From Candidatus Brocadia sp. (GTDB taxonomy: Bacteria; Planctomycetota; Brocadiia; Brocadiales; Brocadiaceae), in the NCBI GenBank assembly GCA_021646415.1, contig SOEU01000026.1, positions 1 through 39,054 on the forward strand: DNA of 39,054 bases. Direction: 5' to 3'. How positions within the stretch are numbered: position 1 is the stretch's first letter; every line of letters begins with the position of its first letter. The notes under the pieces are model-generated. The model did not search any database. It was not told where the DNA came from and saw only the letters and a program-made list of their open reading frames with translations. The position numbers and the translations under genes were made by a program. Positions 1 through 39,054 of the stretch are shown here, piece by piece.

Positions 1-159
1 TCGTTGTGGGCAAAATCGTTTGCTTGCCATTATTCCTTTGAATTCAAATAGTTATACTTATTGTGGCAGTTCATAAAACGTCACGTATTTAGTATTTTTT
101 AGTTCCCGTGATAATCCCTGTTAAATAGAAATTTCAAATGCGGTTTCCTCTTTAGAAAG

Positions 160-235
160 CGGGGGCTTCGTCGTAATGGTTCGACGAAGCTCACCATGCA
201 CTGCACCCTGAGACTGTCGAAGGGTCAGTCGAACG
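160..235. repeat. REP-like repeat with gttcgacgaagctc / gactgtcgaagggtcag blocks
   Basis: Two related segments, one reading cttcgtcg...ttcgacgaag and one reading gactgtcgaagggtcagtcg, give nested inverted repeats. Sequences of this kind (cttcgacag...ctgtcgaag) recur between genes in many bacterial genomes. I infer a dispersed repeat; only one copy is visible in this window. Confidence 0.45.
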
Positions 236-238
236 ATT

Positions 239-274
239 AAGGGGGTATGTGAAAATATCTTTAATACCCCCCTT
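239..274. repeat. Inverted repeat aagggggtat / atacccccctt
   Basis: The arms aagggggtat (239-248) and atacccccctt (264-274) are complementary apart from one extra C and enclose an A/T-rich loop of about 15 nt. It could be a dispersed repeat. It has no T-tract in a position that would make it a clear terminator. Confidence 0.45.
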
Positions 275-354
275 CGGCTCCTCTAGTTTAGAGGGAAAAT
301 AAAAGTTGCTGCTATAGGTAGCCTCATTAAATGTTAAGGAAATTCAAACAAAAG

Positions 355-396
355 CTCCTCCCCCTGTCCCCCGCTGGCGGGGGTGAAGGGGGTGGC
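355..396. repeat. GC-rich palindrome (ccccctgtcccccgc / gcgggggtgaaggggg)
   Basis: An imperfect GC-rich palindrome centred on ccgctggcgg, unlike the A/T-rich surroundings. It resembles dispersed intergenic palindromes seen in many genomes. It produces a spurious HPLHPRQRGTGGGAF-type peptide on the minus strand. Confidence 0.45.
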
Positions 397-610
397 CTAC
401 AATCGATGACTCCCGATTCGTTTCGATAAGAGGACTCACCGAAACATCCAACAATATCAAGTAATTCAAAGGATTATCCATCTGATAATAGTTGATTTCC
501 CCGGAAAAAAGTATCAAACTGTAAGCCAATCATGAGAGGGAAAATTTCTTAGCCCTTTGCGGTAAAGGGTATGAATGAGGGGTGTTTTCCCAACAAACAT
601 ACCATCGATA

Positions 611-3600
611 CTACTTCCTTGCTACCGGTATAATAGTTAGTAGCTCTCGTTTCCCATGCCTGAGCACAACCACCTCGACTGGTTTACCGACCCCCGCCGC
701 ATCCATCATGTAATTATAATCGTAAATATTTGTAATCTTCTTTCCTGCAATTTCAACAATGGTATCACCATCTTTCATCCCGGCTTTATCCGCTGGCCCA
801 TCCAGCTTAACAGTATTGATTTTAATACCTTCAATGTTTTCACTGGTAAAATCGGGAACGGTACCCCAATAAGTCCTGCGAGAAACCTTTTCTTTCCTCG
901 CTTCACCTGACTGCGCAACCTTTACGTAATCGGGGCGCTCTGCATGGTTGATTAAATCGATAACAATTGCCCGTGCAAATTCTGCGATCCTCACCATACC
1001 ATCATAATTAAGGGTGCCCGGATCATCCGTGGGTCGATTATAATCCTCGTGGACACCGGTAAAGAAGTGAATTATGGGAACCTCTTTTGAATAAAATGCC
1101 GTGGCATCTGTTGGCAGATAAGGATCGCGGTGAAGCTTTACATTAAACCCGGCAGTTACATTACATTTTTCAATGAGCCGGGCCCAGGTATTGGACGAAC
1201 CAATCCCTTCAACAATTAAATTGTTTTCATTAAGCCGCCCAACCATATCAAAATTAACATAGGCAATAACATTTTTTAATGGAATAGTGGGATAATCAAT
1301 AAAATAGGAAGAGCCGAGGCATCCCAATTCTTCTCCCGACCAGAGGGCAAAAATAAGCCCGCGTTTCAATAGTTGTGGATTCGTTTTCCTCTCTGCCGCC
1401 AGGGCAGCTGCCAGTTCCAGGACAATGGAAACGCCCGATGCGTTATCATCGGCACCGTTATGTACCTGCCCTTCTTCACCTTTCTGTGCCAGCGAATCGA
1501 TTCCCCCATAACCGATGTGATCGTAATGAGCGCCAATGATAATATACTCAGCATTTTCCTTGTCATCACCAGGAGGTAAAAGTCCCAGGACATTCCGATC
1601 CTTTTCTTTTATCTGTTCAACCGCTGTAGATATCCTTATCTTCACGTTCGGTAAATCAAAGCCCGCCTCTATCTGAGGGTCTTCAACATCCAGTCCTGTC
1701 TGAATCGTCGCAAGATTCTTACCGGAACCGGCGAAGAGTGCTTCGGCTATTTTACCACTTACAGATGCCGCAATGATTCCGGAGCTGGCCGATTCCTTAT
1801 CACCGGACAGTGGAAATAACTCCCCTCCACTGGGAGTCTTTGGGCCAATAACAACCAATAACGCCTTAGCACCGTGCTCGCGTGCCAGCATTGCTTTATA
1901 ACGCAATCCTGCGTATCGGGTAAGTTCTAAATGTCTCTTCATATCCACCTTTTCGGGCACATGATGAAGAACCAACACAATTTTGTCTTTCACATCAAGT
2001 TTTTCGTATGAATCGTAACGGTTTCCTTCATTTCCAGGGATGGACAACCCATAGCCAGCGAAAACTACCTCTCCCTCCACCTCACCGTTAACCGTAAATG
2101 CCAGCGGGGCGAAATCTTTATTTACCTCGAATTGAATCGTTTCCTTTTCCGTACCTTCTTTCGTAATTTGAAAGTAGTTTTGTCCCGGAATTATTTTTGT
2201 TCCAGCAATAAAAGGGAATTCCTGAAAATAGCTATTGTTATCGCCAATAGCTTTTAACCCGATACCTTTAAAATAGTCAGCAATATAATTGGCTGACAGT
2301 TGCGTACCTTTTGTTCCCGTCAACCGCCCTTCCAATTCATCGGAGGCAAGATATTGCACTTCTGCACGAAGATCAGGAGCAGTAATTTCAGGTGAGAACT
2401 GGTACTCTGTTTTTTGAGGAATTTGATCTGTTTGAGAAGGGCTGTTGAAGGCTTTTTGAGGTAAACTCTCAGGAGTATCGAATGATTGAGCAGGCTGTGA
2501 TGCGGATCTCACGTTTGCTAACTGTAATGCCTTCAAAGCGGCTTCGTGGTCCCAATCTGCCAGAAATAGCTGAGAATCACCGTTCGCTGTCCTGCTGGAA
2601 GTCCACGCAAGACGTTTGCCGTCAGGTGAAAAAACAGGTAACCCATCGAACTTATCATGAAAAGTCACCCGTACCGGTTCCTTTTCACCAAGGGCATCCA
2701 CGATAAACAACTCACAATTGGTAAATCCAAATTTATTGGAATGAAAGATGACATAATCACCGGAAGGATGGAAATAAGGAGCCCATGACATTGATTTGAA
2801 GTCAGTCAACCTTCGTACATCAGAACCATCGAGCAGCATGGTATATACATCGGCCAGCATGCCGTTCTCATTGAAATGCCGCCAGATGATCCTTTTTCCA
2901 TCATGACTGAAAAAAGGACCGCCGTCATAACCAGGCCAGTTGGTTAATCGTTTTTGCTCAGAACCGTCGGCATTCATTATATAGATTTCACCAAAATAGG
3001 CAGGGCTGGTTTCCATGCGTTTCTGATCCTCGGATGAGAGCTTTTCAACCGGATAGGCATCTCTCAGAGAACAAAAAACAATTTTGCTTCCATCAGGGGA
3101 ATAGGCACCTTCCGCATCATAGCCAGGGGTATCTGTTAAACGTTTTAATTCGCTTCCATCTCGTTTGGCCGAAAAAATGTCGTAATTTGAGTCATAATCC
3201 CACGTAAAACGGCGTTTTTTCCCCGAGGCACGGAATTCAAATTCTGCCTTTTGTTTTATCTTTGCATCGGGGTCAAGATGGGTTGAGGCAAAGAGCACTT
3301 CGTCAGAATCAGATCGGAAAAATGAGCAAGTTGTTTTGCCCATTCCCGGAGAAACCCGATGGGTTTCTCCCGTCTCAAGACTCATTATATAAATCTGGTA
3401 AAAAGGATTTTCGGGGTCACGTTCGCTTTGAAATATCAAATATTTTCCATCCTGAGAAAAATATCCCTCACCCGCGCTTTTCCCCTGGAGGGTCAGCTGC
3501 CGGATATTTGCTAAAAATTGCTCTTCCCCTTTTTCACTCCCGCTGCTATTTATTACACTCCAATGGAAGCACATTGCGGTTAACAACACGGTAAAAGTAA

Positions 3601-3622
3601 TAATTGAAATGAATTGTTTCAT
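611..3622 (-). CDS. Secreted PD40 beta-propeller / M28 zinc aminopeptidase / PDZ protein
   Basis: A 1003-residue exported protein with an N-terminal signal peptide (about residues 1-28). Residues about 40-370 are TolB/PD40-type propeller repeats (YSPDGSKIVF, FSPDGKRLAW and similar). A peptidase-associated insert and an M28 metallopeptidase domain follow, with zinc and catalytic residues visible: His699 (GAHYDH), Asp724 (GADDNASG), Glu764/Glu765 (SGEELG), Asp792 (NFDMVGR) and His858 (GVHEDYNRPTDD). A PDZ domain fills about 915-1000. The family hydrolyses N-terminal residues from peptides, here in an extracytoplasmic compartment. The ATG at 3622 is preceded by a purine-rich gggaggggg ribosome site. 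The TolB-M28-PDZ arrangement is known in secreted peptidases; the substrate is not predictable. The gene stands alone. Confidence 0.93.
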   Translation of the reverse strand: MKQFISIITFTVLLTAMCFHWSVINSSGSEKGEEQFLANIRQLTLQGKSAGEGYFSQDGKYLIFQSERDPENPFYQIYIMSLETGETHRVSPGMGKTTCSFFRSDSDEVLFASTHLDPDAKIKQKAEFEFRASGKKRRFTWDYDSNYDIFSAKRDGSELKRLTDTPGYDAEGAYSPDGSKIVFCSLRDAYPVEKLSSEDQKRMETSPAYFGEIYIMNADGSEQKRLTNWPGYDGGPFFSHDGKRIIWRHFNENGMLADVYTMLLDGSDVRRLTDFKSMSWAPYFHPSGDYVIFHSNKFGFTNCELFIVDALGEKEPVRVTFHDKFDGLPVFSPDGKRLAWTSSRTANGDSQLFLADWDHEAALKALQLANVRSASQPAQSFDTPESLPQKAFNSPSQTDQIPQKTEYQFSPEITAPDLRAEVQYLASDELEGRLTGTKGTQLSANYIADYFKGIGLKAIGDNNSYFQEFPFIAGTKIIPGQNYFQITKEGTEKETIQFEVNKDFAPLAFTVNGEVEGEVVFAGYGLSIPGNEGNRYDSYEKLDVKDKIVLVLHHVPEKVDMKRHLELTRYAGLRYKAMLAREHGAKALLVVIGPKTPSGGELFPLSGDKESASSGIIAASVSGKIAEALFAGSGKNLATIQTGLDVEDPQIEAGFDLPNVKIRISTAVEQIKEKDRNVLGLLPPGDDKENAEYIIIGAHYDHIGYGGIDSLAQKGEEGQVHNGADDNASGVSIVLELAAALAAERKTNPQLLKRGLIFALWSGEELGCLGSSYFIDYPTIPLKNVIAYVNFDMVGRLNENNLIVEGIGSSNTWARLIEKCNVTAGFNVKLHRDPYLPTDATAFYSKEVPIIHFFTGVHEDYNRPTDDPGTLNYDGMVRIAEFARAIVIDLINHAERPDYVKVAQSGEARKEKVSRRTYWGTVPDFTSENIEGIKINTVKLDGPADKAGMKDGDTIVEIAGKKITNIYDYNYMMDAAGVGKPVEVVVLRHGKRELLTIIPVARK

Positions 3623-4138
3623 TGAAAAATCCCCCCTCCCTACTTGCTGTATATTTATAGTAAGCGCTAAAAGTTAAGTTGTCATTTGAAAGAATTTCCC
3701 CTGGTAAAACCGAAAATTATCGTACATACATAAACAAGATCATAATAGATAAAGTATTTATCTGTCAATGCACTGTTTATATTATCAGATTTGTCACTTA
3801 CCTGCTTAATCAAATTTATTTAAAATATTTTGGTGAGGAAATGAAGATAAAAAAGATGATATTTGTCTGGCTGTGTTTATCGTATTTCCAATCCGGGTTA
3901 TTGCTTGAGACGTGGTTGTTACCGGGAATAGATTCAGGTATAACAATGATGCCTCTGTGCAATTTTCAATCTGTGATAGCAAGGAATGTCACAAAAATAG
4001 GGATAAAGGATATGTGGGCAGTGGTGCGTTCCATATCGAGGGTTAAATTTCGAGTCGGTAAAGAACATACATTCGTCAAGGTCCATTTATTGATAACTTT
4101 GGATTATATGAATTTTTTACTGGACCAAACAAACTGTC
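3623..4138. other. Region with no intact gene; possible decayed reading frame
   Basis: Between the M28 peptidase start and the end of the EpsI gene no intact gene is convincing. The plus-strand frame at 3679-4230 continues antisense into the EpsI gene and changes protein-like frame part way along. The possible decayed gene is listed separately. Confidence 0.5.
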
Positions 4139-4200
4139 TTATTGGAGAGGTAAACCAGAAAATGTCACTGGATTTCCAAAAATATATCCTGCCTGCTCTG
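3841..4200 (+). pseudogene. Possible decayed exported protein gene with a CX4CH motif
   Basis: A start with a signal-peptide-like run (MKIKKMIFVWLCLSYF) follows ggtgaggaa at 3841. Protein-like sequence then moves to another frame: about 3906-4043 encodes a segment containing ICDSKECHKN and GYVGSGAFHIEG before a stop. The same frame resumes at 4062 with PFIDNFGLYEFFTGPNK and a further stop at about 4198. CDSKECH would be a CX4CH heme site. I read this as a small exported protein broken by a frameshift and in-frame stops. Its 3' part overlaps the EpsI gene antisense, so part of the signal may be coincidence. No family is recognised. Confidence 0.3.
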
Positions 4201-4807
4201 GAGAGATTGCCTGACCAAAATCTGCGATAAACTCTTTTGCCAATCTGAAAGCATCCTCAATACTATCTTCTTTCGTAGGTATATCAAGTCGGATCATGAG
4301 ACCTGCGCTTTTTTTGTCAATCAATGAGAGCCATAACCGTTTTATTTTTTGTCCTGTCCAATCAACAATATTTTTATCAATACAAATCCAATAAATTATT
4401 AAAAATCGGTCAGCATCTTTTTCGGCATAAAGACTATGTGCCTGAAAGCTACGATTTAATACATGAAACTCAGAGTCATTTAATTCTATTACTTTAAAGC
4501 CGGAACCATTAACACATACCTTTGGATTATGAAAATTGCCCGCATCCAGTATAAGCAAAAAAAGATTTTTACCGTCCATATTCACATATTCACGATCCAA
4601 TGCCTGGCTAATAAAATTATATTCTTCATTTTTATTCCATTCTTGTTCTACATCCGATCCTTGCCACCCGCTAATTTCTAATGGTATCTTTAATTCAGAA
4701 AGTATATTCAGGCTTTCATATTTTTTTGTCTTGTGAAAGCCGAAGCAATAAATAATAGCGGATAACAAGATTATGATAGTTATTAATCCCTTTTTATTTG
4801 TATTCAT
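4139..4807 (-). CDS. EpsI-type exosortase-associated protein (DUF3485)
   Basis: A 222-residue protein with one N-terminal membrane segment (about residues 8-24) and the conserved EpsI-like features of a periplasmic domain: ISGWQGSD, an internal LLILDAGNFHNPKVCVNGSG segment (the family's H-x-P-x-x-C region), and DRFLIIYWICIDK. EpsI partners work with exosortases that cut and transfer proteins carrying C-terminal sorting signals such as PEP-CTERM. The start codon overlaps the exosortase stop by 4 nt (ATGA), so translation is probably coupled. The last 15 or so residues lie opposite a possible decayed gene and may not be original. No sorting-signal protein is visible in the window. Confidence 0.85.
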   Translation of the reverse strand: MNTNKKGLITIIILLSAIIYCFGFHKTKKYESLNILSELKIPLEISGWQGSDVEQEWNKNEEYNFISQALDREYVNMDGKNLFLLILDAGNFHNPKVCVNGSGFKVIELNDSEFHVLNRSFQAHSLYAEKDADRFLIIYWICIDKNIVDWTGQKIKRLWLSLIDKKSAGLMIRLDIPTKEDSIEDAFRLAKEFIADFGQAISPEQAGYIFGNPVTFSGLPLQ

Positions 4808-5625
4808 CTTATTATCTTGTATCTTTCAAGCGAATATTCCAATCCAATTAATCCTAAAATGATAAACACAAATATTACAATCCCGCTAAAATTATGGAAA
4901 AATCCTTGACCAGCTTCTTCACCAAAATGATATGTAATAAGGCATAATGTTATAATACGAATAAGATTACCTGCCATCGCAAGGGGAACTATGGAAGAAA
5001 CAAGCATGCTTTTCCTGTATAAACTACCCTTACTTATGTATACATAAACCAAAGATAGGGAAAACATGGTCACAATAGAGCGAAACCCACTGCATGGTTG
5101 TCCCATAAACAACTCGCTCTCGCCAATGGATAATAAAAGACCTTCCCTTGCGATCGGGTAATGAAAAAGCTTCAGGATCGTTTCTGTTACTATGGTAAGA
5201 CCATATCGCACAGGCAGGGTAATGTTATCCACGATTCCGACGGGAATAGGGACTAAAAGTATTAGATAAAAAAGAGGAAAGGATACTATCTTTGTTATAT
5301 TTAATCCATAAAGATACCTTATCAGCCCGTATAAAACGGGAAGTAAAGAAAGTGTAGTAACAAATAAATAGTCCTGCCGCCAACCAAAGATAAACATAGA
5401 AATTCCTAAAAGAAGGATAGAAAGGCCAAAGAAGTTATTGCTTGGTCTAATCTTTTGAATGGACTCTCTTAAGAGTGTACGTTTACGCCACACAAGCCAA
5501 AAGAACACAGGCAGAATAAAATAGGCGTGCGTATAATCAGAAATCTTCCAACGTGAACGATAAAGGACTGAAAAAACCGGGGTATAAAGCAATGCAATTA
5601 ATATCCAAATTATATAATGAATCAT
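4804..5625 (-). CDS. Exosortase (EpsH/Xrt family membrane cysteine transpeptidase)
   Basis: A 273-residue polytopic membrane protein with about eight hydrophobic segments. The exosortase catalytic residues are present: Cys178 in GQPCSGFRS, Arg223 in AGNLIRI and His244 in GFFHNFSG. Exosortases cleave and transfer proteins bearing C-terminal sorting signals, often linked to exopolysaccharide secretion. The EpsI-like partner overlaps its 3' end, as is common for two-gene exosortase units. The start at 5625 has no strong ribosome site. The exosortase subtype (XrtA, XrtB and so on) cannot be named without a model search. Confidence 0.92.
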   Translation of the reverse strand: MIHYIIWILIALLYTPVFSVLYRSRWKISDYTHAYFILPVFFWLVWRKRTLLRESIQKIRPSNNFFGLSILLLGISMFIFGWRQDYLFVTTLSLLPVLYGLIRYLYGLNITKIVSFPLFYLILLVPIPVGIVDNITLPVRYGLTIVTETILKLFHYPIAREGLLLSIGESELFMGQPCSGFRSIVTMFSLSLVYVYISKGSLYRKSMLVSSIVPLAMAGNLIRIITLCLITYHFGEEAGQGFFHNFSGIVIFVFIILGLIGLEYSLERYKIIR

Positions 5626-6198
5626 AATGTGGCACTATATCTAACAAAGAATGTATAATTAATTGTTCTATTCAAAATTATAAAAATTGAACATTTAGAA
5701 GGCAAGTTGTTTATGGATTATTAATCTGTAAACTATATCTATTATCGGTACAGGTATTGAAATTTTAATGCAGAAAATGGTAAGTATTTAATAAAAATTG
5801 TGGAATATTGATGATGACTAACGAGGAGCCGGAGATCGTAAAAACATTTGGAACCACAGATTTCAGAGATTATTTGTATTTATTGACTGTGTCAAAAATG
5901 ATACGCCAGGGCATACGGGTGAGAGAAATAGCAACTGATTCTATAACTTCAACCATACACGCCAAACCCTTTGGAGGAATGATGCTGGAAAGCAGTCTCC
6001 GCCAACGTGCTGAGTCGTGAGGAATCCGTGGTCAATTATCAACCACTGGTGAATTATTGACGCAGAGAAATGGCTGTATGAACGCCCTGGTCGTTAGGCA
6101 TTCATATCACCATCGATGATTTCGGACAGGTTTTTTCCTAATGATGCATTAAAAGGTTTCCCATTAACAAGCTCATCGGAAACTTATGGTCTCCTCCT
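5626..6198. other. A/T-rich intergenic region with an EAL-domain remnant
   Basis: The first half (5626-5800) is A/T rich and probably carries the promoter of the exosortase pair, but no clear -35/-10 pair stands out. The second half holds short broken frames, of which 5958-6187 is recognisable as an EAL-domain remnant. Confidence 0.55.
5958..6187 (+). pseudogene. Decayed GGDEF-EAL / c-di-GMP phosphodiesterase fragment
   Basis: Short peptides in shifting frames match the EAL domain in order. First comes the linker GGMMLESSLR. After a frameshift comes LSREESVVNYQPLV, matching the usual EREEFVVHYQPLV. Next is GIHITIDDFG at about 6098-6127, matching GI.I.IDDFGTG, and after another frameshift LKGFPLT, matching LKRFPI.. 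. About 100 residues normally separate YQPLV from DDFGTG, but here only about 50 nt do, so there is an internal deletion plus several frameshifts. The intact enzyme would degrade cyclic di-GMP; this copy cannot. Confidence 0.7.
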
Positions 6199-7629
6199 TC
6201 ACAAGTGTATTTCAGTTGATATTTCAGCCATGTCGATTACCGGAAGTTTTATAGACTTTTCTCCCAAAAGTGCATCCACAACATCCTGGGGTGCGCTTCG
6301 GTAATGTAACACGGCCTTTATCTTTAATGGAGATTTGACGTCATTGGGAAGCAAGCAAATAAAATGCTCTTCCTTTTTACCTTTTGGGGGAATCCGGTTG
6401 TCGGATATGATATGTGTTGCAGCCCATACGTGAAGTGTCGGTTCTCCCTTTTCATTTCCAAACACGGTATGATAAATAGTAGCATTCGTATCAATATTCC
6501 CTTTTTCGTCCACTTTCCCGCTTTGGTAAATAATCTTATCTTCTGCATCGGTTACCGAAACATTTAACCATACCTGCCGCATCTCGGTAAGTCCGGTGGG
6601 TATATAATGTCCTGCTCCCGTGTTTTTTATATTGATCTGGAATTTTAGCAAATCACCTTTTTTGGGGGCAGGATTCACAGATACTTCCAAAATTGCAGCG
6701 TTCTTCAATCTCTCAACCGCCATTTGTGGCTGCAACTCCGAGCCGGGAGGCAGGGATACAGAGGTGACACTTCCTCCAACAAAATAGTGAGTCCAAATAT
6801 GGGGACGTTTTTTACCTCCCATAATTTCGGGTGATGCAAAACCAGGGTTATCCGGTCTGTCTGTGCTACCGGTACAGGGAAAACCCGGTCGTTGCCTCAT
6901 GTGGCAATCCTGGCAATGTACCGTTGTTTTGGGATCACCTGTATTATACGGACCTTGCCGCCATTCAGTGTAAGTTTGTTCGATGGGAAGATTGTTTCCC
7001 GCGTGAGACACATCATGGCAACCCCCGCAAAACTCCGAGCGTGTGTGTAACTCAGAATACTGATTTTTGTGGATGGTATCAGGAGAATCGTTGAATGGCC
7101 CGTATTTCGTACCACCTTCCATGGCAGCGGCATTGCCTGGACTTAATATGTATGGCGCATTTCCAATGCCAGTGGTTGCCCTAACGGAATGGCAAAAATC
7201 GCAGATAACACCTCCCTTTTCATCATCGAGAGGAAGGCTGGCTTCTGCTCCGCTGTGGCCAATGGGAAAGTGACAGCGGACACAAGATTCTATGTTACGC
7301 TTTTCAGATTCTCCTTCTGCCGTTTTTTTCCCTAAGTTATAAAGGGCTTGAAAGAGTGGATTTCTCCAAGCATTCGCATGGGTTGAACCACTCCACATTT
7401 TGAAGATTTCAGGATGACAGGCGCCACAAGAGATAGGACTGAAGAATTGACTTATCCTTACGTCTCCCGGAACTGTAATAGGCAGGTCGACGACATTTTC
7501 CGGTCTCTGCCCCGGAGGAAGCTTCCATGTGGGAGACCATTCCCTGGGATCACTTGCATAGGACACGTTCAAAGAAAAAAGAAATAAACTAAATATGAAA
7601 CACCATACAAACTTGAAATATAAACGCAT
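6199..7629 (-). CDS. Exported pentaheme c-type cytochrome
   Basis: A 476-residue protein with a signal peptide (about residues 1-25) and five CxxCH heme-attachment sites: CGACH (68-72), CVRCH (116-120), CDFCH (143-147), CGGCH (201-205) and CQDCH (239-243). All lie in the N-terminal half. The C-terminal half (about 300-476) has no hemes and looks like a beta-rich domain. The heme region resembles the cytochrome c554-like multiheme superfamily. The preferred start is ATG 7629, with aagaaagga 9 nt upstream and the signal peptide following directly; an upstream TTG at 7656 would add nine residues. Role: extracytoplasmic electron transfer, partner unknown. A hairpin-rich leader precedes it. Confidence 0.88.
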   Translation of the reverse strand: MRLYFKFVWCFIFSLFLFSLNVSYASDPREWSPTWKLPPGQRPENVVDLPITVPGDVRISQFFSPISCGACHPEIFKMWSGSTHANAWRNPLFQALYNLGKKTAEGESEKRNIESCVRCHFPIGHSGAEASLPLDDEKGGVICDFCHSVRATTGIGNAPYILSPGNAAAMEGGTKYGPFNDSPDTIHKNQYSELHTRSEFCGGCHDVSHAGNNLPIEQTYTEWRQGPYNTGDPKTTVHCQDCHMRQRPGFPCTGSTDRPDNPGFASPEIMGGKKRPHIWTHYFVGGSVTSVSLPPGSELQPQMAVERLKNAAILEVSVNPAPKKGDLLKFQINIKNTGAGHYIPTGLTEMRQVWLNVSVTDAEDKIIYQSGKVDEKGNIDTNATIYHTVFGNEKGEPTLHVWAATHIISDNRIPPKGKKEEHFICLLPNDVKSPLKIKAVLHYRSAPQDVVDALLGEKSIKLPVIDMAEISTEIHL

Positions 7630-7671
7630 AGTGAGGCATCCTTTCTTCACTGACAATAATGAGCCTACCGC

Positions 7672-7762
7672 GGACCAAAAGTCCCTGATTTCCGGCCTGC
7701 TGCGATAATCTGACTTTTGACCAGATTATACAAAACCACTTCCTGACTACCAGCAAAAGCTG
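7672..7762 (-). promoter_or_regulatory. Hairpin-rich 5' leader of the pentaheme cytochrome gene
   Basis: Three short inverted repeats lie in the 140 nt upstream of the cytochrome start. They are ggac/gtcc at 7672-7684, an 8-bp perfect stem ataatctg/cagattat at 7705-7729, and cagc/gctg at 7751-7762. Each encloses a caaaag-like or cttttg-like loop. This suggests a structured leader RNA. It matches no riboswitch consensus that I can recognise. Confidence 0.35.
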
Positions 7763-7855
7763 CTATTACCCCCGGTAACCATCTTTCCTGTTTTTATAGC
7801 CAATTTTACAAAAAATCTAAAAACTCATTATACAAAAAATTCATTTTTTTCAAAT

Positions 7856-7895
7856 AAAAAAAGAGGATAGATTTTTTTGGTCTATCCTCTTTTTT
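7856..7895 (-). terminator. Rho-independent terminator after the comEA-like gene
   Basis: The arms aaaaaaagaggataga and tctatcctctttttt are complementary around a T-rich loop. Read on the minus strand the stem is followed by a T-run. It lies 30 nt past the comEA-like stop codon. Its symmetry means it could also stop plus-strand transcripts. Confidence 0.85.
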
Positions 7896-7924
7896 AAAAT
7901 GAGTTCGTTACAGTATTTATTCTT

Positions 7925-8296
7925 TTAGGGGTTATTTCTTTCCTTTTCTTGCTTTTGCCCTTTTTCGCCCTTTACCATCTTTGTTGACTTTATTGTGTTA
8001 TCTCCCTCTACTGCAACAAAATTTTTGACCTTCTCAAATTTTTTATCGCCTACGCCACCTACCTTTTTAATGTCATCAATCGCTTTGAAATTACCATTAT
8101 TTGTCCTGTAGTTTACAATTTCCGTAGCCAGCTTGGGTCCAATACCAGGCAATAATGCAATCTGATCTTCGGTAGCTGTATTAATATTTACCTTTCCTTC
8201 TATCACCACAGCAGAAAAGCAAATTCTTGCTTGACAAATAAAACCAATCACAAGCATAAGCACAGCTGTCACAAAAGATTTACGAATTGTGTGCAT
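7925..8296 (-). CDS. ComEA-like helix-hairpin-helix DNA-binding protein, exported
   Basis: A 123-residue protein with a signal peptide or N-terminal anchor (about residues 1-29) and a single ComEA-type helix-hairpin-helix pair, VNINTATEDQIALLPGIG and KLATEIVNYR. A charged Lys/Glu-rich tail follows. The family binds double-stranded DNA non-specifically; exported ComEA takes part in DNA uptake, but many bacteria carry short ComEA-like proteins of unknown role. The start at 8296 is set by a textbook aaggagg site 6 nt upstream; the frame is open for 43 more codons upstream, which I do not accept. No competence genes are adjacent. Confidence 0.88.
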   Translation of the reverse strand: MHTIRKSFVTAVLMLVIGFICQARICFSAVVIEGKVNINTATEDQIALLPGIGPKLATEIVNYRTNNGNFKAIDDIKKVGGVGDKKFEKVKNFVAVEGDNTIKSTKMVKGEKGQKQEKERNNP

Positions 8297-8559
8297 AGCA
8301 ACCTCCTTAAAAAAGATTTTTAAATAAAATCCCGAAGGCCTTTTATCGCAAACATACACGTGTATAGGACTGTAAATGAGCAAAACATAAGCCAATAACT
8401 TAAAAAATCTCCAAAAGATAAACAATTTAACTTAACTATTGAAATCTTCGTCAGTAATGGGATATTGTAATTTTATCAACATGCATAAGGAAAGAGAATG
8501 ACTTGGGCAAGAATAACACAAAAAAGATCACAAGAATGAACAAAATTGGTGATTGCCAT
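8297..8559. other. A/T-rich intergenic region between comEA-like gene and clpP terminator
   Basis: No gene is supported. Short frames here are low-complexity Lys/Phe-rich strings. The region probably contains the promoter of the minus-strand comEA-like gene, but I cannot pick a single -35/-10 pair. Confidence 0.5.
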
Positions 8560-8603
8560 AAAAAACAAAAAGGACACGCATTTGCGTGTCCTTTTTGTTT
8601 TTT
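8560..8603 (-). terminator. Rho-independent terminator after clpP
   Basis: A long perfect stem, aaaaacaaaaaggacacgca pairing with tgcgtgtcctttttgttttt, with a minimal loop. On the minus strand it ends in a T-run about 30 nt beyond the clpP stop. It closes the tig-clpP unit, so clpX is not part of this operon. Confidence 0.92.
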
Positions 8604-8633
8604 CAACTTCCTCTACTACTTTATCATATCGCC

Positions 8634-9302
8634 TTATTTCTTTTTATCTCGTAAAGATTCTATTACCTCATCGACAAGACCGTATGCTTTTGCCTCTTGC
8701 GAAGACATATAAAAATCACGATCAACATCTGCTTCAATACGTTCCAACGGTTGTCCTGTATGTTTTACAAGAATTTCATTTAGACATTTTTTCATCCGCA
8801 GTATTTCTTCTGCTTGAATACTAATGTCCGTCGCGGTGCCTCTCATGCCACCCCATGGCTGATGGAGCATAATACGCGTATGGGGAAGGCCATATCTTTT
8901 TCCTTTTGTCCCACCAGCGAGGAGGATAGCGGCCATGCTATAAGCCTGACCAATACAAAAGGTTGCGACATCACATTGAACAAATTGCATGGTGTCGTAA
9001 ATAGCCAGACCAGCTGTAATTGATCCGCCCGGGGAATTGATGTAAATATTGATATCCTGATTTTTGTTTTCATTTTGGAGAAATAGTATTTGTGCTATCA
9101 CCAGGTTAGATAAGGTGTCCTCGATAGCCGAGCCAATAAAGATGATACGGTCTTTCAGCAATCTTGAAAATATATCGTAATGCCTCTCGCCATAGCCAGT
9201 CTTTTCAACAACATATGGCACAAAAAGCGCGCCATGCGTGTTCTTGGAATTTACCACAGGAAATTCACTATTTTCCAAATACGATAAATACTCTTTATAC
9301 AC
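8634..9302 (-). CDS. clpP: ATP-dependent Clp protease proteolytic subunit ClpP
   Basis: A 222-residue ClpP serine protease subunit. The triad Ser122 (GQAYSMAA), His147 (MLHQPWGG) and Asp196 (VDRDFYMS) has the same 25 and 49 residue spacing as E. coli Ser97/His122/Asp171. The sequence around the serine (AYSMAA rather than AASMGA) is slightly divergent. The N-terminus is about 20 residues longer than usual. The start is GTG with aaaggaag just upstream. The gene follows trigger factor, the common tig-clpP arrangement, but a terminator replaces the often adjacent clpX. Role: cytoplasmic degradation of unfolded or tagged proteins with a Clp ATPase. Confidence 0.96.
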
Positions 9303-9359
9303 AAATAACTTCCTTTCGTTTATTTTGCTTTGTTTTCCTGGTTTTTGTTGGGTTTACCC

Positions 9360-10643
9360 TTATTCTTCAATATTGGCCACCTTGAGGAGGAAATTCATCA
9401 CTTTATTTTCGCGCATATCGTTTCTCAAATAGGACAGATTCCCCTGGCGTTCCAACTGCTTGCGAACTCGCGCCGTATCTGTATTATACGCTCGTGCAAT
9501 ATCAGCAATTTGCTGTTCTACCTCATTTTCAGTAACAAACATCTTCTCCTTTTCAGCAATATAATTCATGATAAGAGAAGCTTTGAGTTCCCGCATTACC
9601 GATTCTGCAGATGCATTTTTAATTGCATCCGTTTGCTTTTGAATTTCTTCCAAAGGAATGCCCCTGTTTAATAAATCCAATTGATGCTTGTACACCCTTT
9701 GGTCTGTATGATAATTCAAAAAATCTTGTGGCAACTCAAACTTCGTTTGATCCAAAAGGACATCGAGTACCTGATTCTTCAAATCGTCTTCAACCCATCT
9801 CTTTTTATCAGTTTCAATCCGTTTGCGAATATTGGATTTTAAATCTTCTAAAGAATCGAATCCCATTGTCTTCGCAAAATCATCGTTAAAATCCGGTGGA
9901 ATTAGACGTTTGATTTCTTTTATCTTAAGCCATACTTTCGCATCTTTTCCCCGATACTCTTCTTTAGCAAAATTGTCAGATAGTTTCACATCAATTTTGC
10001 ACTCTTCACCAGACTTCATGTTTTCCAATTTTGTATCTAAATCCTGTATCGTTGTATTCGCAACCTGAATACCGGTCACAACAGGAATTTCAACATCGTC
10101 ATCTTCAAACACAATATTTCCGTTAACCTCTACTTTACAATCACCAATAATGTGATCTCCCTTCTCCACCTTTCCATCTTTAACGACAGTAAGTTGCGCC
10201 TTTCGAAGGGCTATATCCATTAATACTTTTTGCATTTCTTCGTCAGTTACGCTGGCCGCTTTTTTCTTCAATTTCAGACCCCTGTATTGATTGATCTCAA
10301 AAGATGGCCATACCTCTAATGTCACATCAAACATAAGCGGCTTTCCCATTTCCAGTTCTATTTCACTAAATTTGGGATTACCCACGGGGCTTAGTTTCTG
10401 CTCCTCAAGTGTTTTTTGGTAACAGTCACTAACAACCGATTGTTTTACCTCATCTTTAATCTGCGTTCCAAACCGCTTCTCAACCAATTTTCGCGGTGCA
10501 TGCCCTTTTCTGAAACCAGGTAACTCTATGGTACCACAAACCTCTATGGTCTTCTTTTCAAATTCGATTTCAATAGTTTCCTTTGGTACTTCAAATTTTA
10601 TAATTTTTTTACAAGGCCCCGCATCTTCAATCGTTACATTCAT
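9360..10643 (-). CDS. tig: Trigger factor, ribosome-associated chaperone / prolyl isomerase
   Basis: A 427-residue trigger factor. The N-terminal ribosome-binding domain carries the signature region GFRKGHAPRKLVEKRFG. An FKBP-like prolyl isomerase domain follows (about 150-245), then a helical C-terminal chaperone region. I choose ATG 10643 (MNVTIEDAGPCKK), a usual beginning for this family, with aggat upstream; an upstream in-frame TTG at 10661 would add six residues. clpP begins 57 nt downstream, so the two are probably cotranscribed. The protein shields nascent chains at the ribosome exit. Six tRNA genes lie immediately upstream on the same strand. Confidence 0.95.
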   Translation of the reverse strand: MNVTIEDAGPCKKIIKFEVPKETIEIEFEKKTIEVCGTIELPGFRKGHAPRKLVEKRFGTQIKDEVKQSVVSDCYQKTLEEQKLSPVGNPKFSEIELEMGKPLMFDVTLEVWPSFEINQYRGLKLKKKAASVTDEEMQKVLMDIALRKAQLTVVKDGKVEKGDHIIGDCKVEVNGNIVFEDDDVEIPVVTGIQVANTTIQDLDTKLENMKSGEECKIDVKLSDNFAKEEYRGKDAKVWLKIKEIKRLIPPDFNDDFAKTMGFDSLEDLKSNIRKRIETDKKRWVEDDLKNQVLDVLLDQTKFELPQDFLNYHTDQRVYKHQLDLLNRGIPLEEIQKQTDAIKNASAESVMRELKASLIMNYIAEKEKMFVTENEVEQQIADIARAYNTDTARVRKQLERQGNLSYLRNDMRENKVMNFLLKVANIEE

Positions 10644-10686
10644 TGTGTTATTATCCTGCAATACTTTCCCATCTAAAATAAATAAA

Positions 10687-10761
10687 TGGAGCGGGTGATG
10701 GGGTTCGAACCCACGACATTCACGTTGGCAACGTGACGCTCTACCACTGAGCTACACCCGC
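10687..10761 (-). tRNA. tRNA-Gly (GCC)
   Basis: A cloverleaf can be drawn on the minus strand with acceptor GCGGGTG/CACCCGC, the D-arm motif agctcagtggtagagc, anticodon loop ttGCCaa and T-arm ggttcgaacc. The 3' CCA is encoded. Confidence 0.97.
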
Positions 10762-10783
10762 TTCTTATTTCAAATCTATTTTC

Positions 10784-10868
10784 TGGTGCGAGAGGGGGGA
10801 ATCGAACCCCCACGCCGTAAGGCACAAGATCCTAAATCTTGCGCGTCTGCCAGTTCCGCCACCCTCGC
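10784..10868 (-). tRNA. tRNA-Leu (TAG)
   Basis: An 85-nt class II tRNA with a long variable arm. The acceptor is GCGAGGG/CTCTCGC with one G-T pair, the anticodon loop is ttTAGga, and the T-arm is ggttcgattcc. The discriminator is A and the 3' CCA is encoded. Confidence 0.97.
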
Positions 10869-10991
10869 CTATTATAGCAACTAAATACAACCTTGGCGGA
10901 ATTACTGAATTTGCTTTTCCCTTTTAAAAAACAAGCGAGAAATAAAACAAGGTCTTTAACGTCACAAAGACCACTGTTAGTAAAGAAATAG

Positions 10992-11064
10992 TGCGCCCTG
11001 AAAGATTCGAACTTTCGACCCACTGATTAAGAGTCAGTTGCTCTACCAACTGAGCTAAGGGCGC
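10992..11064 (-). tRNA. tRNA-Lys (CTT)
   Basis: The acceptor GCGCCCT/AGGGCGC is perfect, the D-arm reads agctcagttggtagagc, the anticodon loop is ctCTTaa and the discriminator is A. The genomic 3' end is CTA rather than CCA, so CCA must be added after transcription. Confidence 0.96.
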
Positions 11065-11110
11065 TCTTAACGGTTTAATACAAAAATACTATAGAGGCTT
11101 TTATGGATAA

Positions 11111-11184
11111 CGCGCCCGGCAGGACTTGAACCTGCAACCGTTGGATTCGAAGTCCACCACTCTATCCAATTGAGCTACGAGCGC
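11111..11184 (-). tRNA. tRNA-Arg (TCG)
   Basis: The acceptor is GCGCTCG/CGGGCGC with one G-T pair, the D-arm agctcaattggatagag, the anticodon loop ctTCGaa and the T-arm aggttcaagtcct. The discriminator is G. CCA is not encoded (genomic TTA). Confidence 0.96.
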
Positions 11185-11422
11185 AAAAACTAAAGCTCAA
11201 TGCCAATAATTTTTTTTAAATAAAATCGGACAATAAAAAATAAAGAGGTAATTATATATGATATTGATTAAAAGTCAACTTGATTCCACAAGACAAGGGT
11301 TTTCAAAACCCCTTCTGAATTAGTCATGTTTATCCTGAAAATTCATGCACATGGAACCAGAAGGAATAAAGAAGTAAGATATCGATAAATAACACAAAAA
11401 ACTCTTAATTCGGAAAGCAAAA

Positions 11423-11500
11423 TGGGGTGAGCGACGGGATTCGAACCCGCGACCCTTAGAGCCACAGTCTAATGCTCTATCCTGCTGAGCTACGCTCACC
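11423..11500 (-). tRNA. tRNA-His (GTG)
   Basis: The acceptor GTGAGCG/CGCTCAC carries the extra 5' G(-1) facing C73 that marks tRNA-His. The anticodon loop is ctGTGgc and the T-arm gggttcgaatccc. The 3' CCA is encoded. Confidence 0.97.
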
Positions 11501-11542
11501 ACAGTGTATAATAACCGATAATCTGAATTTGTTTTTATATAA

Positions 11543-11619
<77 letters not shown>

Positions 11620-11678
11620 TTAAACTAGTAAAATTATATCAATATTAGACTAAATATCAATACAATTTTAGAGAGTTT

Positions 11679-12710
11679 TTACATTCGAACCGGTACTAAA
11701 GTGGTTATTGACTCAATAGTCTTTCTGAGCGGTGTATTCCGCACATATCTCCAGTTTTCATCTTTTATTCCTTGCTCCGGAGAGGTAATATTGTTGACGA
11801 CAGGAAATCCCCTAATCCCCTTTTTAAATGTAAATGCCCGTATTCTGGAACCAGCCTCACCCATGGGAATAACATCCGTAACAAAGTCTACGAATACCTG
11901 TATATCATCAAAGATTTCTGTAGTTACAACCTGCCCTTTCTTAAAATTACCTATCGTTGCATCCGGAACTACTTCTGCAAGATTCATGCAGATAAATATC
12001 GCATTCTCCCCCACGTGGATAGCACTTCTGGGTATTCCCACCACCATGTCTTTGAATATGGCGTCTACAAATATCTTTTTAAAGAAATGTTTTGTAGCTT
12101 CTAAGGCATTACCAGGTATATTTTCATCTCCATGGGTATATTTGCCCAATGTTATCCCGCTAGCAATATCCTTTAAAAAATTAACCACGGCACCGGCAAA
12201 GCCCACTTTCTTGCCTTCTTGAATGTAGCCTTCTTCATCAACATATTTAAAAGGTGCGCCAAGACCCATATCCTTCAATATATTTAAGAAATTTTCTCCG
12301 GCATCTTTGAGGTCTTTTCCTACCCTCACATTAAATTTAGATTGATCATTACTATAATCTATCACATCAACATCTTTAGCCAAATTGAAATAATCCCCTC
12401 CCGGATTTGATAATAATTGGTCCTCTTTGTATTTTTTAAGCTGTTCTTTTATTACTGATGATGTGCCTTTTTTTGAATCTGAATACACTGCCCGTGCCTC
12501 AAAAGTATTACGTTCAAGCTGGGATAGTATACCCCCCTCAATTCTGGTTGTCACTGTATCATAACTGAACCCCTTTCTTAACTCTTGCTTTTTCAATTCA
12601 TCATAGATTACCTTTTCAAAAGGAGATACGTCTTCACTGCTGTAGGCACCTAATTGAATATTGAAATCCAGATGTTTATTGCTCATCGCCACCCTGGGTG
12701 TTTCTAACAT
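11679..12710 (-). CDS. Unrecognised 343-residue protein
   Basis: I do not recognise this protein. It has no signal peptide. The N-terminal 140 residues are charged and rich in predicted helix (IKEQLKKYKEDQLL). A central part (about 165-280) is more hydrophobic with repeated Gly and amphipathic stretches (KVGFAGAVVNFLKDIASG, FKDMVVGIPRSAIHVGE). A phage or mobile origin cannot be excluded. The start ATG 12710 is supported by agaggga 8 nt upstream. It lies alone, upstream of the tRNA cluster on the same strand, with a 332-nt intergenic region behind it. Confidence 0.75.
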   Translation of the reverse strand: MLETPRVAMSNKHLDFNIQLGAYSSEDVSPFEKVIYDELKKQELRKGFSYDTVTTRIEGGILSQLERNTFEARAVYSDSKKGTSSVIKEQLKKYKEDQLLSNPGGDYFNLAKDVDVIDYSNDQSKFNVRVGKDLKDAGENFLNILKDMGLGAPFKYVDEEGYIQEGKKVGFAGAVVNFLKDIASGITLGKYTHGDENIPGNALEATKHFFKKIFVDAIFKDMVVGIPRSAIHVGENAIFICMNLAEVVPDATIGNFKKGQVVTTEIFDDIQVFVDFVTDVIPMGEAGSRIRAFTFKKGIRGFPVVNNITSPEQGIKDENWRYVRNTPLRKTIESITTLVPVRM

Positions 12711-12909
12711 GTTTAATCCCTCTTAGAAAAAAATGATTGTATGCGAAAATGTTTCTATAATATTGAGCAAAATATATACCTTTATTCTTCCGGCTCCAGT
12801 ATATTCCACAGACAAAAAACAATATTTTTATAAGTACATTATTTCATAGAGTTACAAAAAAAACTTTAGGCAGTAGCGCAAAAAATAAACCGTAAGAGAA
12901 GAGACATCA

Positions 12910-12927
12910 CAGGGAATGCATTTCCTG
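12910..12927. promoter_or_regulatory. 18-bp near-perfect palindrome, possible operator
   Basis: The sequence cagggaatgcatttcctg is symmetrical apart from one pair. It is centred about 130 nt upstream of the TIM-barrel gene and about 210 nt upstream of the divergent gene. A regulator-binding site is an inference from symmetry alone. Confidence 0.3.
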
Positions 12928-12969
12928 TATCATGTTAATTAGTTGAATAATATTGTGTATAAGAGCTAT

Positions 12970-12984
12970 TTGGTACTGTACCAA
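12970..12984. promoter_or_regulatory. Palindrome ttggta-ctg-taccaa, possible operator
   Basis: Perfect 6-bp arms around a 3-bp centre, about 60 nt upstream of the ATG at 13044, where an operator or promoter element would be expected. No regulator gene is adjacent. Confidence 0.3.
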
Positions 12985-13043
12985 TACAGTAAATTTTATA
13001 AATTCATCTTTTATTTTTAAACAATACTTTCTATACTGGAAAA

Positions 13044-13952
13044 ATGGATATGAAAATCGAACTGAGTACAATGTGTTTTTACCATGGCGATGTCCTTGAA
13101 AAGATCAAGCGATGCAGGAACTTAGTTGAATCACACGGCTTTGAATTTGGTATTCAATTGCATAATTCCGTTACCAATGACTTGTACAAGAAAATCAAAG
13201 GCCTGGATGCCACGTTTACCATCCACGCTCCTGTACTCTCGGACGGCTTTATCAATCTGGCAAATAATGATTTCCATACTATCCTTGCATCATTTCAAAA
13301 CACCGCTTCTGTTATGCAATCCTTGCAAAGTAATGTCGCGCTATTTCACGGTTTTTTTATGACTCAGAAACCTATTAAAAATGACCCTGCCAATTACAAC
13401 AAGGTCTTAAGTGATGCAATTGACAACAAATATCGATTAAAAGATACACGTGTTATGGATCCCATATTCCTGAAAACCGCAGAGTACAGAAATTATCAAA
13501 ACACCGTAAAAAAAAATATGAGGCTGCTAAGAGAAAGGTATCCGTCTTATATCCTTTGCATGGAAAATGACTTTCCTGGCATTGGCAATGGAAATCAGAC
13601 GCCTGCACACCTGATCTATCTTGATTGTCCGATTTGGCTCGATATAGGCCACCTATGGGCATCCGCCATTTTAAACAAGTTTGATTTTTACATGGGACTT
13701 GAAGAAGTTTGTAAACAGTGTCAGGTAATCGGTGTGCATCTGAATACCAATAGAACCCCGCTCAACTGGAACCTGAAATATCCCGACGGAGATACACACT
13801 CGCATTTTTCCAGAGAGTATGATATGAATATGGACAAAATTATTTCCATTCTTAAAAATAATCAGGTTACCCACTTTACGATTGAAGTGATAGACGGAGA
13901 CGTGGAAGATATAAACTTCTTTATCGAAATGTACCAATCCATCTGCCAATAA
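13044..13952 (+). CDS. Sugar phosphate isomerase/epimerase-like TIM-barrel protein
   Basis: A 302-residue cytoplasmic protein with the layout of the xylose-isomerase-like TIM-barrel (AP endonuclease 2 / sugar isomerase) superfamily. Alternating strands end in likely metal or substrate ligands: FTIHAPV, ALFHGFF, LCMENDFPGIG, IWLDIGHLWAS, VIGVHLNTN and FTIEVIDGD. The HAP, E-N-D, D-I-G-H, H-L and final I-E positions match those at which family members bind a divalent metal. The substrate cannot be predicted. Start 13044 or the nearby ATG 13050 both fit the ggaaa upstream. Two palindromes lie in the upstream region. Confidence 0.7.
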   Translation: MDMKIELSTMCFYHGDVLEKIKRCRNLVESHGFEFGIQLHNSVTNDLYKKIKGLDATFTIHAPVLSDGFINLANNDFHTILASFQNTASVMQSLQSNVALFHGFFMTQKPIKNDPANYNKVLSDAIDNKYRLKDTRVMDPIFLKTAEYRNYQNTVKKNMRLLRERYPSYILCMENDFPGIGNGNQTPAHLIYLDCPIWLDIGHLWASAILNKFDFYMGLEEVCKQCQVIGVHLNTNRTPLNWNLKYPDGDTHSHFSREYDMNMDKIISILKNNQVTHFTIEVIDGDVEDINFFIEMYQSICQ

Positions 13953-14074
13953 GCTTGACAAAATAAAATTAATTTGTAATATCTTGTCTTATACATCTGT
14001 CACCTTAGCTTTTTTCGATCCTATTCCTTAATCATATAGCGGGGCAAGTATCCAAGAGATCTTGAATTATTCCA

Positions 14075-15097
14075 TTGAAACCTATTCAAAGAATACTCAT
14101 TGCGTCGGGTATCGCTATCTTCACCTTTTTAGTTATCATGGGGCCACTGACTTATAAAACCCTTGTTCCCTCCATGAAACATGAGTTCATGAATCACTTA
14201 ATTTCTGTCCGGGAAATTAAAAAATTACAGATTCAAAATTTTTTCCATGAGAGATACGGAGATATTCATATCCTCTCGAAAAATCCCCTGGTTGTTCAAA
14301 GTCTGCCACGGTTCTCAAATGCCTTTAAATCTGGCGGCTTTGATGACCCTGCTTACAAACAAGTAGATACCTATTATGGCCCCCTGCTTGAACACTTCCT
14401 CAGGCAACATGGATATAATAACATATTCTTAGCTGATACTGACGGAAATGTCGTTTTTGGGGTTAAAAGAGATGAATATCTTGGAACTAATTTACGTACC
14501 GGGGAATACAGTTCTTTTTCTATCGGGGAAGTATTTAAAGAGGCATTAAGTAATGTCAAATTTTCCGATTTGACATGGTGCGAAGAGTCGAAGGACTTTA
14601 TATTCATGGGGGCTGCACCGGTATATGACCTCGCCAACAGGCTTTTAGGTGTTGTTATTGCAGAAACACCTTATTCTACAATCGATACCATTTTGTCCCA
14701 GAGAGACGGTCTGGGAGAGACAGGTGAAATTTATATTGTGGGTGATGACAATTTCATGCGATCGAAATCAAGGTTTTTGACACAGAATACCATTCTAAAA
14801 CTTGAAATCAATACCAAGGCTACGCAAGATGCTTTTCGTGGAAACACCGATGTTCAAATTGTAAAGGACTATCGAAATATTCCTGTACTCAGCGCATATA
14901 CCCCTCTTGATAACCTGAAGGATGTCAATTGGGCATTGTTAATAGAAATTGATGTAAAAGAGGCATTTTATTCGATTCTCGCTCTTAAAACAGATCTGAT
15001 TATTATTGGTACAATTATTGGGAGTATTACTGGTATATATCTCTATTTTACCCTTCGGAAAAAACGTTTAAGAAATACTCTCTCAGTACCTTCATAG
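14075..15097 (+). CDS. Membrane dCache sensor protein lacking an output domain
   Basis: A 340-residue protein with a first membrane segment (about 9-30), an extracytoplasmic dCache-like domain and a second membrane segment (about 303-325). The start of the sensor region resembles chemoreceptors (HLISVREIKKLQIQNFFHERYGDIHILSKNP); later come IFLADTDGNVVFG and GLGETGEIYIVGDD. It ends 15 residues after the second membrane segment with no HAMP, methyl-accepting, kinase or cyclase domain. The start is a TTG without a strong ribosome site. Its last 50 nt overlap the convergent gene. It is either a truncated chemoreceptor or sensor kinase, or a sensor-only protein. Confidence 0.75.
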   Translation: MKPIQRILIASGIAIFTFLVIMGPLTYKTLVPSMKHEFMNHLISVREIKKLQIQNFFHERYGDIHILSKNPLVVQSLPRFSNAFKSGGFDDPAYKQVDTYYGPLLEHFLRQHGYNNIFLADTDGNVVFGVKRDEYLGTNLRTGEYSSFSIGEVFKEALSNVKFSDLTWCEESKDFIFMGAAPVYDLANRLLGVVIAETPYSTIDTILSQRDGLGETGEIYIVGDDNFMRSKSRFLTQNTILKLEINTKATQDAFRGNTDVQIVKDYRNIPVLSAYTPLDNLKDVNWALLIEIDVKEAFYSILALKTDLIIIGTIIGSITGIYLYFTLRKKRLRNTLSVPS

Positions 15098-16790
15098 GAT
15101 ATATGCAAAGGGGATATTCTCGAAATTTCACAGCCTCATTATAGGCAAGTATTTCATTGATCGTAGTTATTTCTTTCCGTTTTCTTTGAAGTTCAGCATC
15201 TATTTTAATCAGATTTAATTTATTTAATTCTTTGATTTTATTAAAATAACGCCTCTTCTCATCTTTGCTACAAGATGCCATCATCTCTAACAGTCTTTTT
15301 TTTTCGCTAACTCTATTCACAAATTCTCTATCACCTTGCGCCTCTTTCGATGCATACCGCTCTGGATTATAACTTATGTCCGTAAGTTCATGTTGAAGGA
15401 CTTGCAAAGTCTTGATATCTAAATCATATGCATCGAATGGTAAAAACAGAGTTGCAGAGATCGTGATGAATGCAGGCGGGTCAACACCAAAAAATTCTTT
15501 GATAATTTCATCAGTAATCGTATCGTATTTTGCCCCCCCAATCCCATGAATAAATACGTCTGAAAAGAATAATCGGGAAAACATAGTTGTCGTAATTGCC
15601 CGTGGACGTATCTTAATTTGACTTTCCCTTAATGCCCTTAATCTCGATATATTATTTTCGGTCTCTTCACTTTTCCCAAGTGTAACTATAACATCCACTC
15701 CATTGGTAACTTTTAGAGACTGCCCTTCCCTCATCATATAACATTTACCCCTCTGTCCCCCTGCTTTCCATATCCAAAAAGGTAATTCAACAAAATTCCC
15801 AGCAATCTTTATATCCGGCAACGGATTGGCCTTTGAACGGATTTTGTGGATGCTGCGATATTCAGACAACTTCTCGTTGTAAATTTTAGCAAATCGCTCC
15901 GCCTCGTTGATAATGTGCAACAAAAAATGATAGAATCCATCAGTATTGCACATCCACGAAACGGGGACTTCAAGATTGTCAATGCAAAAGTCTTCCTCTA
16001 AAGCGCGTCTTGCAGCAGTCAATAAACCAACCATATCAGTGCAGCCTTGGTGATAGCGCTCAACAATGCAATTAATAAATTCCTCGAACGTGGACTGCAT
16101 AGATACAACGGTTGTTTTTACTTTTTCATCTAAAACATTTTTCTTAAACAGGGTTAACACTTCATCTTTAAATCGGAGTATCGTACAGGAGTCATTAAAC
16201 ACGATCTCTTCATAAGCAACATGGTCCATGCACTCTACAAGCGCTATCTTCCGAATAGTTGCCGGCCTTTCTGATAAAATAGGCACATACATAAAACCCA
16301 TATTACAGGCATCATTGTCTACAATCATATTTACGCCAATACCGCCCATCTTTCTAGCTAGAAATTGTGTAAGATGATTCTTGATCCATACTCCCGGATA
16401 ATACAGAATGGGTTCGTGACCTGTCTGAACAATTGGAATACCCTTAATCGTTTCGTAATCCAGGTTCGTTCCTTTGCAGGATAATTTACCCTGTGTTCTA
16501 TGTGGTAACGAGTTTTTCTGAGCATCATCCCGCATAGAAAGGTATTGACTGTGCTGATTTCTTTGAATCAGGGATTTCATCCCCTCCGTATAATTTGCGG
16601 CCATACTTAACAAATCCTCACGGGTTTTGTCGCGCAATACCCGGAAGGGAATGCCATTCATTTCGAATTGGTAATTCTGTATCTTCTGCCGATTTTCATG
16701 TACCAAATCCGGTATACGATTTATTGCTGGATCAACAAAGACTTCCCTGTCATTTTTCGGCACTTTATAAGTGATGTTTTTTATTGCCAT
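15048..16790 (-). CDS. BshC-like conserved protein of planctomycete type
   Basis: A 580-residue cytoplasmic protein. The segment VQTGHEPILYYPGVWIKNHL, then GGIGVNMIVDNDACNMGF and later FIHGIGGAKYDTITDEII, PPAFITISATLFLP and a C-terminal coiled coil (about 490-550) recall BshC-type proteins. Those begin with a TG-H/Q-Q nucleotide-fold motif and end in a coiled coil. BshC is the proposed cysteine ligase of bacillithiol synthesis. I recall similar uncharacterised proteins from planctomycetes, but the match is distant, so a BshC function is inference. The ribosome site is weak. The 3' end overlaps the convergent sensor gene by 50 nt. Confidence 0.6.
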   Translation of the reverse strand: MAIKNITYKVPKNDREVFVDPAINRIPDLVHENRQKIQNYQFEMNGIPFRVLRDKTREDLLSMAANYTEGMKSLIQRNQHSQYLSMRDDAQKNSLPHRTQGKLSCKGTNLDYETIKGIPIVQTGHEPILYYPGVWIKNHLTQFLARKMGGIGVNMIVDNDACNMGFMYVPILSERPATIRKIALVECMDHVAYEEIVFNDSCTILRFKDEVLTLFKKNVLDEKVKTTVVSMQSTFEEFINCIVERYHQGCTDMVGLLTAARRALEEDFCIDNLEVPVSWMCNTDGFYHFLLHIINEAERFAKIYNEKLSEYRSIHKIRSKANPLPDIKIAGNFVELPFWIWKAGGQRGKCYMMREGQSLKVTNGVDVIVTLGKSEETENNISRLRALRESQIKIRPRAITTTMFSRLFFSDVFIHGIGGAKYDTITDEIIKEFFGVDPPAFITISATLFLPFDAYDLDIKTLQVLQHELTDISYNPERYASKEAQGDREFVNRVSEKKRLLEMMASCSKDEKRRYFNKIKELNKLNLIKIDAELQRKRKEITTINEILAYNEAVKFREYPLCIYPMKVLREYFLNVFSEG

Positions 16791-17000
16791 TTTTTCTTAA
16801 TTCTGTTTAAGTATGCCAAAATAAAGTTTACTCAGACCGCGTATGCAACAAGAGAACACAGGTTACATCATTTGCAACATATGATACTGGATACATGACA
16901 CATGACGCAAGATAATAGAAGGTAAAGATGAAAATTGCATCATCCGGTTTGTACAAAATGCCCGGCATAAGACTTTCTTATTCCATGGAGTAAAACAAGA
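16791..17000. other. Intergenic region, no gene seen
   Basis: A/T-rich DNA containing only short frames, between the BshC-like gene and a plus-strand gene fragment that begins at 17001. Promoters for both may lie here, but none is clear. Confidence 0.4.
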
Positions 17001-17290
17001 TTGCCCGTGAATCTTAATGAAATATTATTTTGGACAGAAAAAGACGATTCAAAAAACGATGAAACTTCAAGCAGTAACCCGCTTGGAACAGAGACGTTTG
17101 CCGGACAGCTTGCAAAGTTGATACTTCCGGGACTCACAACAATAACAGGGCGGGTTCGATACTTAACGCTTATTTGTTTATGGTTAAACGTTATCAAAGA
17201 GGAACTGCAAGAAGATACTACAGATAAAATTCTTGAAGTTAAAAATAGTAAAATCGCATTGCTGACTAACGCTACGGGTCACGCGGGCGA
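17001..17290 (+). pseudogene. 5' fragment of an unrecognised gene
   Basis: An open frame from a TTG with ggag 10 nt upstream encodes a protein-like stretch of about 95 residues. It includes NPLGTETFAGQLAKLILPGL and RVRYLTLICLWLNVIKEEL. The pattern of LG...A..LAK.L.PGLT...RVRYLTL suggests the N-terminus of a much larger protein. From about 17270 the base composition turns GC rich and the frame runs antisense into the rnk-like gene, so I read it as a truncated gene. The family is not recognised. Confidence 0.45.
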
Positions 17291-17320
17291 TACGCCGTCG
17301 CGTGCACCCGTTTGTTGGTC

Positions 17321-17737
17321 CTATAGGTGATAATCTCCGGCCGCTTCGGGCTGGTAAAGAACGTCCTCAATGCGGATACGGCGCACCCCAGACGGGACAG
17401 GCCATTCCACAATATCTCCTTTGGCGTATCCCAGGATCGCCGTGCCCACAGGGGCGAGAACCGAGATAGCCCCCGCATCGATGTTCGCATCCCTTGGAAA
17501 GACCAGAACATAGGTCACTTCTTCAGAAGTATCAAGATCACGCAGAACGACCTTTGAGTTCATGGTCACCACGTCTGCAGGCACGTTTTTGGGAGACACC
17601 ACTACCGCCTTCTCCAATTCTTCTGCCAAAGACTCCAGATCCTTCCTGTCATGACCACCGAACTCCTCGGCCACTGCGATGAGTTCTTCGAGTCGCGATT
17701 TGTCAAACTCTGTAATGTACAGCTTTCGTGTTGCCAT
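17321..17737 (-). CDS. rnk: Rnk-like regulator, GreA/GreB C-terminal domain protein
   Basis: A 138-residue Rnk-type protein: a short N-terminal helical segment (about 1-50), then a GreA/GreB C-terminal FKBP-like domain with VVTMNSKVVLRDLDT, YVLVFPRDANID and ISVLAPVGTAILGYAKGD. Rnk proteins bind RNA polymerase and were named as regulators of nucleoside diphosphate kinase. ATG 17737 is preferred because ggagacaatc lies just upstream; ATG 17749 is an alternative. The gene is clearly richer in G+C than its neighbours and is flanked by gene debris and an integrase remnant, so lateral acquisition is likely. A promoter-like pair lies at 17788-17817. Confidence 0.88.
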   Translation of the reverse strand: MATRKLYITEFDKSRLEELIAVAEEFGGHDRKDLESLAEELEKAVVVSPKNVPADVVTMNSKVVLRDLDTSEEVTYVLVFPRDANIDAGAISVLAPVGTAILGYAKGDIVEWPVPSGVRRIRIEDVLYQPEAAGDYHL

Positions 17738-17787
17738 GATTGTCTCCATATCATGAGTGCCAACTATGTTACTAACAAGTTTTCCAT

Positions 17788-17817
17788 TTTAAACCAAAAA
17801 GGCATAGTGCACGTCAA
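17788..17817 (-). promoter_or_regulatory. Possible sigma-70-type promoter of the rnk-like gene
   Basis: On the minus strand TTGACG (17812-17817) and TTTAAA (17788-17793) are 18 nt apart. Transcription would start near 17780, giving a leader of about 40 nt before ATG 17737. Confidence 0.4.
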
Positions 17818-17917
17818 GCAAAAAAGCATTTATTTGACATATGAAGTCATCATAAATATAATTTCTAATCCGTTAGCAACGCATATTGAATGATAACAGC
17901 AAACAGGATAAGTATTC

Positions 17918-18301
17918 ATGCTCAATATCCCTGCCGCTTTATTCACTAAATACAGCATACTACTGAGTAAAAAAGAAGTTTCAAGCCTTTACAAAAAGCA
18001 AGAAACCCTCCGATTTGAATCCGTCCGATGTGAAGGATTTCATACGTTTCCTGGCTGTGCAATGCCGCGTCTCAGCTTCTTCCAAGAACCAGGCGTTTAA
18101 CGCCCTTTTGTTTTTATATGAAGAGGGTGTCGTCCCACACCTTTCGGCACAGTTTCGCAACCCATCTGTTGCAAGCCAACTACGATATCCGCACCATTCA
18201 GGAGATGCCGGGACACAGTGATGTAAGGACGACCATAGATATACACTCATATGATCAAAAGTCAGACCGTTAAAGAGGTGAAAAGCCCGCTCGATTTCTG
18301 A
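17918..18301 (+). pseudogene. Integron-integrase-like tyrosine recombinase remnant
   Basis: Broken frames read, in order: FTKYSILLSKKEVSSLYKK; then [14 protein letters not shown] and [18 protein letters not shown], close to the integron integrase VSASTQNQALNALLFLY block; then [19 protein letters not shown] and [14 protein letters not shown]. After a frameshift the end reads [19 protein letters not shown]. The H-x-x-R (HTFRHSF) and C-terminal Tyr (Y-T-H) regions are recognisable. About 150 residues between LLFLY and the HxxR box are missing, and at least two frameshifts are present, so it is inactive. It sits beside the GC-rich rnk-like gene. Confidence 0.8.
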
Positions 18302-18348
18302 TCCTGGGATAAGCTCCCCCCTGGAGGATTAAGGGTCACCATATCTAA

Positions 18349-18537
18349 GTTTTAATTCAAAAAGTCATTACCACCTGCGTAGCGGATGGCAATAACTTTT
18401 TACTTGGAACAGGTACGCGGCTTTCTGATGATGAAAACGGAGAATATACAGACTTTGGTGAAGTAGAAAAGGAAGAAAAAATGTTTCCATTATCTGAAAA
18501 TGTGATAAGATTACTCACAATGAATTTAGGTGTTTAA
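18349..18537 (+). pseudogene. 3' fragment of an unrecognised gene
   Basis: An open frame without a start codon encodes about 62 residues ending TFGEV-like acidic sequence and a clean stop. Visible pieces are VITTCVADGNNFLLGTGTRL and MFPLSENVIRLLTMNLGV. It is preceded by a stop at 18346-18348. It looks like the C-terminus of a larger protein, possibly the same one whose beginning lies at 17001, separated by the rnk and integrase material. That link is only a hypothesis. Confidence 0.35.
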
Positions 18538-18701
18538 ATTAGCTTTAGTTCAAACTAGAATTTTGAATATTTTGAAAACGTTACTTGTATCAACGACAAC
18601 GAAATGTTATGGAAGCAAATAAATAAAAAGTACTAATACTCGATTTCGGCTCTCGACAGGAATTAATGAATGAGGACAGAAAAGAAAGGTAGGTATGATG
18701 T

Positions 18702-18908
18702 ATGAAGGAAATGGATTATGTAGTTTGGAAAGAAGGTAAATATTATGTTTCGCAATGTCTCAATGTTAATGTATCTTCTTTTGGAGATACTATAGATGAA
18801 GCAGTAAATAACTTGAAAGAAGCCGTTGAATTGTATTTTGAAGGAGAGGATTTAGCGCTTCCAGAAATTGAAAAGATATTTATAGGCAGAGAAAAAATAA
18901 ATGTCTAA
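18702..18908 (+). CDS. hicB: HicB-family antitoxin
   Basis: A 68-residue protein consisting of the HicB N-terminal fold: DYVVWKEGKYYVSQCLNVNV, then SSFGDTIDEAVNNLKEAVEL and an acidic end. It lacks the C-terminal DNA-binding domain found in longer HicB proteins. HicB neutralises the HicA mRNA interferase by direct binding. The ATG lies in a run of possible starts (atgatgtatgaagg), with gaaaggtagg upstream. The hicA reading frame begins inside the last codons of this gene, giving the order hicB-hicA, the reverse of the usual order. Confidence 0.85.
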   Translation: MKEMDYVVWKEGKYYVSQCLNVNVSSFGDTIDEAVNNLKEAVELYFEGEDLALPEIEKIFIGREKINV

Positions 18909-19121
18909 ATTGTATTCTTCACGCGATGTGGAATATGTGCTGCATAAATTAAATTTCCGTTTTATTTCGCAGAAAGGCTCACACGGAAAATACAAGAATG
19001 AAAAAGGTTATATTGCAATTCTTCCAATGATAAAAAAGAAATACCTTTAGGGATATTTAGAAGTATATTAAAACAAATGAGAATAGGATTGGAAGAATTC
19101 GAGGCTATTTCTAAAAATTGA
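18901..19121 (+). pseudogene. hicA: HicA mRNA interferase toxin, frameshifted
   Basis: Reading from ATG 18901 gives a HicA-like start with the catalytic-type GSHGKY motif (SSRDVEYVLHKLNF, FISQKGSHGKY) and ends at a stop at 19048 after 49 residues. Adding one base in the A-run near 19032-19037 restores KKEIPLGIFRSILKQM, the usual HicA C-terminus, up to a stop at 19119-19121. The gene is therefore interrupted by a one-base deletion, or the assembly has a homopolymer error. The intact toxin would cleave mRNA. It overlaps hicB by 8 nt. Confidence 0.8.
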
Positions 19122-19146
19122 GAACAAAAACATGTTTTGTGATTTC

Positions 19147-19224
19147 AAATGACAAAAAGTTGTCATTTCGAAGGAGCAGATCTATTGAAAAAACTTAAGA
19201 TTCCTCACTTCTCCCGAAATGACA
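19147..19224. repeat. Repeat with two mutually exclusive hairpins upstream of guaA
   Basis: The arm ttgtcattt (19160-19168) can pair perfectly with aaatgacaa (19147-19155). The overlapping arm tgtcatttcg (19161-19170) can pair with cgaaatgaca (19215-19224). The larger unit, tgtcatttcg...ttaagattcctcac...cgaaatgaca, resembles a dispersed repeat seen in other bacterial genomes. It ends about 85 nt before guaA. Confidence 0.55.
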
Positions 19225-19309
19225 GCATTCAATGTCAACCTACTTAAGCCATTTACTGTAAAAAGACTGGGAATTTTTACAACAACTACTTTACGTTCAG
19301 GAAAATGAT

Positions 19310-20860
19310 ATGATTGAAGATAAGAAGGAAAAAATTTTAATCCTCGACTTTGGCTCTCAATACGCCCAGCTTATTGCACGTCGGGTGAGAGAGAATAATG
19401 TTTACAGCGAGATTGTATCACACAAGATTACCACAGCGGAGATACAGAAGGCCAATCCAAAGGGCATTATACTCAGCGGCGGCCCAGCCAGCGTATATAT
19501 AAAAAATGCCCCTCGGTGTGATGAAGGAATAGCTACCCTGGGAATACCCACACTGGGTATCTGCTACGGGATGCAACTGGGGTGTCAGATGCTAGGCGCC
19601 ACAGTAAAACCTACGCCTACTCGTGAATACGGAAGAACTACCTGTACGGTTAACAACGAAAGCAAGTTATTCAAATCACTGGCCAGAGACATTACCGTAT
19701 GGATGAGTCATGGAGATCAGGTGGTTGAATTACCCACAGAATTTGAGTCACTCGCATTTACCAGAAATTGTCCTTACGCAGCCGTAAAGCATAAAATAAA
19801 GGCATTCTATGGTGTACAGTTTCACCCTGAAGTTACACACACTCCGCAGGGAAGTCAGATTATCCGTAATTTTCTGTATGAAATTTGCGGTTGCACAGGC
19901 GACTGGAAGATGTATTCCTATATAGAAAAATCTGTGGGTGACATTCGCAGGCAGGTCGGAGACAGAAGGGTAGTATGTGGACTATCGGGTGGCGTTGATT
20001 CTGCCGTCACGGCAGCGCTCATCCACAAGGCCATTGGGAACCACCTGTCCTGTATTTTTGTCGATAACGGGCTTCTGAGGAACTACGAGGCCGATGAGGT
20101 TATAAAAACGTTTAAAGAGAATTTTACGGTAGACCTGCACGCCATTGATGCACGAGATCGATTCTTAGAGAAATTAAAAGGCGTAACCGACCCTGAAAAA
20201 AAACGCAAGATCATTGGACACGAATTCATTGAGATTTTCAAGGAAGAGGCAAAAAAAATATCTCAGGCAAAATTCCTGGCGCAGGGCACACTTTACCCCG
20301 ATGTCATCGAAAGCGTGCCTGTCCACGGCGGTCCGACAGCAACTATTAAGAGCCATCATAATGTGGGCGGACTACCAGCTGAATTGGGGTTTGAATTGGT
20401 AGAGCCTCTGCGACTTTTATTTAAGGATGAGGTACGAAAGATAGGAGAGGAACTCGGATTGCCGGAAGAATTGGTCTGGCGTCATCCCTTTCCGGGACCG
20501 GGACTGGCCATTCGAATTATTGGCGAGGTGACGAAGCCCCGACTGGAAATACTTCGTAACGCCGACAGGATTGTTATCGAAGAAATACGCAGGGCAGGTC
20601 TCTATCGTTCTATTGCCCAGTGTTTCGCCGTACTCTTGCCACTGAGCACTGTCGGGGTCATGGGAGATGAAAGGAGTTATGAAAACGTTATCGCCGTCCG
20701 TGCTGTAGAGACAACTGACTTTATGACCGCCGACTGGTATCCCATACCTCATGGGGTACTGGGAATCATTTCCAATCGGATTATCAACGAGGTCAAGGGC
20801 GTCAACCGTGTGGTTTACGACATTAGCACGAAACCACCGAGTACGATCGAGTGGGAATAG
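19310..20860 (+). CDS. guaA: GMP synthase (glutamine-hydrolysing)
   Basis: A 516-residue GuaA that converts XMP, ATP and glutamine to GMP in purine synthesis. The N-terminal class I glutamine amidotransferase domain shows the nucleophile region [14 protein letters not shown] and the His/Glu pair in FHPEVTHT. The ATP pyrophosphatase domain has the P-loop SGGVDSAV (about residue 225). The C-terminal dimerisation domain ends in the family's [13 protein letters not shown]. Length is normal. ATG 19310 has a caggaaa site upstream. No guaB is adjacent, and the gene appears to be transcribed alone. Confidence 0.98.
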
Positions 20861-20955
20861 GCACCCCTGCTTTTGTATTCATGATACTTTTTACGAACTA
20901 AAAGCTCATTGATTTATTTAGAGTTTTAAAACATTTTTAAAAGGAATGCCTACAT

Positions 20956-21615
20956 ATGAAATGTCCACATTGCCTGGAATCATTTCACGATTTCTACGAA
21001 GTAATACCAGTCGGTAACGATGCAAGTGGTGATTGGGGTGTCATTAGCAGGAAGTGCCCATCCTGTGAGCGGGTTGTACTTGTTTTGGGGAGTGGGAAAA
21101 TAGGCAGTATTGGAGGCCGACACATTTTAGAGTACATCAAAGACGAGCGTCTTATCTATCCCAGAGCCCCGAGTCGTGTACCACTTTCAAAAGAAATCCC
21201 TGAGGAATTTGCAAGGGAATATAGAGAGGCTTGTGCAGTCCTTGCTGACAGTCCAAAGGCAAGCGCGGCCTTAAGTCGCCGCTGCCTGCAACGATTGTTG
21301 CGAGGAAAGGCAAATATTAATCCATCCAATCTTGCAAATGAAATCCAGGAAGTGCTAGACAGTGGAAGTTTGCCGCCGTATATAGCGGAGTCTATCGATG
21401 ATATCCGGAACATTGGCAACTTTGCAGCCCATCCAATCAAGAGTGAAAGGCCTGGTGAGCTTGTAGACGTTGAGCCAGGCGAGGCAGATTGGAATCTCGA
21501 TGTGTTGGAAGCCCTATTTAATTTTTATTTTGTTCAACCTGCAATAATAAAAAGGAAACGGGAAATACTAAATCTCAAACTGAAGGAAGTTGATAAAAGG
21601 AGTACGAAAAAATGA
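20956..21615 (+). CDS. Zinc-ribbon DUF4145-type protein
   Basis: A 219-residue protein. An N-terminal zinc ribbon has CPHC at residues 3-6 and CPSC at about 34-37. A helical domain follows with EAREAC-like EYREACAVLADSPKASAALS, then RRCLQRLLRG and DDIRNIGNFAAHP. The A-x-S-R-R-xLQ and RN-GN-AAHP motifs are typical of DUF4145, a domain found alone or in restriction and defence-type proteins, with unknown biochemical function. ATG 20956 follows aaaaggaa. It stands between guaA and the ChaN-like gene with its own ribosome site. Confidence 0.82.
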   Translation: MKCPHCLESFHDFYEVIPVGNDASGDWGVISRKCPSCERVVLVLGSGKIGSIGGRHILEYIKDERLIYPRAPSRVPLSKEIPEEFAREYREACAVLADSPKASAALSRRCLQRLLRGKANINPSNLANEIQEVLDSGSLPPYIAESIDDIRNIGNFAAHPIKSERPGELVDVEPGEADWNLDVLEALFNFYFVQPAIIKRKREILNLKLKEVDKRSTKK

Positions 21616-21693
21616 GGATTTGATTAATAACCAAAAAATGGTATATTGTTTAAAAATTAATTTTACCTGGCATTATTATTTTTTGGTTTATTC

Positions 21694-23055
21694 ATGACGA
21701 ACAAAACGTGTTTTTCTATCGTCGACTATGTAGATTGCGACCGGGAAAAGGTCAATGCGGCCATCGACGAGATCTTTGACCATTTTGGTGGTATCCATGC
21801 CATTATAAAAAAGGGTACTAAGGCATGGATAACGTCAAACTTTATAAAAGAGAGTTTTGGCAAGGTTTTTTTCTTTCTTTTGTTTTTTTCTCTTCTATTA
21901 CCGATGCCAGCCTTTTCAGAAACCAACAGGCTAAAAAATTTTCCGGAACAGGTAGCCCTTGACGACATTATTTATATCCCTACGGGTGAAAAGGTGCAGT
22001 TTTCTAACTTGTATCATTTTTTTGATTGCGCTACTGTCATCTATGTTGGAGAAACCCATGCCAACAAGGCATCTCATCAGGTCCAATTGAAGGTACTCAA
22101 GGCATATTATGAAAAATTTGGAGGCAATATAGCCATTGGTATGGAGATGTTCACAAGGCCATACCAACCTTTTCTAGACCAGTGGATCGCCGGAGAAATA
22201 GATGAACAGAAGTTTTTAGCGGAGACAAGATGGGATAAGGAGTGGGGATATGATTATACCCTGTATAAAGACATCCTGGACTTTGCCCGCGAAAAGAAAA
22301 TTCCTGTGATCGCCTTAAATGCCCCAAGGGAAGTGGTAAAAATGGTAAGGAAGAAAGGGCTAAAAGGTTTGACTGAGGAAGAAAAAAAGCAATTACCTGA
22401 AATTGATACGAGCGATTTTTTTCATCGGGTCTATCTGGAGAGGGCTGTTCGGGAGCATATGGTTGGCCTTTCGGCAGATTTAGAAAAATATAACGATGTA
22501 CAGTGTTTGTGGGAAGAGTACATGGCTCAGACAATTGTGAACTATCTGTCTTCCTGGGAGGGTAAGGACAAAAAGATTCTCATCTTTGCTGGAAACGGAC
22601 ATATAATATACGATTTTGGCATTCCGAAGCGGGTCTTTCGCCGCACTTTTTTACCGTATTACACAATTTATCCAGCCGAATTTCGCGGAACGAAACCATC
22701 AACTGATCAAGACCTGTTTTTGCAGGAAATTCCGTTAGAACCAGCCGATTTTGTATGGGTTATCCCCCCCACGGAGACACAAGAAAAAAGAGTATATTTG
22801 GGAGTCCAGATCCAAAGAACAAGCGACAATAAATTGGTTATACAAGAAATAACTCCCGGAAGTCCGGCTGAAAAGGCTGGATTCCTGGTGGGTGATATCA
22901 TTCTTTCGATTGACGGAAAAGTTGTCAAAAGCGTGATGGAACTGGTTCATTACCTCCAGACGAAGCAATTTGGTGATACCTGCGCCATTGATATCGAACG
23001 AGGTGGGAAAAAAATTTCTTGTGAAGTTACCCTTTTTGAGATGGAAGAGGAGTAA
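21694..23055 (+). CDS. ChaN-like haem-binding-family protein with PDZ domain and DUF362-like N-terminus
   Basis: A 453-residue protein. Residues about 110-330 match the ChaN-type cofactor-binding domain (VIYVGETHANKASHQVQL, AIGMEMFTRPYQPFLDQW, KILIFAGNGHIIYDFG). A PDZ domain fills about 365-450 (YLGVQIQ, SPAEKAGFLVGDIILSIDGK). A hydrophobic signal or anchor lies at about 57-75. Unusually, 50 residues precede it that look like the start of a DUF362 protein (DCDREKVNAAIDEIFDHFGG, then IIKKGTKAW). No ATG, GTG or TTG in this frame lies between them and the signal segment. ATG 21825 in another frame would need a frameshift. The family is implicated in haem or iron handling; the role here is inferred. 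Confidence 0.75.
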   Translation: MTNKTCFSIVDYVDCDREKVNAAIDEIFDHFGGIHAIIKKGTKAWITSNFIKESFGKVFFFLLFFSLLLPMPAFSETNRLKNFPEQVALDDIIYIPTGEKVQFSNLYHFFDCATVIYVGETHANKASHQVQLKVLKAYYEKFGGNIAIGMEMFTRPYQPFLDQWIAGEIDEQKFLAETRWDKEWGYDYTLYKDILDFAREKKIPVIALNAPREVVKMVRKKGLKGLTEEEKKQLPEIDTSDFFHRVYLERAVREHMVGLSADLEKYNDVQCLWEEYMAQTIVNYLSSWEGKDKKILIFAGNGHIIYDFGIPKRVFRRTFLPYYTIYPAEFRGTKPSTDQDLFLQEIPLEPADFVWVIPPTETQEKRVYLGVQIQRTSDNKLVIQEITPGSPAEKAGFLVGDIILSIDGKVVKSVMELVHYLQTKQFGDTCAIDIERGGKKISCEVTLFEMEEE

Positions 23056-23061
23056 TAATCC

Positions 23062-23186
23062 ACCACAGAGACACAAAGGACGCAAAGAAAGTTGTAAGTT
23101 GTCAGATTTAAGGCAAACTTTTAACTGCCAACTTTCAACTTATTTTAAAGCTTTGCGCTCCTGACATCTTTGCGGTAAACTATTAA
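23062..23186. repeat. Repeat-like intergenic block (cacagagacacaaagg / ctttgcgctc)
   Basis: Contains accacagagacacaaagg, acgcaaag followed later by ctttgcgctcc, and the inverted segments gttgtaagttg and caactttcaac. Sequences of this type are common as dispersed intergenic repeats. It separates the ChaN-like gene from valS and may carry the valS promoter. Confidence 0.4.
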
Positions 23187-23190
23187 AACT

Positions 23191-25875
23191 ATGCAGACAA
23201 AACTATCAACACAGTATAATCCTAAAGAAATTGAAGACAAGTGGTATCAAGTTTGGGAGGAGAATGGGTGTTTTCATAGTGTACCGGATCCCACAAAAGA
23301 ACCGTTTACTATTGTTATTCCTCCTCCTAATGTGACTGGCGTGCTCCATATGGGACATGCCCTGAATACCATTATCCAGGATATTTTGATCCGCTGGCGA
23401 CGCATGCAGGGATACAATGCCCTTTGGATGCCCGGTACGGATCATGCGGGTATTGCCACTCAGAATGTGGTTGAAAGGGAACTGGCAACAAAACGTGTCA
23501 AGCGTGAACAACTGGGACGGGAACGTTTTATAGAAGAAGTCTGGAAATGGAAGAATCAATACGGATCGACCATCATTAAGCAATTGAAAAAACTGGGAAG
23601 TTCTTGTGATTGGGTACGGGAACGGTTCACCATGGACGAGGGACTTTCTACTGCGGTAAAGGAAACTTTTGTGGGTCTCTATGAGCGAGGATTAATCTAC
23701 AAGGGTAAATACCTGATTAATTGGTGTCCCCGATGCCGTACTGCCTTAGCCGATGATGAGGTTGAACATGAGGAACACGAAGGACACCTGTGGCACATAA
23801 AATATCCCTTCAAGGATGCCCCGCATCTCTTTCTGATTGTAGCCACAACCCGTCCCGAAACCATGTTAGGAGACGTTGCAGTGGCCGTTAACCCAAAGGA
23901 TGAGCGTTACAAAGATATAATCGGTGAAATCCTTACCCTGCCTATCATAGGTCGTGAATTACCCATAATTGCCGATGAATTTGTCGATCCATCATTTGGA
24001 ACTGGTGCGGTTAAGGTTACCCCTGCTCATGACCCCAATGATTTTGAAATGGGCAAACGCCACAACCTAACCCCAATTGTTATTATGCAGGAAAATGGGG
24101 CTATGAATGAACTTGCAGGAGATTATGAGGGAATGGACCGATTTGAGTGCAGGGATGCATTGATAGAAGAATTAAAATTAAAAAAATTTATCGAAATGGT
24201 CACTCCTCATAAGCACTCGGTAGGACATTGTTATCGGTGCCATACCGTTATTGAGCCTTATATTTCCGATCAATGGTTCGTCAGGATGCGTCCCCTTGCA
24301 GATGCCGCCATTAAGGCTTCACGAAAAAAATTAGTAACCTTCTTCCCTGAACGTTGGGAAAAGATCTATTTGAGCTGGTTGGAAAATGTGCGTGATTGGT
24401 GTATTTCAAGACAAATCTGGTGGGGACACCGTATTCCTGCCTGGTATTGCCATGATTGTGGTGCAATTACCGTAGCGCGCGATGTACCCGCGAAGTGCTC
24501 AAAATGCAACAGTGTTACCCTGAAACAGGATGAGGATGTACTCGACACATGGTTCAGTTCTGCCCTGTGGCCCTTTTCCACGATGGGTTGGCCCAGGGAG
24601 ACACCGGAGTTGCGATATTACTATCCGACGTCTACCCTTGTTACCGACCGGGGAATTATCTATTTCTGGGTGGCACGGATGGTTATGATGGGACTTGAAA
24701 TCATGCGGCACATCCCTTTCTCTAACGTTTACATCCATGGAACTATCCTCGACGAACAGGGCAGGAAAATGAGCAAATCACTGGGCAATGGTATTGATCC
24801 CCTCGTCATGATCGACCAATACGGTGCGGATGCCGTGCGATTTTCGATCATTGTCCTGACCACGGAAGGCCAGGACATAAAACTATCGGAGAGCAGGTTT
24901 GAGATGGGCCGTAACTTCACTAACAAATTGTGGAATGCGGCGCGTTTTATCATCATGAATCTGGAGGAAGAATATCCGGAAGAAATTCATCTGGAACCAG
25001 CAGACTATCAATTTGAAGACAAATGGATTCTCAGCCGATTAAATACAACTATTAAGGCATGTACCTTGTACCTGGAACAATTCAAATTTAATGACGCAGC
25101 CATGAAGATCTACGATTTTACCTGGCACTCCTTCTGCGACTGGTACCTGGAAATCGTAAAGACACGTCTGTATGAACCGGTAAGTTACAAAGACAAAAAG
25201 GTAGCACAAACGGTACTCGCAAAGGTTTTTGATCAGATATTACATCTGCTGCATCCCTTCATCCCTTTTATTACAGAAGAATTATGGCAGAACTTAAAAA
25301 GAGCGGTTTCCAAAAACAAAATCAGCTTTCAGGAAGAAATGCGTCACGAGTATCTTATACGTGACGTCTGGCCCAGGGAGGACAAACGATTTGAAGATCA
25401 GGTTTCTGAAGGGAACATGGCTATCCTGCAGGACGTTATCCGGGCTATTCGAAATATACGCAGCAAGATGAATATTAAGGAAAGGCAAAAATTGGATGCC
25501 GTTATCTCTCTTTCCGGAGATGGCGAGTATGAATTGGAAGAACATTCAGGTCTACTCAAACGGATGGCCAATGTTGAACATCTGGAAATCGGCAAAGACC
25601 TTGCAAGACCCGACAACTCTGCTTCTGAAGTTATTGGTAGAATACAGGCTTTTGTACCACTTGCGGGAATTATTGATCCAATTGCAGAAAAGGAGCGCCA
25701 ATCAAAACATCTAAAACAACTCGAAGATTACTTAATGGTGGTACGACGCAAGCTTGAAAATAGAAATTTTGCTGCAAGGGCACCCGCCCATGTGGTGACA
25801 ATGGAACAAAATCGGGAAAAGGAATTGTTAGAACAAATATCAAAAATAAAACTTATTTTGAATGACCTTGGATAA
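23191..25875 (+). CDS. valS: Valyl-tRNA synthetase
   Basis: An 894-residue class Ia aminoacyl-tRNA synthetase. The HIGH-type motif is in PPPNVTGVLHMGHAL, and the KMSKS motif is GRKMSKSLGN. The editing domain carries TTRPETMLGDVAVAVNP and FGTGAVKVTPAHDPNDFEMG. The sequence also has Cys pairs (CYRCHT and CHDCG...CSKC) and a C-terminal coiled coil (about 830-890). It charges tRNA-Val with valine in the cytoplasm. The ribosome site before ATG 23191 is weak. The SUMF1-like gene begins 6 nt after the stop, suggesting cotranscription. Confidence 0.97.
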   Translation: MQTKLSTQYNPKEIEDKWYQVWEENGCFHSVPDPTKEPFTIVIPPPNVTGVLHMGHALNTIIQDILIRWRRMQGYNALWMPGTDHAGIATQNVVERELATKRVKREQLGRERFIEEVWKWKNQYGSTIIKQLKKLGSSCDWVRERFTMDEGLSTAVKETFVGLYERGLIYKGKYLINWCPRCRTALADDEVEHEEHEGHLWHIKYPFKDAPHLFLIVATTRPETMLGDVAVAVNPKDERYKDIIGEILTLPIIGRELPIIADEFVDPSFGTGAVKVTPAHDPNDFEMGKRHNLTPIVIMQENGAMNELAGDYEGMDRFECRDALIEELKLKKFIEMVTPHKHSVGHCYRCHTVIEPYISDQWFVRMRPLADAAIKASRKKLVTFFPERWEKIYLSWLENVRDWCISRQIWWGHRIPAWYCHDCGAITVARDVPAKCSKCNSVTLKQDEDVLDTWFSSALWPFSTMGWPRETPELRYYYPTSTLVTDRGIIYFWVARMVMMGLEIMRHIPFSNVYIHGTILDEQGRKMSKSLGNGIDPLVMIDQYGADAVRFSIIVLTTEGQDIKLSESRFEMGRNFTNKLWNAARFIIMNLEEEYPEEIHLEPADYQFEDKWILSRLNTTIKACTLYLEQFKFNDAAMKIYDFTWHSFCDWYLEIVKTRLYEPVSYKDKKVAQTVLAKVFDQILHLLHPFIPFITEELWQNLKRAVSKNKISFQEEMRHEYLIRDVWPREDKRFEDQVSEGNMAILQDVIRAIRNIRSKMNIKERQKLDAVISLSGDGEYELEEHSGLLKRMANVEHLEIGKDLARPDNSASEVIGRIQAFVPLAGIIDPIAEKERQSKHLKQLEDYLMVVRRKLENRNFAARAPAHVVTMEQNREKELLEQISKIKLILNDLG

Positions 25876-25881
25876 AGTGCT

Positions 25882-27255
25882 ATGAAAAGACTGTATTTGA
25901 TTATTTTATTCTGTGGAACTTTGCCATATTTTGTTTTGGTTTCGTTCATTTACGCGGGTGCTTCTACCACAAAGGCACTGACTAAAAAATGTCCAACATG
26001 CAATAAATTGTTCTCAGAAAAAACAAAATTTTGCGGTGATGATGGAACTCAATTAGTAGATATCCCTATGAAGATGATTTGTCCTGAGTGCAAAAAAGAA
26101 GGGGCTCAAGGTGAAAAATTTTGTAAGGAACATGGCAAAAAACTTGTTCCATTTACAGAACCACCCTCTATCCAGGAAGCTGATGCTTTAAAACAAAAAA
26201 AAGACCTTGCTAAAAAGCATTATAAAGAAGGCAATGATTACTGCGATGCTGAATCATATGATTTAGCAATAGAGGCATACAAAAAGGCCGAAGAGGCATT
26301 CCCGGATTTTCCTGCATTACATTACAACATGGGATGGCTTTACAGTAAACTTGGGAATGCCGAGCAGGCCATTTATCATCTGCAAAAGTACATTGTTCTT
26401 GCTCCGGATGCCAGTGATATTACTGAGGTACAGAGTTACGTTGTCGTTCTAAAAAACGCAGTAGAAAAAGGTAAGCAAGTTATGGATACCTTCAAAAACA
26501 GAGACGAAATCATGAAGAAGGCGCTCATAGAACAAAAACAAAAATACGGGAGTGTCGTCGTGCCGGAAGGTGAGTTTATTATGGGTACAAACGATGCAAG
26601 AGAGGATGCCTATCCTGAACATAAGGTTTACCTCGATGCATTCGAAATTGACCGTTATGAAGTAACAAACGCACAGTACTGGGAATTCCTGGATTATATG
26701 AAGAAGACAAATGATCACAGCAAATGTTTTAAAGGAGAGCCCAGCGGAAAGGACCATACTCCGCGATTCTGGGATAATGAGTACTATAATGTCCCTGACT
26801 ACCCTGTTGTACGGATTGATTGGTATGATGCCTATGCTTACGCAGCCTGGGCGGGGAAACGGCTTCCCACAGAGGCAGAATGGGAAAAGGCGGCGAGGGG
26901 ACTTGACGGAAGAAAGTTCCCGTGGGGAAATGAATGGGACCCTGCACGATGCAATCTCAGTGGTGAGCCGAAACCAGTTGGTAGCGTTGAAAACGGAAAA
27001 AGCGTTTACGGTTGTTACGATATGGCAGGAAGTGTTTATGAATGGTGCGCCGATTGGTATCTTGATACATATTATGCAGAATCCCCCCACAAAAATCCAA
27101 AGGGTCCTGATACCGGTCTTCGGCGCATTATACGAGGGGGTTCACGTTTTTCACAACCCTTCCAGGTACGAACAAATACAAGAAAATCAGAACAACCAAA
27201 CTTATTTAATTTAAGCGTAGGTTTTCGATGTGCAAAGGATGTAAAAAAGAAATAA
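25882..27255 (+). CDS. Exported zinc-ribbon / TPR / SUMF1-like (FGE-sulfatase fold) protein
   Basis: A 457-residue protein with a signal peptide (about residues 1-30). Two zinc-ribbon-like units follow, CPTC...FCGDDG and CPEC...FCKEHG. A TPR segment lies at about 110-180 (GNDYCDAESYDLAIEAYKKA). The C-terminal 240 residues form a formylglycine-generating-enzyme-type fold (VPEGEFIMGTND, DRYEVTNAQYWEFL, RLPTEAEWEKAARG, GSVYEWCADWY, IRGGSRF, VGFRCA). The region where true FGE has its two active Cys, after RGGSR, reads FSQPFQVRTNTRKS and has none. Sulfatase-activating activity is therefore unlikely. It starts 6 nt after valS. Confidence 0.85.
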   Translation: MKRLYLIILFCGTLPYFVLVSFIYAGASTTKALTKKCPTCNKLFSEKTKFCGDDGTQLVDIPMKMICPECKKEGAQGEKFCKEHGKKLVPFTEPPSIQEADALKQKKDLAKKHYKEGNDYCDAESYDLAIEAYKKAEEAFPDFPALHYNMGWLYSKLGNAEQAIYHLQKYIVLAPDASDITEVQSYVVVLKNAVEKGKQVMDTFKNRDEIMKKALIEQKQKYGSVVVPEGEFIMGTNDAREDAYPEHKVYLDAFEIDRYEVTNAQYWEFLDYMKKTNDHSKCFKGEPSGKDHTPRFWDNEYYNVPDYPVVRIDWYDAYAYAAWAGKRLPTEAEWEKAARGLDGRKFPWGNEWDPARCNLSGEPKPVGSVENGKSVYGCYDMAGSVYEWCADWYLDTYYAESPHKNPKGPDTGLRRIIRGGSRFSQPFQVRTNTRKSEQPNLFNLSVGFRCAKDVKKK

Positions 27256-27363
27256 TTCAAGCAATAATTATCCACTTTTTGTTTAAAAATCACAGTATAT
27301 GCATTATAATATGCAATATACATCATTTTAAGTTAACAATTATTATTTGAAAGGAGCGAATGC

Positions 27364-27684
27364 GTGAAACGTATTGGATATTTTGTAAGCGTTGTTGGAA
27401 TTGCATTTATGGTATTAACATCTTATACAGTCAAGATGACATATGCATCGAGTTGTTGTGGCACGAAGGAAGCCTCTGCTGCTGAAAAGTCAGAAACAAA
27501 GTGCGTGGTTTGCGGCAAGGCAGTTGAGAAGGATAAAGGCGTAATGGTAGAGTGTGAAGGGAAAAAGGTTACTTTGTGTTGTAACGACTGTGCAACTGTA
27601 TTTAAAAAAGACCCTTGTAAGTTCTGTGATGATGAAAAATGTGAAAAACGTAAAGAACATCATCACGAAGAAGGTCATCATTAA
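27364..27684 (+). CDS. Small exported Cys/His-rich YHS-like metal-binding protein
   Basis: A 106-residue protein with a signal peptide (about 1-29). A Cys-rich domain follows, containing CVVCGK and LCCNDCATVF, then CKFCDDEKC. It ends in a His-rich tail (HHHEEGHH). The C-x-x-C-G-K and C-x-x-C-x-x-x-F pattern resembles YHS/TRASH-type metal-binding domains, which sense or carry metals such as copper. The GTG start has aaaggag 7 nt upstream. A TATAAT box at 27305-27310 is a possible -10, with no good -35. A terminator follows at 27722. Metal identity is unknown. Confidence 0.78.
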   Translation: MKRIGYFVSVVGIAFMVLTSYTVKMTYASSCCGTKEASAAEKSETKCVVCGKAVEKDKGVMVECEGKKVTLCCNDCATVFKKDPCKFCDDEKCEKRKEHHHEEGHH

Positions 27685-27721
27685 AAGATAATTCACAACA
27701 ACAAATTAACAAGAACATGAG

Positions 27722-27766
27722 AAAAAGGCGTTCTTACAACAGAAAAATGTAAGAATGCCTTTTTTA
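27722..27766 (+). terminator. Rho-independent terminator between convergent genes
   Basis: ggcgttcttaca (27727-27738) pairs with tgtaagaatgcc (27748-27759) with one G-T pair, flanked by A and T runs. It ends the small Cys/His-rich gene on the plus strand. Because of the A-run it could also stop the minus-strand response regulator transcript. Confidence 0.88.
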
Positions 27767-27775
27767 TTTCTTGGC

Positions 27776-28156
27776 CTATTCAGGCTGTCTCTGGTTTTGC
27801 TGCTTTCGAATCAATTCCTTTATCTTATCTTTCAGTTCTTTCAAGTCTGATGACTTAATAATATAAGCATCGGCCGCCCATGACATAAAATCATCCTTGT
27901 AACTGCTATAAGCAGTGTTAATAATAATAGGTATCTTCCTATGCTCGTTTAAGATTTTCCCCATCGCCTCGATCCCGTTCATTTTAGGCATATTAATATC
28001 CATTACAATCAGATCCGGCAATTGTTCCCTTACCTTTATTATAGCCTCCAGGCCATCCTTCGCTGTAATAATGTTATATCCTTCTAATGACAATTCGTGT
28101 TTATAGAGCAAAAGTTGATTTTTATCGTCCTCTACCACGAGAATAGTTTTCATCAT
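27776..28156 (-). CDS. Single-domain response regulator (CheY-like receiver)
   Basis: A 126-residue receiver domain. The acidic pocket is VVEDD (residues 7-11), the phosphorylation site is Asp53 (LIVMDINMPKMN), and the conserved Lys lies in YIIKSSDL at about 101. There is no output domain. The start overlaps the kinase stop by 4 nt (ATGA; a second ATG is at 28153), with ggagg just upstream. Cotranscription and pairing with that kinase are therefore very likely. It probably relays phosphate to another protein or acts by protein contact. Confidence 0.94.
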   Translation of the reverse strand: MMKTILVVEDDKNQLLLYKHELSLEGYNIITAKDGLEAIIKVREQLPDLIVMDINMPKMNGIEAMGKILNEHRKIPIIINTAYSSYKDDFMSWAADAYIIKSSDLKELKDKIKELIRKQQNQRQPE

Positions 28157-29898
28157 TCGCCCTCCTTAAAAAATGCACTTGTCTTTTTTACCGGTAAGAA
28201 GACAGAAAAAGTTGTTCCCTCGTGTAATGAACTTTTCATTTTTATATAGCCTTGATGGTCTTCTACGATCTTGCGGGATACTGCCAATCCTACACCCGTC
28301 CCGTCTACCTTTGTTGTAAAAAAAGGCATAAAAATGTTTTGCATTGCTTCTATTGTCATACCCCCACCGGTATCTGATATATTAATTTTCACGTATTCAT
28401 TTTCCACCATAGTTTCTATTATCAGAGTACCGCCATCGGTCATTGACTCTACTGCGTTTTTTATAAGATTTAAAAATACTTGTTTGATTTGGGTGGGGTC
28501 TATATTAATTTTCGGTATAGTTGTATCCAATTTTTTTATCAACTGAATGCGGTTGTTTTTAAAATACGGATCCATTAAGGAGCATGTATTTTCTAATATT
28601 TCATTTATTTGAGTCAGCACTTTAACCGGCGCTTGTTCTACGGGTTTACTAAAATCCATAATATTCGCAAGGATTTTTTCTAATCGACCAACTTCTTCAA
28701 CAATAATCTCTATATTTTGTCTAGTCTGTTTATTGTTAATAGAATCCCGCAAAATCGCCCTGGCAAACCCACCTACCGTCACCAGTGGATTACGGATCTC
28801 ATGCGCAATATATGCCGCCATGTTTCCTATAACGGCAAGCCGCTCAGAACGAATTAGTCTTTCCTGAGTATCTTTGAGCTGTTGAATCTTTTCTTCGAGT
28901 TTTTCATATGCTTCTGCATTTGCAATTGCCAATGCCGCACGGTTAGCAAAAATACTTAAAAGTTCAACCTGTTCCTCTGTTATTGGTTTGTGGCTGTAAA
29001 CATTATCGGCACAAATTACTCCAATCGCTTCGTCTTTAACCACTAATGGCACACAAACAAATTCGTTCGCATTAATCATGCTTACAAATTTTTTATTACT
29101 CTTTGGATTATGAAAGGCATCCTTTTCCAAAATAGGTTTTTTTGTTTTTACACATGAAACGATGATTTCTTTTTCATCTGCTAAAGAATAAGCCATCAGT
29201 CGTGTAATCATGTGCAAGGGAGTATCCTCACGATAATGGTCTTCTGATACTTTAATAAGGTCCTCTAATTTTTCATACTTACTGGCTATTTCGCTCCATA
29301 TCTTATTTGCCTCTTCCCAACTGGAGGGACCAACGGCCATCTTACCATAGACAATATCCCGTTCCTTATCCACCAGAAAAAGCCTTGCACGGTTAAACCC
29401 CAATGCAGTTCCGGCGGTAACACAGGTCAAAATTAAGTGAAGTAACCGATCGGTTTGCAGCGGCCCCTGCATCAACTCTGCAAGTTTTCGCAATAAAGAA
29501 AGTCGATGGATCTTCTCTTCCTGCTCTGTGGTATCTATCGAGAGTTTAAGTAACTGGATAATAGAACCATTTTCGTTTCTGATAGGTAGAGAAATATTCT
29601 TAACATACTTTCTTTCTCCTTTTTCTGTAATTAACTGGATCTCACTAAACTGTTTTTTACCACTTGACAGCGTTTTAAGAACAGAACAATATTTCGTCTC
29701 CTTGCATTCACATTTATAAATCTCACGGCAATTTTTCCCTACGGGATCATCCCTTAAGTTGAGCATTTTAGAAAGGGTCTTATTAGCCCAAACAATATTC
29801 AGATCTTTATCCATTACGGACAATCCGGCATCGAGCGCATCCACGAGGTCGTTTACGACATTGTCGAATTTATCTTTTAAAATGTGTGGTAACACCAT
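28153..29898 (-). CDS. PAS-GAF sensor histidine kinase
   Basis: A kinase of 581 residues from the chosen start. It has an N-terminal PAS domain (DALDAGLSVMDKDLNIVWAN; a CECKETKYC cysteine cluster lies inside), a GAF domain in the middle and a short coiled coil. HisKA follows with His366 in YIAHEIRNPL. The HATPase domain has the N box (QVFLNLIKNAVESM), G1 (ISDTGGGM), F (FMPFFTTK) and G2 (GTGVGLAVSRKI) boxes. There are no membrane segments, so it is cytoplasmic. ATG 29898 is preferred because the PAS domain follows at once; the frame is open to ATG 29994 and ribosome sites are weak at all candidates. The clustered Cys residues could bind a metal or redox cofactor. Confidence 0.88.
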   Translation of the reverse strand: MVLPHILKDKFDNVVNDLVDALDAGLSVMDKDLNIVWANKTLSKMLNLRDDPVGKNCREIYKCECKETKYCSVLKTLSSGKKQFSEIQLITEKGERKYVKNISLPIRNENGSIIQLLKLSIDTTEQEEKIHRLSLLRKLAELMQGPLQTDRLLHLILTCVTAGTALGFNRARLFLVDKERDIVYGKMAVGPSSWEEANKIWSEIASKYEKLEDLIKVSEDHYREDTPLHMITRLMAYSLADEKEIIVSCVKTKKPILEKDAFHNPKSNKKFVSMINANEFVCVPLVVKDEAIGVICADNVYSHKPITEEQVELLSIFANRAALAIANAEAYEKLEEKIQQLKDTQERLIRSERLAVIGNMAAYIAHEIRNPLVTVGGFARAILRDSINNKQTRQNIEIIVEEVGRLEKILANIMDFSKPVEQAPVKVLTQINEILENTCSLMDPYFKNNRIQLIKKLDTTIPKINIDPTQIKQVFLNLIKNAVESMTDGGTLIIETMVENEYVKINISDTGGGMTIEAMQNIFMPFFTTKVDGTGVGLAVSRKIVEDHQGYIKMKSSLHEGTTFSVFLPVKKTSAFFKEGE

Positions 29899-30158
29899 AA
29901 TCCACTCTTCATATTTGACATGACTCATCTCATAGGTACACTTACAAGTTTTTTTATCGTCTTTTTGATTATAACATATCCCAAAAATCCGCATAAAAAA
30001 AATGAAAATTCCTATACCGTCAAATCATTCTTCTTTAGCGATTTTTTATAAAGTGCAGCTTATTCTCTTGCGCTTCTTTCCCAGGACCAATCCTGTGCCA
30101 TCCCATTTTTCATAAGATTAGTCCATTGCATCTTGTTCTTAAATAAATCCACCCGTCT

Positions 30159-31184
30159 TCACGATTGCACTACCACTGCTTTCTTTTCTATATTTACATT
30201 TCTAAGAAATTCTGCTGCATGCTCCGGTGTTACTGTATTTATGTAAAAACCACTACCCCATTCAAAACCTGCAACCCTTGTTAAACGTGGGATAATTTCG
30301 ATGTGCCAGTGATAATGTTCTATTTCTCCAAAAATAAATGGCGTTGTATGGACAATATAATTGTAAGGGGGGAACTCAAGGGATGCCTCAAGCTTAAGAA
30401 GAACTGCACGTAACACTTGTGCCAATTCTTCGATCTCCAGCTTCTGCAAATTCTCAAAATGTGAAGAATGTATTTTTGACAAAATCCATGTCTCGAAAGG
30501 GAATCGTGAGGCATACGGTGCAAAGGCAACAAAGGTATCACCTTCCAGCACGATTCGCGTCCCGGTAGATAACTCTTGTTGAACCATATCGCAAAGTAAA
30601 CAACGGCCTCTGTATTTGTAAAATTCTTCGCATCCATTCATCTCGTGCATAACTGATATCGGCACAATTGGTGTAACAATTAATTGTGAATGGGAATGTT
30701 CCAGGGTAGCGCCTGCAGCCGTACCTACATTTTTGAAAAGTAATCCGTAAATAAATCGTTTATCTTTTTTTAAATCCACGAGTCGGTCCCTGTATGTCCA
30801 CAACATCTCCTCCACTTGTTTGTTATCAAGTTCTGTCAAAGAAGTGACATGCTTCGGGCTTTCAATAATCACTTCATGCGCCCCAATACCGTTCATCGAA
30901 TCGTAGATTCCTTCACCATGTTTGTTTAAATTACCCTCAATTTTTAACGCGGGAAATTTGTTTGGTACTACCCTCACTCGCCATCCTTTTGTATTGGATT
31001 GAGTGCCTCTTTCTCTATATGCCATAATCTCTGGTGGTGTCTTGTCTTCATTTCCTTCACAAAAAGGGCAAAAACCACCTCTAATAGACTGTGGTTCCGA
31101 TTTAAAATCAGTCGGACGCATTGCCCTTTCTGTAGCAATAATTACCCAACGACCAGAAACGGGGTCTTTTCGAAGCTCCGGCAT
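30159..31184 (-). CDS. galT: Galactose-1-phosphate uridylyltransferase
   Basis: A 341-residue GalT-type protein of the HIT superfamily. It begins [20 protein letters not shown] and has a CPFCEG zinc site. The first His triad region is [14 protein letters not shown], and the second conserved block is [13 protein letters not shown]. It exchanges UMP between UDP-glucose and galactose-1-phosphate in the Leloir pathway; close relatives act on other hexose phosphates or nucleotides. ATG 31184 has ggagg 8 nt upstream. It lies 54 nt downstream of the GH57 gene on the same strand, and no galK or galE is visible. Confidence 0.92.
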
Positions 31185-31238
31185 TTTTATCGTCCTCCAT
31201 TGTCTTTTTGGAAATTAATCTTGTGGTCCCTGGCGTTG

Positions 31239-33428
31239 TTACACCTGCCACATCATTCTTTCAAAATCTTTCGATGGTACAGAAAAACAAAATACCGTCC
31301 TAAGGGGCATCCTTTGAGTAACCTCATCCTCTTTCACCAGTTCAATAAAAAATTCTACATCTATTCCCGGGAAAAGGCCTAAATCTACAAAAGGACAGGA
31401 TAATTCAATTATTTTATTCAAGGAAATACTACAAAAATCTTTCCTTTCGTAAGTATGACTTTTATTTTTTATCTTAAATCTCAATGGTTTATCGGCAAAA
31501 AAAGAAGTATATAATTGCAATTCCTCTGGCTGGACAAAAGTAATTACCAGTCTTCCCTTATTAATATATTGAGAAAACAAATCTTCGTGAAAATCTACCC
31601 TTATAAATAAAGTATCTATATCAAATCCAAAGAACACCTGCTGAATAGGTTGATCGGATGTCCTATGCATTGTGTCCATATCCCTACTTGCGCTATATTT
31701 GCCAGCATCCAGCCATTCAAAATAATTGCTCACGAGCCCGTCCAGTTTAACAGATAAAAATCTTTTTGGATATGAATATGGTTTTCGATGAGCCATCCTA
31801 GAAATAGGAACATCCAATATCCTTGGAGTATACACATTAAATAATTTATATACGTTTTTCAGGTGCAATCTAAACAAACTGTCAAATTCATCTTTATAAT
31901 GGGTAAAATGATCGTCACCAAACCACCAAAACCAATCGCTGCCTTCCGCTATGAATATTTCTTCCCACGCCTTACTCATAATAATATTCGGCGACAAAAG
32001 GGTTTTCCCTTCTGTTTGATTTACGAGAAAAGACCGCGTGTCTTCTATTAATTCCCATGCTGCATTCTTTTCTTCATGCCCAATCCATGTTGCCAGATTA
32101 TGTCCAATCCACGAACCAGGACTAATATGCTGCAATGTTTGCTCTGGGGGATACTCTTCCAAATAATCCCTAATACGGACACATTCCAGATCACTATCGT
32201 CGCTAATTGCACGATACAGTCTTCGTAAGAAATCTACACCACTGTCAGGATAATGTTCCCAGGCATTCTCTCCGTCCAATATAATCGTCACAAGGAGAGG
32301 TTTCCCATTGTTGTTATACTTCTTCAAGCTATTTATCCTGTTTATGAAATCAGACACCGCAAAATCGGCATGATATTTTGAATATTGAAATCCGATTAAA
32401 TCTGAAAGAGCATGGTCACGAAACACCATGTTTATAGTATTATTTTTTATATTGATCCGGTAAGGTTTATATAATAACTCAGGCACAACAACCTCCCCGC
32501 ACCTGTTTCTCAATACTTTATTACCCAGAGAACAAGCCAGTATCTCTTCGTCTGATGCTAACCAATGGAACCCTGCCTGAGTCAAAATGGGAATAATATC
32601 ATCACTAACAGCGCCTTCGGAAGGCCACATTCCATGTGGTTTTTGTTCAAAATATTTTTCGTAAGTTTGAACGGCTCTTTCTACCTGTATTTTTGCATCT
32701 TCAATTGCCAACAATCTTTTTTTTGGTAAAGGCAGTTTCGGTAAAATAACTTTTGCGGCTTCTTGATTACACAATAAAGGTAAAATTGGATGATAATAGG
32801 GAGAGGTAGTAACCTCTATCTGTTTCAAATCTTGTAATCGTTTATGAAGCGGAATAATTTGTCTTATTACATCTGTTTGTTTTGATAGAACTATTTCCTT
32901 ATCTTCATTTGTAAACCCTTCGCCCTTTTTTACTAATTCTGATAACGAAGGGTCTTTTTGAATTACTAACGGATTATACCACGTGAGGTTTGCCCACACC
33001 TGTAAATCCTGAAAATCCTCGTTAGAAAAAACACTGACTACATCTCGTGCCAATTTCTTTCTGAAATTCCTCTTCTTCAATAATTCTTTATACCTCGGAT
33101 AAATATCGATCATGTTTTGATGATTCGCAGAGAAGAAATTATCCAATATATAAAGTTTATTTTCCTGGTTTAAATCCTCTGCTGGTATTTTTGTTAATTT
33201 CCAAAACTGGTCATTGGCACGATTCTCCTCATAATCCTTAAGTTGCTCCAGCAGGCAGGGCACATAATTAAACGTTTGACGTATTCTGGGAAAATCTTCT
33301 AGTAATAACGCCATACCGATATAGTCTTTTATCCCATGCAGTCTCACCCATGGCATCGAGTACTCGCCGGTTAAATTGTCTTTATAATAAGGTTGGTGTT
33401 GATGCCAATAAAATGCTATCTTGATCAT
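31239..33428 (-). CDS. Glycoside hydrolase family 57 protein
   Basis: A 729-residue GH57 protein. It begins with the family start FYWHQHQPYY. The likely nucleophile is Glu271 in GMWPSEGAVSDD, and the acid/base is Asp385 in IILDGENAWE. The C-terminal 200 residues are a beta-rich extension. There is no signal peptide, so it acts in the cytoplasm. GH57 members include alpha-amylases, 4-alpha-glucanotransferases and branching enzymes; this layout resembles those annotated as alpha-amylase/alpha-mannosidase. The ATG follows the preceding stop by 2 nt without a ribosome site, suggesting translational coupling. A role in glycogen or another alpha-glucan is inferred. Confidence 0.92.
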   Translation of the reverse strand: MIKIAFYWHQHQPYYKDNLTGEYSMPWVRLHGIKDYIGMALLLEDFPRIRQTFNYVPCLLEQLKDYEENRANDQFWKLTKIPAEDLNQENKLYILDNFFSANHQNMIDIYPRYKELLKKRNFRKKLARDVVSVFSNEDFQDLQVWANLTWYNPLVIQKDPSLSELVKKGEGFTNEDKEIVLSKQTDVIRQIIPLHKRLQDLKQIEVTTSPYYHPILPLLCNQEAAKVILPKLPLPKKRLLAIEDAKIQVERAVQTYEKYFEQKPHGMWPSEGAVSDDIIPILTQAGFHWLASDEEILACSLGNKVLRNRCGEVVVPELLYKPYRINIKNNTINMVFRDHALSDLIGFQYSKYHADFAVSDFINRINSLKKYNNNGKPLLVTIILDGENAWEHYPDSGVDFLRRLYRAISDDSDLECVRIRDYLEEYPPEQTLQHISPGSWIGHNLATWIGHEEKNAAWELIEDTRSFLVNQTEGKTLLSPNIIMSKAWEEIFIAEGSDWFWWFGDDHFTHYKDEFDSLFRLHLKNVYKLFNVYTPRILDVPISRMAHRKPYSYPKRFLSVKLDGLVSNYFEWLDAGKYSASRDMDTMHRTSDQPIQQVFFGFDIDTLFIRVDFHEDLFSQYINKGRLVITFVQPEELQLYTSFFADKPLRFKIKNKSHTYERKDFCSISLNKIIELSCPFVDLGLFPGIDVEFFIELVKEDEVTQRMPLRTVFCFSVPSKDFERMMWQV

Positions 33429-33430
33429 TA

Positions 33431-34789
33431 TTATTCAAGCGTTTTAGGAAGCTTTTTTAGTGTTTCTTTGGGATGTTTAATCTTTTTCCAATATTCTGCA
33501 AATTGAAATTTTGGACTGTGTTCGCTATCATGACAAATCACACAATTTCTTTCACCTGTTGAACCGTAGTTATCATTTACACTTTTTATATGTTTACTTC
33601 CAGCACCATGACAGCTTTCGCAACCCACATCTGTTAAGTTTTGATTTTTTTCGTAATTTAAAAATCCAGAAATATCCCCGTAGCCGACCGTATGACACGT
33701 AATGCATTCAGGGTCGTATTGATGGCCAACACCAACCAGGGTATTGTATGAGGTACCGTGAGCTGTTTTGTGCCAGTGATCGTATATTATCTTGTGGCAT
33801 ATTCCACAGGCAAAACTGCCCACATAGGATAACCCCTCTGGAAGAGGTGCCTGTGGCGCCTTACTTAATAAATCTTCATCTACCAGTATTTGCTGATATT
33901 CCTTCAGTAATAAAATCATTTCTTTTGAATCTTTGTAAGTATGGCCCAATGGAATAACCTCAACGGACTTTCTTTCTACAACTTTCTTATTTATTGAATA
34001 CTGCGCAACTCCAATATGCTTTCCACCCATCCCGGGAGAAATAACTGGAGTATTATTAACATATATTGCATCCCCTGGTTCATCGCTATTGTGCCCACTT
34101 ATAATTAATCCTATTTCTGGAAAGAATTTCGCGATCTCAACAGATTCTTCCAGCGATGCATGGGAAAGTAATACTAAAAGATTTGCCTTACCATGCAACT
34201 GTTTAACCAGAGGGCTTAGTGCCTTTACTGGCTCAGATACATTCACATAATCCAACGCATACGTGCTGACGAGGGATTTAGAAAGGATACCGAAAAAGGC
34301 AATTTTGAAAAAATGCCCGGAATCAAAACATTCCTTTATGATATATTGGTTGATTTTTATCGGAAATGGAGTAACAATTTTTACGTTGCTTGAAAGAAAT
34401 TTTACTGTATTCGTTTGGGATAAAAAACTAAGTATTCGTGGACTAATTCCAATATCCTTTTCTCCAAGGTTATGCAATACATACCCCATTTCTCCCATTG
34501 CACGGCACAGAATTTCCAGTTTAATCTCATCCTGTCTACTATAACCCCCTGTAAGATCGCCTAAACTTACTGGCAAAACAATGTTCTTTTGTTTTCGAAA
34601 GAAATCTATAAACGAATATCTTCTAGAAATTCCCCCAAGTTGACCCTCATAGCAACCGCACGGTTCAAGACTCCCCAACTCCTCCCCGGAAAATAATATT
34701 GATACTTTCTCCGGAAAAGCATGGATCGAAATAGGTAGAAACATAATGAAAATGAAAAAAGCAATGAAACATCCAAGGTGCATCTTCAT
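33431..34789 (-). CDS. Exported phosphoesterase-like protein with C-terminal tetraheme cytochrome domain
   Basis: A 452-residue protein with a signal peptide (about 1-25). Residues about 28-300 have a 5'-nucleotidase/metallophosphoesterase layout: the LEPCGCYEGQLGGISRR motif, VSLGDLTGG, LLSHAS and ISGHNSDEP. The usual D-x-H and GNHE/D metal ligands are replaced (SGEELG, NLGEKDIG), so phosphatase activity is doubtful. The C-terminus has four heme sites: CGICH (328), CITCH (362), CESCH (390) and CVICH (416). These resemble the cytochrome c554 group. The combination is known in other bacteria with many cytochromes; the function is unknown. It lies 17 nt after the DUF1573 gene and 2 nt before the GH57 gene. 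Confidence 0.87.
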   Translation of the reverse strand: MKMHLGCFIAFFIFIMFLPISIHAFPEKVSILFSGEELGSLEPCGCYEGQLGGISRRYSFIDFFRKQKNIVLPVSLGDLTGGYSRQDEIKLEILCRAMGEMGYVLHNLGEKDIGISPRILSFLSQTNTVKFLSSNVKIVTPFPIKINQYIIKECFDSGHFFKIAFFGILSKSLVSTYALDYVNVSEPVKALSPLVKQLHGKANLLVLLSHASLEESVEIAKFFPEIGLIISGHNSDEPGDAIYVNNTPVISPGMGGKHIGVAQYSINKKVVERKSVEVIPLGHTYKDSKEMILLLKEYQQILVDEDLLSKAPQAPLPEGLSYVGSFACGICHKIIYDHWHKTAHGTSYNTLVGVGHQYDPECITCHTVGYGDISGFLNYEKNQNLTDVGCESCHGAGSKHIKSVNDNYGSTGERNCVICHDSEHSPKFQFAEYWKKIKHPKETLKKLPKTLE

Positions 34790-34806
34790 AAAGAACTGAT
34801 ACTTAA

Positions 34807-35823
34807 TTACCCCCTTACTTCTCCATTGATAGGGATAGTAATAACCGGTTGAATAGCACTGTTTGTGTATATCCTTAAACTACTTGTGATTTTCCCGGCC
34901 ATTATATCTTTACCCAGCTTAATGTCTATTTTCTTAGTACTATTATTTAAGTCAGACACTGCATAATTTACTAGACCTGGATCAGCTTCAATCTTTTCTA
35001 TTTTCACATCTTTGTTCACAAAATTAACGATAACCGTTCTTTCTGTATCTTGATTTTTTTTAACACTACCAAAAGTTACTATTTCCGGATAAAAAGTAAC
35101 ATCCCCAACAACCTCTCCGGAAAACGGGATATCTATCCTTTCCTGTCTGTTGCTAGTTGTATAGAAAAATACAATTCCATTAAATTTGCCAATGAAATCA
35201 TATTTTTCAATAGAAACTTGATAACTATGGACATTGTTATCTGCTGTTTTATTTTGTGTGAGTGTAATATATGGATTAGGTGACTCTACCTTCTTTACTT
35301 CAATTTTCAATTCAGGTATTGTTTTTATCTCTATATTCCTGGTACAAGAATCACCTTTTCTTATGATACCAAAATTAATTTGCTTTGGGCTAACACGGAC
35401 TTCTTCAATTATTTCTCCGGTGATCGTTAATTTATATGTTGAATTTTTAGGATCATTTGAGTTCACCGTAACTGATTTCGTTACCCTGCCAACAAAACGG
35501 CCTGGATTAAATTTAATCTGTACCTCTCCTTCTTCGCCTGTGAGCAAATTACTCTTAGATACCAATGCGGCAGTACATCCACATGATGATTTAACACTGG
35601 TTACAATCAACTCATCAGACCCAAGATTTTTAAATTTGAATCCATGTTTCACAATCTCGCCCATATAAATTTTACCAAAATCATATATTTTCTCTTCAAA
35701 AACTATTTTAGGCTTTTTCAAAATCTTTTCATTATCTATTATATCTGCCATTAAGGCATTACAGCATGTTATAGACATGAATAACAGTTGTACTATGATT
35801 AAACACATTTTCATTTTTTTCAT
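34807..35823 (-). CDS. Exported DUF1573 protein
   Basis: A 338-residue protein with a signal peptide (about 1-24). It has an N-terminal DUF1573 domain (IYDFGKIYMGEIVKHGFKF, SSCGCTAALV, GRVTKSVTVNSNDP) and two further Ig-like beta domains with the same NFGIIRKG / TFGSVKKN beginnings. DUF1573 proteins are extracytoplasmic and of unknown function. The CGC pair in SSCGCT is the only Cys cluster in the mature protein. The start has aaaggag about 11 nt upstream. It is the first gene of a probable four-gene operon running to galT. Confidence 0.88.
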   Translation of the reverse strand: MKKMKMCLIIVQLLFMSITCCNALMADIIDNEKILKKPKIVFEEKIYDFGKIYMGEIVKHGFKFKNLGSDELIVTSVKSSCGCTAALVSKSNLLTGEEGEVQIKFNPGRFVGRVTKSVTVNSNDPKNSTYKLTITGEIIEEVRVSPKQINFGIIRKGDSCTRNIEIKTIPELKIEVKKVESPNPYITLTQNKTADNNVHSYQVSIEKYDFIGKFNGIVFFYTTSNRQERIDIPFSGEVVGDVTFYPEIVTFGSVKKNQDTERTVIVNFVNKDVKIEKIEADPGLVNYAVSDLNNSTKKIDIKLGKDIMAGKITSSLRIYTNSAIQPVITIPINGEVRG

Positions 35824-36004
35824 AGCAATATGTATCTCCTTTTTAATTTACACACAATACTTTATGAGTTTACCTAGTAACAACACATATTCCTGCAGAA
35901 TTTCACACGCTTTTATAATATGAGGGCTAGCAAAATCGACTTAATAATTTCTTATATTACGATAATTTATACCTTCAATCAAAGAAAATCAATATTGATA
36001 ATCT
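35824..36004. other. Promoter region of the DUF1573-galT operon
   Basis: A/T-rich intergenic DNA between the operon start and the hzsA terminator. I find no gene and no palindrome of note. The operon promoter should lie here. Confidence 0.4.
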
Positions 36005-36057
36005 TAAAAACACGAAGAGCTGGGTGGTGGGGAGACACCCACGCGACCCAGCTCTTC
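36005..36057 (-). terminator. Strong terminator after hzsA
   Basis: gaagagctgggt (36014-36025) pairs perfectly with acccagctcttc (36046-36057), with an inner gtggg/cccac stem. Read on the minus strand it is followed by gtgttttt. It lies about 60 nt beyond the hzsA stop and separates the hzs transcript from the DUF1573 operon. Confidence 0.9.
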
Positions 36058-36118
36058 ATCGTTTTACTTCCCATTCCCTTGCCTTCGTACAGACAGGCTC
36101 AGGGATTTACCTCAGGCA

Positions 36119-38548
36119 TTATCTTGCATGATAGCCAGGATAAAAATCAGGACCCTGGATGTTATCCCACTGCGCCCCGATGTCTATCCACTCGACAAAC
36201 AAATACCTCTCATCCTGCGTGAGGAATTTGTCATGCATTACCCTTCCCTCAATCGGGAATACATTCTCTCTCGGTGCGAACTGACTTAAGGCCTCCTCAT
36301 ACAGCCTCCAGATCAACAAGCTGTTGATGGCTGATGATGGATGAACATACTTACCACCAAGGTTGGGATCCTTACCCCTCTGTGGTTCAAGCAAGCTATT
36401 GTATGAACGGCTGAATGCTGCAACACCATCAACACTCGCCAGCTCTCCACCGCCACTTAAGTCCGGAGGAAGATTCGCATTGTGACATCCGGCGCACTTC
36501 GCATCGATGATCGGCTGAATATCCCTGCGGAAATCCACCGTCCTCCTCTTCTCATCCGTTAACCCTTCCACCGGCTGTGATGTCGTACCTGATGGACCTC
36601 CATAGTACACGTCCGATGGTACCACAACGTCTTCACCATGCTTTACTCCCTGATAGATACCATTCTTATCAAGCTTCAGGTATGCAAATGCAAATGGTGA
36701 ATCATAGTGACTCCTGTCATCATACCACCAGTTGTACAACGCCTTTGTATGCTGGTTCTGGAATGCCCTGCCCCTGTAAGAGCCATCATGACATCCACTG
36801 CAAATCCTGCCATGATACGGCCTCAGATACGCCCATGACAACCCGCTCTGTACTGCCATCCCCCTGTCATCCAATATCTGAATGTAGTATGGCGTGTCTG
36901 CCGTCTGTGACGTTACCACTGAACCATCATCCTCTACATACTGATACCCGATGATCCTCCTCTGCTGGAATGCAGTTCCTGAGTTGCTGCTTGACCTGCA
37001 GCCTCCCAAAAGGTGGCTTCCAACTCCCGCCTTGAACCTGCTTTCATCTGGCTCCACACACTGCACACCCTGGACTATCCTCACCGCCTTCACATCTCCC
37101 GGCTTCATTTCCTTCGCCCTCTCGCTGGGATAGGGACCAACCTTGGTGTCCGTCAAGGTCGTGTCAAAACAAATCCATGTACCCCAGGAATGTGGATACC
37201 CTTCCACCTTCACCTGGTCAAACGGCTGATAGGTCACCGTCGTTACGCCAAAGTTCTTCCCGGCTGTAAAGGTGTTGATCCACCTTGGCTTGTACTTAAT
37301 ATACACAGGGGCCGGCTGATGATCGTTCCACTCCGGATCATTGTATACCAATTCCCCTGCCTTGCCATTCTTGCAGTCAAACCAATAGATGCCAAAATCG
37401 CCTCTCTCTGCATAGGATACCAGCATCCTGTCATCCGGAAGCGGGTAAGGACTCCTGTACAATCCGCCATCGTCCTTCGTCAGCCTCTCGTAGGTCTTGT
37501 TGTACGGAGCATCCCAACTGACTGCTGCCAGCTGGCCAACACCCCAGTTCATATAGGGTGACTCTACATATACCAATTTCCTGTCACCAAAGGTGATCTT
37601 CGCCTGAGACCTTCCACATGCCCCACCAATTTCATCCGGACAGTTACCATAAATCGCCCTTGGATATGCACCATCCCAGTTGTCTACTTCCAGTAACACC
37701 CGGCCTTTCCCTTCTGCCCTGCTCCCATTGGCCTGGACGCTGGAAAACAGGATGTTTCCATCCGGCGTAAGTGCAGGATCATAGTTCGAACTCACGTTGT
37801 AGGTGATCTGGTCTATCGTGGTATTCAGGTGCGGAAACTCTATACCTGACAGCACGTGACCGGTAATCCTCTCCGTTACATGGCCTCCCTGCGTATCCAA
37901 CCTGAAAAGATTATACGCATACGGATTATGGAACTCGTCCTTTACACCATCCGGAGAACCGGCGAAGATAATGAACCCCGTCTTCTCTACCGTCCCTCTC
38001 TCTTTCCAGTCTCCTTCAAAATACCTGTCTCTCCATATGATGCGACCCTGACCCTCCTCAATACTACCAGCCGCATAATAGATCGGACTGCGGCACGTGC
38101 CTTTATAATCGGTCATCTGCCTTATCCCGCTGCCATCTATATTCATCTCCCATATCTGGCATCCGCCGCCCTTCTTGTGAATCCCGGCAAAAGTGAACTT
38201 CTTCCCATCCCAGTACGTGCATGGATCAAAGGCTGACGCAAAATCATTGGTCAGTACCTTTAATTCCTTCGTCTTTAAATTGAATGATACAATCCGGCTA
38301 CCCTCTGACACATAGTGCGGATAGTTCTGATACGGATCACCCTTTGCCGTCCTGGGTGACTGGGTAAACAATATCACATCCACAGGACCCTGCACCTCTT
38401 TCGACATCCCGCAATAATCCGTCCATAAGGCCTTTCCCTGCTTCGAACCACCTGTCATTACCTGGTTCGATGCAAAGATATCCCCACAGACCAACGCACC
38501 GGCTATCAACGCCGATGCCATTACCCCTCCTATTATCCTCTTACTCAT
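36119..38548 (-). CDS. hzsA: Hydrazine synthase subunit alpha
   Basis: An 809-residue exported protein whose sequence matches, as I remember it, the hydrazine synthase alpha subunit of Kuenenia stuttgartiensis (kuste2861), including the length. A signal peptide (about 1-27) precedes a propeller-containing region and two heme sites: CSGCH (583-587) and CAGCH (685-689). Residues reported as special in the Kuenenia structure fall at the same numbers here: Cys303 and His587 (zinc) and Tyr591 (ligand of heme alpha-I). The enzyme makes hydrazine from NO and ammonium inside the anammoxosome. ATG 38548 is chosen because aaaggagaagg precedes it and the signal peptide follows; the frame is open 16 codons further. 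The gene is richer in G+C than its neighbours. Confidence 0.97.
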   Translation of the reverse strand: MSKRIIGGVMASALIAGALVCGDIFASNQVMTGGSKQGKALWTDYCGMSKEVQGPVDVILFTQSPRTAKGDPYQNYPHYVSEGSRIVSFNLKTKELKVLTNDFASAFDPCTYWDGKKFTFAGIHKKGGGCQIWEMNIDGSGIRQMTDYKGTCRSPIYYAAGSIEEGQGRIIWRDRYFEGDWKERGTVEKTGFIIFAGSPDGVKDEFHNPYAYNLFRLDTQGGHVTERITGHVLSGIEFPHLNTTIDQITYNVSSNYDPALTPDGNILFSSVQANGSRAEGKGRVLLEVDNWDGAYPRAIYGNCPDEIGGACGRSQAKITFGDRKLVYVESPYMNWGVGQLAAVSWDAPYNKTYERLTKDDGGLYRSPYPLPDDRMLVSYAERGDFGIYWFDCKNGKAGELVYNDPEWNDHQPAPVYIKYKPRWINTFTAGKNFGVTTVTYQPFDQVKVEGYPHSWGTWICFDTTLTDTKVGPYPSERAKEMKPGDVKAVRIVQGVQCVEPDESRFKAGVGSHLLGGCRSSSNSGTAFQQRRIIGYQYVEDDGSVVTSQTADTPYYIQILDDRGMAVQSGLSWAYLRPYHGRICSGCHDGSYRGRAFQNQHTKALYNWWYDDRSHYDSPFAFAYLKLDKNGIYQGVKHGEDVVVPSDVYYGGPSGTTSQPVEGLTDEKRRTVDFRRDIQPIIDAKCAGCHNANLPPDLSGGGELASVDGVAAFSRSYNSLLEPQRGKDPNLGGKYVHPSSAINSLLIWRLYEEALSQFAPRENVFPIEGRVMHDKFLTQDERYLFVEWIDIGAQWDNIQGPDFYPGYHAR

Positions 38549-38623
38549 CTGTTGGCCTTCTCCTTTCACTTTCTTAAAATATTCCACTTGAACCAATTCT
38601 TTTCTCTTCCCATACTACCCTAC

Positions 38624-39054
38624 TTATAGCGCCTTCAGGAACTCCACCAAATCCTGCAAATCCTGAGCACTCAGGTGTGACGTCCTTCCATGCATGTCCT
38701 TATCATTTACCGTGTTGTTGATCGTGTCAATCAACGTCCTGGCGCTTCCGTCATGGAAATACGTACCTGAAGCATAGATGTCTCTCAGGGTCGGTGTATC
38801 AAACTCCTTCACCAGGTCTAACCCAATGATCGGCGTATCGCTCTCCTCTCCATAGGGATCCTCACCGGCATTCAATGCCTGCATGTTAAATACCTTACCC
38901 GGTGTTGACCTGAAACCCTTCACTCCTACACGACCGGTTCCCACATCATGGGTCTGTGCATCGCTAAATAAGGCCTTCGGATCCATTGCATCACCAGGAT
39001 GACACTCCGCACACCCTACATTCGGATCATTAAATAACTTCTCACCCCTCTTTG
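38624..39054 (-). CDS. hzsC: Hydrazine synthase CCP/MauG-like (gamma) subunit, C-terminal part, cut by window end
   Basis: The open frame continues past the last base of the window. The visible 142 residues include the heme site CAECH near the window end and the MauG/cytochrome c peroxidase C-terminal features GRVGVKGFRSTPGKVFN, FDTPTLRDIYASGTYFHDGS and LSAQDLQDLVEFLKAL. They match what I recall of the hydrazine synthase gamma subunit (kuste2859). Only 75 nt separate it from hzsA, so both are probably on one transcript. Whether this is a separate hzsC or the end of a beta-gamma fusion cannot be seen from here. Confidence 0.9.
   Translation of the reverse strand, partial: KRGEKLFNDPNVGCAECHPGDAMDPKALFSDAQTHDVGTGRVGVKGFRSTPGKVFNMQALNAGEDPYGEESDTPIIGLDLVKEFDTPTLRDIYASGTYFHDGSARTLIDTINNTVNDKDMHGRTSHLSAQDLQDLVEFLKAL

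Follow-up and report, generated by a model that had tools for sequence, protein, structure and literature searches.

A glycogen gene cluster headed by two exported redox-type proteins in anammox bacteria

Anammox bacteria are slow growers that rely on stores to survive starvation. Glycogen storage is established in these organisms (van Niftrik, 2008, as cited in PMC7438415), and a full set of glycogen enzymes has been noted for Jettenia (PMC6828613). The closest known systems are bacterial glycogen operons of the ADP-glucose type, which join glgC and glgA to a gene for a GH57 protein. The cluster described here resembles them in its glgA, glgC and GH57 genes, accompanied in some relatives by glgB, glgP and malQ. 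It differs in being headed by genes for two exported redox-type proteins, in carrying an ADP-glucose-phosphorylase-like 'galT' and a kinase/receiver pair, and, in the genome analysed, in having lost glgA.

Both exported proteins have described relatives. UshA-like proteins with a CxU motif and DUF1573 proteins with UGC or UxC are selenoprotein families (PMC13188914; PMC2398784; PMC9312934), and in both families the selenocysteine forms occur at the C-x-C motif (PMC13188914; PMC2398784). The UshA-like protein studied here shares with family NF041198 (CxU/PCGU) a degenerate UshA domain, the PCGC motif and C-terminal c554-type hemes, but it does not reach the family cut-off (236.6 bits versus 275; its relatives score 249-255) and has cysteine rather than selenocysteine. 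Similarly, the DUF1573 protein shares the Ig-like DUF1573 domain and a CGC motif with the OS_HP2 family (NF041425), but it scores under the cut-off (86.7 bits versus 100), is of the cysteine form and contains extra Ig-like stretches. The best solved full-length relative of 'galT' is an Arabidopsis protein (PDB 1Z84), which we take to be ADP-glucose phosphorylase, although its PDB title reads GalT-like only. The two share the active-site motif HSHSQ, but 'galT' is bacterial and operon-encoded. Our literature search found no paper that treats anammox and DUF1573 together and no description of the operon.

We assign a probability of roughly 70% to the view that the locus forms the 5′ portion of an operon for glycogen turnover combined with an exported redox module, the two being co-expressed in a shared energy or starvation state.

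Organization and conservation of the cluster

The window, a contig of 39,054 nt, belongs to a 3.81 Mb anammox genome (Candidatus Brocadia sp.), and its right end carries hydrazine synthase genes. An earlier note on this DNA described four same-strand genes with gaps of 17, 2 and 54 nt, linked as an operon and probably coupled. The ORF listing reproduces these coordinates and gaps exactly in 5′ to 3′ gene order on the minus strand, and profile searches of the window assign the Pfam families DUF1573, Cytochrome_C554 (four CXXCH motifs), GH57 and both halves of GalT. The four-gene order is correct, but the boundaries were drawn too short, as a two-component pair (27776-29994) also belongs to the cluster and a glgA relic lies at 30042-30151. 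The features are:

27776..28156, minus strand: single-domain response regulator, overlapping the kinase by 4 nt
28153..29994, minus strand: sensor histidine kinase (PAS-GAF-HisKA-HATPase) by profile match, kept downstream of galT/glgA across the order
30042..30151, minus strand: relic of glgA (glycogen synthase), 110 bp with 94% identity to the 3′ end of the gene in a relative, G017
30159..31184, minus strand: 'galT', probably ADP-glucose phosphorylase from its similarity to 1Z84
31239..33428, minus strand: GH57 alpha-glucan hydrolase, amylopullulanase-like (PF03065)
33431..34789, minus strand: UshA-like PCGC protein with a cytochrome c554-type tetraheme domain and a signal peptide (NF041198, PF13435)
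34807..35823, minus strand: DUF1573 protein (PF07610) with a signal peptide, Ig-like, single SCGCT motif
36030..36077, minus strand: intrinsic terminator hairpin between hzsA and DUF1573 (stem of 12-13 bp, then GTTTTT; fold z -5.4)
36119..38596, minus strand: hzsA, hydrazine synthase alpha (NF052339, 1606 bits), an adjacent, separate unit

The GH57 gene starts two bases past the stop codon of the UshA-like gene, in the context TTGAATAATAATG, and has no Shine-Dalgarno sequence, as the earlier note had stated; such sequences are present at galT (GGAGG) and DUF1573 (GGAG). In relatives the UshA-GH57 junction measures -4, -1 or 2 nt, and its frequent overlap fits translational coupling. Overlapping or near-overlapping junctions are also found in relatives at galT/glgA, galT/kinase and regulator/glgC.

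Our survey covered 62 genomes of the order, 59 of which have the tetraheme gene at the search threshold (weak cytochrome-only matches included), and 52 loci were read for gene order. Within the family of the window (f1) the order is DUF1573, UshA-like tetraheme gene, GH57 at some loci, galT, glgA, kinase and regulator, followed in some cases by glgC; the gene 3′ of galT in relatives is identified as glgA by TIGR02095 (580.9 bits). GH57 is missing or decayed at 12 of 28 same-family loci, and remnants of it between UshA and galT at L042 (G021) and L044 (G015) represent recent loss. In families f3 and f4, tandem genes for exported PQQ/BamB-like beta-propellers lie divergently upstream of DUF1573 (for example, L069:6660-7805).

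At 27/27 loci of f1, counted among relatives with the window left out, the tetraheme gene has a glycogen gene no more than 3 kb away. The same holds, in differing arrangements, for 15 of the 22 loci in two other anammox families (4/8 in f3 and 11/14 in f4), and for 0/2 loci in f2. Linkage of the DUF1573-UshA pair to glycogen genes far exceeds chance, for which a rough estimate, taking a 4 Mb genome with about a dozen glycogen genes, gives a few per cent, the genomes not being independent. The operon-like linkage and coupling proposed earlier are real: comparison across anammox genomes, a check that the earlier note had itself suggested, finds the order kept, with the glycogen linkage at every same-family locus, and UshA/GH57 junctions overlap in relatives. 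The cytoplasmic genes are linked as a glycogen operon. The earlier note knew of no pathway joining the four genes, yet GH57 and 'galT', together with glgA and glgC in relatives, make up a glycogen module, which places two of the four in one ordinary pathway.

It is possible, if somewhat doubtful, that two unrelated modules came to lie side by side in the anammox ancestor and that vertical inheritance or a shared promoter has held them there, with no functional link. The exported pair occurs apart from glycogen genes in f2, in part of f3 and in nearly all non-anammox relatives, and so can do without them; conversely, GH57-galT-glgA occur without the pair in three genomes (G005, G006 and G061). 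Against a mere accident of descent, the linkage has survived rearrangement: most layouts are co-directional (UshA before galT), but some f4 loci have the pair convergent with a different cluster, glgA-glgP-malQ-GH57-glgB. Junctions that overlap by 1 or 4 nt also argue against it, as does a Thermoguttaceae locus (L099:8103-13268) in which DUF1573, the UshA-like tetraheme gene and glgC are consecutive, with glgC following the pair after 635 bp, possibly an independent glycogen link outside the order. The arrangement is old, since G011, from another family, has all genes in the same order. One genome (G016) is without all five genes; we rejected this co-loss as a sign of shared function, because the genes are contiguous and a single deletion or missing contig suffices to explain it.

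The exported DUF1573 and UshA-like proteins

DUF1573 lies directly upstream of the tetraheme gene at 46 of the 52 loci, and the two are also adjacent in several genomes outside the order, including members of the Planctomycetota and Armatimonadota. In G061 (family f5, L059:2925-4970) they form a natural fusion of 681 aa that joins a DUF1573 domain with CDC to a UshA-like tetraheme protein. A joint alignment of this fusion with the separate partners misplaced the DUF1573 CGC onto the UshA PCGC and was discarded. The DUF1573 protein matches PF07610 with 97.8 bits (gathering score 26.1), and its CGC is kept by all full-length anammox orthologs; no solved structure matched it at E values up to 0.1.

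The tetraheme assignment of the earlier note is borne out by four CXXCH motifs and a Cytochrome_C554 match (PF13435, 48.9 bits; gathering score 20.8) in the UshA-like protein. The PCGC motif and all four CXXCH are invariant in an alignment of 24 anammox proteins. The N-terminal domain matches the fold of E. coli UshA (E 6e-21) and also that of SoxB; the heme domain was modelled poorly, with pLDDT below 50.

The description of this protein as phosphoesterase-like fares less well, as alignment and distant homologs indicate that the UshA-like domain is without most catalytic ligands. Specifically, DxH is changed to GEE, GNHE to GE(K)D, and GHxH has lost its last His, so that of the 5′-nucleotidase/phosphoesterase ligands only GD, H210 and the first His of GHxH are retained, the DxH and NH pair being gone. 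The protein might still be a hydrolase, either a phosphoesterase or a SoxB-like thiosulfohydrolase, that is fed or gated by its hemes and serves, for example, to recycle an exported nucleotide sugar. The shared fold speaks for such a role, and D78, H210, H233, E36 and E110 are invariant in the anammox proteins, which leaves room for a surviving metal site and, with it, some hydrolase activity. We nevertheless consider it unlikely, given the altered motifs and a score of 36.4 bits with the SoxB thiosulfohydrolase model TIGR04486 (cut-off 550). Moreover, D78 and H210 each persist in only 9 of 46 distant homologs (Planctomycetota, Armatimonadota, Verrucomicrobiota, Myxococcota and other groups), whereas about 43 of these have PCGC and 46 have all four CXXCH, a count biased for the one heme motif that the scan patterns favour, PCGC and the other three hemes being mostly unselected.

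Selenocysteine replacing the same cysteine is a usual sign of redox chemistry. Because both families include selenoproteins, a heme-wired thiol redox pair is our best guess for the DUF1573 and UshA-like PCGC tetraheme proteins, and from residue conservation, the natural fusion and family membership we infer that they would act as such a pair outside the cytoplasm. A role for selenocysteine itself in anammox bacteria was rejected; TGA codons in some relatives lie outside PCGC, which reads Cys.

Cytoplasmic enzymes and flanking genes

Despite its name, 'galT' probably does not encode a galactose enzyme. Its product matches 1Z84 over residues 2-332 with an E value of 4e-76, compared with 6e-26 for E. 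coli GalT, and its HSHSQ motif aligns with the same motif in 1Z84; the E. coli GalT motif is HPHGQ. HSHSQ/HTH[ST]Q is kept in 35 'galT' orthologs. Of two GalT equivalog models, TIGR00209 scores above its cut-off (126.1; cut-off 102.1) and NF008724 below (148.9; cut-off 448). Since ADP-glucose is the substrate of GlgA, an identity as ADP-glucose phosphorylase would fit the neighbouring genes, and we consider it the probable one.

The GH57 protein matches PF03065 with 237.5 bits and its nearest solved structure at 2.5e-78. The solved GH57 proteins closest to it form a group with lengths near 480 aa, with which it has DGEN.WE in common, and WPSE and DGENAWE motifs are present in 16/16 full-length relatives. 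Branching-enzyme models score far under their cut-offs (NF041133, 43.7 versus 1000; NF041566, 18.7 versus 920). By homology, GH57, 'galT' and GlgA would all function in glycogen turnover.

Relatives have an intact glgA in the cluster, and the window genome has only the 110-bp relic. DNA comparison with G017 finds galT intact to its stop codon, then 6 nt and the final 110 bp of glgA, with an early stop; 1,334 bp are missing just after galT. In the window genome two glgC genes remain and no second close GlgA was found, and the genome seems to be without a GlgA-type glycogen synthase, although the deletion may be an assembly error. With glgA deleted, the operon there is unable to carry out the whole pathway. 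Beyond the relic, homology of the kinase ORF to G017 begins at 29943; its start (29851-29994) is probably too long, with the likely ATG near 29898.

On the other side, about 300 nt lie between the end of hzsA and DUF1573. Of 13 same-family hzsA-DUF1573 spacers, 12 contain a strong hairpin with a T-rich tail; it was identified by folding, as a promoter/terminator consensus scan of the window performed at shuffle level (24 versus 24.0 promoters) and missed this long-loop hairpin. Complete genomes of relatives have a second hzs copy elsewhere, and two near-identical hzs copies have been published (PMC12758564). This second copy and the conserved terminator mark the glycogen cluster as a separate unit, which in the window's family is probably placed beside a duplicated hzs copy. 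In the hzs stretch (36119-39054) the contig ends inside hzsC, and a single hzsA is assembled versus two near-identical ones in complete relatives; the copies have probably been collapsed in this assembly. That the cluster serves hydrazine synthase, in assembly or electron supply, is very improbable even though most same-family genomes that include this flank have hzsA 5′ of DUF1573, because the terminator intervenes and the neighbour is not conserved (it is missing in genus g6 and other anammox families), and moreover the adjacent hzs is one of two near-identical copies (PMC12758564) and the pair is found in bacteria outside the order.

Proposed role of the cluster

In the glycogen operon with an exported redox module that we favour, GH57 would debranch or hydrolyse alpha-glucan, the 'galT' product would interconvert ADP-glucose and glucose-1-phosphate, and GlgA, in relatives that retain it, would elongate glycogen; the kinase/response-regulator pair and often glgC follow. 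The UshA-like domain would have given up phosphoesterase function, its PCGC cysteines and four-heme c554-type wire serving instead in electron transfer of a thiol/disulfide or related kind, partnered by the CGC-bearing DUF1573 protein. Our guess is that redox module and glycogen genes are co-expressed as both serve the same energy or starvation state. A more specific proposal, that the exported pair forms a physical unit and couples the redox state of the extracytoplasmic cytochrome pool to glycogen storage through the kinase/receiver pair, is improbable on present evidence; if true, it would represent a previously undescribed way for respiratory redox state to control carbon storage.

Four seemingly odd genes thus become one testable unit, an anammox glycogen operon led by an exported multiheme redox pair, and two likely misannotations, 'galT' and 'phosphoesterase', are corrected. 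At least one anammox lineage appears to be without its glycogen synthase. How storage is tied to the cytochrome-rich energy metabolism of these bacteria matters in practice for wastewater treatment and the nitrogen cycle.
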